Source: an uncultured Nitrospirota bacterium
Lineage (GTDB): Bacteria; Nitrospirota; Nitrospiria; Nitrospirales; UBA8639
Assembly (NCBI GenBank): GCA_937139405.1
Contig: CAKZPV010000030.1
Span: 1-59,865, forward strand
Length of the DNA stretch: 59,865 bases
Direction of reading: 5' to 3'
Shown here: one piece after another, positions 1-59,865 of the stretch
Layout of the letters: every line of letters begins with the position of its first letter
How positions within the stretch are numbered: the stretch's first letter is position 1
The notes under the pieces: generated by a model
Databases searched by the model: none
What the model was told of the DNA's origin: nothing
Seen by the model: the letters and a program-made list of their open reading frames with translations, nothing else
Translations under genes and position numbers: made by a program

Positions 1-140
1 GAACCCGGGGCTTGGCATTCCATGCATAATTGCTTTGCTGGAGCTTGAATGAGATTGGTGGCTCCATTTTTCGCTTTTCCACAAAAGGAACAAATAGCAT
101 CGGCACGGGTACGCCCTTGTTTTGAATCCCAAAAAGCCAC
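1..140 (-). CDS. ClpX-type C4 zinc-finger protein (partial, N-terminus only)
   Basis: The gene enters from the right and runs off the left edge of the window. From a GTG at 140 it reads VAFWDSKQGRTRADAICSFC, then GK, with a later LCMEC. The C-x2-C ... C-x2-C spacing is that of the small zinc finger at the N-terminus of ClpX. A purine-rich AAGGGTGG lies just upstream of the GTG and supports this start; an in-frame TGA at 183-185 limits the frame. Only about 46 residues are visible, so it could be ClpX-like, a stand-alone zinc-finger protein, or an N-terminal domain of something larger. The function is not assigned beyond the zinc finger. Confidence 0.55.
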   Translation of the reverse strand, partial: MAFWDSKQGRTRADAICSFCGKAKNGATNLIQAPAKQLCMECQAPG

Positions 141-216
141 AGCACCACCCTTTCTATAAATGAAACCAAAGAAGCATCTTAATCACCAACACAAATAATT
201 TCAAATCATCCGTTAC

Positions 217-1248
217 TTAAGATATTGTCTCATCAGCAGCAAGAGGAAGAGAATTCCAAGACGACCCACTATCGACAGTGAAGAAAAGGCCCTGTCCGTT
301 TGTCCCAACATAGAGGACCTGTGGATCGAGAGCGCTAATCTCCAACGAGCGAATATTAATATTCGTCAAACCCATGTTGCGAGTTTCCCATGACATCCCA
401 CCATCTTCACTTCTTGAGACGCCTTTTCGATGTCCCACATACAACACATCGATCTGATGAGGATCAAGAAGCAACTCACTCAGCATATGGTCAGGCAATG
501 ATTCCCCAATACGATTCCACAATTCCCCACCATTGTTCGTCTGATACAATCCCTCCAACGTCGCAGTATACACTCTATCGGGATTAAACGGATCAACCTT
601 TATTCGTGTCACACCTAAGGATCGAGAAGATTTCAAGACATCAGGGGCCACCAACCCTGAGTTCACCTTTCCCCATGTCTTCGCCCCATCCACAGACTTG
701 TACACACCACCACTGGTTCCAGCATACAAGGTTTGTGGCTGCTGAGGATCAATCGCTAAAGAAATGACCATGAGAACTTCTTTCATGCCCTCCATGCGTT
801 TTCCCCATGTCTCCCCGCCATCATTGGACTCAAACACTCCCAACGATGTAGCGGCAAACACATGACTACTTGAACCTGGAGCAAATACTAATTGATGAAC
901 CACCGATGAAATGGTCACCTCATGAAGACCAGTTCGCCGTGAGACCCAACGCTGCCCCCCATCATAGCTTTTATAAACCGCATCACCCTTGGTTCCGGCC
1001 AAAATATTCGCGGAAAATAAAGGATCGATCGCCAAAGCAATGACACGCGAATGAGTCATGCCTGCGGACATCTTTTCCCAATGCGTTCCTCTATCCCTCG
1101 TTTTATAAATATAGTCGTTTGTCGCAATATAGATAATGTTGTCCTTGGTGGGATGTAAGGCAATCTCAACTACTGTCTCACTCTGCCCACAAGCGGCCAT
1201 GAGGAAACAAACAACGATGCATAGATAAGAAAACTTGAATTGAGTCAT
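217..1248 (-). CDS. Beta-propeller (BNR/Ycf48-like) lipoprotein
   Basis: The start chosen is the ATG at 1248, because the following residues form a lipoprotein signal with an LMAAC lipobox. The reading frame stays open to a TTG further upstream, which would bury that signal. The protein, about 343 residues, is built from repeated blocks in which a strand ending in YKSxDGG or TNNGG is followed by xxW. Examples are YKTRDRGTHW, YKSYDGGQRW, ESNDGGETW, YKSVDGAKTW and FFTVDSGSSW. These are Asp-box (BNR) repeats of the kind found in sialidase, Ycf48 and sortilin propellers. It probably sits on a membrane facing the periplasm as a binding scaffold. No sialidase catalytic residues are evident. The start has no clear ribosome binding site. 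The downstream edge is 76 bases from the partial zinc-finger gene. Confidence 0.8.
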   Translation of the reverse strand: MTQFKFSYLCIVVCFLMAACGQSETVVEIALHPTKDNIIYIATNDYIYKTRDRGTHWEKMSAGMTHSRVIALAIDPLFSANILAGTKGDAVYKSYDGGQRWVSRRTGLHEVTISSVVHQLVFAPGSSSHVFAATSLGVFESNDGGETWGKRMEGMKEVLMVISLAIDPQQPQTLYAGTSGGVYKSVDGAKTWGKVNSGLVAPDVLKSSRSLGVTRIKVDPFNPDRVYTATLEGLYQTNNGGELWNRIGESLPDHMLSELLLDPHQIDVLYVGHRKGVSRSEDGGMSWETRNMGLTNINIRSLEISALDPQVLYVGTNGQGLFFTVDSGSSWNSLPLAADETIS

Positions 1249-1327
1249 ACGAGTAGGTGAGGAGGACAATATGAACGCAATAATTGTAGGACATACCAAA
1301 GTGGAATCACAGCACTATGGTCAAACG

Positions 1328-2239
1328 CTAACGAAAACGAGCACCACTTTGGGGGGAAGAAGAAGGTGGAGGGCTTGGTGAAATAACCGGCAAGTTCTTC
1401 ACTGAGGCTTTCTGGGACTGCTCGAATATGGCCATCGCCTCAGGCATCCATCCCTTAAGGTCTGAAATGCGTGTCTCATGCGCTGGATGTGTGGAAAAAA
1501 ATTCTGGTGGAGATTCGCCAGAAGCCGCTGCCATCCGCTGCCAAATATTGATGGATTCCCGAGGATCGTATCCGGCATCGGCTGCTAATAAGACTCCGAC
1601 ATAATCCGCTTCGGATTCATGTTTCCGGCTGAATGGAAGCAACACACCAGCTTGCACACCCAACCCCATCGCCTGCATACCTAATTGTCCTAGAGCCGGA
1701 TTCCCGCCTTGAGTGGATAACAGAATCGCTGCAGCGGACATGCCCACTTGTGCCACCAAGCCCTGACTCATCCGCTCTGCTCCATGTTGAGCCAAAGCAT
1801 GAATGACCTCATGTCCCATAATTGCCGCTAAGCCGGCTTCAGTTTTTGCCATCGGGAAAATACCTGTATATACCGCAATTTTTCCACCCGGCAATGCCCA
1901 AGCATTTTTGGTATTGTCATCTTTAATGACGGTCACTTCCCAATCAAATGATTTTGCGGCTTCAGCATATTTCGAACGTTTCGCCGCCTCAATGATACGA
2001 TCGGCCACGCGTTTCACCGGTTCTATTTCTTGTGGATCCTTAGAAAGCGCGAGCTTAGGATCTTGCATCATCTCCCCATACTGAGCAGCACCCATTTCAA
2101 TCATATACCCTGCCGGCATTAAGACAAATTGGTACCGATCGGTATACGGATTGGTTTGACATCCAACCAGGAGTCCGCTCAACAAGATTACCCTCAAGAC
2201 AGGAGTAGGAATGTATCTAAAAAGATTGAATTTCCCCAA
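1328..2239 (-). CDS. M48 family metalloprotease lipoprotein (copy 1)
   Basis: This is a zinc metallopeptidase of the M48 (Ste24/BepA/LoiP) family, 303 residues. A signal sequence ends in a lipobox at Cys27 (LLVGC), so the protein is probably anchored in a periplasm-facing membrane. HEVIH at residues 143-147 gives two zinc ligands and the catalytic Glu, and the downstream HESEAD near residue 207 supplies the third ligand. The family degrades misfolded envelope proteins. The start is a TTG preceded by AAGGAG at somewhat long spacing. The C-terminus is a low-complexity Ser/Pro tail. It is a clear paralogue of the next gene (2506-3399), with a 266-base gap between them, so this is a tandem duplication. 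Confidence 0.93.
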   Translation of the reverse strand: MGKFNLFRYIPTPVLRVILLSGLLVGCQTNPYTDRYQFVLMPAGYMIEMGAAQYGEMMQDPKLALSKDPQEIEPVKRVADRIIEAAKRSKYAEAAKSFDWEVTVIKDDNTKNAWALPGGKIAVYTGIFPMAKTEAGLAAIMGHEVIHALAQHGAERMSQGLVAQVGMSAAAILLSTQGGNPALGQLGMQAMGLGVQAGVLLPFSRKHESEADYVGVLLAADAGYDPRESINIWQRMAAASGESPPEFFSTHPAHETRISDLKGWMPEAMAIFEQSQKASVKNLPVISPSPPPSSSPQSGARFR

Positions 2240-2505
2240 CGGTCAACTCAGCTCCTTCACACGTGTCATAAAAGATAATCCTTGGTTGTAATATAGAAAA
2301 TATTAGGGTTTATCGTATGCGAGTCAATTCCAAAGACCATTTCACGCCGCCTATAGCCCCCTAACGAATAGGCACGGCAACGATCCCTTCAAGGTCGTCA
2401 TGCTGACCAATTCGGACGCCTGCACGAAAATCTAGATGTTAGCGGCATAACAATCGGCGGGAAGATTTCCCTTCTGGCTCCGCCCTGGTGATACCCTGTG
2501 CAACC

Positions 2506-3399
2506 CTATTCTAATGCAGAAGAAGGTGGAGGCAAAGGGATAATAGCAGGCAACAAGTTCACCGATGCTTTAGGCGCTGAATTATAGATCCCTAAGGCCT
2601 CCGGCATCCAATTTTTTAGATCGGAAATACGGGTTTCATGGGACGGGTGAGTGGACATAAATTCCGGTGGAGCCCCTTCTGAAACTGCAGCCATTCGTTC
2701 CCAAATATGGATGGCCTCCCGCGGATCATATCCTGCGTCGGCCGCCAACAGAACACCCACATAATCGGCTTCCGATTCATGTTTTCGACTAAAAGGAAGT
2801 AATACGAGCCCCTGCGTGCCCGCCCCTAACGCCGCCATGGCCAATTGATTGAGGGTGGGATCTATCCCGAGAATAGCCAGTCCTATATTACTGACAGTTA
2901 ACCCTGCCTGGGCGATGGTCCCATGACTCATTCGCTCCCCTCCATGCTGTGCCAACGCATGAATGACTTCATGCCCCATGATGGCAGCCAATCCGGCTTC
3001 ATCTTTGGCCATAGGGAAAATTCCAGTGTAGACTGCAATTTTCCCTCCTGGCATAGCCCAAGCATTTTTGGTGTTATCATCTTTGATCACCGTAACTTCC
3101 CACTCAAACGCCTTGGCCGTCTCAGCATATTTAGATCGTTTGGCCGCTTCAATGATCCGTTGAGCTACCCGATTAACAGGTTCTGTTTCACGAGGATCTT
3201 GGGAAATGACCACTTTGGGATCTTTGAGAACTTCACCATATTGAGCCGCACCCATCTGATTCATTTGATCTGCAGAAACCATCAACAATTGGGAACGTCC
3301 TGTGTAGGGATTGGACTCACATCCAGTTAATACGATCATCACCAATAAAACCCACAGCAGAGAACCCCGGAATGCACGGTTCTGGAATTCATGTGTCAT
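2506..3399 (-). CDS. M48 family metalloprotease lipoprotein (copy 2)
   Basis: This is the second of two tandem M48 zinc proteases, with the same plan as its neighbour: lipobox LTGC at Cys27, HEVIHALAQHG catalytic helix, HESEAD third-ligand motif, and a Pro/Ser-rich tail. I place the start at the ATG at 3399 because ACGAGGCGAACC precedes it as a good ribosome binding site. The in-frame ATG at 3417 has none. The mature cores of the two copies are nearly superimposable (shared blocks VIKDDNTKNAW and MGHEVIHALAQHG). They diverge after the HExxH helix, where this copy has a different hydrophobic stretch. The role is probably envelope protein quality control. Lower strand neighbours are M16 peptidases, so this stretch is peptidase-rich. 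Confidence 0.93.
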   Translation of the reverse strand: MTHEFQNRAFRGSLLWVLLVMIVLTGCESNPYTGRSQLLMVSADQMNQMGAAQYGEVLKDPKVVISQDPRETEPVNRVAQRIIEAAKRSKYAETAKAFEWEVTVIKDDNTKNAWAMPGGKIAVYTGIFPMAKDEAGLAAIMGHEVIHALAQHGGERMSHGTIAQAGLTVSNIGLAILGIDPTLNQLAMAALGAGTQGLVLLPFSRKHESEADYVGVLLAADAGYDPREAIHIWERMAAVSEGAPPEFMSTHPSHETRISDLKNWMPEALGIYNSAPKASVNLLPAIIPLPPPSSALE

Positions 3400-3467
3400 G
3401 GTTCGCCTCGTAAACATAAAAATATGAATATATGTAACCCATTGAGGGGAATGAGGGAGGAATCTGA

Positions 3468-4946
3468 TTAAGCTCCCTTGGGGGGGTCTGGGATACGAAT
3501 ATCTAATTCCTGAATGTCCTTATAGCGAGTGAGTGCCGGTTTTGTGCCTTCACGTGGCCCCACCACCAAAATGGCAAAATCTTGAGGACGCAGGTGTCGT
3601 GCAGCCGCTTCCCGAACTTGTGCCAGGGTCACTTGTTCAATGCCACGTCTAAACGTTTTCAGCCAGGTCGAAGGATAGCCATAATATTCGTAGGTCAAAT
3701 ATTTACTCAACACTTTTGAAGGCGAATCCACAGAAAAGACAAAGGAATTGAGAATACTAGCTTTCGCATTCTCCACTTCATCTTCCGTCGGCGGATTCGA
3801 TACCATTTTGCGGGATTCGGCAATAAGCGCATCAATCCCTTTTCCAGTTGTTTGAGTTTTTGTGGACATAGAAAGAAGCGCCATTCCAGGATGATCCCAT
3901 TGAAGCCCGACACCTCCATGAACATCATAGGCTAAACCTTGTTTGGAACGAATATTTGAAAACAAGCGCGCGCCAAATGAGCCAGATAGAATTTGATTCA
4001 CAATCACTAAGGAATAATAATCGGGATGGTCCCGTCGAATGCCCTGATACCCCATCGCAATTTTTGCTTGCGTCATATCGTTTTTTTCAACATAAAACAC
4101 TCCAGCAAGCGTCTGTTCTTGAATAAATGCCTCCGCATCCTTCACCTCCGGACCTTTCGCCCAATCCCCAAAGACCTTATTGAGCAAGGCCAATGCCTGA
4201 TCTTTCTGAAAATCGCCCACGAGACCTAAAATTATGCGATTGGGATGCACGTAAGTTTCATGCCATTGAGCCAAATCTTTTTGAGTAATACCCATGATGG
4301 TGGCATAGGTTGGAACCCACGTATAGGGCGAACCTTTCCCATAGACGAGTTTTTTAAATTCTCGCGAGACAATGTCTCCCGGATCATCGTTTTGACGTGC
4401 AATACTCGCCATCATTCGATTTTTGGCAATCTTGAGCTTTTCAGAGGCAAAGGCCGGCGTCCGCAAGACATCGCCAAAGACCTCTAGCACAGCAGGAAAA
4501 TCTTCCGTCAAGCAACTCATGGAAGCCTTGCCTGCCGTTCCGCCAATCCCTGTTTCAATCATGGCGGCTTTGCCTTCTAAAAATTCATCAAGTTCATCCC
4601 CCGTTTTCTTCGTTGTCCCACCCGTACGCAAGAGCGTCCCGGTCAACGAGGCAATTCCAATCTTATCCATAGGTTCCAAACGTGCCCCGGTTCGAATAAA
4701 TGCCGACAGACTGACCAAGGGGAGTTCATGATCTTCCATCATCAGCACAACCATGCCATTGTCCAATACGACTCGTTCTGGTTCGGGAATCACTAAATCC
4801 GGTAAAGGGGGATATCGTAGTTCCTCAACCTGCTTCACTTGAGCGTGCCCAGGTATCACCATCATCAAGAAAACCAGAAGCAAGAGACAACTGATAGGCA
4901 TGGGCTGACGAGTTTTCAATAGCACAGACAACCTCCTTATCATCAT
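3468..4946 (-). CDS. M16 family peptidase, non-catalytic partner subunit
   Basis: A 492-residue M16 (pitrilysin/insulinase-like) protein with a signal peptide ending near GHAQ. The fold signatures are present: a DNG-x-V-VLM strand around residue 62-70, the GDFQKD strand, and the C-terminal M16 half. The HxxEH zinc motif expected near residue 100 is replaced by GIASLTGTLLR, so it cannot bind zinc there. In known two-subunit bacterial M16 systems and in mitochondrial processing peptidase, such a subunit forms the substrate chamber with an active partner. The partner is the immediately upstream gene: the two overlap by four bases (ATGA), so they are almost certainly translationally coupled. It probably acts in the periplasm. 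Confidence 0.9.
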   Translation of the reverse strand: MMIRRLSVLLKTRQPMPISCLLLLVFLMMVIPGHAQVKQVEELRYPPLPDLVIPEPERVVLDNGMVVLMMEDHELPLVSLSAFIRTGARLEPMDKIGIASLTGTLLRTGGTTKKTGDELDEFLEGKAAMIETGIGGTAGKASMSCLTEDFPAVLEVFGDVLRTPAFASEKLKIAKNRMMASIARQNDDPGDIVSREFKKLVYGKGSPYTWVPTYATIMGITQKDLAQWHETYVHPNRIILGLVGDFQKDQALALLNKVFGDWAKGPEVKDAEAFIQEQTLAGVFYVEKNDMTQAKIAMGYQGIRRDHPDYYSLVIVNQILSGSFGARLFSNIRSKQGLAYDVHGGVGLQWDHPGMALLSMSTKTQTTGKGIDALIAESRKMVSNPPTEDEVENAKASILNSFVFSVDSPSKVLSKYLTYEYYGYPSTWLKTFRRGIEQVTLAQVREAAARHLRPQDFAILVVGPREGTKPALTRYKDIQELDIRIPDPPKGA

Positions 4947-6508
4947 GATTGCCCCTTCCCTGCCGAGGCAGATGTCGGCATAGCCACACCAGCGGGTACT
5001 ACCGTCTCAATCATTCCAACGATGCGATTCGTAGGCTGGAACAAGGCCGTTGCGACACGTCGGATATCGGCCTTGGTGACATGGTCGAAACGTTCGATAT
5101 AGCGAAAGAGCTCACGCCAGTCACCGAATAACATATGATAATCCGTCATATGCATCGCCAAGCCTAAATTATTATTTAATGCCCGTAACAAACCGGCTTT
5201 TGCACGGGTCCGAAATCGAGCCAATTCCTCATCCGAGACATCTTGCGCTTGAAGTTTTGTAAACTCTTCACGAAGAGCTTTTTGAACCGTTTCATTGGTC
5301 ACCCCCCGACCCGGCACGCCATACGCCAACCAAACATGCGGATACTTTTCGCCGGGATACGCTCCATATGCGCCAACTGAAACCGCAATTTGTTTATCCC
5401 GGACTAAAGACCGAAACAATCGAGAGGTTCGCCCATTGGTTAACACATCATCAATGGCATCATAGACCGGTTGATCAGCATGTGTGACCGCTGGCTTATG
5501 ATAGCCTTCTAAGTAAAGCGGTTGTGATGGATCCTTTAAAATGACCGTTTTTTCAGTAATGGATTTTGGCTCTACTGTACGAATAGGTGGAGGGGGAGAT
5601 CCAGCTGGAATTCTCCCAAAGTATTTCTCTAAAAGAGGAATAACCGTCTTGGGTTGGATATCTCCAACAATTGCCGTCACCATGTTGGACGGAACATATT
5701 GAGTCTCATAAAACTGCTTCGCATCAGTCATCGTATATGATTGGATATCACTGGCATAGCCAATGACCGGATGGTGATAAGGGTGCGCCATAAATGCCGT
5801 TGAGACAAATTGCTCCAGCAGTCGACCAAAAGGCTGGCTCTCAGTTCGTAAACGACGCTCTTCCATCACCACATCACGTTCTTCATAAAATTCTCGAAAG
5901 ACTGGTTGCAGAAATCGTTCTGATTCTAAATAGGCAAACAACTCAATTTTATTAGCCGGCAAGGAATAAAAATAGCCTGTGACATCGGCACCGGTAAATG
6001 CATTCAACGCCACTCCACCTTCCCGCTCGATAATATCGCCAAATTCATTTTTTATCACATATTGAGAAGCATCATTTTGTCGTTGCTTAAACACATCAAA
6101 TAATGATTTCACTGTTTCGGGGTCGGCGTTTCGAGAAAGTTTTTCTTGTTGATACTCTTGATAGGCCTCTTCCAAAGCTACCAACGCTGTTTTTTCCGCT
6201 GGATAATCTTTTGTGCCAATTCGTGGTGTCCCTTTAAACGCCATATGCTCAAACATATGAGCCAAGCCTGTTTGTCCTGCCCCCTCCTGCGCAGACCCCA
6301 CGTTCACACGCGTAATAAAGGAAAACACGGGTGCAACAGGACGTTCAACCAGAATAAATGTCCACCCATTTTTTAACGTATGCTGCGTGACACGTTGTTC
6401 AAAGGAACCCAAATCTTGGGCGTGAACCATAGCCACAGACAGTGACCACGCAACCACCACAAGAACTATGCATTTTACCTGGCTCCAGACTCGATAACTG
6501 ATTTGCAT
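4943..6508 (-). CDS. M16 family zinc peptidase, catalytic subunit
   Basis: A 521-residue exported zinc peptidase. A signal peptide (hydrophobic core about residues 12-26, cleavage near VHAQD) precedes the M16 domain. The inverted zinc motif HMFEH lies at residues 84-88, and a YLESERF block follows roughly 115 residues later, where the distal Glu ligand is expected. The C-terminal half carries the usual second M16 domain. It pairs with the metal-less subunit encoded just downstream, with a four-base overlap. The family degrades or processes peptides inside a closed chamber. Substrates here are unknown. The start is the ATG at 6508, with AGGA about 11 bases upstream. Confidence 0.93.
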   Translation of the reverse strand: MQISYRVWSQVKCIVLVVVAWSLSVAMVHAQDLGSFEQRVTQHTLKNGWTFILVERPVAPVFSFITRVNVGSAQEGAGQTGLAHMFEHMAFKGTPRIGTKDYPAEKTALVALEEAYQEYQQEKLSRNADPETVKSLFDVFKQRQNDASQYVIKNEFGDIIEREGGVALNAFTGADVTGYFYSLPANKIELFAYLESERFLQPVFREFYEERDVVMEERRLRTESQPFGRLLEQFVSTAFMAHPYHHPVIGYASDIQSYTMTDAKQFYETQYVPSNMVTAIVGDIQPKTVIPLLEKYFGRIPAGSPPPPIRTVEPKSITEKTVILKDPSQPLYLEGYHKPAVTHADQPVYDAIDDVLTNGRTSRLFRSLVRDKQIAVSVGAYGAYPGEKYPHVWLAYGVPGRGVTNETVQKALREEFTKLQAQDVSDEELARFRTRAKAGLLRALNNNLGLAMHMTDYHMLFGDWRELFRYIERFDHVTKADIRRVATALFQPTNRIVGMIETVVPAGVAMPTSASAGKGQS

Positions 6509-6623
6509 TCAGCACCATCCTGTTTCAGGGTATTCCAACATCATCTTACCGCTTATTTATCCTACTCAGTATTACAGAATCGTGGCAAGCAACCACTTGC
6601 CCAGACTGTTCCTTTCTGAGGGG

Positions 6624-7727
6624 TTACTCAATGGCCACGACGGAAGCATGAAAAGCATGGATAGACATTGCCAGCCCAGGTTCATGCCACGGATAAAGGG
6701 AAGATCCTTCATAGTGATAGCCGCCCTGAATAGGATCAGTCGACAATAACAGCGGCATATCTAAATCCAAAATCTCAAATCCACCTAAACCCAAAACCAG
6801 GCTCCAGGAACATCCCATAGCTACGCGGCTTTCGACCATCCCACCAATCATCAACCTCAGACCTGAAGCCTGGGCCAATTCTGCAATGCGCACCGACTCT
6901 ATCACACCACATTTGGTAATCTTCAGATTAAAGATATCCACCGCTTTCTGTTCGATAAGCTGCCGAGCATCTTCAAGAGAGCGAAGAGATTCATCGGCAG
7001 CAAACGGAATCGTGCTTTGATTTTTGAGTATACTCATTTCTTCAAGATGATCCCGATGAATCGGTTGCTCAAAAACTTGCACTGGAATAGATAATTGCTC
7101 AATTGCCTCGATAAACACTCGCGCTTCATCGAAAGTGTAGCCCTGATTCGCATCAATGACAAACGAGGCTTGAGGGCAAACAGCTGCGACTGCTTCGACC
7201 CGTCGAATGTCCTTTTCAACAGACTGGCCTACTTTCATTTTTAAGAGCCGAAATCCTTGCTGATACCAGTCTTGGGCAGTGGCCACCACATCATCAATCG
7301 CTCCAATCGGCAAGGTCACATCCGTTTCGCGACTTCGAACGTCAGCCCCGCCCCACAAACCCCAAAGAGGGATTCCCCTGCCTCGGCATAGGGCATCAAG
7401 CAATGCCGTTTCCAATCCACAACGAAGCGCTGGAAAAGGGTGAGTGACTTCATGCAGTTGCCTTGACAGGCGTCGATACTGTGTCGCTGGTTGCCCAAGT
7501 ATTACCTGTGCAGCAGCTGGAAAAGCAGAAAGGCATGCCTCTTGATTTTCACCAGAAATTTCAGGAAAGGGTGCGATTTCTCCATAGCCCTGACTTCCGT
7601 CTTGAAGAGTCACCCGGACAAAAATGTTCTTGGCCACATCCATGCTTCCTGTGGCCACGACAAAGGAAGCCTTGAGAGGCAAATCCACCGGCCAGGATTC
7701 GATTTTTTTAACAACAAACGAATTCAC
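6624..7727 (-). CDS. Dipeptide epimerase (enolase superfamily, L-Ala-D/L-Glu epimerase type)
   Basis: A 367-residue enolase-superfamily enzyme of the muconate-lactonizing/dipeptide-epimerase group. The acid-base Lys pair motif KMK is at residues 163-165. Magnesium ligands are Asp192 (DANQG), Glu220 (EQP) and Asp245 (ADES). The second catalytic Lys is Lys269 in NLKITK. Family members epimerise the C-terminal residue of dipeptides such as L-Ala-D-Glu during murein peptide recycling, but specificity varies widely and cannot be read from sequence alone. The protein starts at a GTG with no visible ribosome binding site; no better start exists upstream. It lies 67 bases downstream of the molybdoenzyme gene on the same strand and may be co-transcribed. 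Confidence 0.88.
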   Translation of the reverse strand: MNSFVVKKIESWPVDLPLKASFVVATGSMDVAKNIFVRVTLQDGSQGYGEIAPFPEISGENQEACLSAFPAAAQVILGQPATQYRRLSRQLHEVTHPFPALRCGLETALLDALCRGRGIPLWGLWGGADVRSRETDVTLPIGAIDDVVATAQDWYQQGFRLLKMKVGQSVEKDIRRVEAVAAVCPQASFVIDANQGYTFDEARVFIEAIEQLSIPVQVFEQPIHRDHLEEMSILKNQSTIPFAADESLRSLEDARQLIEQKAVDIFNLKITKCGVIESVRIAELAQASGLRLMIGGMVESRVAMGCSWSLVLGLGGFEILDLDMPLLLSTDPIQGGYHYEGSSLYPWHEPGLAMSIHAFHASVVAIE

Positions 7728-7794
7728 AAAAATGCGACAGAAACAATGTGCGGGGAATAGTTCGAAAAATCAAAGACAGTAGATGTGGCTGAAA

Positions 7795-8439
7795 CTATGC
7801 ATACCGATCGTTTTTCCAGGGTAGAGCGGTATTGGAATATCCACGTACTTCCCAAAAACCCTTTTGGTCACGATCTAAGAACGAAATTTTTTTCACCCAC
7901 TTTGCACCTTTCCATGCATAACGCTTGGGCACGATCATCCGCATAGGTCCGCCATGGTCTTTAGTCAAAGGCCGATCTTTCCAATGCGTGGTTAACAACA
8001 CGTCATCATCGTCACAGACCTCCAACGGCAAATTGGTCGTGTAATCGTCATAGGATTCAAATAACACAAATTTAGCAGATGAAAGTGGTCGCACAACCTC
8101 AAGAAGATGTTGAAATTTTACTCCCATCCAATCATTATCCAACATGCTCCAGGTCGTCACGCAATGAAAATCTGCATGAACCTGAGACATGGGTTGGGCC
8201 TGAAAATCCTCCCATGTCCAGGTCACGGGATTGGCAACAAACCCATCTATCGTTAACGTCCATTCCGCTATATCGATCGTTGGTTTGTATCCTAAGTCCA
8301 AGACGGGAAAATTATTCACTAAATGTTGACCTTCAGGGAGACGTTCATCTTGAGGCCCATCCACTTCTCGGCATGAAAATTCTCGACGATGTTGGGCCAT
8401 TTTCTGCTTGGCATTCACAATTTTTTCATTCGGTTCCAT
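7795..8439 (-). CDS. Sulfite oxidase-like molybdopterin oxidoreductase (cytoplasmic)
   Basis: A 214-residue protein consisting of one sulfite-oxidase-fold molybdopterin domain. Cys93 in DFHCVTTW is the expected molybdenum ligand, and the segments around WTWEDF and RMIVPKRYAWKGAKW match the family core. No signal peptide (Sec or Tat) is visible, unlike MsrP/YedY, so it probably resembles the cytosolic YuiH-type group, whose substrates are unknown. There is no dimerisation or heme domain, so electrons must go to a separate partner. The start is the ATG at 8439, preceded by GAGGTGG. It reads divergently from the FKBP gene and leads toward the dipeptide epimerase gene. Confidence 0.88.
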   Translation of the reverse strand: MEPNEKIVNAKQKMAQHRREFSCREVDGPQDERLPEGQHLVNNFPVLDLGYKPTIDIAEWTLTIDGFVANPVTWTWEDFQAQPMSQVHADFHCVTTWSMLDNDWMGVKFQHLLEVVRPLSSAKFVLFESYDDYTTNLPLEVCDDDDVLLTTHWKDRPLTKDHGGPMRMIVPKRYAWKGAKWVKKISFLDRDQKGFWEVRGYSNTALPWKNDRYA

Positions 8440-8712
8440 ACATGACCACCTCGATTATTTCACCATTCCTTTTTTCATCATCTTTGTCTACGGTTGCTGG
8501 GAGACTGCACCCCCAAGCGTACCATAATTTAGCCCTGCCAGAGCAACGAATAGCTTTTCTGGAACGACCGAATAGTCACGCCTTCGAAAATCTGATACAT
8601 TGTGAACATTCGTTCATGGTTTGCCTGGAACCGCTCGGCTCTTGCCCCCCTAGCTTCATGCCATCTTTTCCAGCCTACTTGTTCTTTACTTTTTTTGCGG
8701 AGGATCAGTGTT

Positions 8713-9258
8713 ATGACCATCCAACTTCTAGCTAGAGTTGTGTGTAGTTCTTTACTTTTGTTCGCCACTTCGTATTCATTCGTCCTAGCTGACACTCAGG
8801 AAAGCCCTTCATCCATGAGTATCTCTGCGGGGAAAACAATTTCCATGGAATACACGTTAACCTTAGAGGACAAGAAAGTGTTAGATTCTAACGTGGGTGG
8901 CAAACCGTTGAGCTTCACACAGGGTTCCCACCAAATCATTCCTGGATTAGAGACAGCCCTTGAGGGCATGAAGGTCGGAGAAAGCAAACAGGTGATCGTC
9001 TCTCCAGAACAAGGCTATGGCCCCGTCAATCCAAAAGCCATACAAGAAGTGCAAATTGATAAAATCCCAGAAGAAGCCAGAAAAGTCGGCTCGCAATTAC
9101 AAGCGAAAGGCCCAGATGGACGAATGGTCACTCCACGAGTAGTGGAAGTGAAAGAACAAGTGGTCATGTTAGACTTCAACCACCCATTGGCAGGCAAAAA
9201 GCTCTTTTTTGATGTAAAGATCTTAGATATTAAAACTGCAAGCACACCGGGATCATAA
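8713..9258 (+). CDS. FKBP-type peptidyl-prolyl isomerase, exported
   Basis: The start is the ATG at 8713, eight bases after an AGGA. This gives 181 residues beginning with a signal peptide (hydrophobic core through VCSSLLLFATSYSFVLA). The mature protein has an FKBP domain of the SlyD type: KTISMEYTLTLEDKKVLDSN, a PLSFTQGSHQIIPGLE strand, GYGP, and a MLDFNHPLAGKKLFFDVKI ending. The insert-in-flap domain lies between the two halves, giving a combined isomerase and chaperone. It probably helps fold proteins in the periplasm. A perfect 17-bp hairpin lies 12 bases after the stop. An upstream in-frame extension to 8602 is possible but has no ribosome binding site and would hide the signal peptide. 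Confidence 0.92.
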   Translation: MTIQLLARVVCSSLLLFATSYSFVLADTQESPSSMSISAGKTISMEYTLTLEDKKVLDSNVGGKPLSFTQGSHQIIPGLETALEGMKVGESKQVIVSPEQGYGPVNPKAIQEVQIDKIPEEARKVGSQLQAKGPDGRMVTPRVVEVKEQVVMLDFNHPLAGKKLFFDVKILDIKTASTPGS

Positions 9259-9270
9259 ACATCATGACTC

Positions 9271-9310
9271 TGTGGTGAGAACCTCGCCTTCAAGCGAGGT
9301 TCTCACCACA
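9271..9310. terminator. 17-bp perfect hairpin between convergent genes
   Basis: TGTGGTGAGAACCTCGC (9271-9287) is followed by loop CTTCAA and the exact inverse 9294-9310. It lies 12 bases after the FKBP stop and 175 bases after the convergent haloperoxidase stop. There is no U-run on either strand, so it may stop transcription by another mechanism or protect the 3' end of the FKBP mRNA. Confidence 0.6.
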
Positions 9311-9485
9311 AGATCTGTCATCTCACCTTGAGCTCTTATTCTTCCGATTGTTCACAAGACCACAAATGCTTCTCGATACAACCGAATGTTCAAATTTCCT
9401 TCCAATAGGTGACAACCAGCTTTGAGATTCTTAATTGATAAAGAAATTTAGTCTTCTCCAACAAACATATTCAATCGCCGTTCAA

Positions 9486-11312
9486 TCAGATACGTACCGA
9501 TGTACCATCGAACAAGGGAATGGTCATGGAGAAATGTTCGCTGTAGGTAAGCTTCTGTTCTTCTAATAGACCAATGGCAATTTGCTCTCCTAAGCGAAAT
9601 GACTCAGAATAATCGGTGTAAAAATGAACCCCAGCCCAGTCACGGCCAATCGCAATATTGGCAGCCAGCTTATTCAATTCGCCTTCCACGGTGAGTGGCG
9701 TTGTTAACCCAATATCATTAAGCCCACTTCCATCAAACATGGGTTCAAACCCAATAATATTGCCATTGTGCCTCAGCTCCCAACCCTCATCGAACCAAGC
9801 CTTGAGGATTGTGACGCATGCCCCAGCAACCGTCGCATGCCCGGCTCCATAGGATGGATGGACCGGCGAACCTTCAGGAAATGCCATAGGAAGTAACCAA
9901 TTGTCGGGAGCACCATTGATAGCATTCAATTTCATACCGATTTCAGATGAGCCTGCAAAGGCTGCCTCCATATTCGACAGAGCTGCCAATCGCATACGAA
10001 TTTCTGGACTACCATTTCGGCGCTGATACATCCAACCGCCTACAGCCTCAGGTCGCAATCGCCGGTGAACATTAAATTTTTGATAGCGCACCGCTTTTAA
10101 AGCACGCGTAGCCACCTCGGTGACAAGAGTCAAAATATGAGGTCCACCAAATTGCGCAAAACCTTGTTGCTTATCGATATAATCTGAATGAAGAAAGGGG
10201 AGACCTGGATCAAAAGGCGCTCCCAGACCTAGAAGAATAAGACAGGCATTGAGATATGCTTCATATAATGCGTCATAATGCACATAGGTCGCCAAATCGC
10301 GTGGTGTGGCAATAAAACGATAGTCAGCTTCATAGCTTTCCCTTCCTCGCAAATCCGCGCCATTTTGTACATCCAACCATTCATTCCACGTTTTCATATA
10401 ATCCTTGGCAGGCGTAGCGATTCTCACACGCTGATCTATGCGTAACGCACCATCCGCAATCATGCCATCAGCTAGATTATGCACAGTGTCATTTCCATTG
10501 ATCCCAGTGTTACCGATTAAGAGGAATTGAGACAGATAGGGTCCTATCTGCACACCAGTTGAAATACCACGAAAGAGAGCCTCTTGAGGCACCGGATCAT
10601 TGCCGTTTTCACTGAGAATTCTCCGGCGCGCCTGAGATGCTGGGAATCGGTCAGTTGCACCATTCAAGTTCTCAGTTTGATCACCACGAAACCACCAGAG
10701 ACGCTTGAGAGAGTTGCGTGCATCAATAATGGTCGAATCAGCCATCCAACTGGCAAAGGGAATGTCTCTGCACAAGGCCATCCAGTAGACTTCACCCATT
10801 TCTGCGATATGCTCCTGACTGTCCAACGAAGGACAAGGTGGCATGGTGAGAGCTTGAGCATCTGGCCCTTGTAGGTCGAACGTTAATCCGGCCCCCTGAC
10901 TTTCCCAGGCACGCACACCCGGATCATTGCCATTATAATTCGCCTTCCAATTCAATTGCGGAGCTTCCTGCCCCGTACAACCGGGGGAAGCGGGATTAGG
11001 CACAGGCGGCTGATATTGAAAGTCCCCATTAGACTGAAAAGGACCTGGACCGAGTCGTAACCCTTTAAAATCTTGCGGATCGCCAGAATCGATTGCCCTT
11101 ACCCATTCTTCATAATATCGCGTGTCGCAGAGGAAGCCATTGTCGTCATGAGGTAGGGCTTTTGTGAAATTTCCCGCATAACTTGGTCGTCCATTTTCAT
11201 GACGCAAACGGTGTTCATCCCCATTACTTTGATGCCGAGGGTGAGGACGATTTGCCGCGTATTCTGCTGCACGATATCGGATATCACGCGAATTCTGTCT
11301 CCGTGGTATCAT
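9486..11312 (-). CDS. Vanadium-dependent haloperoxidase
   Basis: About 608 residues, a PAP2/vanadium haloperoxidase fold. The vanadate-binding set is visible: KFNVHRRLRP at roughly 412-421 gives Lys and Arg, HPSYGAGHATVAGA near 486-498 gives the Ser-Gly-His loop, and GRDWAGVHFYTDYSES near 556-571 gives the last Arg and the His that bonds vanadium. The enzyme uses peroxide to oxidise halides, giving hypohalous acid. No signal peptide is seen, although many relatives are exported. The start at 11312 is chosen because AAGGAGATGAAC places the ribosome binding site six bases away; the ATG at 11318 abuts that site. The N-terminal 150 residues are rich in Asn, Pro and Gly. The promoter region contains nested dyads. 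Confidence 0.93.
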   Translation of the reverse strand: MIPRRQNSRDIRYRAAEYAANRPHPRHQSNGDEHRLRHENGRPSYAGNFTKALPHDDNGFLCDTRYYEEWVRAIDSGDPQDFKGLRLGPGPFQSNGDFQYQPPVPNPASPGCTGQEAPQLNWKANYNGNDPGVRAWESQGAGLTFDLQGPDAQALTMPPCPSLDSQEHIAEMGEVYWMALCRDIPFASWMADSTIIDARNSLKRLWWFRGDQTENLNGATDRFPASQARRRILSENGNDPVPQEALFRGISTGVQIGPYLSQFLLIGNTGINGNDTVHNLADGMIADGALRIDQRVRIATPAKDYMKTWNEWLDVQNGADLRGRESYEADYRFIATPRDLATYVHYDALYEAYLNACLILLGLGAPFDPGLPFLHSDYIDKQQGFAQFGGPHILTLVTEVATRALKAVRYQKFNVHRRLRPEAVGGWMYQRRNGSPEIRMRLAALSNMEAAFAGSSEIGMKLNAINGAPDNWLLPMAFPEGSPVHPSYGAGHATVAGACVTILKAWFDEGWELRHNGNIIGFEPMFDGSGLNDIGLTTPLTVEGELNKLAANIAIGRDWAGVHFYTDYSESFRLGEQIAIGLLEEQKLTYSEHFSMTIPLFDGTSVRI

Positions 11313-11873
11313 GTTCATCTCCTTCTCTGTCTTATTGATTAATATTCAGACCTTTTCACTTTTTAGGTATTTGCAAAATAAACACCAAATATAAGCATTC
11401 ATCTTTTTTTCTGGTAATGATGTTTTGATTGGAGAAATGCAAGAAGCAAATTGGTATCAACTGCCCAGTACGAGCTGATTTTCTTATAAGCAATGCCTAA
11501 ACAGATACAATTCTGTATCTACTTGGATACCAACAAGTGGAAGATGTAAAAGATTAAAAGAGAAAGGATTGAAGAAGACAAAAAAGGCTGGCTTTTATCT
11601 TACATTCGATAAATACAAGATGAGAACAATGAGTGTCTTGGCAAATTGTTCCTTTTTCTAGACAGAACCTATCCTCTACTGGTAGCTAAGACAAAAGAAT
11701 AAGAAACTTTTAAAAAACTGGAGGGAATTATTAAAGGGTAAGATTTTCCATGACTAAAACCACTCATGATCATACCGAGAGGATCAGTCCACCTAATTCA
11801 CCTACGGGACCCCACTTATCAAGAAATGGAATCCCGTTGGCATGCATATCCGCCCGCAATACAATCTTGGAAA
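11313..11873. other. Intergenic region upstream of the haloperoxidase
   Basis: An AT-rich stretch of 561 bases between the SmbP-like gene and the haloperoxidase, both on the minus strand. I see no convincing gene. It contains the dyad structures listed separately at 11451-11533, and is the likely place for the haloperoxidase promoter. Confidence 0.5.
11451..11533. promoter_or_regulatory. Nested dyads, possible operator or structured leader
   Basis: An outer inverted pair TTGGTATC (11451-11458) and GATACCAA (11526-11533) encloses an inner palindrome AGATACA-ATTC-TGTATCT (11503-11520). The inner dyad is about 190 bases upstream of the haloperoxidase start. It could be a regulator binding site or fold in RNA; no known consensus is matched. 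Confidence 0.35.
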
Positions 11874-12239
11874 TTAAATTTCTTTCAAATGCATGACAGC
11901 CGACTTGGCATGTTTGGTTGCCACATCCGCATGACCCGCTTTGCCATGAGCAATCGCTTCGTCTAACTCGACAATACCCGCATCTAAGTGAGGATTGGTC
12001 ATTTCTTTAGCCGCCGCTTGGGCATGTTGAAGCGAAACTTCCGCATGGGTCACCACCGCGTCGGCATGCCCCATTCCACCATGGTCGGCAGCTTCCTGGC
12101 CATGAGTAATAGCTTCTGCGACATGCGGATTGCCTGCTTTGCTTCCACCAGTTCCACCAGAATAACCGGCACACCCGACAACCAGCATCAGCAAAAGTAC
12201 GGCAGCCCAAAGACTCCCTTTCCATTGAAATTCAACCAT
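11874..12239 (-). CDS. SmbP-like small metal-binding lipoprotein
   Basis: The start is the ATG at 12239, preceded by a strong AAGGAGG. The product is 121 residues: a signal sequence with a VVGCAG lipobox, then a four-helix-bundle-like mature part full of regularly spaced His-Ala and His-Gly pairs (ITHGQEAADHGGMGHADAVV, TKHAKSAVMHL). This pattern matches SmbP of the ammonia oxidiser Nitrosomonas europaea, a small periplasmic protein that binds copper and other divalent metals. Here the lipobox predicts membrane anchoring instead of free diffusion. A likely role is metal buffering for the periplasm. Upstream, TTTACA-N17-TATTTC is a weak promoter candidate. Confidence 0.88.
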   Translation of the reverse strand: MVEFQWKGSLWAAVLLLMLVVGCAGYSGGTGGSKAGNPHVAEAITHGQEAADHGGMGHADAVVTHAEVSLQHAQAAAKEMTNPHLDAGIVELDEAIAHGKAGHADVATKHAKSAVMHLKEI

Positions 12240-12422
12240 AATCGACCTCCTTAAACGCATCAATAATGAATAAAAGATAACCCCTTGTTGTTGGTTTTAG
12301 AAATATCACAACGACGATACTTTGTAAAATTTTTCATGTTAAAAGTTGGACAAATACACGTACGAATGTGTGCGATGAGCAGTAATCGGCTTCACGATTC
12401 ATTCAATGAAAAACGATGACCT

Positions 12423-13062
12423 ATGTTGCAACAATGTGAATCACGCCAGCATCAAGTCCTCGCACTTCTCTAACAACATAAGTCCGGTTTAACCATTGAT
12501 GACTTAGTCACTCGACTCGAAATTTCTAGAACGGCGGTGTGCCAGCATATCGTGGGCTTAGAGCGAGATGGTTTGATCACAAAATTGACTCAGCAAGAAA
12601 GTACAGGCGGCCGACCAAGTTGGAGTTATCAAATTACTAATGAGGGGATTAATCGACTACCCAAACAAATATTCTTGGTTTTCCGATTTATTGCTTAATT
12701 CCTCAAAAGAGGAGCTGGGAAGTCACAAGTTAGAAACCTATGTCAAGAAGGTGACTATCTCGCTTGCTCCACAGCTTCGCAAATAATTAACAGGCAACGA
12801 TCCCAAAGAACATATTCAACAAGTCGCCGAAATCCTTCAGGATCTTATCTATCAATCTCAAACCGAAGAGGCATTATCAAAAAAAGAACTGTCCATTCTG
12901 ACTGCACAAAATTGCGTCTACCACGATCTCGCAGTAAAACACCCCGAAGTGTGTGCTTTTGATATTGCCTTGCTTGAACAGCTCGTCAACCGTAAAGTCG
13001 ACCATCAAGAATACATGGCTAAAGGTGGCCATGCGTGCCGCTTCGCCTTCAGAAATTCTTAA
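12423..13062 (+). pseudogene. Decayed SufR-type Fe-S cluster regulator (DeoR/ArsR-like HTH)
   Basis: From ATG 12423 the frame reads MLQQCESRQHQVLALL, a TAA at residue 17, then a helix-turn-helix (GLTIDDLVTRLEISRTAVCQ, GLERDGLI). A +1 shift near 12670 is needed to continue as PKQYSWFSDLL and ELGSHKLETYVKKV. A second TAA follows APQLRK. The C-terminal part keeps AQNCVYHDLAVKHPEVCAFD and ends GGHACRF. This C-x12-C ... C layout is that of SufR, the repressor of suf operons, which binds 4Fe-4S. One expected Cys appears replaced (QEYMAKGG). With two stops and one frameshift it cannot make a full regulator. No suf genes are nearby. Confidence 0.82.
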
Positions 13063-13228
13063 GCCCAAGATGCCAACCTACCATTCGTTGGATTGAACTA
13101 AAAAAAAATGGAGATGAAGAGATTATTCTGGGCGGGCGTTCCACGCTTCGTCATCTGGGAACAGAGTGCACTAGGAATTTGAGCTAATAATTAGAAAAAC
13201 AACATATTTAAGTTTTGAATTAGCCGAT

Positions 13229-15127
13229 TTACGATGGAAACCCAATACGGCCAAGTAAAGCCATGAATCGTGGGTCGGAACGCAATGAGTCACACCGCGC
13301 CTCTACTTTGAGCCAAATCAGAGACCGTGACCGCTCCTCATAGGCTTGGTCCAACCATTCAAAAGCCTGATCCTTCTCACCTAGGCCAATAAAAATAAGT
13401 GCACTATTGAATGGGGACACATACCGTTCTTCTGCCATGAGCTGCAACTGCTGGTGAAGCGAAAGGGCTTGCTCCTTCTGGCCTGATCGTGCGTAGGTGT
13501 AACCCAAAGAACCGAGCGGTCCAGGATTGTTGTCCGATACGGCCACCGCCTGCTTTAGCTCCGAGATTGCCTCCTTATACATGCCCTTGCGTTCGTAAGT
13601 ATCCCCTAACAACCAATGAGCTCCCCAGAAATTTGGATTCAATTCAAGTCCGCGTTGGAGTTGTTCAATCGCTCGGTCGTAGTGGCGGGCCTGATAATAC
13701 TGGGCTGCTAAATTAACATTGGCTTTCAGTGAAAGTGGATTTAAGTTAAGAGCTAACCTTGCCTCGTTAATGGCCTCCTCGGATCTGCCCAACACTTCGA
13801 AATAGAGAGAGTACCACAGATGAGCTTGCGCATAACTGGGGTTCAGATTAATCGCTTGCTTGAAGGAGTCTTCTGCACCAGACCAGTACCAATCGTACTT
13901 GAGGCGGATTATTCCCAACACGGCATGGGCTTCTGCAAGAGACCCATCAATTTCTAGAGCTTTTAAAGCAGCCGCTTTGGCCTTAGGCAAGTTTTCCCTG
14001 GGGCGCACAAGCTCCATACCATGTCCTCCCAATTGACAATGGCACCCAGCTAGACCGGCATAGGCTCGAGCGTAGGACGGATTCAGATCAATGGCCTGCT
14101 GAAAATATTCGATGCCCTTTTTAAAACCCCGCTCCGTGACTAATTCGCTGAAATACCGTCCCTTGAGGTACGCCTCATGAATAGGTCCGTTGCTGCCTGC
14201 TTCTGAACCAAAGGGCGACCTCTTTGTCAACAGTTTGAGCTTCAATGAGCTCGCAATGCGTGCGGCAATTTCGCTTTGAATGGCAAAGACCTTCGACAGG
14301 TTGCCGTCATAGGTTTCAGCCCACAGATGCGTCTGATCTCGCACATCAATAAGCTGGCCAGTTACCCTCACTTGGTCATCTTCCCGTCGGACACTGCCCT
14401 CCAGAATATAATCGACAGAAAGTTCTTCCCCAATTTGCGCCACAGACTTTTGGCTATTTTTGTAGGGTTTGGTTGACGTATGCCCAATCACACCCAACTG
14501 TTCGGGGTCGAGACGTCCAAGGTAGGTAATCATTTCTTCGGTTAACCCAGTAGAGAAATACTCATCTTCGGTCTTGCCACTCATATTGTCTAACGGCAGA
14601 ACAGCCAGCATGATTCTGTCGATGGATGACGGTTTAGGTGAGTTAGCACTTGGCCAGACAAAAAACGCGATCATGATGAGGATGGTAACTAGACCCCAGG
14701 CCAACCGCATGACTGGTGAAAACGCGAACGGAGGGATAGGAGGTGATGTCTTCTCCTCCAACGTTTCCCTGGTTGAAGATGTTGGCTTGTCACCTTGCAC
14801 AGATCCGAGAAAACGGTATCCATGGCGTGGCAAGGTTTCGACAAAGCGCGGGTTATCAGCCGAGTCCCCTAACGCCTCACGGAGCTTGGTGATGGCCGCG
14901 TTGAGGCTATTATCAAAATCCAGAAACACGTCACTGGGCCACAGTCGTTGACGCAATTCTTCTCGTGTGACTACTTCCCCGGGTAATTCCAATAAGGCAG
15001 CAAGAACCTGAAAGGGTTTTTCCTGGATTTTAACCTTACGGCCCTGGCGTCGCAGTTCTCCAGCCCTCAGGTCAACTTCGAAAACACCAAACCGTACGAC
15101 CGCATTTGTGTGAGGACGATCTTCCAA
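13229..15127 (-). CDS. Membrane-anchored winged-helix regulator with FlgO-like and TPR domains
   Basis: 632 residues from a TTG start with GGAGG seven bases upstream. Residues about 10-108 form an OmpR/PhoB-type winged-helix DNA-binding domain (VTREELRQRLWP, NAAITKLREALGD, RHGYRF). One transmembrane helix follows (about 145-163, WGLVTILIMIAFFVW). Outside the membrane comes a FlgO/TolB-like domain (LAVLPLDNMSGK, EYFSTGLTEEMI, GSVRREDDQVRVTGQLIDV), then about eight TPR repeats to the C-terminus. The plan is that of CadC-like one-component regulators that sense signals in the periplasm and bind DNA from the membrane. It is transcribed divergently from the cytochrome P460 cluster, its most likely target. 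Direct repeats lie about 90-135 bases upstream of its start. Confidence 0.9.
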   Translation of the reverse strand: MEDRPHTNAVVRFGVFEVDLRAGELRRQGRKVKIQEKPFQVLAALLELPGEVVTREELRQRLWPSDVFLDFDNSLNAAITKLREALGDSADNPRFVETLPRHGYRFLGSVQGDKPTSSTRETLEEKTSPPIPPFAFSPVMRLAWGLVTILIMIAFFVWPSANSPKPSSIDRIMLAVLPLDNMSGKTEDEYFSTGLTEEMITYLGRLDPEQLGVIGHTSTKPYKNSQKSVAQIGEELSVDYILEGSVRREDDQVRVTGQLIDVRDQTHLWAETYDGNLSKVFAIQSEIAARIASSLKLKLLTKRSPFGSEAGSNGPIHEAYLKGRYFSELVTERGFKKGIEYFQQAIDLNPSYARAYAGLAGCHCQLGGHGMELVRPRENLPKAKAAALKALEIDGSLAEAHAVLGIIRLKYDWYWSGAEDSFKQAINLNPSYAQAHLWYSLYFEVLGRSEEAINEARLALNLNPLSLKANVNLAAQYYQARHYDRAIEQLQRGLELNPNFWGAHWLLGDTYERKGMYKEAISELKQAVAVSDNNPGPLGSLGYTYARSGQKEQALSLHQQLQLMAEERYVSPFNSALIFIGLGEKDQAFEWLDQAYEERSRSLIWLKVEARCDSLRSDPRFMALLGRIGFPS

Positions 15128-15553
15128 TCCGCACCTCCGGCCTCAGAAAAGTGTCGCAAAAGGCAAATTTCAGCGGTAAGAGTCGCTCAAAAGTCTTTTA
15201 ATGTCAAGGGTTTTTGAGATAAGGCGCAGCTAATACACAGATAAGGCGCAGACTATGGTGCAGACGTAATTTTTGAGGTTTAACGGTGCCTATGAACATA
15301 AACCATGAATCAAGTATGAACCTTTTTCAAGCAATCATAAACTTTAAATCAAGTTGCAAGACGCTCATATGATCACGAAACAAACCCTTGGGGCTCCCCT
15401 ACCTCATCAAAAAATAGAAGGGAGGCATCTAATTTTGCACAACATAACGAGGTACACGGGGAACTAGGAATGTCAGCAGACTCGGAACACCCTCACGAAT
15501 CTGATCGAACCTGACAGGAAATACGAGAGGGTCTCAATTAAAGGAGAAATATC
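15128..15553. other. Divergent regulatory region between regulator and cytochrome P460
   Basis: A 426-base region between divergently transcribed genes. It holds the repeats at 15217-15263 and the strong ribosome binding site AAAGGAG of the cytochrome P460 gene. I find no small gene in it. Confidence 0.5.
15217..15263. repeat. 13-bp direct repeats, candidate operator
   Basis: AGATAAGGCGCAG occurs at 15217-15229 and again at 15239-15251, a 22-bp period (two helical turns). A degenerate third copy of its end, GGTGCAG, is at 15257-15263. Tandem same-face half-sites are typical of OmpR-type winged-helix proteins. The adjacent gene encodes such a protein, so autoregulation or control of the divergent operon is plausible. 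Confidence 0.5.
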
Positions 15554-16177
15554 ATGCGTCTACCATCTCTCACTCGACCATTACCAACTTTATCTGGGAT
15601 AGCCGGAGGCCTCGTTCTTCTTTTAGGCATACTGACGACTCCCTCCATCGCAGAGAAGAAAGGAGACCACGTTTATACGTTTAATGAGGAAGACGAACTT
15701 CTTCAACCCTTGGACTGGGAAATACCCTCGAATTGGCGGGAGTGGGTTTATGTCGGGACACCCCTTACCCCAAATGAACTGAATAATGGAAAAGCCTCAT
15801 TTCCTGAATTTCATTCTGTGTACATTCACCCAGATCATTTCAAGGTATGGAAAAGGACTGGAGCCTTTCCTGACGGCACCATCATGATAAAGGAAATGAC
15901 GAGTGTTGGCTCCAAGCAAGCTGTGAGCGGGCAAGGCTATTTTATGGGAGAGTATTTAGGGTTAGAAGCCACGATTAAGGATTCGAAGCGATTTAAAGAT
16001 GAGCCAGGATTTTGGGCTTACTTCAGTTGGACACGAGAAGGGCAACCACGGGCGAAGACAACGAAAGCCGAGCCAGCCGGTAAGTGTAATATCTGCCACC
16101 AGTCGTTTGCTAAGGATGATTGGGTCTTTACCCAGTATTACCCTGTTCTCCGAGCAGCCAAGCCAGGTCGTCATTAA
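15554..16177 (+). CDS. Cytochrome P460 family protein, exported
   Basis: 207 residues, starting seven bases after AAAGGAG. A signal peptide runs to about residue 33 (GGLVLLLGILTTPSIAE). The heme attachment motif CNICH is at residues 178-182, followed by YYPVLRA, which is the typical C-terminal end of the cytochrome P460 family. In Nitrosomonas, P460 oxidises hydroxylamine (and NO) to nitrous oxide or nitrite, using a heme cross-linked to a Lys. The FPDGTIMIKE segment near 105-114 is conserved in the fold and may hold that Lys, but the cross-link cannot be proven from sequence. It heads a run of exported proteins, divergent from the TPR regulator. Relatives with other roles exist. Confidence 0.9.
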   Translation: MRLPSLTRPLPTLSGIAGGLVLLLGILTTPSIAEKKGDHVYTFNEEDELLQPLDWEIPSNWREWVYVGTPLTPNELNNGKASFPEFHSVYIHPDHFKVWKRTGAFPDGTIMIKEMTSVGSKQAVSGQGYFMGEYLGLEATIKDSKRFKDEPGFWAYFSWTREGQPRAKTTKAEPAGKCNICHQSFAKDDWVFTQYYPVLRAAKPGRH

Positions 16178-16266
16178 AGGTCACAACGCGTGTTTCGTCT
16201 TTTCCGTTTGGTCATGTTCAGAAATAAGACAAAACTGTCCATTCGCTTATTCACGGAGGTAACAAG

Positions 16267-16662
16267 ATGATAAAGATTACTCTATCAGCAATATGCTCCA
16301 TTTTCGTTCTCATGGTCGGCTTGGCATGGGCTGAACACCCTGGTGTTGCCACCACCCATCGTGACGCCATTCAGAAAGCCATGATGACGCACATCGAGAA
16401 GGTCACAGAACACAATGCAAACGGCATGTATCCAGTGTTCGATCCTGATGCGAAAGCCATGGTTCAGGTGAAGCTCATCCAATTTCACAACAGCGTGGAA
16501 ATCATGGGGAGGGCCACTCCCTATTTTGTGAGTTGTGCCGATTTCAAGGCCGAGGATGGGACGCTCTATGACTTGGACTTCCTCGTTTCAAGAAAATATG
16601 CAGTCGTAGCGACTCTGGTACATGCAAAAAGCGGAAAAAAGATAAGCTATGAGATTCCATAA
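16267..16662 (+). CDS. Small exported protein of unknown function
   Basis: 131 residues with a clear signal peptide (hydrophobic core SAICSIFVLMVGLAWA, cleavage before EHPG) and a good ribosome binding site (GGAGG seven bases upstream). The mature part of about 110 residues is predicted soluble in the periplasm. It is His-rich at its N-terminus (HPGVATTHRDA, HIEKVTEHNA) and has one Cys (FVSCADF). I do not recognise the family. It lies 89 bases after cytochrome P460 and before the exported globin, so it probably shares their function, perhaps as a sensor-like or electron-transfer accessory. That role is inference from position only. Confidence 0.75.
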   Translation: MIKITLSAICSIFVLMVGLAWAEHPGVATTHRDAIQKAMMTHIEKVTEHNANGMYPVFDPDAKAMVQVKLIQFHNSVEIMGRATPYFVSCADFKAEDGTLYDLDFLVSRKYAVVATLVHAKSGKKISYEIP

Positions 16663-16789
16663 ACAGCAAATAGTCGGAATCAATATTGCCAAAGATCCTA
16701 TAGCAGTTGAAGGCTCGGTTCACAACGCGGAACGTTTTTCTTACGTGTCACTGCTTTATTTCAAGCAATAATTAATGGAGGATTTCACC

Positions 16790-17263
16790 ATGTTCAAACA
16801 ATCGGTATTTTCTAAATCTTTAGCGGCCCTATTTATCGTGCTCTCACTGACTATAGCCGGTTTGGGACACGTGATCACACCCAATCTTGTTCACGCTGAA
16901 GAGACCAAAGCGCTCTATGATCGGTTAGGGGGTATGACAGCGATTACAGCGGTGGTTGATGAATTCGTCAATCGGCTCGTGGCTGATTCGAAGGTCAACG
17001 GACGATTCGGATCGACTGATGTCGAGAGATTTAAAACACTGAATGCAGAATTGGTGTGCATGGCCACGGGTGGTCCATGTAAATATTCAGGTAGGGATAT
17101 GAAGAATACCCACAACGGAATGCGAATATCCCAGGCAGAATTCGATCTAACTGCGGGACACCTATCAAAGACGTTGAAAACATTCAAGGTCCCCAAACAG
17201 GAAACCAAAGAACTTATGGCAATCATCGGTTCATTGAGAAAGGACATTGTAGCTGCACCCTAA
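16790..17263 (+). CDS. Truncated hemoglobin (group I-like) with signal peptide
   Basis: The start at 16790 has GGAGG eight bases upstream; an in-frame codon at 16775 has none. The protein, 157 residues, begins with a signal peptide (LAALFIVLSLTIAGLG, cleavage near VHAEE). A truncated globin domain follows: ALYDRLGGMTAITAVVDEFV, CKYSGRDMKNTHNGMRIS. His108 in THNGM is the proximal heme ligand. Truncated globins bind O2 and NO and can oxidise NO to nitrate. Most are cytoplasmic, so export is notable and places this one with the periplasmic cytochrome P460. A strong hairpin follows the gene at 17302-17324. Confidence 0.93.
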   Translation: MFKQSVFSKSLAALFIVLSLTIAGLGHVITPNLVHAEETKALYDRLGGMTAITAVVDEFVNRLVADSKVNGRFGSTDVERFKTLNAELVCMATGGPCKYSGRDMKNTHNGMRISQAEFDLTAGHLSKTLKTFKVPKQETKELMAIIGSLRKDIVAAP

Positions 17264-17301
17264 ACTTAGGCCTCTCAACGTTTCGATTGAAAATATTAAC
17301 T

Positions 17302-17324
17302 GGGCGGCGACAAAGTCGCCGCCC
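17302..17324 (+). terminator. GC-rich hairpin after the globin gene
   Basis: GGGCGGCGAC (17302-17311), loop AAA, GTCGCCGCCC (17315-17324): a perfect 10-bp stem 38 bases after the globin stop. No U-run follows, so it may attenuate readthrough into the DUF2490 gene, or stabilise the upstream mRNA, rather than stop transcription fully. Confidence 0.6.
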
Positions 17325-17355
17325 AACTATTTGTAGCCAGAAAGGGAGTTAGGCC

Positions 17356-18075
17356 ATGAGTTTCAGCATCCGCATCGTAAACCTGGGGCACCGTTACGTC
17401 ATTTTCACTTTGATCTTCTCCCTAATTCTTTTCATGGCAGACCTAAAGAGAACGGCTTACGCAGGTTCAGAAGACTTTCAAATCTGGTCGCCCGTCTATC
17501 TCACGAACTCATTCACCGACAACATTCAGGGATGGTATGAAGTACAACCACGTTTTGGTGAGAATGTCTCACAGGTTAACCAATTGTTGCTACGGACAGC
17601 ACTTGGATATCGAATCACAAAAAATTTGGCACTTTGGCAGGGCTATGCCTGGACGCCGAGTTTTGAGCCAGAATTTGTGAGTGAAAACCGCATTTACCAG
17701 CAATTGGTGTATGCTCAGGGATTTCCGGCGGTCGACGTGATGAGTCGGACTCGTCTGGAACAACGATGGATTCAACATGTCCCCGGGACCGCAGTTCGTT
17801 TCCGAACACTTCTACGAAGCCGTTTGCCATTGGACAACTCTCGTCTCTGGGGACTCGTGACTCAGAATGAAATATTTTTTAACCTTAATTCTCCGACTAA
17901 TGGCCCAGAGGGAGGTTTTGATCAAAACAGATTCTTTTTGGGTCTCAATAAGAAGATCAATAAATATTTAAGTGTTGATGGTGGGTACCAACTTCAAGCG
18001 ATCAATACCGGCGAATCATCCCTGTTCAACACCCTCAACCATATTCTTCTTTTGCAGTTCTTCTTGAACGGGTGA
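17356..18075 (+). CDS. DUF2490-type outer-membrane protein
   Basis: 239 residues, with AGGGAG upstream of the ATG. A signal peptide (core VIFTLIFSLILFMADL, cleavage near AYAGS) precedes a mature region made of alternating amphipathic strands (LWQGYAWTPSF, RTRLEQRWIQ, RFRTLLRSRLPL, FFLGLNKKINKYLSVDGGYQ). It ends in an aromatic-rich last strand (HILLLQFFLNG). This matches the DUF2490 family of predicted outer-membrane beta-barrels, whose function is unknown. It is the last of four exported proteins reading away from the TPR regulator and may provide a pore for the module, or be an unrelated neighbour beyond the hairpin. Confidence 0.85.
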   Translation: MSFSIRIVNLGHRYVIFTLIFSLILFMADLKRTAYAGSEDFQIWSPVYLTNSFTDNIQGWYEVQPRFGENVSQVNQLLLRTALGYRITKNLALWQGYAWTPSFEPEFVSENRIYQQLVYAQGFPAVDVMSRTRLEQRWIQHVPGTAVRFRTLLRSRLPLDNSRLWGLVTQNEIFFNLNSPTNGPEGGFDQNRFFLGLNKKINKYLSVDGGYQLQAINTGESSLFNTLNHILLLQFFLNG

Positions 18076-18285
18076 GTCTTGGAGACCAGAAACAGCAAGG
18101 TGAGAAAGAGATGTGAAAGGAAAATCGAAATCTTCAACACAGTACTATAATGCTCTGGATGTTGTCGGTCTTTAATTTTTAAAAAACAGTGTTCTCTAAA
18201 TAAGATTTTGAGGTGGCCCCGCAGTTGTAAATTTCACTAAACTAGGAAACCTTTTCAAAAAAATATAGAAGTAATATTTCAAAGA

Positions 18286-18438
18286 ATGCTAAGACTACAC
18301 CTAAGATTCGAACCTAAACCAAAACGAGTTAAAGGAGTGCCTGACCATTTCGTCGAGAAGGTTCGCGCTAGAAATGGAAACCGTCAAGCAACGCAATCCA
18401 AATCGGGAAAAGCACGCACTACAGTTCATGTTAAATAG
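18286..18438 (+). CDS. Possible 50-residue basic peptide upstream of the Rieske-GltB gene
   Basis: A short frame from ATG 18286 to TAG 18438 encodes a very basic peptide (begins MLRLHLRFEPKPKRV, ends TTVHVK). It ends nine bases before the start of the fused glutamate-synthase gene. No ribosome binding site precedes it, and no family is recognised. It could be a leader peptide coupling translation, or a chance frame. The rest of the 372-base gap from 18076 shows nothing I can name. Confidence 0.2.
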   Translation: MLRLHLRFEPKPKRVKGVPDHFVEKVRARNGNRQATQSKSGKARTTVHVK

Positions 18439-18447
18439 GAGCTAGAC

Positions 18448-20082
18448 ATGCCAGAGACACAACCCTCATTTGTTAAGAAAATGAAAGTGACAACCTGGAA
18501 TTCCCTTCAAGACCGAGTACCAACTTACGCACTCGTTGCCAATGTTGATCTCGTCGTCATACGGTATGATGAAACCGTGTCGGTCTTTTATGGCCGGTGC
18601 TTACACCGTGGAGCCCTAATGTCTGATGGATCGGTCGAAGGTGAAAATCTCATTTGCGGTCTCCATGGCTGGGACTACCGATTGGACTCGGGAATCAGTG
18701 AATATAATAATGCTGAAGCTCTTCATAAATTCACTGCGTGGATTGATAAAAAAGATGATGCCGTGTACGTCGATGAAAACGAGGTACAAGATTGGGAGGC
18801 CGCCCATCCTCAGCCCTTCCAACGTGATGAATATTTAGGCACCTATGCTGATACGCATCCAGCCGAAGAAGAACCGCATGTAGGATTAATCCAGAACTAT
18901 GCCGCCCATGGACTGGAGAAGACTGGTCATCATGGGTTGGTCACAGCGATGGGGGTGTCACGCACCGAACTACCCACGTGGGATGACATTCAATTCGTGA
19001 CGGCTCAATTGGCGACACCTCCTCAACTTGATGACGTGTTAATTGGCTCAGAAGTGGTGATTGGTCCCAACGCGCGGAAACCCTTACGACTCAAGATGCC
19101 TCTCTTTGTCTCAGACATGAGTTTTGGCGCCTTATCAGAGGAAGCCAAAATCGCCTTAGCACGTGGCGCAGAACTCGCAGGCACAGGAATTTGTTCTGGT
19201 GAAGGCGGCATGTTACCCGAGGAACAAGCCGAAAACTCACGGTACTTTTATGAACTGGCGTCAGGGCGATTTGGATTTTCCATGGATAAAGTCAGGAAAT
19301 GTCAGGCCTTCCATTTTAAAGGAGGACAAGGTGCCAAGACCGGAACCGGCGGACATCTTCCTGGCCCAAAAGTCAAAGGGAAAATTGCTCAGGTACGCGG
19401 GCTGAAAGAAGGAGAACCCGCCGTCTCCCCTCCCCGCTTTCCCGACTGGACCGAGATTTCCCAAATCCGTGACTTTGCGAGTCAGGTTCGGGAAGAGGCC
19501 GGGGGTATTCCCATTGGCTATAAACTCTCAGCCCAGCACATCGAGAAAGACATAGATGCGGCCCTTGAAGTCGGCGTGGACTACATTATTTTGGACGGCC
19601 GTGGTGGTGGAACCGGAGCCGCTCCCGTAATTTTCCGTGACAATATTTCTGTTCCAACGATACCCGCCTTGGCCCGCGCTCGTCGCCACTTGGATCGACT
19701 GAATCGGCAAGATCTCACATTAGTCATAACCGGAGGATTACGAAAACCGGCTGACTTTGCAAAAGCCTTAGCCTTAGGAGCCGATGCCATTGCTGTGTCC
19801 AACTCGGCGATGCAGGCCATTGGATGTCTAGGCATGCGCGCCTGTCACACCAACAATTGTCCCGTGGGGATTGCCACGCAAAAGGATCACCTTCGAGCAC
19901 GCCTTATCGTGGAGGAATCAGCCAAACGGTTAGCGCGCTTTCTTGAAACCTCTGTTGAGCTAATGAACATCTTGGCGCGGGCATGTGGGCACACACACCT
20001 CAATCAATTTTGCCTGGATGACCTAACGACGTATAAGCGGCCCATGTCAGAATTGACTGGTATTCCCTTTGGTGGAGTGTAG
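18448..20082 (+). CDS. Rieske-glutamate synthase (FMN, 3Fe-4S) fusion protein
   Basis: 544 residues, start supported by TAGGAG. Residues about 12-110 are a ferredoxin-type Rieske domain: Cys51-x-His53 (RCLHRG) and Cys70-x2-His73 (CGLHGW). After a linker, residues about 165-530 form the FMN-binding domain of glutamate synthase (MSFGALSEEAKIALARGA, GTGICSGEGG, FKGGQGAKTGTGGHLPG, DGRGGGTGAAP). The 3Fe-4S motif is Cys460-x5-Cys466-x4-Cys471 (CLGMRACHTNNC). The glutaminase domain of true GltB is absent, as is the NADPH-binding small subunit. The Rieske cluster probably feeds electrons to, or takes them from, the flavin. The natural substrate is unknown. It is cytoplasmic and heads the cluster with the Rieske-ThDP enzyme. 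Confidence 0.92.
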   Translation: MPETQPSFVKKMKVTTWNSLQDRVPTYALVANVDLVVIRYDETVSVFYGRCLHRGALMSDGSVEGENLICGLHGWDYRLDSGISEYNNAEALHKFTAWIDKKDDAVYVDENEVQDWEAAHPQPFQRDEYLGTYADTHPAEEEPHVGLIQNYAAHGLEKTGHHGLVTAMGVSRTELPTWDDIQFVTAQLATPPQLDDVLIGSEVVIGPNARKPLRLKMPLFVSDMSFGALSEEAKIALARGAELAGTGICSGEGGMLPEEQAENSRYFYELASGRFGFSMDKVRKCQAFHFKGGQGAKTGTGGHLPGPKVKGKIAQVRGLKEGEPAVSPPRFPDWTEISQIRDFASQVREEAGGIPIGYKLSAQHIEKDIDAALEVGVDYIILDGRGGGTGAAPVIFRDNISVPTIPALARARRHLDRLNRQDLTLVITGGLRKPADFAKALALGADAIAVSNSAMQAIGCLGMRACHTNNCPVGIATQKDHLRARLIVEESAKRLARFLETSVELMNILARACGHTHLNQFCLDDLTTYKRPMSELTGIPFGGV

Positions 20083-20210
20083 TAACAGCACTCCCGACCT
20101 CCGATAAAGAATGGATCTGCAATGGGTCGTCTGGAACTGGTAATTATATTGCTCGCTTGTGCCATTGATTTATTATTGAAACAATTTCTTACTGTCGAAG
20201 ACTTACCCTT

Positions 20211-21086
20211 ATGAATGCGGAACCTTCCTCCACTTTTTGGCAAACACTTGGCACAGCTCCCGTGGATGATCTTGTTGATGCGAAAATACAAATGCACTGG
20301 GCCGCGCAAATATTGGCTGCCTTTGGAAATGGCCTTCTTGAATCAAAGCCTGATGACAGTCAGTCAAACCTTGGATGGGTTAATTCCCATGGTGCCTTAC
20401 GCGGGCACCCAACATTGGATGGATGGAGCGTCGGTCTTCGGCTTGCGGATCTGACTCTACTTTTTCTTACTCCTAAGAATACTATCCAGACTGAATTTAC
20501 TTTGCACGGACGAACTCTTCAAGAGGCATTAGATTGGTTGCGAATCACGTATTCCAAGTTTTCAGGAACAGAGTCTCCGCAACCCTTTGTGTTGCGTGAA
20601 TACGATATGCCTTCCCATCCAGTTGGAGAAAATACGCCCTTTCAAATAAATCGTGGGGTGGCTTTTCAAGAAGTTGGTCATTGGTACAGTAACGCAGACT
20701 ACGTCATTCGTACCGTATCAGAGAAGTGGAAAGAAGCCTCACTCATTCGATGTTGGCCGCATTATTTTGATATTGCCACATTAGTATCTTTACCCCTTCC
20801 TCAAAACAGTGGTTCTACTGGAACGGTCGGATGTGGAATGAGCCCTGGGGATGCAAACTATGCTGAGCCTTATTTCTATGTCACAGTCTGGCCATATCCG
20901 GAAAAAGACAGACTCCAAAATCTGACCATCGGAAAATGGCATACCGAAGGGTTCATTGCAGCCGTGTTGACCGCATCCGATTTATTATCCAATGGACAGA
21001 CAGAGACTCAAGCCGAACGTGTTCACGAATTTTTCCAAAAAAGTTCTGAATTTGCCTTTGTAACCTTAGGAATATCGCCCTCGTAA
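20211..21086 (+). CDS. Uncharacterised 291-residue protein in the Rieske cluster
   Basis: A soluble protein with no signal peptide or membrane helix. I do not recognise the family with confidence. It has a Trp/His-rich N-terminal part (KIQMHWAAQILAAFGNGLL, GWVNSHGALRG) and a distinctive C-terminal block, RCWPHYFDIATLVSLPLP ... GCGMSPGD ... EPYFYVTVWPYP, with clustered His, Cys, Asp and Tyr. That density of motif-like residues suggests an enzyme or ligand-binding fold. It sits 128 bases after the Rieske-GltB gene and 44 bases before the Rieske-ThDP gene, in the same direction, so a joint function is likely. The ATG at 20211 has only a weak ribosome binding site (GAAG). Confidence 0.8.
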   Translation: MNAEPSSTFWQTLGTAPVDDLVDAKIQMHWAAQILAAFGNGLLESKPDDSQSNLGWVNSHGALRGHPTLDGWSVGLRLADLTLLFLTPKNTIQTEFTLHGRTLQEALDWLRITYSKFSGTESPQPFVLREYDMPSHPVGENTPFQINRGVAFQEVGHWYSNADYVIRTVSEKWKEASLIRCWPHYFDIATLVSLPLPQNSGSTGTVGCGMSPGDANYAEPYFYVTVWPYPEKDRLQNLTIGKWHTEGFIAAVLTASDLLSNGQTETQAERVHEFFQKSSEFAFVTLGISPS

Positions 21087-21130
21087 TTCAACGATCATTC
21101 ATATTGCATGTATGCAAAGGAAAATCCTCA

Positions 21131-23140
21131 ATGCCCTCTCTTGATAACACCCAGAACACATCCAAAACTCAACAACCTTCGCCACGCCGCATATGGCACA
21201 AAGTACTGGATGTAGAAGAACTGCCTGAAGGTCGTGTCAAAACGGTCACGGCAGGCGTCACGTCCATCGCCATGACCCACGTCCAAGGACAGTATGGAGC
21301 CCTAGATAATAAATGTCCTCATCAGGGGGGACCATTAGGAGAGGGCTCAATAGAAAATTGTTATTTGCGATGTCCGTGGCATGGATGGGATTTTGATCCA
21401 CTCACCGGAAAACCACCAGGTGGATATGATGACGGAGTCCAAACCTATCCTGTGGACATACGAAAAGATGGCATTTATATCGCTCTTGAAGAAAAGCAAC
21501 CTGATGTTCGAACGGTGACCGATGTGATGGCAGAAACAATGGTCAACTGGGGAATCAAATGGGTATGGGGCATGGTGGGTCATTCCAATCTAGGATTAGC
21601 CGCGGCACTTCGTCGTCAAGAACAGTTGGGAAATCTTCAGTTTTTTGGCATTAGGCATGAAGGCGCTGCCGCGTTTGCCGCATCAGCGTATGGGAAATTA
21701 ACTGGTCGCCCTGCGGCATGTTTCTCTATTGCCGGACCAGGGGCGACGAATTTGCTCACTGGTTTATGGGATGCCAATGTCGATGGATCTCCGGTCTTAG
21801 CCTTGACTGGACAGGTGGACACTCAAGTACTGGGACCAGGGGCATTTCAAGAAGTCGATCTTCAAGCGGCTTTTGGGAAGGTCGCCCAATGGAGTCAGCC
21901 GGTTCTTCATTCTAGCAAGCATGCTGAACTCATGAACTTGGCTTGCAAAAGTGCGTTACTACACCGAGGGGTTTCCCATCTCATCTTTCCGGATGAGGTT
22001 CAAACGATTCCCGCTTCAGAGAATACACTGTCCGGAAAGCCCAATGGTCGCATCACTCCTCTGACCATTGCGCCACCACAGGAATCGGTTGATGCTGCGG
22101 TGCAACTTCTTCAGAAATCCAAACGCCCGGTTATCATCGTAGGACATGGGGCGCGGTTTACAATGCCAAAAATTTTGAAGCTTGCCGACTCTCTCAATGC
22201 ACCAGTGCTCACCACCTTTAAGGGAAAAGGATTAATCGCTGATTCGCATCCACTTGGATGTGGAGTGTTAGGACGAAGCGGAACCCCAATTGCGAGTTGG
22301 TTTATGAATGAGAGTGATTGTTTACTCGTGCTAGGAGCCAGCTTCAGTAATCACACAGGCATCACGCCAAAGAAACCAACAATTCAGGTGGATTTCGATG
22401 CGATGACCTTAGGAAAATTCCACGCAGTAGATGTCCCCGTGTGGGGAGAACTGGGCGTGACCGTACAAATTTTTATCGATGCGCTGAAAGGCAAGATTCA
22501 ATCGACTAATCAGCGGGACGATATTGCTAACCGGTGGAAAATTTGGCGTACTGAAAAACAACGGCGGGAACTTGATGATCGAGGGAAGGGCATCAATTCA
22601 TCTTCGATTTTTTCAGCCATGACACGGATAATTCCGAGTAATGCCATTATGACCGTGGATGTTGGAAATAACACCTATTCATTCGGACGCTATTTTGAAT
22701 GTTCGCAGCAAGCCATTCTCATGTCAGGCTACCTCGGCTCTATCGGATTTTCACTACCCGCAGCGATGGGTGCGTGGGCGGCCACACAGGAACCCAACAC
22801 CCCGTTTTCAGGGCGACCAGTAGTTTCAGTGTCTGGAGATGGAGGGTTTGGCCAATATATGGTGGAAATGTTAACGGCAGTTAAATATGAGATGAATATT
22901 ACGCATATTCTTCTTCGTAACAATGAACTGGGGAAAATCAGCAAAGAACAAAAGGCCGGCAACTGGCACGTCTGGCAAACGTCTTTACACAATCCTGATT
23001 TTGCCGAGTATGCCAACTTATGTGGAGCAAAGGGAATTTCCGTTAAGCGAAAAGAAGATTTAGAAGAAGCCTTTACGAAAGCCTTGGCCTATGCTGGACC
23101 AAGCTTGGTCGAAATCCACTCGGACGCGGAATTGATATAA
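21131..23140 (+). CDS. Rieske-ThDP enzyme fusion (acetolactate synthase/pyruvate oxidase type)
   Basis: The start at 21131 follows AAAGGAA; the product is 669 residues. Residues about 20-120 are a Rieske domain with Cys62-x-His64 (CPHQGG) and Cys81-x2-His84 (CPWHGW). It has no extra disulfide Cys, so it is of the NirD/ferredoxin type. Residues about 128-669 are a full three-domain ThDP enzyme: catalytic Glu177 in RHEGAAAFAASAYGKLTG, a middle domain (about 330-440), and the ThDP/Mg motif GDG at 569-571 with NN at 597-598. Such enzymes decarboxylate 2-oxo acids and condense or oxidise the product. The Rieske domain suggests an oxidative reaction passing electrons onward. Substrate unknown. It is 16 bases upstream of a carbonic anhydrase gene. 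Confidence 0.93.
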   Translation: MPSLDNTQNTSKTQQPSPRRIWHKVLDVEELPEGRVKTVTAGVTSIAMTHVQGQYGALDNKCPHQGGPLGEGSIENCYLRCPWHGWDFDPLTGKPPGGYDDGVQTYPVDIRKDGIYIALEEKQPDVRTVTDVMAETMVNWGIKWVWGMVGHSNLGLAAALRRQEQLGNLQFFGIRHEGAAAFAASAYGKLTGRPAACFSIAGPGATNLLTGLWDANVDGSPVLALTGQVDTQVLGPGAFQEVDLQAAFGKVAQWSQPVLHSSKHAELMNLACKSALLHRGVSHLIFPDEVQTIPASENTLSGKPNGRITPLTIAPPQESVDAAVQLLQKSKRPVIIVGHGARFTMPKILKLADSLNAPVLTTFKGKGLIADSHPLGCGVLGRSGTPIASWFMNESDCLLVLGASFSNHTGITPKKPTIQVDFDAMTLGKFHAVDVPVWGELGVTVQIFIDALKGKIQSTNQRDDIANRWKIWRTEKQRRELDDRGKGINSSSIFSAMTRIIPSNAIMTVDVGNNTYSFGRYFECSQQAILMSGYLGSIGFSLPAAMGAWAATQEPNTPFSGRPVVSVSGDGGFGQYMVEMLTAVKYEMNITHILLRNNELGKISKEQKAGNWHVWQTSLHNPDFAEYANLCGAKGISVKRKEDLEEAFTKALAYAGPSLVEIHSDAELI

Positions 23141-23156
23141 AAAGAAGGATTTTTCC

Positions 23157-24014
23157 ATGAATATCTATCGAGTATTCAATGCATCAACAAAGACAAAGAC
23201 CTATCAATCAAGAGCTTCTTTGATGCCGAACATTCTTTTGGTGTTTCTCGTGCTAAGCTCCTTCATGGCCCTACCCGTCGTGGCTTCTGAAAAATCCAAG
23301 CAACTAACCAACACACACGAGACATCATCCAAAGACCTCCAAGCGCACTGGGACTATTTAGGGGTGGAGGGTCCCCAGCATTGGGGAATGCTCTCTAAGA
23401 AATATATGACCTGTGAAACAGGCAACCGGCAATCCCCGATCAACATCACCATGACCCATCACGGAGATCATCAACAAAAGCTGATTTTTCATTACCAAAC
23501 CTCACTACTCCATGAAATGAACAATGGCCATACAATCCAAGTCTCTCATGTCTCAGGATGTCGGGTGGACCTGAATGACCACAAATACAAGCTCCGCCAG
23601 TTCCATTTTCATTCACCTAGCGAACACCATATTGAAGACAAAGCCTTTCCCATGGAAATGCACCTGGTTCATCAAGATGATTCAGGCCATGCATTAGTCA
23701 TTGCCGTTATGATGGAAACAGATGCTCCTCAACTGGTTCTTAGTAAACTCTGGAAATGGCTCCCAGAACAAACGAAAAAAGAAGTCTCGATTCCTCTAGA
23801 GTTGAGTTTGACAGATATTCTTCCTACCAACACCGATCACTACGCCTACTTAGGTTCACTAACGACCCCGCCCTGCACCGAAGGTGTGCAATGGATTGTG
23901 CTCAAAGAACCCATGCACATCACTCAACAAGATGTCGATCAATTCGTTCACATCATCGGCCACAACGCCCGCCCCATCCAACCCCTCCGTAATCGCCACG
24001 TCGATGAAGACTAA
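23157..24014 (+). CDS. Alpha-carbonic anhydrase, exported
   Basis: 285 residues; AAGGA lies nine bases before the ATG. A signal peptide occupies about residues 22-42 (MPNILLVFLVLSSFMALPVVASE). A second in-frame ATG there could be the true start of the signal. The alpha-class carbonic anhydrase domain is clear: WDYLGVEGPQHWG, GNRQSPINI, zinc ligands in QFHFHSPSEH and EMHLVH, and the SLTTPPCTEGVQW active-site loop. It interconverts CO2 and bicarbonate in the periplasm. It follows the Rieske-ThDP gene by only 16 bases, so the two are probably co-expressed; handling CO2 released by, or needed for, that pathway is a reasonable inference. Its stop is 15 bases from a convergent permease gene. Confidence 0.95.
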   Translation: MNIYRVFNASTKTKTYQSRASLMPNILLVFLVLSSFMALPVVASEKSKQLTNTHETSSKDLQAHWDYLGVEGPQHWGMLSKKYMTCETGNRQSPINITMTHHGDHQQKLIFHYQTSLLHEMNNGHTIQVSHVSGCRVDLNDHKYKLRQFHFHSPSEHHIEDKAFPMEMHLVHQDDSGHALVIAVMMETDAPQLVLSKLWKWLPEQTKKEVSIPLELSLTDILPTNTDHYAYLGSLTTPPCTEGVQWIVLKEPMHITQQDVDQFVHIIGHNARPIQPLRNRHVDED

Positions 24015-24029
24015 GGCATCATTGAATTT

Positions 24030-25238
24030 TCAGTCGGAATGAAGAGCTTCGACCGGATCAATGTGGATGGCACGACGCGCTGGCGCAACCCCGGATAATA
24101 ATCCCGTCGCGATCGCCACTAAAAGTCCTAGCATAAGATAGAGTTCATTCACGAAAATCGGCAAGTCTGGAAGGACCAGCGTTAAAGCAAATGCTCCCAC
24201 CAGTCCTAAGAACACTCCAAAGGCCCCACCCAGCACAGACAGCAGCACCGACTCTACTATGAAGATCAGAAAGATCTGTCGAGGCTGTGCACCCATTGCA
24301 CGTAAAAGCCCAATTTCCGACACACGTTCTCCCACAGAAATCCACATCATTGTTACTATACCCAGCGCCCCAACCACCAAGGAAATTGCAGCAATTCCGG
24401 CTGCAGCCAAGGTAACAATCCCCATGATCTCATCAAGTGATTCCAACATTGCGGCTTGCGTCGTAATAGAAAAGTCTTCAGTCCCATGATGACGATCAAT
24501 TAAAATCTTTCGAACAGCCTCTAGCACTCGATCGACCATTTTCGCGGATTGGTACGCTACATCGATTTCCATCAATTCGTCTAAGTTAAACATTCGCATC
24601 GCATTCGCAACTGGAACATACACGGCATCATCTAAATCAAATCCTAGAATTTGCCCTTTAGGTTCCATCACCCCAATCACACGAAAACGGTATCCGGCAA
24701 CACGAATGATTTCTCCCAGCGGATTCTGATCGCCAAACAATTCACGTTTCATTTTTGGGCCAAGTACCGCCACAGCCGTCGCCCGATTCAAATCCCCTCC
24801 CGGCAAAAATTCTCCCTGGCCAATCGTAAATCGCCAAACGGCGGGCATGTCGGCTGTCACTCCAAAAACATTGACACTGCGACCTCGTCCTTCGGCCTCG
24901 ACTCGCCCCATGCCCATCGCCATGGGTACTACCGCCTCTACACCTGGAATACGCGATACGGCATCAGCATCCTCTAATGTAAGTTTATGCGTAGTGCCAC
25001 CTAATATTCCGGGAATGCCTAACGTCTTAGTCTTTCCAGGATTAATCGCCAAGATATTGGTGCCAAATTGTGTGAATTGCGCTAACACAAAATAACGAGT
25101 GCCCTCGCCGATTGCGGTTAAGAGGATGACCGCCCCAACGCCGATCGCAATCCCGATCAGAGAAAGAATAGATCGGAGACGATGTGCCCATACCGCGCCT
25201 CCCGCAAATTGTATGAGATCCATGAATAACATCGTCAC
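24030..25238 (-). CDS. MacB-like ABC transporter permease (second copy)
   Basis: About 402 residues. One N-terminal membrane helix (LRSILSLIGIAIGVGAVILL), a large periplasmic domain (about 45-275), and three C-terminal helices of the FtsX type (MLE-SLDEIMGIVTLAAAGI onward; ending GLLSGVAPARRAIHIDPVEAL). This is the MacB/LolC permease plan without the fused ATPase. It overlaps the upstream permease gene by four bases (GTGA), so translation is coupled; a GTG or an ATG two codons later could be the start. Together with the paralogue, the ATPase and the fusion protein it should form a MacAB-like machine exporting lipoproteins, peptides or small molecules from the periplasm. Confidence 0.92.
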   Translation of the reverse strand: MTMLFMDLIQFAGGAVWAHRLRSILSLIGIAIGVGAVILLTAIGEGTRYFVLAQFTQFGTNILAINPGKTKTLGIPGILGGTTHKLTLEDADAVSRIPGVEAVVPMAMGMGRVEAEGRGRSVNVFGVTADMPAVWRFTIGQGEFLPGGDLNRATAVAVLGPKMKRELFGDQNPLGEIIRVAGYRFRVIGVMEPKGQILGFDLDDAVYVPVANAMRMFNLDELMEIDVAYQSAKMVDRVLEAVRKILIDRHHGTEDFSITTQAAMLESLDEIMGIVTLAAAGIAAISLVVGALGIVTMMWISVGERVSEIGLLRAMGAQPRQIFLIFIVESVLLSVLGGAFGVFLGLVGAFALTLVLPDLPIFVNELYLMLGLLVAIATGLLSGVAPARRAIHIDPVEALHSD

Positions 25239-26434
25239 CGCCTTTGTAAGGCCAGAATGGGATCAAGTTTGGCCGCACGTCGAGCTGGCATCACGCCAAA
25301 TATTCCTCCTAAAATTAACGCCAGCCCTAAGGCGGCTAATATGGCCCATACTGGTGCCGAGGCTGGAACAGCAGGATACATCCACGTTAATAGATACACA
25401 CCACTCATACCCACGAGAAGCCCAACACATCCGCCTAATCCCGCGAGCATCATTGCTTCAACAAGAAACACACCGAGAATATTCCCTTGTGTCGCGCCTA
25501 ACGCGCGTAGCAATCCAATTTCCTCTGTTCGCTCCGACACAGTCACCAACATCACATTCATCACACCAATTCCCGCTACTGTGAGAGAAATCGCACCGAT
25601 GGCTACAAGCACGACTGTCAATGTTTGTAAAATCGAAGAGAACGTAGAAATGACCGCCTTTTGAGTGATACAGGTCACATCTTCTTCATTATGCCGTTGA
25701 GTCAGAATGGCAATCACTTGTTCACAAGCACCATCTAAATCTTTCTGCGAACGTACTTTCACCAATATTCGGAAAAGGGATGAACGATTGAACATCTTCA
25801 TCCCAGTCGCCACGGGAACAATCACGACTTCATCCATTTTGATCCCGAGTTGCGTCCCGATTTCAGCTAAAACGCCAATCACGCGCATCCGCCATTCCCC
25901 AACACGCACGACTTGTCCTAGAGCCTGCTGCCCTGGAAATAACTCGCGCGCAGTTACATGTCCCAACACGACGACAGGAGAACCTCGCCCCACATCCCCT
26001 GGCGGAATAAATTGACCTTGAGCCATTTCTAATTCTCGAGCCTGCAAGAATTCATGGGTACTGCCTATCACAGCGATCTGACGTCGACGCTCGCCATGGC
26101 TCACAGTTTCGGTCCCCATTGCTACCGGTACAATATACTGCGCCGCATAAATATTTCGACGCAAAGCCAGGAGATCTTGCAAGGTCAGATCATTAGGGAC
26201 GCCTCCCATCCCCGGCATGGCTCCAGTCGTTTCTGTTTTTCCCGGAAGTACGGATAACAGATTACTGCCGATAGAGGTAAATTCCTGAATCACATATTGA
26301 CGAGCCCCCTCCCCTAACGCAGTCAACGCCACAACCGCCGCAATCCCGACAGCCACTCCAACAACACTCAGAGCACTTCGCAAGCGATGTCCGACAAGTG
26401 CCGACCAGGCTAAGGAGATAAGATCTAGTAGCAT
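25235..26434 (-). CDS. MacB-like ABC transporter permease (first copy)
   Basis: 399 residues with the same layout as the downstream permease: N-terminal helix (LRSALSVVGVAVGIAAVVAL), periplasmic MacB-PCD domain, and C-terminal FtsX helices with the family signature SERTEEIGLLRALGATQGNIL and the terminal PARRAAKLDPILAL. The two permeases are clearly related and probably pair as a heterodimer, as in Lol systems, rather than as the MacB homodimer. It lies 35 bases after the ATPase gene. The ribosome binding site is weak, consistent with coupling within the operon. Confidence 0.93.
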   Translation of the reverse strand: MLLDLISLAWSALVGHRLRSALSVVGVAVGIAAVVALTALGEGARQYVIQEFTSIGSNLLSVLPGKTETTGAMPGMGGVPNDLTLQDLLALRRNIYAAQYIVPVAMGTETVSHGERRRQIAVIGSTHEFLQARELEMAQGQFIPPGDVGRGSPVVVLGHVTARELFPGQQALGQVVRVGEWRMRVIGVLAEIGTQLGIKMDEVVIVPVATGMKMFNRSSLFRILVKVRSQKDLDGACEQVIAILTQRHNEEDVTCITQKAVISTFSSILQTLTVVLVAIGAISLTVAGIGVMNVMLVTVSERTEEIGLLRALGATQGNILGVFLVEAMMLAGLGGCVGLLVGMSGVYLLTWMYPAVPASAPVWAILAALGLALILGGIFGVMPARRAAKLDPILALQRR

Positions 26435-26469
26435 GGTCTATTCTTCATTGTTTTTTCTTCCGTAGTCAC

Positions 26470-27177
26470 TTAGGCAAAAGGCAGAGAGCCCGACGACATG
26501 TCTTTTCCCTGTATCCGTTTCACAATGTTCCCATCGCCCAACACGAGTACTCGATTCGCTCGTCGTGCAACATGAGAATCATGAGTCACCACAATCATCG
26601 TCAACCCCTTAGCATTCAGCGATTCCAAGAGTTCCATAATTTGTTGCCCAGAATGCGTGTCTAAATTCCCCGTGGGTTCATCTGCCAGCAACAAGGAGGG
26701 TTGCATAATAATCGCTCGCGCAATCACCACACGTTGGCGTTGCCCAACCGACAGTTGATTGGGCCGATGATGGACACGATCTGCCAGCCCCACAGACCCA
26801 AGGGCTTCCTGTGCACGACGTTGCCGTTCTGAAGCAGGAATGCCGGCAAAGACCATAGGCAATGCCACGTTGCCCAACGCCGTCAAACGAGGTACGAGAT
26901 GGAAGGATTGAAAGATAAATCCAATTTGATGTTGGCGAAGTTGACTGAGGGCTTGGTCGTCTAGCTGACTGACATCTTCGTCATTGAAGAGGTAGGAACC
27001 CTCACTAGGCCGAAGTAAGCATCCAATAATATTGAGCAAGGTAGACTTCCCTGATCCGGATGGCCCCACAATGGCCACATACTCCCCTGTTTGAATGCTT
27101 TCACTCGTGTCCCGCAGCGCATAGATGGGCTGCCCGCCGACCTCATAACTTTTCACAATATGTTGAAGTTCAATCAC
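26470..27177 (-). CDS. ABC transporter ATP-binding protein (MacB/LolD type)
   Basis: 235 residues forming one nucleotide-binding domain: Walker A GPSGSGKST near residue 38, Q-loop in GFIFQSFHLVPRLTALGNV, signature LSVGQRQRV (the usual LSGGQ is LSVGQ here), Walker B LLLADEPTGNLD, and the H-loop VTHDSHV. This is the MacB/LolD/FtsE subgroup. It starts at a GTG that overlaps the last base of the fusion-protein stop (TAGTG), so translation is coupled. It powers the two permeases encoded next. The Gly to Val change in the signature is a mild oddity also tolerated elsewhere. Confidence 0.95.
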   Translation of the reverse strand: MIELQHIVKSYEVGGQPIYALRDTSESIQTGEYVAIVGPSGSGKSTLLNIIGCLLRPSEGSYLFNDEDVSQLDDQALSQLRQHQIGFIFQSFHLVPRLTALGNVALPMVFAGIPASERQRRAQEALGSVGLADRVHHRPNQLSVGQRQRVVIARAIIMQPSLLLADEPTGNLDTHSGQQIMELLESLNAKGLTMIVVTHDSHVARRANRVLVLGDGNIVKRIQGKDMSSGSLPFA

Positions 27178-28328
27178 TACTTTCTAGTGGAGGAACGGAC
27201 AACAACCTCAAGACCCTCTTCCATTCCTTCTTCATCTAAGGATGTGACAACCCGATCCTTTTCGGAAACCCCACTCAAGACTTCCACAAAATCCCAATTT
27301 CTCATTCCGATTTCCAAGGACCGAATTGCTAGAATATCCCTCTCCACCAGAAATACTTTGTGGCCTTCAAACAACGCAGACGGAGAAAGTCGCAAAACCT
27401 CATCTTTCACTAAGAGAATAACTTCCACATCAGCCGACGTCCCAGGCAATAAGGTCGACGCAAAAGTTTGATCATCCAATTCCACCTCAATTTCCACTGT
27501 CCGGTTTTGTTCCTCCACATCCAACACGTAAGACGCAATGTTCCGAACATGCCCTTCGTACTGCTGACCTGGAAACGGATCTAATGTAATTCGCACAGGT
27601 TGTCCAACATGAATTTTAGAAGAGTCCACCTCATCCATAGGGGCACTGATATAAATCGAGGACGGATCGATCAGATCCAAGACAGGTGGAACTGGTAGAG
27701 CGGGTGGTGAGGGTGTGGTCCATTCCCCGACTTCGATATCTAAATCGGCGACCACGCCTTTAAAAGGTGCATGCAAGACCGTTTTGGCTAATTCGGCCTT
27801 GGCCTCGATGATGCCAGAACGGGCATGAGCAATTTCGGCTTGGGCTTGTTTGCAAGAGACTTGAGTTGTTTGCGCCAAATTTTCATATTTATCCAACAAG
27901 TCAGTGGAGACTAGATCACGTTCCTCCAATTGCTGGTGTCGAATAAACTCTCGTTTGGCTCTGGCGGCCTCCAAACAAAATCGTTCTTCCTTTACCTCAA
28001 CGACGGCAAGCTCCCTTTTCGCCATCTGAACGGCTGCCTGCTGGGAATCATCATGCAGGCGAAGAAGGACATCACCAGCTTGCACGATATCGCCTTTTCG
28101 ATGGGGGATCTTTGCCACACGCCCACCGATTTCTGGAGACAACTTGGCCCTCTGTCGAGCTTTTACGGTCCCCGCTCTTGAATTTGTGATGGTGGATTCA
28201 ACCCGTCCACGTTCAACAGACATCACCGACACTGGTATAGGATCAGGGGTGAAGACAGAAAAATTCAAAAAGGCTCCCAATCCTACAAGAGCTAGCACAA
28301 TTCCCGCACGAATGAGCCAACGTTTCAT
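27177..28328 (-). CDS. Periplasmic adaptor (HlyD/MacA-like membrane fusion protein)
   Basis: 383 residues and first gene of the operon. One N-terminal membrane anchor (LIRAGIVLALVGLGAFLNF), then a lipoyl-like half (GTVKARQRAKLSPEIGGRVA), a long coiled-coil hairpin (about 95-180, rich in Glu, Lys and Ala), the second lipoyl half (HAPFKGVVADLDIEVGEW) and a beta-barrel domain. This is the MacA/HlyD adaptor plan that links an inner-membrane ABC transporter to an outer-membrane channel. No TolC-like gene is nearby. The start ATG at 28328 lacks a strong ribosome binding site. The operon is followed on the other side by the helicase gene's terminator. Confidence 0.92.
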   Translation of the reverse strand: MKRWLIRAGIVLALVGLGAFLNFSVFTPDPIPVSVMSVERGRVESTITNSRAGTVKARQRAKLSPEIGGRVAKIPHRKGDIVQAGDVLLRLHDDSQQAAVQMAKRELAVVEVKEERFCLEAARAKREFIRHQQLEERDLVSTDLLDKYENLAQTTQVSCKQAQAEIAHARSGIIEAKAELAKTVLHAPFKGVVADLDIEVGEWTTPSPPALPVPPVLDLIDPSSIYISAPMDEVDSSKIHVGQPVRITLDPFPGQQYEGHVRNIASYVLDVEEQNRTVEIEVELDDQTFASTLLPGTSADVEVILLVKDEVLRLSPSALFEGHKVFLVERDILAIRSLEIGMRNWDFVEVLSGVSEKDRVVTSLDEEGMEEGLEVVVRSSTRK

Positions 28329-28415
28329 AGAAGAAGTCTAGCAGATCTGTGGATGGTCCCAAAAATATTTCAACCGCTTTGTCGACACAAGCTTCCTAGT
28401 TGGAACTCATCATGA

Positions 28416-28455
28416 CAAAAAAATCCCCCAAGGGTCGAAAAGACTCTTGAGGGAT
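28416..28455 (-). terminator. Rho-independent terminator of the DEAD-box helicase gene
   Basis: On the minus strand, ATCCCTCAAGAGTC pairs with GACCCTTGGGGGAT (28423-28455, loop of 5) and is followed by a run of T (28417-28423 as A on the plus strand). It sits 27 bases after the helicase stop. Confidence 0.85.
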
Positions 28456-28482
28456 ACACGTATATTCCGTGAAGTAAATTTC

Positions 28483-29787
28483 CTAGAATGTATAGGAAGA
28501 CGACCGCGGACGACCCCCTGACTGGCTTCGACCTGGACGTTCTGATTGTGGTCCTCTCGAACCATTACTATTTCCATAAGCTGGTCGTGCACCTCTAGGA
28601 CCGTTCGAATTCCCATAACCCGGACGCGGAGCACGAGTTGCAGCATGACTCACGATAGGTGCGCGACTGCCCGGCGCACATGGCACCGCTTTTCCTAAGA
28701 GTCTTTCGATCATTCGCAAGGAGCGGTAATCATCACCCGTCACAAAACTCGTGGCCCAACCTGTAGCTTTCATCCGTGCCGTGCGGCCAATACGGTGCAC
28801 ATAATCTTCTGGCACATTTGGCAAATCGTAATTGATCACGTGACGAATATTGTCCACGTCTAATCCACGCGCAGCAATATCCGTTGCCACTAACACTTCG
28901 AATCGTCCACGTCGAAATCCCTCAAGTGCAGCCCGACGTTGTGGGAGACGACGCCCAGCATGCAAAACACCGGCGCGACAGCCCACTTTTTCTAGTGTTT
29001 CTCCGATTCGATCAGCTCGATGTTTGGTGCGAGTAAAGACCAGCACCGAACCTTCCGTTTCCTTCAAGATGGAGAGTAATAGCGAGGTTTTTTCGGAATT
29101 ATTAACATGATGAACCGTATGCGTAACCCCTTCAGCAACCGTTGCAGATTTTGCCACCAAAGCTTTGACAGGGTTTTTTAATGACATACGCGCCAGATCA
29201 TCTAAATTGTCCGGCATCGTGGCCGAAAACAGTAATGTCTGCCGATCCTCCGGCAAGGCCTCAATAATTTGATTCAATTGCGGGGCAAACCCCATATCCA
29301 ACATCCGATCGGCTTCGTCTAACACCACAATACTCAGTTGAGTGAACAATATGGTGCCTTGCCACATATGATCCAACAATCGACCAGGCGTGGCAATGAT
29401 GATATCAGGGCGCTGCCGCAGCCCACGGACTTGAGCATGCATATCGGCTCCGCCGACTACGGTCGTGGAAAAAATTCCCCGTGAACGACCAAGTTTATCG
29501 ACCGTACCTTGAATTTGAAAGGCTAACTCCCTGGTAGGCGCTAAGATCAACGCACGAGGCTTCCCTTTAGGGCCGGCAGCCAAACGTTCAATCATCGGAA
29601 TGACAAACGCTGCTGTTTTACCAGTACCGGTTTGAGCACATCCCAAGACATCATGCCCCTCCAATGCCGGAGGAATGGCTTTGACTTGAATGGGGGTAGG
29701 CTCTTTTAATCCAGCCCTCTCAAGGGCTTCAACTAAACGCTCAGACACACCAAGCGCACTAAACTGAGATAACGCAGTTGCAGACAT
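28483..29787 (-). CDS. DEAD-box ATP-dependent RNA helicase (RhlE-like)
   Basis: 434 residues. The Q motif (TPIQVKAIPPAL), Walker A AQTGTGKT at 51-58, PTRELA, DEADRMLDMGF, SAT and the C-terminal HRIGRTAR motif are all present, in the RhlE order. After about residue 370 comes a basic, low-complexity tail with a near-repeated YGNSNG-P/S-RG unit, probably an RNA-binding extension. It unwinds short RNA duplexes in ribosome assembly or mRNA decay, often at low temperature. The start ATG follows AAAAGGAA. A long leader with a promoter-like site lies upstream and an intrinsic terminator downstream, so the gene looks monocistronic. Confidence 0.95.
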   Translation of the reverse strand: MSATALSQFSALGVSERLVEALERAGLKEPTPIQVKAIPPALEGHDVLGCAQTGTGKTAAFVIPMIERLAAGPKGKPRALILAPTRELAFQIQGTVDKLGRSRGIFSTTVVGGADMHAQVRGLRQRPDIIIATPGRLLDHMWQGTILFTQLSIVVLDEADRMLDMGFAPQLNQIIEALPEDRQTLLFSATMPDNLDDLARMSLKNPVKALVAKSATVAEGVTHTVHHVNNSEKTSLLLSILKETEGSVLVFTRTKHRADRIGETLEKVGCRAGVLHAGRRLPQRRAALEGFRRGRFEVLVATDIAARGLDVDNIRHVINYDLPNVPEDYVHRIGRTARMKATGWATSFVTGDDYRSLRMIERLLGKAVPCAPGSRAPIVSHAATRAPRPGYGNSNGPRGARPAYGNSNGSRGPQSERPGRSQSGGRPRSSSYTF

Positions 29788-29952
29788 AACACTATTCCTT
29801 TTGTTACAAGGACCGTATCTACACGTGTTCAGAAAACCGAGAGAAGCAGAATCAGGTGGGAAGTCCGCTCCGAGCAGGATCTGGTCGCGATACGATCGCG
29901 AGGCCCGAAGTATTGTGAATGTTCTCGCCGTCGGACCGATTCAGCATGAACG
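29788..29952 (-). ncRNA. Structured 5' leader of the helicase mRNA
   Basis: If the promoter at 29959-29987 is used, the mRNA has about 165 untranslated bases. They include a perfect TCGCGAT-ACG-ATCGCGA hairpin (29885-29901 on the plus strand). Long structured leaders are known for cold-shock and helicase genes and can respond to temperature or to the helicase itself. The function here is inferred. Confidence 0.4.
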
Positions 29953-29958
29953 AATTAC

Positions 29959-29987
29959 AGAGTACAGTACAATCTGAAAGCTGTCAA
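29959..29987 (-). promoter_or_regulatory. Sigma-70-type promoter candidate for the helicase gene
   Basis: On the minus strand a perfect TTGACA (29982-29987) is followed, after exactly 17 bases, by TACTCT (29959-29964). The -35 box is ideal and the -10 box is weak (three of six). Confidence 0.5.
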
Positions 29988-30046
29988 ATACCAGGAAAAC
30001 CAGCTTGAGGGGGTTCCTTCCACACATCCACAAAAGGATTCACACT

Positions 30047-30556
30047 ATGAGCAGCATCTACAACATCATCTGCCAATCTATTACTGGTGAAGACCAGCCT
30101 CTTTCTACCTATAAAGATAAGGTCTTGCTCATCGTCAACACGGCTTCAAAGTGCGGATTCACGCCGCAATTTCAAGGACTAGAAGCTCTCTACACACAAT
30201 ATCACGCACACGGCTTTGAGGTGCTAGGATTTCCATGCAATCAATTCGGTAGCCAAGATCCGGGAAGCCATGAAGAAATCCAACATTTTTGCCAAACCAA
30301 CTACAAAGTCAGCTTCCCCATGTTCGCCAAGCTTGAGGTAAATGGACCCAATACCCATCCCCTCTACCAACATCTCAAAAGCCAAGCACCAGGATTGATG
30401 GGATCAGAAGCGATAAAATGGAACTTCACCAAATTCCTTGTCGATCAAGCGGGAAACGTCCAAGACCGATTTGCTCCAACAACCAAACCAGAGGACTTGT
30501 CCTCCATTATCAAGACAATGCTATCCCCCAATCCCGACAATTCCCTCCCACTCTAA
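30047..30556 (+). CDS. Glutathione peroxidase family protein
   Basis: 169 residues from the ATG at 30047 (AAAGGATT upstream). The thioredoxin-fold peroxidase core is clear. The peroxidatic Cys36 sits in NTASKCGFTPQF, followed by the GFPCNQF block with the second Cys and by the WNFTKFLVD segment that holds the conserved Trp and Asn of the tetrad. It reduces hydrogen peroxide and organic peroxides. Cys-containing members usually take electrons from thioredoxin rather than glutathione. It has no signal peptide, so it is cytoplasmic. It reads divergently from the helicase gene. Confidence 0.95.
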   Translation: MSSIYNIICQSITGEDQPLSTYKDKVLLIVNTASKCGFTPQFQGLEALYTQYHAHGFEVLGFPCNQFGSQDPGSHEEIQHFCQTNYKVSFPMFAKLEVNGPNTHPLYQHLKSQAPGLMGSEAIKWNFTKFLVDQAGNVQDRFAPTTKPEDLSSIIKTMLSPNPDNSLPL

Positions 30557-30816
30557 AAACCTATCGTTTGAATGCTGCTAATTCGTAGATTTTAAAACTA
30601 TCGTTTCAAGCTATTAAGATGGGCAGGAGGTTTAAAAGCTGGCTATCGATACCATCGAACCTGCGATGCCCCTCTATACCATTATTTTTACAGGGTTTTT
30701 CTCTACTACATTCGCAATCGTCTCAACGCCCACATTTTGGCTTTAATATTGCTTTTCTATATGTCCATGCAAGCACTTGAACAATGTACCATTTTCTAAT
30801 TCGCATGGAGGCGACA

Positions 30817-31740
30817 ATGTTAATTCTAGAATCGCATGGAACATTCCCCACTTCAAATGATTCTTCTTCATTATCAAGCGTTGATGATTCTCAGCTAACC
30901 ATACTCCCTAAACAGAACGACCATTCCAGAATGGAGAACCTATACTCCACAATACTTCAACAGGCAAAAAAAGCGGCCTCTACTCATATTGATTCAGAAT
31001 CTTCAAAAGGAACACAGGCATGGTGGCGCTTCAGCTTCCCCCACCAATTATTTTCTAAGCCCGTTAATGCGGAACAACTCGAAGCCAATTTATTCGAAGA
31101 AGAAACACGCATTCGCCGGTATACCGCTGGACAAGATCGAGAATACTTCCTGCAATTAGTGGAAGAAGCAAGAAAGGCCATCAACATGGAACCGCCCCGC
31201 CTATTATATGCACAACAATTAGCCGGACATGTTTCAAGTAATATTGGTTTTTTCAAAACCATCCTTCCACATATCTTAGCCCTCTTAATTTTATTAGCTT
31301 ATTTTTGGGGGTTAGCGTTGACTATTCCAAACAGTGAATTCTTTGACCTATCCACAGATGTGAAAGAAAACCCACTTCATCTGCTCATGCTAGCTGCCTA
31401 TATGGGTTTGGCAGGAGGAGCAGTCAGCATGATGTTTGACTTTAATAAAATTTTCAGAAAATCCCAACCACCATTCCTTGCCCTCATACAAATGGCCCTT
31501 CGACCCTTGGTCGGCGGATTCTTAGCCGCCTTTATGTTTAGTGTGTTAGCCAGTGGCTTTCTCAATGATGTGGTTCCTCCTATGTTTCTGGTCCCATTTA
31601 ATCCTGAGCAACCAGCAGAAAAATTATTTTTAGGCGTATTAGGATTATCATTTTTGTTTGGATTTTCAGAACGCATCCCTTCAATGGTCATTCAAAGAAC
31701 AATCCAAAGGACTAAACCGACGCCTGACTCTCAGCAATGA
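30817..31740 (+). CDS. Integral membrane protein of unknown function
   Basis: 307 residues from the ATG at 30817, chosen because GGAGG lies six bases upstream. The first 150 residues are soluble and include a charged, helical stretch (EEETRIRRYTAGQDREYFLQ, VEEARKAI). Four hydrophobic segments follow (HILALLILLAYFWGLALTI, LLMLAAYMGLAGGAVSMMF, LVGGFLAAFMFSVLASGF, LFLGVLGLSFLFGFSERI), and a short cytoplasmic tail. I do not recognise the family. The gene stands alone, 260 bases after the peroxidase gene. Confidence 0.8.
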   Translation: MLILESHGTFPTSNDSSSLSSVDDSQLTILPKQNDHSRMENLYSTILQQAKKAASTHIDSESSKGTQAWWRFSFPHQLFSKPVNAEQLEANLFEEETRIRRYTAGQDREYFLQLVEEARKAINMEPPRLLYAQQLAGHVSSNIGFFKTILPHILALLILLAYFWGLALTIPNSEFFDLSTDVKENPLHLLMLAAYMGLAGGAVSMMFDFNKIFRKSQPPFLALIQMALRPLVGGFLAAFMFSVLASGFLNDVVPPMFLVPFNPEQPAEKLFLGVLGLSFLFGFSERIPSMVIQRTIQRTKPTPDSQQ

Positions 31741-32354
31741 CACGTATACACAATCTGATAGCCAGCACAACCCTACACCTTAAGAATGCCACTATTGCTC
31801 AGAAAGCTCATTGAACAAACCAATAGAAGATTCTTGATTCGAACGCATGAAAATGAAGCTTTTCCAAATGCGCTGGCAGAGCAATCGTGAAACTGCCAGA
31901 GTTGGACTTCTCCTACGATCGCACTAGAAGACATCGCGCCAACCTTTAAAGGTTCTGCATGTCACATCATGATACTTCAACAAAATGTCAAAAGAGCATT
32001 GCGAGAAAAACCCGAAAGGCCATTGGAAGGCCATGCCGGAAAAGCATTAACATAGAAAACTCATTCGGGTTTACTATGCCAATCCCTATTCTTATTTCTT
32101 AAGAGGGGACTTTTTTTGAAATGATTTCACAAGGTACGCGCTATGGCAGCTCGATTACCAACTCATTATTTGTCATCCTTTTCAGGATATCAGGTAAGGT
32201 AGCAATAAAGACTTTCCCCTGCATGCATCTTCGTAAAAAAGCAGTAGGCAAAAGGACCTCAAACCGATTACACTAGACTTCACGAAACCGGGAGCCCAAT
32301 CTCCATCTATCAAACTTACTTGAGTTTTCAAAATTCAGAAAGGACGCAGCACTC
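31741..32354. other. Intergenic region without a convincing gene
   Basis: 614 bases. The only structure I see is an inverted pair AAACCCGAA/TTCGGGTTT in the 32000-32080 area with a loop of about 50 bases. Short frames exist on both strands but none has a ribosome binding site or family resemblance. Confidence 0.4.
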
Positions 32355-32738
32355 ATGGCCGAACAACACAAGCAATATGCCGCAGGAAAATCTGGAGAAC
32401 TCTACGGATACACAGGGAAGAATGCCCCTGATGGCACAACGGCCCTGGTAGAACAAGACGGAATCACACTCACTGCTGATGGTCTCAAGTATTGTCAAAG
32501 ACGAGGGTACTCTGCACCAATGGTGGCAACCCTTCGTGTCCTACACGACCAATATCAGGCACCAGCTGTAGGGCAAGCCATTACCGCCGCAGCTCTCAAC
32601 GCGGATATGATGTTAGAAAAACAAAACAATACAAAAAAAATGTCCGAACGACTCCGATTAGACTGGGAACAACAGGACAAAGCCTTCAAGGCTAATGTCG
32701 TCGCCGAGGCAAAAAAACTAGCCGCAGCAAAATCTTAG
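32355..32738 (+). CDS. Hypothetical 127-residue basic protein
   Basis: A soluble protein starting ten bases after GAAAGGA. It is rich in Ala, Lys and Gln, with a helical, charged C-terminal half (NTKKMSERLRLDWEQQDK, KANVVAEAKKLAAAKS). The N-terminal part carries GKSGELYGYTGKNAPDG. No membrane segment, Cys pair beyond one Cys, or known motif is visible, and I do not recognise the family. It lies 46 bases upstream of the tiny Lys-rich protein gene and is probably co-transcribed with it. A nucleic-acid-binding role is possible from composition only. Confidence 0.65.
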   Translation: MAEQHKQYAAGKSGELYGYTGKNAPDGTTALVEQDGITLTADGLKYCQRRGYSAPMVATLRVLHDQYQAPAVGQAITAAALNADMMLEKQNNTKKMSERLRLDWEQQDKAFKANVVAEAKKLAAAKS

Positions 32739-32784
32739 CCTTCATCAAGAAACCCTCAACAACACATTCACAAGGAGCGTGTCC

Positions 32785-32877
32785 ATGGGGAAAAGCCAGG
32801 ACTCAAAAAAAGAAACCAAAAAGAAGCCCGCCAAAACCATGAAAGAAAAGCGGGCCGAGAAAAAAGCGAAAAAATAA
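32785..32877 (+). CDS. Very small Lys-rich protein (30 residues)
   Basis: An ATG nine bases after AAGGAG opens a 30-residue frame, MGKSQDSKKETKKKPAKTMK followed by EKRAEKKAKK. More than a third of the residues are Lys. Similar tiny proteins with a conserved MGK start and KPAKTxKEKRAxKK core occur widely in bacteria, usually without an assigned function. The strong ribosome binding site and the match to that pattern support a real gene. It probably binds RNA, DNA or ribosomes, by charge alone. A strong hairpin follows 31 bases after the stop. Confidence 0.7.
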   Translation: MGKSQDSKKETKKKPAKTMKEKRAEKKAKK

Positions 32878-32907
32878 TCCACATAGGACTTAGGTCTTCT
32901 AACCAGA

Positions 32908-32935
32908 CTGGCGGGGAGGTGCAGCCCCTCGCCAG
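32908..32935 (+). terminator. Imperfect GC-rich hairpin after the small Lys-rich gene
   Basis: CTGGCGGGG (from 32908) pairs with CCCC-T-CGCCAG (to 32935) with one bulge. There is no U-run, so termination is possible but not certain. Confidence 0.4.
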
Positions 32936-33150
32936 ACTTAGGCTCCCGCCCAAGGTCCTAACACATCCTATTGAAGACACTTGTGCGATAGAAGACCATG
33001 CAGGCAAATACTCTTTCCTTGAAAAAGACATCCTCCCAATACCTCCCACATCCCTACCGAACACACTACATTTATTTTTCCTATGCGCACTTGACAGGAA
33101 CCTAAGAACCAAAGGATGACTACAAATATTTCCGAGTCAGGACTATTAGT

Positions 33151-36100
33151 TCATTCATGGATTGAGAAAGTATCTTGAAATGTCCCATTCACAGAAATGA
33201 ATTCCATATCCATTCGGGTATCTGTCGCATTCATGAGCAAATATCCTTTACTATTTCCTTCTTCACGACAAAAGTGAACTGCGAAATATTCATATTCACT
33301 ATCGGAATGAGAACAAGTGGTTAATGATGGACCGACTGTTCCCACAATCACAAAAACAGTTCCTGCTCGTCGCAAGTACTCATTATCTGATCCATCATCA
33401 GCGACAGCGCCAGCAGAAAACTTTCCTGCCTGAACCATGGCCAACGAATGAGAGCGTTGATAATCATGATCATGTCCTTGAAGAACAACATCGACTCCTT
33501 CGTCAATCAGAAATTGTGCAAAGCTTTGCCCAATCTCGCAACTCTTATTACCTATGGTAATACAATTTTTGTGCATACCCACGGCCACCCAATCACCTTC
33601 ACTTTTAGCCGTACGAATAGTATTCATTAACCAATTCCGTTCAGCAGAACCGGAGCCGTACGTGTAATCAACATTATCAATAATTAAATCTGGTGAAGTT
33701 GCAATGACAGTGAGTGGACCGAGATCAAATGAAAAATTGACGCTATAGCCACCTGGACCAGTTTCACTATTCATTTGATCTGGCATACAAGCAGCAAATT
33801 CACGAATAAAACCATCAACTCGACTATCTTCTTCATGATTCCCTGCCACAATTTCAAACGGATAATTATTGCCAAGGTAGCTATGAACCCAATCACACCA
33901 AGCTAATTCTGGCGTGATTTGGCTGTACGCCATATCCCCTAAGAGAAGAAAAGCATCAATATCACGATATTTCATATCATTCATGAGTATTCCAGCTTGG
34001 TCATTTTTTCCTCCAAAATCTCCAGCTGCAGCAAAAGTTGCTATGTCATCACTTGTTGATGTGGAGACATTTATGGAAGCGATGACCTGCCTGGAAGGAT
34101 CAGCAATGCTGGTCGCAGTCAACGTATAGGATCCCTCTTGAGCTGGTGGAGTATATGTAATTGTATGACCGCTCCCATTGACCGTGCCTCCGGACGTCGA
34201 CCAAGACACATTCGTATTCGTTGTACCCTCTACTGTGGCGGTAAAGGAACGACTTGCATGAATCTTGAGATTGGCACTCATCGGAGTGAGACTCATAGTG
34301 ACAAGCTGGTTTCCACTCCCCCCCAACCCATCCATAGTCAGAGCCTCTAGATAATTGGTGCCCCATTCCGTCGATTCCTCAATAGCAGTTCCTTCATCCC
34401 ACGCATTAAAGGTGGTAATCAATTGCCAATCTTCCTTAGAGGCAACCAGTTCTTGAATATTCTGATTCCAGAGAAAAAGATCGCGTTCTAGTCGAGCTGT
34501 CGATTCATCGGCTTTCCAAAATCCAGGTGAGATAGACATGGAATAGCCAGTTTGATGATCAACTGCTACATCAGGAGCATATTGATGCCATGAGTTTGGT
34601 TGCTTAGCACAGGATTGATAATTAGGAAAGACTTTAAGCACCAGATGCCAATCTTCCTCTATGGCCTGTAACCATGTATCAACAATGGAACAACCTACGT
34701 CATCAGTGTTATACACAAATAATACTGGCTTATGATTCACATGAGCATAGGATTGAGAAGCAGTATAATGAGTTTGGAGATATGCCAGGTCAGCTTTAAG
34801 CTCAGCCACACTAGGGCTTTCAAGCCCTTCTTTTCTATAATAGATAGCCCATTTCAGGTCAGAGCTTAAAGCTTTAGTTCGATTTAAAAGGAGGGGAACA
34901 CGTTCAGCTTCTTGCTGAACATTACGGCCCCTCCAAGAAACAATTCCCATGTCAATTTTTGCAAAATCAAAAGAGGCAATATGCGAATCAACCGTCGCTT
35001 GCTCACTACTATCATAATAACCTGCGGATGGACGATAAGAAACGTGGCTACCATTAACCATCCAACCTTGAGGAAACCACGGATCATAAAAAGCCGCACG
35101 AACTGGAAAAGTGAGATTATTATGATCACTAGGATCAGATTGCACCGTAATCGTAATGTCATCGCTATGGATTAAGGCCCCATCAAATGAGGATAATCTC
35201 AATACATACGATCCCACCGTACTAAATTTAACAAGAGCTCTCAATGAGGAACCATCGCTAAAAGAAACCGTACCCGGCCCAGACACCGTACTCCATTTAT
35301 GCGAGAGATCTCTCCTCGGCACCCCTTTGTCATGAACGATTCCCTTGAGATTCAGGCTGTCTTTGAGGAACACGTTTGCATCAGGTCCCGCATCGAGCAC
35401 TAAAGAAGTATTAGATAAGGAGTTCTCCTTGGTAACAAAAATCGTCCTATCATCAGAAACACCCAATTGTTCATCAGATGCAGGCTGGCGTAACACATAG
35501 TTTTCTACATCTTGAAACAGAACGTTTGCTTGAGCATGATAAGGTTTGGCAGTCATGAGTGTGGGCGGCCCACTAAGACGACTCCCTTCGACAGTCATGA
35601 TTCCAGGCAAACCATCATCCACAATCGTACCAGTAAGATGAGCTTGAGCAGGTGAGATAATTGTTTGATTCGAAGAGCCCTTACTAGACGGAGAAGTATA
35701 TTGTGTTGGTTCACGGGCACTTAATGTCAAAAAAAGTTGTGGAGGCTCCGCACTTTCTTTCGAAGAATAATCGGCTCCATCAGAGGACGGAGATTCCATT
35801 CTTAAGCTATACACGCCATTAGTTTGAACCAGAGATGTGACATCCCATGAATAGGATTTCCCAGCGCTGACTTTATTTACCGCATTAATGATATGTCCAG
35901 TCTTCTGTGGGGCAGAGTTCCAGGTGACACTATCTTCAACCCAATGGTTATGTTCTGCCTGAAAAAGATTGCCACCTACATTCGAAGAATCATGATTGTG
36001 CAATTGCAATACTGCCTTCACAACCTTGCGTTGCTTGATACCCTTAACACCAAACTTCAAGAGTATATGCTTCTGAGAGAAATAATCGACTTGAAGTTTA

Positions 36101-36261
36101 GCTGTATTAAAATTAGTGTTGGGCTTTATAAAATGGAGGGTCGCATCATCACTTGGAGAGAACGTTAACATGTCTGTGACATGTTCGTTAGAAACAGCGC
36201 TAATACTGAATAGGCCTATAACCAAAATGATAACAATAACTTGAAACTGTTTTTTTATCAT
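33151..36261 (-). CDS. Secreted multidomain protein: DNRLRE, Ig-like, GH99-like and metallophosphatase
   Basis: 1036 residues with a signal peptide (FQVIVIILVIGLFSISAVS). Domains in order: a DNRLRE-type beta-sandwich (about 30-185; LQLHNHDSSNVGG, WNSAPQ, WDVTSLV); a PKD/Ig-like region (about 290-375); a GH99-like (endo-mannanase/WbsX-type) barrel (about 385-645; AAFYDPWFPQGW, WAIYYRKEG, TFNAWDEGTAIEES); a bacterial Ig-like domain (about 655-735); and a calcineurin-like phosphatase (about 742-1036) with GDFGG, GDMAYS, GNHEED and GHDHDYQRS metal motifs, like purple acid phosphatases. It could act on phosphorylated or mannose-rich extracellular glycans. No sortase or PEP-CTERM anchor is seen. 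Its codon use is AT-richer than its neighbours, suggesting transfer. No ribosome binding site is obvious. Confidence 0.88.
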   Translation of the reverse strand: MIKKQFQVIVIILVIGLFSISAVSNEHVTDMLTFSPSDDATLHFIKPNTNFNTAKLQVDYFSQKHILLKFGVKGIKQRKVVKAVLQLHNHDSSNVGGNLFQAEHNHWVEDSVTWNSAPQKTGHIINAVNKVSAGKSYSWDVTSLVQTNGVYSLRMESPSSDGADYSSKESAEPPQLFLTLSAREPTQYTSPSSKGSSNQTIISPAQAHLTGTIVDDGLPGIMTVEGSRLSGPPTLMTAKPYHAQANVLFQDVENYVLRQPASDEQLGVSDDRTIFVTKENSLSNTSLVLDAGPDANVFLKDSLNLKGIVHDKGVPRRDLSHKWSTVSGPGTVSFSDGSSLRALVKFSTVGSYVLRLSSFDGALIHSDDITITVQSDPSDHNNLTFPVRAAFYDPWFPQGWMVNGSHVSYRPSAGYYDSSEQATVDSHIASFDFAKIDMGIVSWRGRNVQQEAERVPLLLNRTKALSSDLKWAIYYRKEGLESPSVAELKADLAYLQTHYTASQSYAHVNHKPVLFVYNTDDVGCSIVDTWLQAIEEDWHLVLKVFPNYQSCAKQPNSWHQYAPDVAVDHQTGYSMSISPGFWKADESTARLERDLFLWNQNIQELVASKEDWQLITTFNAWDEGTAIEESTEWGTNYLEALTMDGLGGSGNQLVTMSLTPMSANLKIHASRSFTATVEGTTNTNVSWSTSGGTVNGSGHTITYTPPAQEGSYTLTATSIADPSRQVIASINVSTSTSDDIATFAAAGDFGGKNDQAGILMNDMKYRDIDAFLLLGDMAYSQITPELAWCDWVHSYLGNNYPFEIVAGNHEEDSRVDGFIREFAACMPDQMNSETGPGGYSVNFSFDLGPLTVIATSPDLIIDNVDYTYGSGSAERNWLMNTIRTAKSEGDWVAVGMHKNCITIGNKSCEIGQSFAQFLIDEGVDVVLQGHDHDYQRSHSLAMVQAGKFSAGAVADDGSDNEYLRRAGTVFVIVGTVGPSLTTCSHSDSEYEYFAVHFCREEGNSKGYLLMNATDTRMDMEFISVNGTFQDTFSIHE

Positions 36262-37320
36262 TTAGACGGTCCACCCTAAATGCTCTTCCCTGTTACTCTA
36301 TGACGGCGCTAGCTCAAAACAGTCAATCCTTAAACAACTATCTCTTGATCTAGAGGAAAGAAAAGAGTCCGCATATCCCAATCCGCCTAAGATATTAACA
36401 AAAAAAAGACAAGACAAGCATTAAGGCCTAAGCTTGTCTCACCGCATCACATGGCAAAAAAAGGTAAAGAGGCAAAAATCAATGTATGAATCACTGAGAA
36501 TCAATGCACTCTATTTTTGTGCTACCCGCTCACCCAGAACCATTGAGAGCACGTCAGCGAACAATAACGAAAAACAATTTAATGAAAACAGAACGAACGA
36601 AACGGTAGTAAAATAAAATGGCAAGTAAGACGATGGGGGAAACGAGGAGAAGATAAATTAGAAAGAAATCTGTATGTTCACCGGAATACATAAATATGCC
36701 TCTGGAAAATCAAAAATCTACAAGACATATCACATTATGCAAAGTCGAGACCAGTCAAGGCTGAAAATCATAAAATTCCTCTTCTGTAGTTTCCCAAACG
36801 TTAAATATTAAAAAAAAGTTTGCAGTATCATGTACTTATAGTGCTGTCTTTTTCAATTTGACTATGACTAACAGAAGAAACTCTCTCGTCACTCAGACGA
36901 AATTTGAATATTTTGCAAAGAGTAACTGCCAGCAAGTGAAGGGAAAGGCGTACATGTACAGGGTCTATTTTTTAAGAACACCCTACTCAAATTGTGAAAT
37001 ATATCACACATAAGCTTCTGAGGTGTTGAAGAGTCCACGTTGAATGAAAAAAGATGTAGGAAAAGAAGCTGATCGGCTAAACTAAAGGAACCTGAAAATA
37101 CAGGACAAATACCATATCGAAACGCAATTATCCTCCATGTTGTCCGCACAACTTTGGAGCAATCTTCTCTCCCTATTATTCCCATCAGTTTCAACCAAGA
37201 CCCATCTTCGCTATCTTCCAAATTGCTTAAATCTATACATTACTTGAATAAGTTGAGTAGCATGATGTTTCCTTCTAGTATTTCCGACATACAAGGCATC
37301 TCTAGGCTCCTCCTACTAAT
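36262..37320. other. AT-rich, gene-poor region
   Basis: 1059 bases of markedly AT-rich sequence between the secreted chimera and rsmJ. I find no gene with a ribosome binding site or family match; the longest frame (minus, 36889-37221) looks random. A hairpin with a T-run lies at 36400-36439. The composition suggests acquired or decayed DNA. Confidence 0.5.
36400..36439 (-). terminator. Minus-strand terminator-like hairpin in the AT-rich region
   Basis: AGACAAGC (36412-36419) and GCTTGTCT (36432-36439) pair, and on the minus strand the stem is followed within five bases by eight T. It would stop minus-strand transcription before the secreted chimera gene, yet no clear gene lies upstream of it. 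Confidence 0.5.
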
Positions 37321-37980
37321 ATGAACTATTCTCTCCAAATGATAAACCAACAATTGCAATTAGTGGACTTAGATCAAGTAGACATGGCACCGTTGATCAT
37401 TGATTTCATCTCCGGGAAAATGTCTTATCGGAGAAAATATGGTCATGCGGGTGGCGAAGCCATCAGTAGAGCAGTCGGGATCAAAAAAGGCCATCGCCCG
37501 AATATCGTGGATGCCACGGCCGGTCTAGGTCGCGATGCTTTTGTGCTAGCGACCTTGGGATGTCGAGTGCATATGATCGAACGATCCGAGGTGATCACCC
37601 AGCTCTTAAAAGATGCGCTAAGGCGAGCGGAAGAAGACGAAAAGATTGGAACGATGATTAAAGATTACCTCTCTCTCACATTCGGAAATAGTCAGAAAGA
37701 GCTCTTTCATACCCCGTTTGAGCCCGAAGTAATTTACCTCGACCCCATGTTCCCTCATAAAGAGAAATCCGCTCTCGTCAAAAAAGAAATACGAATGTTA
37801 CAGGAAATCATAGGACAGGATGAGGATGCTGATGCATTGCTCAATCTTGCACTAACTATTGCCACCAATCGCGTTGTCGTCAAACGCCCAGCCTATGCAG
37901 ATTTCTTAGCAAGCCTAAAACCCCATACCTCAATCAAAACCAAAAAACACCGATTTGATATTTATCTCATCAAGGCATAA
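37321..37980 (+). CDS. rsmJ: 16S rRNA m2G methyltransferase RsmJ
   Basis: 219 residues, slightly shorter than the E. coli protein. The SAM-binding motif VDATAGLGRDAFVLA is near residue 60, and YLDPMFPHKEKSALVKKEIR near 137 holds the catalytic region diagnostic of RsmJ (YhiQ). The end KTKKHRFDIYLI is also typical. The enzyme methylates the N2 of G1516 in 16S rRNA. The ATG at 37321 lacks a visible ribosome binding site; the frame is closed upstream and no better start is seen. It stands alone, flanked by the AT-rich region and the patatin gene. Confidence 0.92.
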   Translation: MNYSLQMINQQLQLVDLDQVDMAPLIIDFISGKMSYRRKYGHAGGEAISRAVGIKKGHRPNIVDATAGLGRDAFVLATLGCRVHMIERSEVITQLLKDALRRAEEDEKIGTMIKDYLSLTFGNSQKELFHTPFEPEVIYLDPMFPHKEKSALVKKEIRMLQEIIGQDEDADALLNLALTIATNRVVVKRPAYADFLASLKPHTSIKTKKHRFDIYLIKA

Positions 37981-38100
37981 GTCCTGAAATGTATCTTTTC
38001 CTTTGTCATGAATCATTGTTTAGATTAAACTTGGTTTTAAAGAAAACATCCAGTAAATTAGCATCTTAATATTCCCTCGCCAGAAGCACCTCTCTATTTC

Positions 38101-39132
38101 TTGGCCTTAAGGAATTTTGTATTTCAGACCTGTGATTACTTACAAGAGGTCATTATCATTTCCCCAAAATCTCACCAGCAAACTCAAACCGCCCGCGAAG
38201 CCTGGCAAGTCCTTGACAAGAGACGACATGGGGTTGACGACACCGAGACGATTGGCCTAGTTGTCCAAGGTGGCGGAATGCGTGGAGTGTATTCCATGGG
38301 TGCACTTGCAGCTCTTGAGGAAATGGGCTTTTGCCATTGCTTTGATCACCTTGTTGGTTCATCAGCTGGCGCACTGAATGGAGCGTATTTTCTTACTGGC
38401 CAGGCCAGCTATGGAGTCGAGACCTATATTCGCTATTTGTCTAAAAAGAACTTTGTGAACCCTTTTCGCTTTAAAAAAATTGTAGATATTGATTATTTAG
38501 TTGATCAAATTGGAAAGAAGGTCCGTCCCCTTCATCTAGCAAAACTACGATCTTCTCCCACAACGCTCCATATTTCGCTCACCGAACGTTCTCATGCGCA
38601 AACCCGATGGGTCACGAACCGTACGCCAGACATTGATATCTGGGAAGCCTTCCGTGCGACCGCAGCGATTCCACTCCTCTATAACAAATCCGTGAGGATC
38701 GGAGACAAGCATTATGTTGATGGATCAATCAGCGCGCGTATCCCAATACAACGGATTGCAGAACATGAATGCCGCTATGTCGTAATAATTTTGACGATGC
38801 CGCATTCGCACCGTATCACCCCGACTCACAACTTACTTCAATCACTCACGTGGCCGGCTACTCGTCACTATAGCTCCGCGCTTCGGCAAGCATTTTTTGG
38901 AGAGGACCTAGCTTATAACACCACGAAAGTTAATCTGGCGGGTGAGAATCCACAGATTCCTGGATATCATAATCGAGTCATAGTCATTTCCCCGCAACAT
39001 TCGCCAGAGATGTTTTCCACAATCACGACCAACCCCAAGCAATTATTGCAAGGCGCGCTACAAGCCAGAGAAGATACCTGGCGTGCATTTGGACAAATAC
39101 CACCCGCCATTGCCAATCCATTTGCAGCCTGA
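38101..39132 (+). CDS. Patatin-like phospholipase
   Basis: Up to 343 residues. The oxyanion loop GGGMRGVYSMG, the nucleophile elbow GSSAGALNG (Ser in G-x-S-x-G) and the VDGSIS motif with the catalytic Asp make a complete Ser-Asp dyad. It is a patatin of the YjjU type, hydrolysing acyl esters of phospholipids; no signal peptide is seen. The start is uncertain: the only standard candidate in the long frame is a TTG at 38101 without a ribosome binding site, while AAGAGG at about 38143 precedes in-frame ATT and ATC codons. Neighbouring glycerophosphodiesterase (39862) suggests linked lipid turnover. Confidence 0.88.
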   Translation: MALRNFVFQTCDYLQEVIIISPKSHQQTQTAREAWQVLDKRRHGVDDTETIGLVVQGGGMRGVYSMGALAALEEMGFCHCFDHLVGSSAGALNGAYFLTGQASYGVETYIRYLSKKNFVNPFRFKKIVDIDYLVDQIGKKVRPLHLAKLRSSPTTLHISLTERSHAQTRWVTNRTPDIDIWEAFRATAAIPLLYNKSVRIGDKHYVDGSISARIPIQRIAEHECRYVVIILTMPHSHRITPTHNLLQSLTWPATRHYSSALRQAFFGEDLAYNTTKVNLAGENPQIPGYHNRVIVISPQHSPEMFSTITTNPKQLLQGALQAREDTWRAFGQIPPAIANPFAA

Positions 39133-39302
39133 GGCTACTCATACATTGAAACCCTTCACACAATTACAATCGAAGTTTTTCTTTTCCAGATAAGAAACGA
39201 TCTTTGTCAGTTAGTTGAGCATGATTGCTTCAAATCTTTCACTCGGGCACAATCATTTTTTATTTTCATGATCGACCTGCTCTGTAAAGAAAGGGCATTA
39301 TT

Positions 39303-39836
39303 ATGTCCCCATTTGTTGATCGGATGATGCGAGCAGCCAAGCTCGATGTTCAGCTGTATGAAGAAGTCGAAGCCGACAAGAGTTCCATGAGCCAAGCCAT
39401 GATCGTCGTGGTGTTATCCAGCGTGGCTGGCGGCATCGGGTTTATGCAAGATGCAGGTCTGATGGGGCTGTTAATCGGCACAGTTGGGTCCTTGTTCGGA
39501 TGGTATATCTGGGCGTTTTTGACCTACATCATTGGCACAAAACTTCTGCCAGAACCACAAACCTCTGCTGATCATGGGGAACTACTCCGAACAATTGGCT
39601 TTTCCAGTGCTCCAGGGATCATCCGAATATTCGGTGTCATTCCAGGCTTAAGCAGCCTGGTCAATCTTCTGGCCGGTGTCTGGATGCTCATTGCCATGGT
39701 AATTGCCGTGCGCCAAGCCTTGGATTATCACAGTACATACCGCGCCATGGGTGTATGTCTGATTGGCTGGATTGTGCAGGCCATCATTCTTGCCTTGATT
39801 ATGACAATGATGGGTGGTATGCCTGAGCCCGCATGA
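39303..39836 (+). CDS. Yip1 family membrane protein
   Basis: 177 residues, with AAAGGG upstream. The N-terminus (MSPFVDRMMRAAKLDVQLYE, then EVEAD) is typical of bacterial Yip1-domain proteins. About five hydrophobic segments follow (AMIVVVLSSVAGGIGFM, LIGTVGSLFGWYIWAFLTYIIG, a re-entrant FSSAPGIIRIFGVIPG, VWMLIAMVIAVRQAL, CLIGWIVQAIILALIM). The family has no firm bacterial function. It ends 25 bases before the glycerophosphodiesterase start and may be co-transcribed with it. Confidence 0.85.
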   Translation: MSPFVDRMMRAAKLDVQLYEEVEADKSSMSQAMIVVVLSSVAGGIGFMQDAGLMGLLIGTVGSLFGWYIWAFLTYIIGTKLLPEPQTSADHGELLRTIGFSSAPGIIRIFGVIPGLSSLVNLLAGVWMLIAMVIAVRQALDYHSTYRAMGVCLIGWIVQAIILALIMTMMGGMPEPA

Positions 39837-39861
39837 GAAAACCCATAGGATAAGAAACGCG

Positions 39862-40854
39862 ATGAAAGGCCCTCACATGGTCACTGAGTCCAAACAAACC
39901 TCAACACAATTATTCAGAGCCACACTCGTCGGTCTCGTACTGTGGCTAGGAAGTGCTTCACCAACTGTTGCCTATGAACTCCGTCCCTCGCCCAAACCCG
40001 ATCTACCAAAACGCGGGATTTCCGCACACCGTGGCGGCCTGCTGGGTTGTCCAGTGAATACAATTGGAGCGTTTCAGCGCGCGGTCTGCCAAGGTGTCCA
40101 TCAAATCGAGCTTGATGTTCGTGCGACCGAAGATAATGTGATCGTCATCGCACATGATGACCAGATAACCGGCCAACATCAAACATTACAGATCTCTGAA
40201 TCAACCATCGACCAGCTACGAAAGCTAGAGCTTCCAGCATGTGCAGGAGCGCCAGAGAAGAATGAACACATACCAACATTCGAAGAAGCTCTTGCCATGA
40301 TGCCTGAGAATATCTGGGTTAATGTAGATATCAAAAATAATGATCCTCGCGTCGGCAAGCTGGTGGCTGAAACCGTCGGCAGAGCCCATCGCTTTGATCA
40401 GGTCATGTTCGCCGCACGAGACAAGGCTGTACCCACAATACGACAGGTTGCTAAGGAAGCTGAAAGCCAAAGCTGGATCGTGAATATGAATCGGAAACTG
40501 TTCCGTTGTCAGTATGTGAATGCCACAATCAATTCGTGTGCTGAATTTATCCAACTCGTAGAATTACCCTATATACCCTTTGTACGTGGCAAACCAAACC
40601 ACGACACCATGGAACGCCTGAAGGACGCTGGAGTAAGGGTTAATTATTCATGGTTAAGAGCAGAAGAGGAGGAAAAACTCAAGGAAGAATTACAAGACTT
40701 ATTTAACCGGAAAATCGATTTCGTTCTGGTGGATCACGTAGAGCAGGCTATGAAAGCGGCAGACACCCTGGGCATTCCTCGGCTCATTCCATACTGGAAT
40801 CATGCGACACTCAAAACCGACCAAGCACCATTCCATTGCCCATTGGCTCAGTGA
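39862..40854 (+). CDS. Glycerophosphodiester phosphodiesterase, exported
   Basis: 330 residues from the ATG at 39862 (an ATG at 39877, preceded by AAAGG, is equally plausible). A signal peptide (TLVGLVLWLGSASPTVAYE) precedes a GDPD TIM barrel: His56-Arg57 (SAHRGG), Glu83 and Asp85 (IELDV), and His98 (IAHDD) form the catalytic and calcium-binding set. It hydrolyses glycerophosphodiesters to glycerol-3-phosphate and an alcohol, in the periplasm. It follows the Yip1-type membrane gene by 25 bases. The patatin two genes upstream could make its substrates. Confidence 0.92.
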   Translation: MKGPHMVTESKQTSTQLFRATLVGLVLWLGSASPTVAYELRPSPKPDLPKRGISAHRGGLLGCPVNTIGAFQRAVCQGVHQIELDVRATEDNVIVIAHDDQITGQHQTLQISESTIDQLRKLELPACAGAPEKNEHIPTFEEALAMMPENIWVNVDIKNNDPRVGKLVAETVGRAHRFDQVMFAARDKAVPTIRQVAKEAESQSWIVNMNRKLFRCQYVNATINSCAEFIQLVELPYIPFVRGKPNHDTMERLKDAGVRVNYSWLRAEEEEKLKEELQDLFNRKIDFVLVDHVEQAMKAADTLGIPRLIPYWNHATLKTDQAPFHCPLAQ

Positions 40855-40884
40855 CGAGACGAATGTCTCATGAAAAAAGAACTA

Positions 40885-40913
40885 TTGTCGCCCGAACAAG
40901 TAGCCACTATGGT
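40885..40913 (+). promoter_or_regulatory. Weak sigma-70-type promoter candidate for the CBS gene
   Basis: TTGTCG (40885-40890), 17 bases, TATGGT (40908-40913); four of six matches in each box. It lies about 80 bases before the four-CBS gene. Confidence 0.3.
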
Positions 40914-40991
40914 ACAATGTCCGACCGTGTATCAAACATGTACAACCAGGAATTCTCACCTTCAACTATTTAACTAAATGGACGTCTCTGT

Positions 40992-41837
40992 ATGAGTAAT
41001 TTTACCTCGGTAGCCATTGAAGAGTTTATGCAACAGGACCTTGAACTTGTCAGCGAATCAACGACTGCCGTAGAAGCGGCCTCACATATGGCGAAGAAAC
41101 GAATAGGCTGCCTCGTGGTTCAAGGAAATGGATTGACTGCCAATCAGCAACCGATCACAGGATTGGTGTCGGAAACCGATTTGGTTCGCAAAGTCATGGC
41201 GGTTGATCAACCTGACCTCACCACTCCGATTGCAAAAATTATGACGAGTCCATTGCACACCATTGCAAGTCATCGCCCCATGCTTGACGCAAGTCATATC
41301 ATGGAAAAACAGGGCGTGCGCCATCTGTGCGTCGCAAAAGATGAGGAAATCGTCGGGCTAATTTCGATTCGTGACCTGGTCCGATATTTTGTGTATGCAG
41401 AATCAGGGCCCATCCGGGAATTGGATAATGTCTATCGTCCCCTGAGCGTCTTGATGCAAACATCTATTGAAACCATTGATGGCAACGTTCCCGTCCGAGA
41501 AGCCGCACAACAAATGTCCACAAAAAAGATCGGGGCCCTCTTGGTCCAGCAGAATGGAGACCTCAAAGGCATTGTGACCGAACGCGATCTGGTCCAAAAG
41601 GTATTAGGTGAGGAAGAGGATGCCAACCAGCTTACCGTCAAAGCTGTGATGAACCACCCACTTATTGATATTGATATTAATCGAACGATCCATGATGCCA
41701 GTGACCTCATGGCAGACAAATGGATCCGGCATCTGCCTGTGACAGAAAACCACAAAATTGTGGGAATTCTCTCGGTGCGAGATCTCATCCGCATGATCGC
41801 TATTCGCGACCGCCCAAGATTTCTCCGGCAACAATGA
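40992..41837 (+). CDS. Four-CBS-domain protein
   Basis: 281 residues made only of two tandem CBS pairs (four CBS domains). Repeated signatures include the segment from MAKKRIGCLVVQ to GLVSETDLVRKVM, VRHLCVAKDEEIVGLISIRD, MSTKKIGALLVQ to GIVTERDLVQKVL, and IRHLPVTENHKIVGILSVRD. CBS pairs bind adenine nucleotides and sense energy state. There is no fused enzymatic domain, so it probably regulates a partner protein. It is soluble, and stands alone between the glycerophosphodiesterase and a zinc-ribbon gene. Confidence 0.93.
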   Translation: MSNFTSVAIEEFMQQDLELVSESTTAVEAASHMAKKRIGCLVVQGNGLTANQQPITGLVSETDLVRKVMAVDQPDLTTPIAKIMTSPLHTIASHRPMLDASHIMEKQGVRHLCVAKDEEIVGLISIRDLVRYFVYAESGPIRELDNVYRPLSVLMQTSIETIDGNVPVREAAQQMSTKKIGALLVQQNGDLKGIVTERDLVQKVLGEEEDANQLTVKAVMNHPLIDIDINRTIHDASDLMADKWIRHLPVTENHKIVGILSVRDLIRMIAIRDRPRFLRQQ

Positions 41838-42046
41838 TACACCTGACGAAATCTATGCAGGCATCATGTATTCCCGAGACATGACTTCGGAGAGCATCAT
41901 AGCCAACCTGCCTTAATAGCTTGAGGAGACGATAACTTCAGCGCTTCTCACATATCTTGGGCATATGTTTCCGTTAGCTCGTTATGGCATACTTGCTGGA
42001 ACGCATACGTTGTCAATTAGATTCATCCTGTTAAAAGGAGGTATCC

Positions 42047-42406
42047 ATGGGACCAACGAAAGCTGTCGTGAGAGATGCGGGCATCTATGATGCCAAAACT
42101 GGCAAACTGATCAAGGATGGGCTCACAACCCCTGAAGCCATTCAAGATTATGTAACCCACCATTATCTTGTACTTCCTGTCGTGAATAAAGTCTGCCAAC
42201 CGTGGTTACTGGACGGCCAACCGATTTATTGCCTACGAGGCACTCGATATGAAAACCTCCAAGATGAAGTCCTACACTTAGCGCGATGTCCGGATTGTGG
42301 CGGCATGGGCATCCGGGATGATGAACCAATCGTTGAATCTGACTGTATCCGATGCGTGTCTTGCGGCCATGAATTTGATACTCGCTTAGAAATGATGGAA
42401 AGTTAG
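42047..42406 (+). CDS. Small zinc-ribbon protein of unknown function
   Basis: 119 residues with an excellent ribosome binding site (AAAAGGAGG). The N-terminal half (DAGIYDAKTGKLIKDGLTTP) is unrecognised. The C-terminal half has a four-Cys zinc ribbon, RCPDCGG ... DCIRCVSCGHEFD. It is soluble. It is one of several small Cys-pair proteins in this window, which may bind nucleic acid or another protein. The gene is convergent with the RbgA gene 36 bases away. Confidence 0.82.
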   Translation: MGPTKAVVRDAGIYDAKTGKLIKDGLTTPEAIQDYVTHHYLVLPVVNKVCQPWLLDGQPIYCLRGTRYENLQDEVLHLARCPDCGGMGIRDDEPIVESDCIRCVSCGHEFDTRLEMMES

Positions 42407-42442
42407 CGATTCCTTCGTCTCACGTCCTAAAAATAGCCTCTC

Positions 42443-43303
42443 CTATATTTTTGTTCGAGACAGACTTTCTGGTGTCTCTAAACTGGTACGACCCAAGATC
42501 CCATTACGATATTCGTGAAGTAGAATTTTTGCCGCTTTTTCCCTGTCCACTCCCCCACCTCTTCCTTTTGAAAGACAGCCTCGTTTGGTTCCAATGACTT
42601 CGATTAAATCTGCGGCGTTCAGATCATTCCCCACGTATCCATACCGTTTTGTGAGCAGGTGAGGATAGCGCGCGAGAAGGATATTCGCGAGAAACTCAGC
42701 AATTTCTTCATCCACAATGATTTTAGCAGTCACGGCATAGATGGTGGCCAGCTTCAAGCCCACAATCGGATCTTCAATTTTGGGCCACAATAGGCCGGGT
42801 GAGTCAATAAGCATCATTCGATCATTCAAGGTATGACGTTGCTGCATTCTGGTCACAGCAGGTTCGTTACCGACTTTTGCCAAGCGACGCTTAATCAGCA
42901 TATTCAAAAACGTCGATTTTCCCACATTGGGAATGCCCATGATGAGCATACGAAGCGGCTTCGTCGAGCTGTTTCGATGAGGAGCGAGAGGCTGACAAAG
43001 ATTCGGCACTTTGTCAGCCTGGCCAGGCTGACTACAGGAGAGGGCCACGGCATGCACCCCGTCTTCCTGGTTGTAGACCTTGAGCCAGTCTTTGGTCACG
43101 ACAGGATCAGCCAGATCCGCTTTATTCAGAACCTTCAAACAAGGCCGTTGGCGATGAAGTCGCAATTCGGCGATCAGGGGATTACTACTAGCTTCTGGCA
43201 TACGCGCATCCAACACTTCAATAACGACATCGATCGCTTCCATCTTCTTTTCCGCTTCTCTCCTCGCGGTATTCATGTGTCCTGGAAACCATTGTATAGC
43301 CAT
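42443..43303 (-). CDS. Ribosome biogenesis GTPase RbgA/YlqF-like
   Basis: 286 residues of a circularly permuted GTPase: G4 NKAD at residues 60-63 precedes G1 GIPNVGKS (123-130) and G3 DSPG (167-170). The N-terminus WFPGHMNTARRE and the early DVVIEVLDARMPEASSNPLI are YlqF/RbgA signatures. The C-terminal helical domain binds the large ribosomal subunit. It is needed for late 50S assembly in bacteria that have it. It lies 63 bases downstream of NnrS on the same strand and may be read from the same transcript. Confidence 0.93.
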   Translation of the reverse strand: MAIQWFPGHMNTARREAEKKMEAIDVVIEVLDARMPEASSNPLIAELRLHRQRPCLKVLNKADLADPVVTKDWLKVYNQEDGVHAVALSCSQPGQADKVPNLCQPLAPHRNSSTKPLRMLIMGIPNVGKSTFLNMLIKRRLAKVGNEPAVTRMQQRHTLNDRMMLIDSPGLLWPKIEDPIVGLKLATIYAVTAKIIVDEEIAEFLANILLARYPHLLTKRYGYVGNDLNAADLIEVIGTKRGCLSKGRGGGVDREKAAKILLHEYRNGILGRTSLETPESLSRTKI

Positions 43304-43366
43304 CGAATGTATTTCCTACGTGAAATTATCCTGTTCCTGTCGTGACAGAACCACGTACCGGTGTGA

Positions 43367-44554
43367 TTATGCGTCCTCTAAATTTGCTCCAAAAAGAATG
43401 GGACCATAGCCAATAGCAAATAACAAATAGGCACCACTCCAACATCCTGCGGCCAACGTAAGGCTATGATCGCCCGACAGATCTAGACTTGGGCCAAAAA
43501 CTCGCAGCATCGCTCCTAGATTTACCAGAAGATAGATAATGACGGTGAGAGGGCCTGCATGCTTGATTCGTCCTGTATGACCTAGACTGGCTCGGGTCAT
43601 GACCGCCAAAGTCATCACTCCTACCGCTCCTGTCGTAAGTGCGTGGAGAGCATCTTCTTGATGGACACCTATACCAAGAATGGCTCCGCCCAGAATCAAA
43701 AAGGACATGGCCAGCCAACCATATCCAACATGGAGAATCAAGACCAAGGGCTCACGCCAGGTGAACCACCCATACCATCGACTCAAACGATAGAGATGGA
43801 GCATTCCAGCAAAGACGAAGGCATATCCAACGCCTGTTGCCTCAGGAGAAATCATCCACGCCACTCCAGAGATTCCGATAAACATAATTGAAAAACCATC
43901 AAAGGGAGAAAAGGGCGCTGGCTGTTTGGGAATAGCATCTTCAGTCAAGAAATCTTCAGTAAAACTTGGAATAATTTTTCCACCAATCAGAGCCAGCAAC
44001 AACATGATAAGTGTCAGGGCCATGCGCACAGCCACGTCAACTGCAGCATGAGTCATCCACAGCCCATGAAAAAGCAGATTGGCATACGCGTACAGACTTA
44101 TTAACACACCCATGGGGAGGCGATTCCAGGCCTTTGAGACAATAAGTTCTCGCCAAACGACCCCTGCCACGACGACAAGAAATGCACCATCAGCAAAAGC
44201 CACGACAAAGGGAGAAAACCACGGAAGTGCTATCGCGAATCGTCCGGCCACCCACAATGTGAGGAGCAGCATCAGGGGAGCTCCCTTCATCGGAGGACGC
44301 TCTGTCCAATTGGGCATAGCGGTGAGGAGGAATCCAGTGATGACACAGGGAAGAAATCCAAAAATCATTTCGTGCACATGCCATGTTCGTGGCGGGAAAA
44401 CCCCCTTCATATCATAGTCTCCGGTTACCATGAGCACCCAAGCAGGAATTGCGAAACCGGCAAAGAACGCAGCACTGAAAAAGAACGGACGAAATCCATA
44501 TGACCAAAAAGCTGGTCCTCTGTAGCACAAATTGGAATTCATAAAATCAGACAT
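43367..44554 (-). CDS. NnrS family heme-copper membrane protein
   Basis: 395 residues with about 12 membrane segments. The N-terminus RGPAFWSYGFRPFFFSAAFFAG and the loop PRTWHVHEMIFGFLPCVI, with its His pair, are diagnostic for NnrS. Other conserved His positions are ALTTGAVGVMTLAVMTRASLGHTGR. NnrS proteins bind heme and copper and protect cells from nitric oxide during denitrification or nitrosative stress. This fits the cytochrome P460 and globin elsewhere in the window. It lies 60 bases downstream of the helicase gene. No FNR/NnrR-type box is convincing upstream. Confidence 0.94.
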   Translation of the reverse strand: MSDFMNSNLCYRGPAFWSYGFRPFFFSAAFFAGFAIPAWVLMVTGDYDMKGVFPPRTWHVHEMIFGFLPCVITGFLLTAMPNWTERPPMKGAPLMLLLTLWVAGRFAIALPWFSPFVVAFADGAFLVVVAGVVWRELIVSKAWNRLPMGVLISLYAYANLLFHGLWMTHAAVDVAVRMALTLIMLLLALIGGKIIPSFTEDFLTEDAIPKQPAPFSPFDGFSIMFIGISGVAWMISPEATGVGYAFVFAGMLHLYRLSRWYGWFTWREPLVLILHVGYGWLAMSFLILGGAILGIGVHQEDALHALTTGAVGVMTLAVMTRASLGHTGRIKHAGPLTVIIYLLVNLGAMLRVFGPSLDLSGDHSLTLAAGCWSGAYLLFAIGYGPILFGANLEDA

Positions 44555-44614
44555 ATTGACCTGAATATTCGGTGACCGTGAGAGACGAGCATCTATGAAA
44601 ATAGCTGTACCAGT

Positions 44615-46225
44615 CTATAAAGGATAGGCTTTACTCACCCATTTCATGACCTTGTGGAGCTCTGGTTCGGTCATGGCGGTACGCGATTTTCGAAACTGAG
44701 AATAGACGGCTCGATTCACCGTTCCATGTGCCAATCTGCGCGATTGCTCATGGGTTCGGACATGTTTTTCAATTTGCTTTCGTAAACGATCTAACCGTTC
44801 TTTTGGTGTTTCCTGGTGAAGCTCCGATTGTGCTGGCACGTCCAGATTAGCCCACAAGGCTTGGTTGCTCATTCCGAGTACACCAGAATGTAGAGGTTGA
44901 ATACTCGATTCCGCACGTTCCGTCATGGGAAATAGCCCCTGGCCACTTGGGAAATCTTCGTCACTCACTGTCGATATTGATGAAGCAGCAGTGGCAATCG
45001 CCATATTGCGTTGCGCCAAAATGTATTCCAGGCATTCTCGAAATGGTCGGTCATCAGGAGCATAAATATAAGCCCGTTGATCGGCATAAGGTCCGGCCAT
45101 CGGATCCATGCGTGTCGCGCGATGGACAACCTGCTCAATCCACGGTTTCGTCCGAATATGCGTTAAACAAATAAGATGAGTAATGGCCGGGACATCTAAA
45201 CCTTCATAGGCCATGGCCACGGTAATGAGACAATCCACTGCCCCACTGCCCTGCCGCTTAAAAGCCTTGATGGCCTGATAGGCTGCCGTCGAATCTTCAC
45301 TGGTCGCAATCTTGGCTGGAACACCCCGTGCTTGAAGCCAGGCAGTATACTTCTGAGCTTGCTCGATATTCGCCGCCACAACGAGAAGTTTTGAGCGAGG
45401 ATGAGCCGCTCGATAGACCTGCCAATCTTTCACTCCCGTATTTAAAAGCTCGAGAGCCGCTTCCGTTTTGAGCGCAGTGAGAAGTGCCGCTGCCGACTGC
45501 CTTCCAGCATGTGCTAAGCTTTCCACATGATGTTCGATCCCTTGCGCATCCAACCATGTGGCCTGGCAATTGGCGTAATGGACGCGCAGATCAATACAGG
45601 CTTGTTCGCGCAACGCATCGGCTAAGGTGTATCGAATAACAGCCCGTGAGTCCGTTGCATTCCAATCAATACGATCTCCACAATCTGTGTTGGCATACGA
45701 CAGAAAAGCCATCAGAGCTCCATCCCCACGCTCAAACGTCCCACTCATGAGCACTCGCAAAACGGCTCGGTCATAGAGGGGTTGAATAGCAGCATGCCAC
45801 ATCCCTCCATCTTCCAGATGATGCGGTTCATCCAGAACAAGAAGATACCGTTTACGACGAAATTCTTTAGCGTTGATCTTTCGGGTATCGGCCGCAAGGG
45901 CCTGATAGGTCGTAATGTAGGCACCACAGCCCTTGGTTGGGTTGGCTTGATTGGTGGTCATCATGGCCTCCAACCGGTGCCCCAACAGCGTACGATGGCT
46001 GGGATTTTGAAAACCGCGAGCACCCTGATCTTGTAAAACACTCCGCGGAACAATCCAACACAAGGCGTCGGCTACTGCCGGAATCAATCGTGCGGCCAAG
46101 ATTTGTGGGAGGAGACTCTTTCCGCCACCAGGAGTGACAGCACACACAATATCAGTAAGCTTGCGTCCGGCCAGTATGTCTTTGCAGATATTTTCTAATT
46201 CTCGTTGATGCCGACGAAGCTTCAT
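44615..46225 (-). CDS. Superfamily 2 helicase (DEAH-like), phage or restriction type
   Basis: 536 residues. Motif I is VTPGGGKSLLP near residue 30-40, motif II is VLDEPHH near 128, motif III SGTFERGDG, and motif VI EQVVHRATRMDP near 345. The domain order is that of SF2 DNA helicases such as those of phages and type III restriction enzymes. The C-terminal 130 residues (QETPKERLDRLRKQIEKHVR, then a basic end) are helical. No methylase or nuclease gene is adjacent. It is preceded by a small zinc-ribbon gene with one base between them, so the two form one unit. It could be a mobile-element remnant or a repair helicase. Confidence 0.85.
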   Translation of the reverse strand: MKLRRHQRELENICKDILAGRKLTDIVCAVTPGGGKSLLPQILAARLIPAVADALCWIVPRSVLQDQGARGFQNPSHRTLLGHRLEAMMTTNQANPTKGCGAYITTYQALAADTRKINAKEFRRKRYLLVLDEPHHLEDGGMWHAAIQPLYDRAVLRVLMSGTFERGDGALMAFLSYANTDCGDRIDWNATDSRAVIRYTLADALREQACIDLRVHYANCQATWLDAQGIEHHVESLAHAGRQSAAALLTALKTEAALELLNTGVKDWQVYRAAHPRSKLLVVAANIEQAQKYTAWLQARGVPAKIATSEDSTAAYQAIKAFKRQGSGAVDCLITVAMAYEGLDVPAITHLICLTHIRTKPWIEQVVHRATRMDPMAGPYADQRAYIYAPDDRPFRECLEYILAQRNMAIATAASSISTVSDEDFPSGQGLFPMTERAESSIQPLHSGVLGMSNQALWANLDVPAQSELHQETPKERLDRLRKQIEKHVRTHEQSRRLAHGTVNRAVYSQFRKSRTAMTEPELHKVMKWVSKAYPL

Positions 46226-46226
46226 C

Positions 46227-46451
46227 CTACCCTTTGGCTAATTGAATCGGAGGATACGGATGCTCGGGATCACGTCGAACCTTACCTTTCCGGGCAGGTG
46301 ATTGAGTAATTTTTGCGCGGTTATGCGCACTCACCGGATCTTCAATATGGCCGCATTGAAGACAGCGGTCCATGAGTACGACCTGACTGCTTCCTTCTCT
46401 ATCATAGACTGACTCCTTCACAATCAGTCCGCCACATCGGGCACATGCCAT
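46227..46451 (-). CDS. Small zinc-ribbon protein coupled to the helicase gene
   Basis: 74 residues from the ATG at 46451, chosen because AAAGGAG lies eight bases upstream; the frame extends further without a better site. It carries a four-Cys zinc ribbon, CARCGGLI ... DRCLQCGH, then a basic tail (KITQSPARKGKVRRDPEHPY). It ends one base before the helicase start, so translation is probably coupled. It may help the helicase bind DNA or RNA; this is inferred from position. Confidence 0.8.
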   Translation of the reverse strand: MACARCGGLIVKESVYDREGSSQVVLMDRCLQCGHIEDPVSAHNRAKITQSPARKGKVRRDPEHPYPPIQLAKG

Positions 46452-46879
46452 ACTGCGCTCCTTTCTTGGTGGAATCAAAAGATGTCGAGAATTTTGGCTG
46501 AGCGTTCAGATCACCCTTAACCCCATTCAAGATATAGAGATACCCAAAATGAAGGTAATTTGGCAATCACTTCTTGAAACCTATTTTTACAAAGAAACAT
46601 GGAGCGACGTCTCCTGAGAGAGCACAATTCATATCTGCACCAATCTCACTCTACATCGTTTGCCAGAACCCTGGCTCATGCTGTAGGCTCTGCTCCCTAT
46701 CTGACAGCAGCCGTTAGTGACACTTCAAGATAGACACCCGCCTCGACTTTTACGCCATTCTCCTTTTGGCGTCCAAAGTCTTCTATCAAAACGAAAAAAC
46801 CTTATTATTAGGCAAAGAGAGAGGTCTCTTAGGCCTTTTGTTGAATCACCTTGAGCAGATCACGTTGAAGGAGAACGAG
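46452..46879. other. Intergenic region between divergent zinc-finger genes
   Basis: 428 bases. I see no gene: one 22-codon frame near 46550 has no ribosome binding site. It must hold the promoter of the helicase unit and that of the small zinc-finger gene to the right. Confidence 0.4.
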
Positions 46880-47047
46880 ATGCCAAAAGCCAAACGGGAG
46901 AAAAACTGCTATGTGTGCGGAGAAGAAGGATGGGTACGTATGAGCTTTATGACCTGTAGGCAATGCGCGCGACATTATTGCAGCCGCCACGGAGACCCTA
47001 AAATGGATGAATGCACAACTTGCCTTGAAAAGGGAGAGGAAATGTAG
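46880..47047 (+). CDS. 55-residue zinc-finger protein
   Basis: The ATG at 46880 has AAGGAG eight to nine bases upstream; the frame is open further left but without a site. The protein is almost all metal-binding: CYVCGEEGW, FMTCRQCARHYCSRH and DECTTCLEKG, giving three Cys pairs plus Cys and His, enough for two zinc sites in a treble-clef or FYVE/AN1-like fold. The N-terminus is basic (MPKAKREK). The function is unknown. Confidence 0.78.
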   Translation: MPKAKREKNCYVCGEEGWVRMSFMTCRQCARHYCSRHGDPKMDECTTCLEKGEEM

Positions 47048-47233
47048 AGAGCGTCAGGAATGATCGCTTCCTGGTTAAAACTCATGGGATATAGATACGC
47101 GCTTGAGGAATATCCCATTTATCAAGCTAATTGGTAGAGGCCATCATGCCACCGAGAAAGAGAGGGCGTTGCTCATCAAAGATGCTCCCATTATTATAGT
47201 GGCGTCATTCATCTATTTGACTCCAAAGATTTT

Positions 47234-47461
47234 ATGCCTCCCCCCTCTGACCTATCTTTGAGCGACTCTCTCAAAAGTGATCAACGGCAAGCCTTTTATG
47301 AAGGTCACAAAGATATTGCCCGTATCATGATCCTTGTGGTGTTTCTTTTCCCACTCTTTGGTGTCTATATTAGTGGATTACTTGGGGTTGCTGTCGGAAT
47401 GTTTCTTTCCATTTCCGCATATTTTCTGACACCCTACGTCACCCGTAAATTAGATAGATAA
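47234..47461 (+). CDS. Small inner-membrane protein (75 residues)
   Basis: Two hydrophobic segments (ARIMILVVFLFPLFGVYISG and LLGVAVGMFLSISAYFL) follow a polar N-terminus with SLKSDQRQAFYEGHKD, and the C-terminus is basic (TRKLDR). It is probably a two-helix hairpin in the inner membrane. I do not recognise the family. The ribosome binding site is weak (AAAGA), so the gene call is moderate. It stands alone. Confidence 0.6.
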   Translation: MPPPSDLSLSDSLKSDQRQAFYEGHKDIARIMILVVFLFPLFGVYISGLLGVAVGMFLSISAYFLTPYVTRKLDR

Positions 47462-47828
47462 AGGCCATAGAGTCTCATGTATTACTTAAGTTTTTCTTAT
47501 TCATCGACACAAAGTCTTGCAGAAAAATATCAGCGCTAAGACCATAAATAATTAAAGTATTTTTTAGATTTTACTTTATTTTTCAAATTCACAAAACTAG
47601 CAATCACTAATACTACATTGAAAATATCTACTTTCAAGCAATTCAAAAAATCAGCTGAATTGCAACACGAATACCTCTCAATGTTGAGTCATGCAATTTA
47701 AAGTAAAAAATTAGTTATTTGTATTTGAAAATATGCGGCAATGAATGGGCCTACCCTCTGAGTAATACCAATACTATGGCGTAAACTAGTAAAGAGCTAC
47801 TCTCTTCCTCAACTCCCCCTGCCCTACC
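47462..47828. other. AT-rich intergenic region
   Basis: 367 bases, strongly AT-rich with A/T runs. I see no gene or named RNA. Confidence 0.45.
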
Positions 47829-48491
47829 ATGAATGCCCTATATTATCCATTTCATCTCTGCCACGAACGCACACTCGACCACTTACTTGCCGATTATCAG
47901 ATTGTTCATTTTCGAGACTTCATGGCTCTCCAGCTCACACCCATGATGGGCACAACGGCTTTCCCTGATCGCATGGGCGACTATTATCCTGATTTCTTGA
48001 AAACTGGTCGAATCGCTCAGGGTTACAACCTGAGTGGAGCTATGAAACCCAATATGGTGCTGGCAGTGAATCAGGACTTAACCGATATGGCATGGCGGAA
48101 CCATTTTCAAGACTTCATTCTGAATGATCGTCGTTTTCAGCGGGGGCTGTTTCCCCATCCCAAGGAAGGAACGACACAACATCCTGAATCTCCAGTAACA
48201 CCCGAGTGGCTTCAATTTACTGAAAAAGAATGGGCAGATACATCATTTGACGTAGAAGCAGTTCGAATCTTGAGCCATCGACGCCTTCACGGGAAAGAGG
48301 CGACTCAATTCGAATACGGCTGGGCTCTCATTAAAACTTCCGTTTCCTTGCTGTATACAATTGAACTCTGTCATCAGTTGGACCTTGTCGCAGCGACAGA
48401 CTCGTCAGCCCACCACCAATTACTGACACAAACCTGCCAACGAGATGGAGTGAGCTTAGAGAATATTCATGTAAAACGGGAAGGATATTAA
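47829..48491 (+). CDS. Uncharacterised 220-residue protein
   Basis: A soluble protein without a signal peptide. It opens MNALYYPFHLCHERTLDHLL and keeps a dense pattern of aromatic and His residues (IVHFRDFMALQLTPMMGTT, DRMGDYYPDFLKTGR, YNLSGAM, RRLHGKEATQFEYGWALIK). The C-terminal half looks helical (SLLYTIELCHQLDLVAATDS). I do not recognise the family. The start has no clear ribosome binding site, but the frame and composition are gene-like. It reads toward the lipase gene 150 bases away. Confidence 0.7.
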   Translation: MNALYYPFHLCHERTLDHLLADYQIVHFRDFMALQLTPMMGTTAFPDRMGDYYPDFLKTGRIAQGYNLSGAMKPNMVLAVNQDLTDMAWRNHFQDFILNDRRFQRGLFPHPKEGTTQHPESPVTPEWLQFTEKEWADTSFDVEAVRILSHRRLHGKEATQFEYGWALIKTSVSLLYTIELCHQLDLVAATDSSAHHQLLTQTCQRDGVSLENIHVKREGY

Positions 48492-48641
48492 GAAAGCATC
48501 TTTCAGTTCTCAACACAACCTAATATAGCCAAACACCGGCATTTTCAGATAAAGAGGCAACCAAGATTCCCAACGAATAGAGATTTCTGGCATAGCAAGA
48601 CACGTGTTCGCATACAACAACCTCCAGGGACAATCCGAACT

Positions 48642-49913
48642 TTGAAATATCTTGTGAAATTCCTGTCCATTCTAATGGTGACCGCATTGTTTTCTGGCTG
48701 CAACTCGCAACCCAGAGCGGCAGGGGATCATACTCACAAAATCGAATCAGCGATTATTGTGATACCTGGTTATTATGGGACCCGTTTAGTCAGCGAGACG
48801 AATGGCAATCTAATTTTCATTTCACTCACCCAGGCCCTATTCGGCGACCAAGCGTTGACCCTTCCTCTGCCAGACCTGGGATTAAAAGGAACAATCAACC
48901 TGAAACCTCATGGCATTTTAGATGAAGTTCAGGTCATTCCGCCTTTCTACTCCATTGACGTTTATGGTTCATTACTAGACAAACTTCATCTCTCCAACAA
49001 AGAAAATCAAGAAGTCATCCCCTTTACCTATGATTGGCGCGGAGATCTCTTAGAGGCTGTTCAAAGCCTGGATATTCTCATTCGCAGGCTCCAGACTGAA
49101 GGCAAAAAAGATATTTCTATTGTCGCCCATAGTATGGGCGGACTGATTGTCAGCTACTATTTGCGGTATGGCACGCAGGACATCGATTCTGCCATTGAAA
49201 CCTGGGAAGGGGCAGAGTCCCTCAAGAATGTGGTATTGGCTGGCGTACCTTTCCTTGGGGTCATGCATTCGTTTCGGAACATGAACTTTGGGGTGACCGT
49301 TGGCTTGAATTCTTCACTTCTGAGTGCAGAAGCCTACTCGTCTTTTCCAGCAAGCTATTACACGTTACCGATTGCTGACTCTGATGAACTTCTCTCCCCG
49401 CAACTGAAACCCGTAAAAGGCATGATCAGAAACTCAAAACTTTGGCAACAATCCGGGTGGGGCTTGCTCAATACGAAACATCTCTTTTCCAATGAAATCA
49501 TTGAACAACGTGCTGCCTACACATCATTTTGGCTTGAGCGCTCTCAACGTTTTCTTGAACTGCTGCGCACACCTCAAAGTACGACAAGTCCTAAGCAGCC
49601 TCGTCTACTCTATTTGTATGCCAAAGGCACCCCCACCTTGAGCAAGGGAGTCTTGGCGGGGACTCCGGCCAAAGGCCCAGATTCCCTGAGGTTTAAAGAC
49701 CTCAACTCAACATCATCAGATTCAGTGATGACCTCAACCTCGATCTATGCCGATGGAGACGGGACCGTAACCGTGACATCCGCACACCTTCCCCCAGCCT
49801 ATCACCAGACCTTGCCCATTACCGTCCGTGAATATGAAGTGGGACATACCGAATTAGTGAAGCACTCCGCTATCCAGGACGACATCATCATATTTCTGAA
49901 AAACCATAAATAG
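48642..49913 (+). CDS. LCAT-like lipase/acyltransferase lipoprotein
   Basis: 423 residues from a TTG. The N-terminus MKYLVKFLSILMVTALFSGC is a lipoprotein signal with the modified Cys at 20. The alpha/beta-hydrolase domain resembles lecithin-cholesterol acyltransferase: VIPGYYGTRLV, FTYDWRGDLLE, nucleophile Ser164 in VAHSMGGLIVSYYL, Asp in YADGDGTVTV and His in GHTELVKH. It probably hydrolyses or transfers acyl chains of lipids in the envelope. A weak AGGGA lies upstream. Starting at the later ATG (residue 12) would destroy the signal, so TTG is preferred. Confidence 0.88.
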   Translation: MKYLVKFLSILMVTALFSGCNSQPRAAGDHTHKIESAIIVIPGYYGTRLVSETNGNLIFISLTQALFGDQALTLPLPDLGLKGTINLKPHGILDEVQVIPPFYSIDVYGSLLDKLHLSNKENQEVIPFTYDWRGDLLEAVQSLDILIRRLQTEGKKDISIVAHSMGGLIVSYYLRYGTQDIDSAIETWEGAESLKNVVLAGVPFLGVMHSFRNMNFGVTVGLNSSLLSAEAYSSFPASYYTLPIADSDELLSPQLKPVKGMIRNSKLWQQSGWGLLNTKHLFSNEIIEQRAAYTSFWLERSQRFLELLRTPQSTTSPKQPRLLYLYAKGTPTLSKGVLAGTPAKGPDSLRFKDLNSTSSDSVMTSTSIYADGDGTVTVTSAHLPPAYHQTLPITVREYEVGHTELVKHSAIQDDIIIFLKNHK

Positions 49914-49951
49914 GTCAAAAAGGAATAGGCGGTAGAGCCAGCAGGCCAGCT

Positions 49952-51139
49952 TCATTGTGTGGCGGAACGCGCATCTTCAGCGACATGACCTCGCATGGAC
50001 TTTTCAATAATTTGATTTTCTATTTCCAGGGCAATGACCTGTGCCAATTGCTCTGTCGAGAGAGCCCCCATAGGCAACCCCTTGGTGAGGGCATAATACG
50101 GATCATCAGGAATGGCTTTTCTATGAAGATTGATGAGAATTTTGGCAGGTTGAATCGTTCTCTGGCTTTCTCCAACCTTCACGGCTTTATCTTTCGGGAG
50201 CACACGAGTCCGTGTCGCCCAATCACGCGATTCGATATGAACAAATGAAATGTTCCAAATCTTGCCGCTTAAGATACCTCGCACAGCCTTTGGCGATAAC
50301 TCAAGAAAATCAGATTGTCCAACAATTAAATGTAAGGCTTCTCGGGTTCGAATATCATAAAAATGGCTTGTGGAATCTGCTTGTGCAGGTGAGATCTTCA
50401 TTGCCGACCCAATGTCATAATAGGGTTGATCGTTCAAGCTATGAAACGAATCCTCCGTGACAAGGTAATTGTCCAATAAGGCCTCAAGTGCCTCTTCGCG
50501 TTTTTTCTCAGACATCTTATGAACACCAGCATTCGACACGATCGGAGCCAAACGGAGGTTCCTGTTGGCTACTCCTGCTTTCCGCCTTTGGGTCGTATCA
50601 GCCTTGCTCACCACCCATTGAAATTCTCGAGCCAAGATTGGGACCAATTGGTCTGCATGATTGATCAATCCTCTTGCCTTCAATCCAGAGGCACTCACCA
50701 GCAATTTCACTCGGCCTTTTTGATTGGTGCGGGCAACCAAAAATAGAAATTCTTTCCCATCACGATTGAAGACTTGGGGTTCAACAATAACTTTGTGTAA
50801 AACATTTTCAGAAAGGGCTTCATCAAAACGTCGATATTTGGTTCGGGTTTGCACCATCTGCTTGAAAGCCTCAACAACAGTTTGAATAGCTTCCTCTTGA
50901 TGCAATGTTGAAATTTTCAAACCTTCAAGCGTCGTGTTATTTACATTCCAAAAAACTTGAAAAGACACCCCAGGGATTGCATGCCCGTCCAATTCATAAG
51001 AATCTCCTAAATCACTGGGCATATGTCCCTCCCCACTTCGGTGATTCCCAAGCGCGAAGGATTGATCCAGGAGACAAGAGCCGATCACCGAAAAAAGCAA
51101 GAGAACCCACTTGGGTTTTTTCTGAGAACACAGAGCCAT
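49952..51139 (-). CDS. Exported protein of unknown function (395 residues)
   Basis: The ATG at 51139 is chosen because GATGAGG lies six bases upstream; upstream in-frame codons lack a site. A signal peptide (KWVLLLFSVIGSCLLDQSFALG) is followed by a soluble periplasmic protein of mixed strands and helices (HKVIVEPQVFNRDGKEFLFL, VRGILSGKIWNISFVHIESR). The segment YYALTKGLPMGALSTEQLAQ lies near the end. I recognise no family and no catalytic motif. It is convergent with the lipase gene, 38 bases apart. Confidence 0.75.
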   Translation of the reverse strand: MALCSQKKPKWVLLLFSVIGSCLLDQSFALGNHRSGEGHMPSDLGDSYELDGHAIPGVSFQVFWNVNNTTLEGLKISTLHQEEAIQTVVEAFKQMVQTRTKYRRFDEALSENVLHKVIVEPQVFNRDGKEFLFLVARTNQKGRVKLLVSASGLKARGLINHADQLVPILAREFQWVVSKADTTQRRKAGVANRNLRLAPIVSNAGVHKMSEKKREEALEALLDNYLVTEDSFHSLNDQPYYDIGSAMKISPAQADSTSHFYDIRTREALHLIVGQSDFLELSPKAVRGILSGKIWNISFVHIESRDWATRTRVLPKDKAVKVGESQRTIQPAKILINLHRKAIPDDPYYALTKGLPMGALSTEQLAQVIALEIENQIIEKSMRGHVAEDARSATQ

Positions 51140-51304
51140 TTCCAACCTCATCGATAATATAATTTCCTGACAGAGTTCATGCACGCTGATAATGATTTCA
51201 TTGGGGATACTTACTCGTTGATCTCATCCGTATTTATTCTATACCTTTGCAATCGAAATTTGCGAAAATGCGTCATGTAATTAATCTACGCAAACAGGAG
51301 ATGT

Positions 51305-51697
51305 ATGGTTTGGAACATACTAGCCAATCTTGTTTTGCTCCTTCATTTATCGTTTCTCATCTTCGTGATCATTGGCGGGTTTTTCGCGAACCGTTGGCGG
51401 CGACTTCCATGGATACATGTGCCAGCCGCTGCATGGGGAACGGCTATCGAATTTGGGGGTTGGACCTGTCCGCTCACGTTGATAGAAAATTGGCTCCGAG
51501 TGGCCGGTGGGAAAGCGGGCTACCCCGGAGAGTTTATGGAGTATTACCTGACGCCCATTGTGTATCCGGAAGGACTCACTCCAGAAATCCAAACCTACTT
51601 AGGCCTTGGAGTCATTTTGATCAATGGCATAGCCTATAGCCGTGTGCGGCGTGGGAGGTCCAGAGGCAACCAGAATTATTCAAAGTCTCTACCATAG
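51305..51697 (+). CDS. DUF2784 family membrane protein
   Basis: 130 residues with AGGAG five bases upstream. Hydrophobic segments: ILANLVLLLHLSFLIFVIIGG, the HVPAAAWGTAIEFGGWTCPL region, and LGLGVILINGIAYS. The signature GGWTCPLTLIENWLR, followed by AGYPGEFMEYYLTPIVYPEG, matches DUF2784, a small membrane family of unknown function. The C-terminal tail is basic. Confidence 0.88.
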   Translation: MVWNILANLVLLLHLSFLIFVIIGGFFANRWRRLPWIHVPAAAWGTAIEFGGWTCPLTLIENWLRVAGGKAGYPGEFMEYYLTPIVYPEGLTPEIQTYLGLGVILINGIAYSRVRRGRSRGNQNYSKSLP

Positions 51698-51787
51698 CAC
51701 CAAGGTTCACAAAAATGGTGTAACAAAAATGCTCCAGTCTCCTCCAAACATATTGTTCCACCACAAGCAATCGAGTTTCTTGAAAGA

Positions 51788-52042
51788 TCATCCATATCGA
51801 ATTTTGAGGAGAAGAATCCATCCGGCTAGTAACAACGTGACCCCATTGGCCAAAACCAGAGGCCAATCATGATTGAGCAGACCATAGACACACCACAACA
51901 TAATGCCAGTCGTTAAGATCGCATACATGATGAGAGAAATATCTTTGGTGTGCTTCGTTTGAACAATTTTTATTGCTTGGGGCAGAAAGGCTGAAGTCGT
52001 ACAAATTCCCGCGACATATCCCATAATGATTACCCAATCCAT
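51788..52042 (-). CDS. SemiSWEET family transporter
   Basis: 84 residues with three membrane helices, the size of a SemiSWEET. The PQ motif is in TSAFLPQAIKIVQTKHTKDI, and the third helix has ANGVTLLLAGWILLLK. Two copies form a sugar-transporting dimer. It starts after GAGAGG. It is transcribed toward lower coordinates, 30 bases after the SulP gene ends on the same strand, and could be in its operon. Substrate is unknown. Confidence 0.9.
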   Translation of the reverse strand: MDWVIIMGYVAGICTTSAFLPQAIKIVQTKHTKDISLIMYAILTTGIMLWCVYGLLNHDWPLVLANGVTLLLAGWILLLKIRYG

Positions 52043-52072
52043 TTCATAAGCCTCTCATCCAAATACCGCATT

Positions 52073-53740
52073 TCATTCATCATCACTGGGAGAAATATCA
52101 TCAGGATGAGTTGACCCGGCAGCTTCGGCGGCATGCATCAAGGCATCCAATCGGTCTGCATAACGGTGACCCGGTCGAATATGACCCAAAACTCCGAATC
52201 CATCTAATGCCTCAATGACGTGCGGTTGCATCCCGACAAAAAACAAATGTTGTTTATGCGCACGAATGATGCGCAGCATATCATCGATAGCGAGCGCTGC
52301 GGTCCCATCAATGACCGGAACATCCGAGAGATCCAAGACACAGCTCGTGAAGGATCTCAAACCTGGCGCCGTTTCTAATCGTCTCACCATATTTTTCGCC
52401 GAACCAAAGCTCATAGGACCGTCGACATGAATCAACACAATTTTCCCCGCGTTACGCTCCATCACTGCAGCTTCTTGCGGCGTGAGCGGCGATTCTCCGT
52501 GAACATCAGTAATAACCTTCATATTGGCCAATTCCAAATCGGCCATTTCCTTCACGAAAAGCAGGCTTGCTAACACAACACCCACCCCCACTGCCGTGAT
52601 TAAATCAACTGCGACCGTCACCACAAAAACCACACCCATGATGCCGACATCAGCCCGCGGAGCTTCCCAGATATGTCGTAAAAACCGCCAATCGATGATA
52701 TCCATGCCAACTTTCAGTAAAATTCCCCCCAAGACCGCCAAGGGAATTTGTTCTGCCAGCGGACCCAACCAGAGTAAGGTGGCTAACAGCACCAAGCCCA
52801 TCAATGCGCCAGAAATAGGGGTACGTCCGCCTGATCGAATATTGGCAACTGACCTCATCGTGGCACCAGCTCCAGGCAAGCCACCGAAAAACCCTGCAAC
52901 CATATTCCCAACACCCTGCCCAATGAGCTCACGATTAGAGTCATGTTGGGTGCGAGTCATGTTGTCACACACCAACGAAGTCAACAGACTATCAATTGCC
53001 CCAAGTAAGGCCAGAACACAGGCTCCCTCGAGCACCAGGGGTAACAATTCAATTTCCATCGTGGGGACAATAAATGGAGGAAAGGTCGATGGCACTGATC
53101 CAATGACAGGCGCCTCTGGGAAAAACCACATGGCAGCGGGCGTACAAACCAATAAGGCCAATAACGGTGGAGGGACAAATCGGCCCACAGGTTTAGGCGT
53201 GAGATATGTAATAAGTAAAGCGATTCCTGCCAGAATGACCGCATGCACAACCGGTTGAGTCACAAATTCCGTAATACCCATCACATTCGGAATCACACCT
53301 CCAGGCTTCGCGGCATGGCCTAGCAAAGGGCCAATTTGTAAAATAATAATAATGGCTCCGATACCACTCATAAATCCTGAAATCACCGGATAAGGCATAA
53401 GACTGATATATCGTCCGACTCCCAAAAATCCCAATACCACCAAACCAACACCACCGAGAACCACCGTGGTAAAGACCAATTGTGGGTTGTTAGCCATTTC
53501 CACCATAAGCCCGGCAAAAACAACAGTCATCGGACCCGTTGGCCCTGAGGCTTGCGCAGGGGTTCCGCCAAACAACGCGGCAAAGAACCCGACAAAGATC
53601 GCCCCATAGAGTCCTGCCTCGGCACCCGCTCCAGAAGCTACACCAAATGCAAGAGCTAATGGCACGGCGATAACTGCAGCCACAACACCACCAAATATGT
53701 CACCTTTGATATTGTTAAAATGCAGTCCGTGAATCAGCAT
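52073..53740 (-). CDS. SulP/SLC26 anion transporter with STAS domain
   Basis: 555 residues. About 12-14 membrane segments (GGVVAAVIAVPLALAFGVAS, AQASGPTGPMTVVFAGLMVE, the GGLPGAGATMRSVANIRSGG loop) precede a cytoplasmic STAS domain (about 430-540; SCVLDLSDVPVIDGTAALAI). The SulP family carries sulfate, bicarbonate or other anions, by symport or exchange. In an autotroph a bicarbonate role is as likely as sulfate, and the exported carbonic anhydrase elsewhere makes it attractive, but sequence alone does not decide. GGAG lies ten bases before the start. Confidence 0.94.
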   Translation of the reverse strand: MLIHGLHFNNIKGDIFGGVVAAVIAVPLALAFGVASGAGAEAGLYGAIFVGFFAALFGGTPAQASGPTGPMTVVFAGLMVEMANNPQLVFTTVVLGGVGLVVLGFLGVGRYISLMPYPVISGFMSGIGAIIIILQIGPLLGHAAKPGGVIPNVMGITEFVTQPVVHAVILAGIALLITYLTPKPVGRFVPPPLLALLVCTPAAMWFFPEAPVIGSVPSTFPPFIVPTMEIELLPLVLEGACVLALLGAIDSLLTSLVCDNMTRTQHDSNRELIGQGVGNMVAGFFGGLPGAGATMRSVANIRSGGRTPISGALMGLVLLATLLWLGPLAEQIPLAVLGGILLKVGMDIIDWRFLRHIWEAPRADVGIMGVVFVVTVAVDLITAVGVGVVLASLLFVKEMADLELANMKVITDVHGESPLTPQEAAVMERNAGKIVLIHVDGPMSFGSAKNMVRRLETAPGLRSFTSCVLDLSDVPVIDGTAALAIDDMLRIIRAHKQHLFFVGMQPHVIEALDGFGVLGHIRPGHRYADRLDALMHAAEAAGSTHPDDISPSDDE

Positions 53741-53954
53741 ATGTGCAAAACTCCAAATGATATTTTGGGGTTGGATGTGGCATCAGAAGAATGAGAAAAT
53801 GAAAATGTGTAACGCGAAGATTCTGGCGTTGCTATTTCAGAATATGTCATGAATAACGAGAAAATCATAGAACATTGAACTAAACCCGCACAGAATATGA
53901 AATTTCTACAAGGCAAGGAATGTTTACAGAATTTACCAGAAAGGAAATTGTACG

Positions 53955-54317
53955 ATGCCTACCCTTATCACACAACCCAGCATCATTCCTCCGGTCGGAC
54001 ACAAACCGAAATTGATTGAGGAATATGCAGGCCGCGTGGCGACACAGAATGACTCGGTGAGTATCGCACGGATCGTCTGCCCAGCTGGATGGAGCGAGAA
54101 TGGGCAACAACCTGAGTTTGCGGAAACAAAGGTGGTCCTGCAAGGCAAAATTCTGGTTGAACATCAGCAAGGTGTTCTTGAAGTCCTAACCGGTCAGGCA
54201 GTGACGAGTCACCCAGGAGAATGGGTACGATATAGTACACCGGAAGGGGCAGAATATCTGGCCGTCTGCGTTCCTGCATTTTCACCGCAAACGGTTCACC
54301 GTGACCCAGATATTTGA
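53955..54317 (+). CDS. Cupin-like protein
   Basis: 120 residues from an ATG after AAGGAA. A beta-rich protein with the pattern of one cupin barrel: FAETKVVLQGKILVEHQQGV, LTGQAVTSHPGEWVRYSTPE, GAEYLAVCVPAF. The metal ligands of cupin motif 1 are weak here (few His), so it may be a non-metal cupin. The following gene is 55 bases away and in the same direction. The function is not assigned. Confidence 0.72.
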   Translation: MPTLITQPSIIPPVGHKPKLIEEYAGRVATQNDSVSIARIVCPAGWSENGQQPEFAETKVVLQGKILVEHQQGVLEVLTGQAVTSHPGEWVRYSTPEGAEYLAVCVPAFSPQTVHRDPDI

Positions 54318-54372
54318 GGCATCAGATAAGATTGAAAAATAAGAACACACCCATGATAAGGAGCAGCGTACG

Positions 54373-54687
54373 ATGACCTTACGGGCTCATGTCGAAGCAA
54401 TCTATCAAAGTATTGCGTCAAAACTGGGAACGCATAACGCGCATGAAGTACAAGCACAATTAGAGAGAGAACTGCGTCATGTCACGCCTCAATGGAGTGA
54501 AGATGTTCCAAATTGTCCTGGGTGGTATTGGTATAAACAACCCGGAGTTGGAGAACCGCAGCTACTATTGGTAGACCATGGTCGTATTGATACAAAACTC
54601 ATGGCCGATCTCGGTCCGCCAAATAATCTCGTGGATGTCCAGCGGATCAGAGGGCAATGGGCAGGTCCTTTACTTCCCCCAGACTGA
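54373..54687 (+). CDS. Hypothetical 104-residue protein
   Basis: A soluble protein with AAGGAG nine bases upstream. It is rich in Trp in the middle (PQWSEDVPNCPGWYWYKQPG) and ends VDVQRIRGQWAGPLLPPD. The N-terminal part is a helix with His pairs (HNAHEVQAQLERELRH). I do not recognise a family. It is probably co-transcribed with the cupin gene and is convergent with the alcohol dehydrogenase gene 13 bases away. Confidence 0.7.
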   Translation: MTLRAHVEAIYQSIASKLGTHNAHEVQAQLERELRHVTPQWSEDVPNCPGWYWYKQPGVGEPQLLLVDHGRIDTKLMADLGPPNNLVDVQRIRGQWAGPLLPPD

Positions 54688-54700
54688 AGTGCATGCCAGC

Positions 54701-55747
54701 TTAACGATCCAACGAAGCCATGTCGATCACAAAACGAAATCGCACATCCCCTTGCAGGACACGTTCATAGGCCTGATTGATTTGGGAGATAGGAATCACC
54801 TCCACATCTGACGTCAAAGCATGCTCACCACAGAAGTCCAACATGTCCTGGGTTTCTCGAATTCCACCGATCAAGGAACCTACCAACCGCCTGCGCCGAA
54901 GAATGAGTGAGAATCCATCGACTGAAAGAGACTCCGGCGAAGCACCAACGAGGATATACGTGCCATCCGTTTTCAAGAGGTCGAGATGCGCATTCAAATC
55001 ATGAGGTGCAGAAACCGTATCAATCACAAAATCAAAGGTCCGAGCAAACCGTGCAAGGGTTCCGTCTTGAGAAGTCGCAGCATAATCAATCGCTCCCAAC
55101 CGCTTGGCATCGTCCCGTTTTGAATCTGAACGACTCAAAACCGTCACGTCAGCCCCCAAAGCTCGACCGATCTTCACAGCCATGTGGCCTAATCCTCCAA
55201 GCCCCACAACAGCTAATGAATGGCCCTTACCCACACCCCATTGTCGCAAAGGCGAATACGTCGTGATGCCCGCACACAGCAGCGGAGCCACACCGTCAAG
55301 TGCAAGCCCATCCGGTATAGTTAAGGCATAGTCTTCGTCAACCACGATATCCTTCGAATACCCGCCATACGTTGGCTGTTCATCTTTATCTCTCCCATTG
55401 TACGTAAACGTCATCCCGCTTTCACAATATTGCTCAAGCCCTTTGGTGCATGACACACACGTGCGGCAAGAGTCCACAAAACAGCCGACGCCAACAGAAT
55501 CGCCAACCTGAAACTTTTTTACTTCTCCACCCACCTGTTCGACCGTGCCGACAATTTCATGTCCCGGCACCATTGGAAAGATGGAACCACCCCATTCATC
55601 TCGCGCTTGATGAATATCCGAATGGCACACCCCGCAATACTGAATATGCACAAGAATGTCTCGAGGCCCAACATTTCGCCGTTCAAACGAGAACGGACCT
55701 AATGCAGCCCCGGCCTGTTGAGCCGCATAGCCTTTAGTTGGCAACAT
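54701..55747 (-). CDS. Zinc-dependent alcohol dehydrogenase (MDR, YahK/CAD type)
   Basis: 348 residues from the ATG at 55747, where GAGGAGGAG gives the ribosome binding site; the frame continues upstream without one. Catalytic zinc ligands are Cys41 (CGVCHSD), His63 and Glu64 (GHE), and a later Cys (LLCAGITTYSPL). Structural zinc Cys are at 94, 97, 100 and 108. The Rossmann motif GLGGLGHMAVK and a following SRSDSKRDDA suggest NADPH preference, as in YahK and cinnamyl alcohol dehydrogenases. It reduces aldehydes broadly. The aldo-keto reductase gene starts divergently 194 bases away, so the two may share control. Confidence 0.94.
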   Translation of the reverse strand: MLPTKGYAAQQAGAALGPFSFERRNVGPRDILVHIQYCGVCHSDIHQARDEWGGSIFPMVPGHEIVGTVEQVGGEVKKFQVGDSVGVGCFVDSCRTCVSCTKGLEQYCESGMTFTYNGRDKDEQPTYGGYSKDIVVDEDYALTIPDGLALDGVAPLLCAGITTYSPLRQWGVGKGHSLAVVGLGGLGHMAVKIGRALGADVTVLSRSDSKRDDAKRLGAIDYAATSQDGTLARFARTFDFVIDTVSAPHDLNAHLDLLKTDGTYILVGASPESLSVDGFSLILRRRRLVGSLIGGIRETQDMLDFCGEHALTSDVEVIPISQINQAYERVLQGDVRFRFVIDMASLDR

Positions 55748-55941
55748 TCTAAATCTCCTCCTCACATAACCGTGAATTGACGTCATCGGCAAATTTAGAT
55801 CAGACGATTCATCATGGCACATTGGCAATGGGCCAGTCGATAACTAATCATCTCCATTCTCACTGAAGAATCTCATTGACAGAACCTTGAAATTCCCCAT
55901 TCGTTAATGGTTCAATCCGCCTTTATGAAGGGAACGCTCTC

Positions 55942-56913
55942 ATGAAATATGTGCATCTTGGACGATCAGGGCTAAAAGTCAGCCGGCTCTGTTTAGGGAC
56001 CATGAATTTCGGACCCTTGGCGTCTGCATCAGAAAGTTTCGCCATCATGGACCAAGCTTTAGAGCTCGGCATCAACTTTTTTGACACCGCTGATGTCTAT
56101 GGATGGGAATTGGGAGAAGGCATCACCGAACAAATTCTAGGTCAATGGTTTTCCCAGGGTGGAGGTCGTCGTGAAAAAGTGGTGCTGGCCACCAAAGCAT
56201 TCGGACGTATGGGAGAATGGCCAAACCAATCCCGTCTCTCAGCGTTACATATCAAACGCGCATGCGAAGACAGTCTCCGCCGACTCAAAACCGATTACAT
56301 CGATTTGTATCAAATGCATCATGTGGATCGACACACTCCATGGGAAGAAATTTGGCAAGCCATGGAGCAGCTCTACCGAGAAGGCAAAGTGCTCTATGTG
56401 GGCAGCAGTAACTTCGCCGGATGGCATTTGGCCCAAGCCCAAGAAATGGCCAAGCAACGCCATTTTCTCGGACTGATCTCTGAACAAAGTCTCTATAATT
56501 TGAATGACCGTATGATTGAGTTAGAAGTGATTCCAGCGTGCGAAGCCTACGGCATCGGCCTCATTCCCTGGAGCCCCGTCGCTCGTGGACTCTTAGCAGG
56601 GGTACTGCAACCAACCTCTACAGGACGTCGCGCCGATGAAGACTTACAAAAAACTATCGAGAAAAATCGTCCACAATTAGAAGCCTATGAACAACTCTGT
56701 CAGGAAGCAGGCGAAGAACCCGCGCATATCGCTCTAGCGTGGCTCCTTCATCAACCAGTCGTCACTGCCCCCATCATTGGTCCACGAACGCTCGATCAAT
56801 TAAATGGCACCATGCGCGTCCTTGAACTCACACTCTCTAAAGATCTCCTGAAGCGCCTAGATGACATCTTCCCTGGCCCAGGAGGCCACGCGCCTGAAGC
56901 CTACGCCTGGTAA
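55942..56913 (+). CDS. Aldo-keto reductase
   Basis: 323 residues; AAGGGA lies upstream. The catalytic tetrad is in place: Asp48 (FFDTADVYG), Tyr53, Lys85 (LATKAFG) and His near 126 in YQMHHVD. The family fingerprints GTMNFG and IPWSPVARGLLAG are present; it resembles the YajO/YghZ-like group acting on small aldehydes. It is cytoplasmic and NADPH-dependent by family. It is divergent from the alcohol dehydrogenase, which together suggests an aldehyde detoxification pair. Confidence 0.94.
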   Translation: MKYVHLGRSGLKVSRLCLGTMNFGPLASASESFAIMDQALELGINFFDTADVYGWELGEGITEQILGQWFSQGGGRREKVVLATKAFGRMGEWPNQSRLSALHIKRACEDSLRRLKTDYIDLYQMHHVDRHTPWEEIWQAMEQLYREGKVLYVGSSNFAGWHLAQAQEMAKQRHFLGLISEQSLYNLNDRMIELEVIPACEAYGIGLIPWSPVARGLLAGVLQPTSTGRRADEDLQKTIEKNRPQLEAYEQLCQEAGEEPAHIALAWLLHQPVVTAPIIGPRTLDQLNGTMRVLELTLSKDLLKRLDDIFPGPGGHAPEAYAW

Positions 56914-57174
56914 CACTCCGACAGTCATTCAAAAAATTCTTTTCCCCAAGTTTAGTCATTCCGGCTGTTGTAGGCAGGAATCCATCTTAGGTCATAGAGG
57001 CTGAATACCGACAACAACGATGGGTATCACAGACTGTTGATGGAAAGTAGTAACCAATCGAGGATGAGCAATGATGGCGTCTTTGAATCTTTCAGGGAAT
57101 ATCGGTAAGGTAGTTTTTTGCCTAACTCTATTCATGAGCTGTGATGTTCGTACTTCTTTGAATATGGAGATTTC

Positions 57175-58827
57175 ATGAAAAAAATTAATCCGCTTGCAGG
57201 GCAGCCAACGCAGCCTTCCATGCTGGCCAATATTCCCCGGTTGGTGACCGCCTATTACGCTGGTCGCCCTGACCCTTCGGTGCCCGAGCAACGGGTTGCC
57301 TTTGGGACTTCGGGACACCGCGGCTCCTCATTGAAGAATTCCTTTAATGAAGCACATATCCTGGCAACCACCCAGGCCATATGCCTCTATCGCAAACAAC
57401 AGCATATTGACGGGCCGCTCTTTTTAGGGATGGATACGCACGGGCTCTCTGAGCCTGCCCTGGCAAGTACACTTGAAGTGCTAGCCGCCAATGAAGTGGT
57501 CGTGATGGTGGACCGTGACAACGGGTACACCCCGACACCGGTCATTTCCCATGCGATCCTGACCTACAATCGTGACCGGAAGACCGGCTTGGCTGATGGC
57601 ATAGTGATTACGCCCTCGCACAATCCCCCTGAAGACGGTGGCTTTAAATATAATCCACCCCATGGCGGCCCAGCCGATACCGACGTCACCACCTGGATTG
57701 AGAAGCAAGCAAACGCATTTCTGACTGATGACCTGAGCGGAGTGAAGCGCATTGCATATGAGAAGGCCCGCCATGCTTCGACCACACACGAGCATGACTA
57801 CGTAGGTTCGTATGTTGAAGATTTAGGCAGCGTGATCGATATGGAAGTAATCCGCCACGCTCAACTCTCCATTGGAGTAGATCCGCTTGGCGGAGCGGGA
57901 GTGGCCTATTGGGGACCCATCACCGAACGCTACGGGTTCTCGGTCACAGTCGTCCATGAAGGCGTGGACCCAACCTTTCGCTTTATGAATCTGGACTGGG
58001 ATGGGAAGATTCGCATGGACTGCTCCTCCCCATACGCCATGGCCGGTCTGATTGCTCTGAAGGATCGATTTGATATTGCCTTCGCCAACGATACCGACCA
58101 CGACCGACATGGGATTGTCACACGTACGGCAGGGCTCATGAATCCCAACCATTATCTGGCGGCAGCCATTTCCTATCTGTTTGCCCAACGCAAAGACTGG
58201 CAACAAAATACCGCCGTCGGGAAAACCGTCGTGAGCAGCAGCATGATTGATCGAGTGGCAGAAAAGTTAGGACGACGTCTTGTTGAAGTCCCCGTTGGCT
58301 TTAAATGGTTTGTGGATGGGCTAGTTGATGGGTCTGTTGGTTTTGGAGGCGAGGAGAGTGCTGGCGCGTCCTTTCTTCGTCATGACGGAACGGTCTGGAC
58401 AACCGATAAAGACGGCATCATTCTCGATCTCTTGGCCGCAGAGATGATGGCGAAAACGGGACGTGATCCTGGCCAACTCTACCTTGACCTGACCAAGGAA
58501 TTGGGAGTTCCGATCTATGAGCGGATCGATGCCCCAGCCACACCTGCGCAAAAAGCTATTCTCAAACAACTTGCGCCAGAACAAATTCAGGCATCCGAAT
58601 TAGCGGGAGAAAAAATTACGGACATTCTGACTAAAGCGCCAGGAACCGGAAGCACCATTGGCGGGCTGAAAGTGATGACAGAAAACGGATGGTTTGCCGC
58701 CCGTCCTTCAGGGACAGAAGATGTCTATAAAATTTATGCAGAAAGCTTTCGGGGCGAAACCCATCTCAAACAAATCCAAGAGGAAGCCCAGGGCATGGTT
58801 ACAAAAGCCTTAGAGTCCGCATCGTAA
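57175..58827 (+). CDS. pgm: Phosphoglucomutase (alpha-D-glucose specific)
   Basis: 550 residues, full length for the E. coli Pgm type. [13 protein letters not shown] at about 43-55 is the substrate-binding start. The phosphoserine loop is [11 protein letters not shown] with Ser148. The magnesium loop is NDTDHDRHG near 303, and the sugar-binding GGEESAGAS is near 395. The C-terminal [17 protein letters not shown] binds phosphate. It interconverts glucose-1-phosphate and glucose-6-phosphate, feeding glycogen and cell-envelope sugars. GGAGA lies six bases before the ATG. It stands alone. Confidence 0.96.
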
Positions 58828-59151
58828 TTGGAACCAAGTCGAACCATCCAACGATCCCTTAGCTGAATGCCTTCATCTGGAATTTCATTCCATTCATTAT
58901 ATTCATTCACAGACATAGACTGGATCTGTCGCAACTAGCGTTTTGGAAGGTATCGATAGGTTTAATCTCCTTATATTGCAAATAGAAATTTCTAGTTTTT
59001 CTGAGGTTTTCTAATCTGCGACGGAATCAACGCCCATAGAATTTTTCACCATTTCGCTCTTGGTGACAGAACCCCTATTCGGGGTGGGCCAGGTTGAAAT
59101 TATAAGATGGTCAGATGAGTTTTTTGACCATACGAGAACATTAGCTATAAT
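58828..59151. other. Intergenic region with small hairpins
   Basis: 324 bases between the pgm stop and the convergent partial gene. Two inverted repeats could act as termination signals: ACCCC-TATTC-GGGGT (59071-59085) and ATGGTCA ... TGACCAT (59107-59131), the latter 20 bases after the stop of the partial gene. No gene is seen. Confidence 0.4.
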
Positions 59152-59865
59152 TTATTCCATGGTTCGACACAGAGCATGTTCCAGAGCTGGAGCTGCCATT
59201 GTCGTGTGTGGCACGCCCAGCAACGCGGGCATTTCTCTCCCCTGCTCAATGCATTGCGGAACCTCTTCCGGCCAAAATCGTTCTCTTCGGACCTCTCGAC
59301 CATTTCGATCTCGATACACTAACTCGTCGGTGTCGAGATCGTATTCCGGTATTTCGGTTCGTTCCCATCGCTGCACGAAATATTGATAACACAACGTGTA
59401 CAGCCCATGGTCGTTCGCGTTGTGCCGTAGCACATATTCCGGCATCTCCTGAATATCCAGATCGGTATGGTAATGCTGCATCCAGAGATAATCTCCAAGA
59501 ATGACCAACTTCAAGAGCGGGGGGTCCGAATAGAGTTTAAGTTTAACGGATTTTCCAACCCCCTGAAGCCTTTTGAGCAACTCAATACTTTGCTTGACTC
59601 CCGTTCGATATTTCTCAATCGACATCATCGGATCCGCAATCGCCCGGATACGTGCACTGGCGCCTTGGCTCAAGGGGTTCACCAACATGATGTTGGCTCC
59701 CATGCATTTATCCAACACAGTCGATAAGTCCCCCACCTGATCACGTAACGTGTCATACCCACTTGATCCGATGATCATGACCGTCCGACCACGCCCTTGG
59801 GTCTCCCGAAGCTTGCGTATTCCATCCTCAGCCCGTCGTGCCCGATGGGGGAAAAATGACACGAA
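59152..59865 (-). CDS. Partial gene, unrecognised (possible phospholipase D-like)
   Basis: About 237 residues reach the right edge and probably continue beyond it; the frame is open at the window end. The visible part contains VMIIGSSGYDTLRDQVGDL, then MGANIMLVNPLSQGA near residue 55, and HYHTDLDIQEMPEYVLRHN. The pattern of a beta strand, a Asn-Pro loop and a His-rich loop resembles phospholipase D-like nucleotidyl or lipid enzymes lacking a clear HKD. No signal peptide or membrane segment is visible. The function is not assigned. Confidence 0.65.
   Translation of the reverse strand, partial: FVSFFPHRARRAEDGIRKLRETQGRGRTVMIIGSSGYDTLRDQVGDLSTVLDKCMGANIMLVNPLSQGASARIRAIADPMMSIEKYRTGVKQSIELLKRLQGVGKSVKLKLYSDPPLLKLVILGDYLWMQHYHTDLDIQEMPEYVLRHNANDHGLYTLCYQYFVQRWERTEIPEYDLDTDELVYRDRNGREVRRERFWPEEVPQCIEQGREMPALLGVPHTTMAAPALEHALCRTME

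Follow-up and report, generated by a model that had tools for sequence, protein, structure and literature searches.

A Rieske domain fused to a pyruvate-oxidase-type thiamine diphosphate enzyme, and its linked glutamate-synthase-type partner

What does an iron-sulphur cluster do on an enzyme that depends on thiamine diphosphate (ThDP)? The question is raised by a gene in a stretch of DNA of 59,865 nucleotides (hereafter the window) from an uncultured Nitrospirota bacterium, whose genome comprises 4.46 Mb and is 98% complete. The gene encodes a Rieske domain followed by an enzyme resembling pyruvate oxidase (POX), and its product is here called RTPP. Its coding sequence starts with the ATG at 21131, with AAAGGAAAA immediately 5' of that ATG; an alternative start at the TTG at 21104 is possible and would add 9 amino acids. 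The positions of this gene and of the other features discussed below are collected in Table 1.

Table 1. Location of the RTPP gene, its parts, its neighbours and related loci (positions refer to the window unless a locus is named)
Feature	Location	Strand	Evidence or remark
RTPP, Rieske + POX-like ThDP enzyme, 669 aa	21131..23140	+	Pfam, 79-sequence alignment, AlphaFold2 model
RTPP Rieske [2Fe-2S] domain, N-terminal, residues 22-120, ligands C62, H64, C81, H84	21194..21490	+	
RTPP ThDP part (PYR, middle and PP domains), residues 128-669, with Glu177, G569-D570-G571, N597, Lys602	21512..23137	+	
RTPP Lys602 codon	22934..22936	+	alignment to PoxB and LpPOX
RGLTS, Rieske + glutamate-synthase-type FMN / 3Fe-4S domain, 544 aa	18448..20082	+	Pfam
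DUF5996-related protein, 291 aa, recurrent third gene	20211..21086	+	sub-threshold DUF5996
Alpha-type carbonic anhydrase, 16 bp downstream of RTPP	23157..24014	+	Pfam Carb_anhydrase 4e-43
CDGSH-type GltS partner	L095:2671-4197	-	tandem CDGSH motifs
CDGSH-type GltS partner	L096:3182-4729	+	tandem CDGSH motifs
CDGSH-type GltS partner	L097:3608-5152	+	tandem CDGSH motifs
CDGSH-type GltS partner, frame broken	L098:2848-4095	+	tandem CDGSH motifs
Haloarchaeal plasmid RTPP loci	L119:12004-19721; also L120, L121, L122		RGLTS in 3/4

A widespread fusion gene

An initial annotation of this region had placed an N-terminal Rieske domain on a ThDP enzyme, and Pfam searches bore this out: a Rieske domain (residues 22-95, 3.9e-17) is followed by TPP_enzyme_N (residues 128-246, 6.3e-31), TPP_enzyme_M (residues 320-446, 1.4e-32) and TPP_enzyme_C (residues 510-662, 1.8e-32). 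This is the POX order of PYR, middle and PP domains, with the catalytic Glu and the GDG-N motif, and all four domains were present in each of the 38 RTPP members scanned singly. The four Rieske ligands, in the pattern C62xH64 ... C81xxH84, are invariant in 79/79 aligned RTPPs; Glu177, D570 and N597 do not vary across this alignment either. The catalytic Glu177 and the GDG/NN motif had been numbered correctly in that annotation (G569-D570-G571 ... N597), and its expectation that the ThDP part should be active agrees with the invariance of all the key residues.

The fusion was found at no fewer than 80 loci of species-representative genomes at 64-75% identity, all but one full length; the sole partial locus among the 80 matches listed (L064) ends at a contig edge. 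Full-length homologues span 54-75% identity and extend over many bacterial phyla and haloarchaeal plasmids; the hosts of the 80 loci belong to Nitrospirota, Nitrospinota, Acidobacteriota, Gemmatimonadota, Planctomycetota, Myxococcota, Pseudomonadota, Calditrichota/KSB1 and others. Because the fusion recurs at at least 80 genome loci and also on plasmids, a frameshift, an assembly join and a chance open reading frame are ruled out. An apparently truncated copy in genome G062 is no sign of gene decay, as its sequence enters a run of N (L091). Among the Nitrospirales relatives of the window genome the gene is patchy (8/60). An RTPP-type ThDP gene occurs in 16 of 297 Acidobacteriota genomes, where 16/16 frames have at least 643 aa and thus room for the Rieske domain; as judged by frame length, none of the 297 genomes holds a Rieske-free RTPP at 64% identity or more.

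RTPP is a widespread, real enzyme that is not known to have been characterised. A fusion of this kind was not described in the open-access literature searched on Rieske/thiamine, Rieske/glutamate synthase, DUF5996 and haloarchaeal contexts. A known characterised homologue, named in the initial annotation as a finding that would overturn its proposal, was found neither in the PDB nor in that literature.

The thiamine-dependent part, its pocket and the Rieske domain

The AlphaFold2 model of the RTPP monomer (pLDDT 86.5, pTM 0.84) has E. coli PoxB (3eya) as its best match in the PDB, with a Z score of 40.8 and an rmsd of 2.6 angstrom over 514 residues, so that the pyruvate-oxidase scaffold proposed earlier is supported by the predicted fold. 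HKA synthase, acetolactate synthase, HACS and benzaldehyde lyase also match the model at Z 37-41, and the reaction is therefore not given by the fold alone. The sequence comparisons pointed to pyruvate oxidases too. The closest solved sequences to the ThDP part are those of E. coli PoxB, Lactobacillus plantarum POX (LpPOX) and Corynebacterium PQO; the PDB sequence matches listed all start near the beginning of the ThDP part or beyond it, so none of them spans both the Rieske and the ThDP parts. Among NCBIfam models, pyruvate oxidase PRK08611 scores best (380 bits, under the model cut-off of 742), and the nearest Rieske-free relatives met were Bacillaceae pyruvate oxidases at 34-36% identity.

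RTPP shares with PoxB, Corynebacterium PQO and the Bacillaceae CidC-type enzymes (about 25-36% identity) the three-domain ThDP fold, the catalytic Glu, the GDG-N motif and the active-site residues F239-Q240 and E606 (F121-Q122 and E483 in LpPOX); with LpPOX (PDB 1POX family) it shares the fold and the equivalents of Phe121, Gln122, Val394, Ile480 and Glu483. Unlike all of these, it carries the additional Rieske domain. In PoxB, a C-terminal extension binds the membrane. RTPP stops at the end of the PP domain (about PoxB residue 531) and lacks this C-terminal membrane segment of PoxB-type enzymes, while the Bacillaceae enzymes run about 30 aa past its C-terminal end.

A further difference lies beside the ThDP reaction centre, where LpPOX has Phe479 and PoxB has Phe465. 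At this site all 79 aligned RTPPs have a lysine (Lys602), as do the haloarchaeal and Mycobacteroides members. The Bacillaceae enzymes carry Met here, which indicates that Phe is no strict requirement of a pyruvate oxidase. As far as the sequence can tell, this lysine may point to a substrate that bears a second acidic group.

The middle domain bears on whether a flavin is involved. In PoxB, FAD is held by two loops, TGLI and GTQFP; both are altered in RTPP, where they read LGRS and GASFS with invariant key positions. The R-S of the first of these also resembles the ADP site of oxalyl-CoA decarboxylase. The pocket loops 358-390 and 400-412 are the best-conserved part of the middle domain (61-62% invariant positions versus about 10% in the outer helices), and a nucleotide is therefore probably still bound. 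On one reading of these data, FAD would accept the electron pair from ThDP, as it does in PoxB, and release the electrons singly to the Rieske domain, from which they would go on to a ferredoxin, a cytochrome or a partner enzyme. Besides the conserved pocket, it draws on GxGAR, K364, K366, R382 and D421, which resemble dinucleotide-binding positions of POX, and on the nearest relatives being FAD enzymes; the invariantly altered flavin loops, the presence of Lys602 in place of the aromatic side chain that lies between the two cofactors, and the likeness of R-S to an ADP site speak against it. On balance we consider it somewhat unlikely.

The Rieske domain itself has the Rieske-type ferredoxins, CarAc first, as its nearest solved relatives. 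Its motifs are CPH...CPWHG, and it lacks the signature of the high-potential respiratory Rieske proteins with their disulphide bridge; a low to moderate potential is therefore expected. With its ligands in place, the cluster should form. The window genome also holds stand-alone small Rieske proteins; one of them (L006, G000:C33:145020-145229, open frame of 117 aa) is 46% identical to the RTPP Rieske domain over 70 residues and is a possible carrier.

Oxidation of a ThDP intermediate by iron-sulphur clusters is known from the pyruvate:ferredoxin oxidoreductases (PFOR/OFOR), to which the initial annotation had likened the protein. The likeness is apt for the proposed logic and does not extend to membership: RTPP has another architecture with neither OFOR nor 4Fe-4S domains, and no POR/OFOR or Fer4 family was found in it by Pfam at E<=0.01. 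We therefore rejected RTPP as a member of the PFOR family.

A linked partner with an exchangeable iron-sulphur module

Upstream of RTPP, the window encodes a second Rieske fusion, here called RGLTS, whose C-terminal part is the FMN domain of glutamate synthase (GltS; Pfam PF01645, 2.2e-88); the initial annotation had overlooked it as a partner. Its Rieske ligands (C51, H53, C70, H73) and the cysteines of its 3Fe-4S cluster (C460, C466, C471) show no variation among 26 sequences. Like the ferredoxin- and NADPH-dependent glutamate synthases (Fd-GOGAT, GltB), RGLTS has the FMN domain, the three cluster cysteines, the SGEGG and GAK motifs and Arg317; unlike them, it has a fused Rieske domain and GTGGHLPG in place of GEGGQLPG, and Pfam found no amidotransferase (glutaminase) domain in its 544 aa. 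Glu252, Lys297 and Arg317 correspond to Glu903, Lys972 and Arg992 of the Synechocystis enzyme, and His303 to Gln978. With the three former residues kept and Gln replaced by His, RGLTS may have 2-oxoglutarate or an acid similar to it as its acceptor.

At 41 of the 80 loci listed, RTPP has an RGLTS gene no more than 3 kb away, on the same strand in 40 of these 41 and often with gaps below 150 bp. Among 33 genomes without an adjacent RGLTS gene, 21 encode the full-length Rieske type at another site (66-74%), four hold the CDGSH-type partner described below and one a fragment. No close RGLTS was found in the RTPP genomes G015, G018, G023, G025, G027, G029 and G031, many of them incomplete, nor in the gammaproteobacterial RTPP genome G687. 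The two genes also co-occur: in Nitrospirales, RGLTS is present in 8/8 RTPP genomes versus 2/52 others (p ~2e-8) and the DUF5996-like gene in 8/8 versus 1/52 (p ~4e-9), and in 350 genomes of Gammaproteobacteria a GltS-like partner is present in 6/7 RTPP genomes versus 43/343 others (p 4e-5), p values that overstate independence because related genomes share ancestry. These data suggest that RTPP and RGLTS form an electron-passing enzyme pair without earlier description. In the same 350 gammaproteobacterial genomes RGLTS is far commoner than RTPP (49 versus 7), which implies another electron donor for RGLTS in most hosts.

The window RGLTS has its Rieske domain where four other RTPP-bearing genomes (G005, G010, G016, G024) have something else: there, a GltS part of 62-77% identity opens with two CDGSH [2Fe-2S] motifs, and such tandem motifs are lacking in the window protein. 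When a tree is built on the GltS domain, one well-supported branch divides the Rieske forms from the CDGSH forms (Table 1), which make up a single sister clade, with one change over 58 labelled rows. This CDGSH-GltS form was reported in 2011 as the type 5 CDGSH protein (PMC3174974) and taken up again in 2018 (PMC5859297); the available passages of the two papers assign it no role. It resembles RGLTS in joining a GltS part, 60-77% identical to the one in the window, to an N-terminal 2Fe-2S module, and it differs in having CDGSH (3Cys-1His) rather than Rieske (2Cys-2His) ligation and in occurring mostly without RTPP.

Two unrelated 2Fe-2S folds at the same site of the same enzyme are best explained by a role of the module in electron transfer, and the N-terminal domain of RGLTS thus looks like an interchangeable electron-transfer module. 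By analogy, the same role is supported for the Rieske domain of RTPP. The initial annotation had proposed the 2Fe-2S cluster as an electron path; its role as an outlet gains independent, if analogical, backing from this exchange in a linked protein. The exchange also bears on a reading in which RTPP is a non-redox ThDP lyase, decarboxylase or carboligase and the Rieske domain a redox or iron sensor or a docking domain. In its favour, most ThDP enzymes with this fold catalyse no redox reaction, the structural match to PoxB is almost equalled by those to HKA synthase, acetolactate synthase and HACS (Z 38-41), Lys602 sets RTPP apart from the oxidases, and some RTPP loci stand in what look like stress islands (DsrE, peroxiredoxin, pirin, merA). 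We nevertheless regard it as quite improbable, given that the four Rieske ligands are constant in 79 sequences, that the top sequence matches are pyruvate oxidases and that the linked partner bears the same kind of module, swappable for CDGSH.

Between RGLTS and RTPP lies the recurrent third gene. Its product scores 14.5 bits for DUF5996, below the Pfam gathering threshold of 25 bits, and alignable relatives in similar gene clusters (L048, L075) score 190-194 bits; on this comparison it is a distant DUF5996 relative. Its model (pLDDT 91.1) had no fold match in the PDB at E<=0.001 (best E 0.16). His29, Pro183-His184, Asp187 and other residues are invariant in this protein, and its gene adjoins RTPP or RGLTS in several phyla. 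At 15 of the 80 loci listed, the gene for a Na+/H+ exchanger of one family (PF00999) stands no more than 4 kb from RTPP; remoter PF00999 proteins are encoded beside RTPP on a Halorarius plasmid and 3 kb from it on a Mycobacteroides plasmid. The carbonic anhydrase gene was rejected as a core partner since its linkage is confined to Nitrospirales (6 loci). Upstream in the window, at 15554-17263, genes for a cytochrome P460-like protein, a small unknown protein and a truncated haemoglobin stand in a row; P460-like genes occur in L010 too.

The histories of the genes differ. In the RTPP tree the window protein groups with that of G062, apart from its congeners L009-L012, and G057/G067 sit near proteobacteria; in the RGLTS tree the window, L009-L012 and G057/G067 form one starred clade with G062 outside. 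As these trees indicate, RTPP is mobile between lineages. The order RGLTS-DUF5996-RTPP-carbonic anhydrase is identical in the window and L012. Such a discordant RTPP phylogeny, with gene order and RGLTS kept, suggests replacement of RTPP in place, and the window RTPP looks like the product of horizontal transfer of this one gene. In G064 (L090), RTPP and the DUF5996-like gene are both missing and RGLTS and its surroundings are retained.

RTPP also occurs, at 63-64% identity, on four haloarchaeal plasmids (Halorarius, Halorubrum, Salinirubellus and Haloferax larsenii), the first three of which also carry RGLTS (58-59%); the RTPP-RGLTS linkage recurs in haloarchaea. A Mycobacteroides abscessus plasmid carries RTPP at 54% identity. 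The haloarchaeal proteins have SDG...ND in place of GDG...NN; at the ThDP/Mg site, GDG and LLNNxELG are replaced by SDG and LLNDDELG in L119, L120 and L121 and by SDG and LLTDNELG in L122. Genes for DsrE, pirin, peroxiredoxin, mercuric reductase (merA) and dihydrolipoyl-dehydrogenase-like proteins lie near these plasmid copies, and TauE/SafE and DUF3179 genes are also found around them. By their gene content, these surroundings look like stress islands. A general partnership of their genes with RTPP is not supported: of these genes, the exchanger family alone recurs elsewhere.

A candidate route for electrons

The analysis shows two intact fusions, their constant ligands and active-site residues, the loss of the membrane segment, the linkage and co-occurrence of the two genes and the Rieske/CDGSH exchange; the direction of electron flow, the hand-over and the kind of substrate are inferred. 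Tentatively, and ahead of the other readings, we propose that RTPP is a soluble oxidoreductase of 2-oxo acids, with the Rieske domain as its electron outlet and, plausibly, the 3Fe-4S cluster and FMN of RGLTS as the destination. RTPP would derive from the pyruvate-oxidase (PoxB/CidC) branch. Its ThDP would decarboxylate a 2-oxo acid to an enamine, which would be oxidised by one-electron steps onto the fused low-potential Rieske cluster, directly or via a nucleotide cofactor in the middle domain. The Rieske domain would thus stand in for the membrane/quinone outlet of PoxB-type enzymes. The likeliest recipient would be RGLTS, in which electrons would pass from its own N-terminal 2Fe-2S module to the 3Fe-4S cluster and FMN and be used for a GltS-type reductive reaction. 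Several points stand against this proposal: RGLTS is much wider spread than RTPP, several RTPP genomes (many of them incomplete) are without a close RGLTS, and the Rieske domain of RTPP could be regulatory.

The wide spread of RGLTS also fits a reading in which both proteins dock on one common carrier or reductase with no transfer between them, electrons possibly flowing into RTPP. Many genomes have RGLTS without RTPP, the two genes are sometimes at separate loci, and the small stand-alone Rieske proteins of the window genome, including the relative noted above, could be such carriers. RTPP is seldom found without RGLTS, however, adjacent pairs are codirectional in 40/41 cases, and no reductase or carrier gene recurred near RTPP or RGLTS among the loci examined, so we hold a common carrier to be unlikely. 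These readings overlap in part, as FAD as the first acceptor fits either recipient, and their likelihoods need not add up to certainty.

Taken at its widest, the proposal becomes a circuit of RTPP and RGLTS in Bacteria and Archaea, in which oxidative decarboxylation of a 2-oxo acid on ThDP would drive an FMN-dependent reduction, such as the amination of another 2-oxo acid, by Rieske-to-Rieske/CDGSH transfer that needs neither NAD(P)H nor ferredoxin; in organisms of marine and hypersaline habitats the circuit would be coupled to Na+/H+ exchange. We offer this as a long shot. A POX-fold ThDP enzyme with its own iron-sulphur outlet was not found among the solved structures or in the open-access literature searched, and cultured hosts exist (Haloferax larsenii, Halorubrum salinarum, Sulfidibacter corallicola). 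If the proposed electron outlet is real, RTPP would represent a second route, besides the ferredoxin oxidoreductases, that links ThDP chemistry to one-electron carriers, and the pairing would give a first function to the CDGSH/Rieske-GltS proteins, whose CDGSH form has been known since 2011 without a role in the available accounts.
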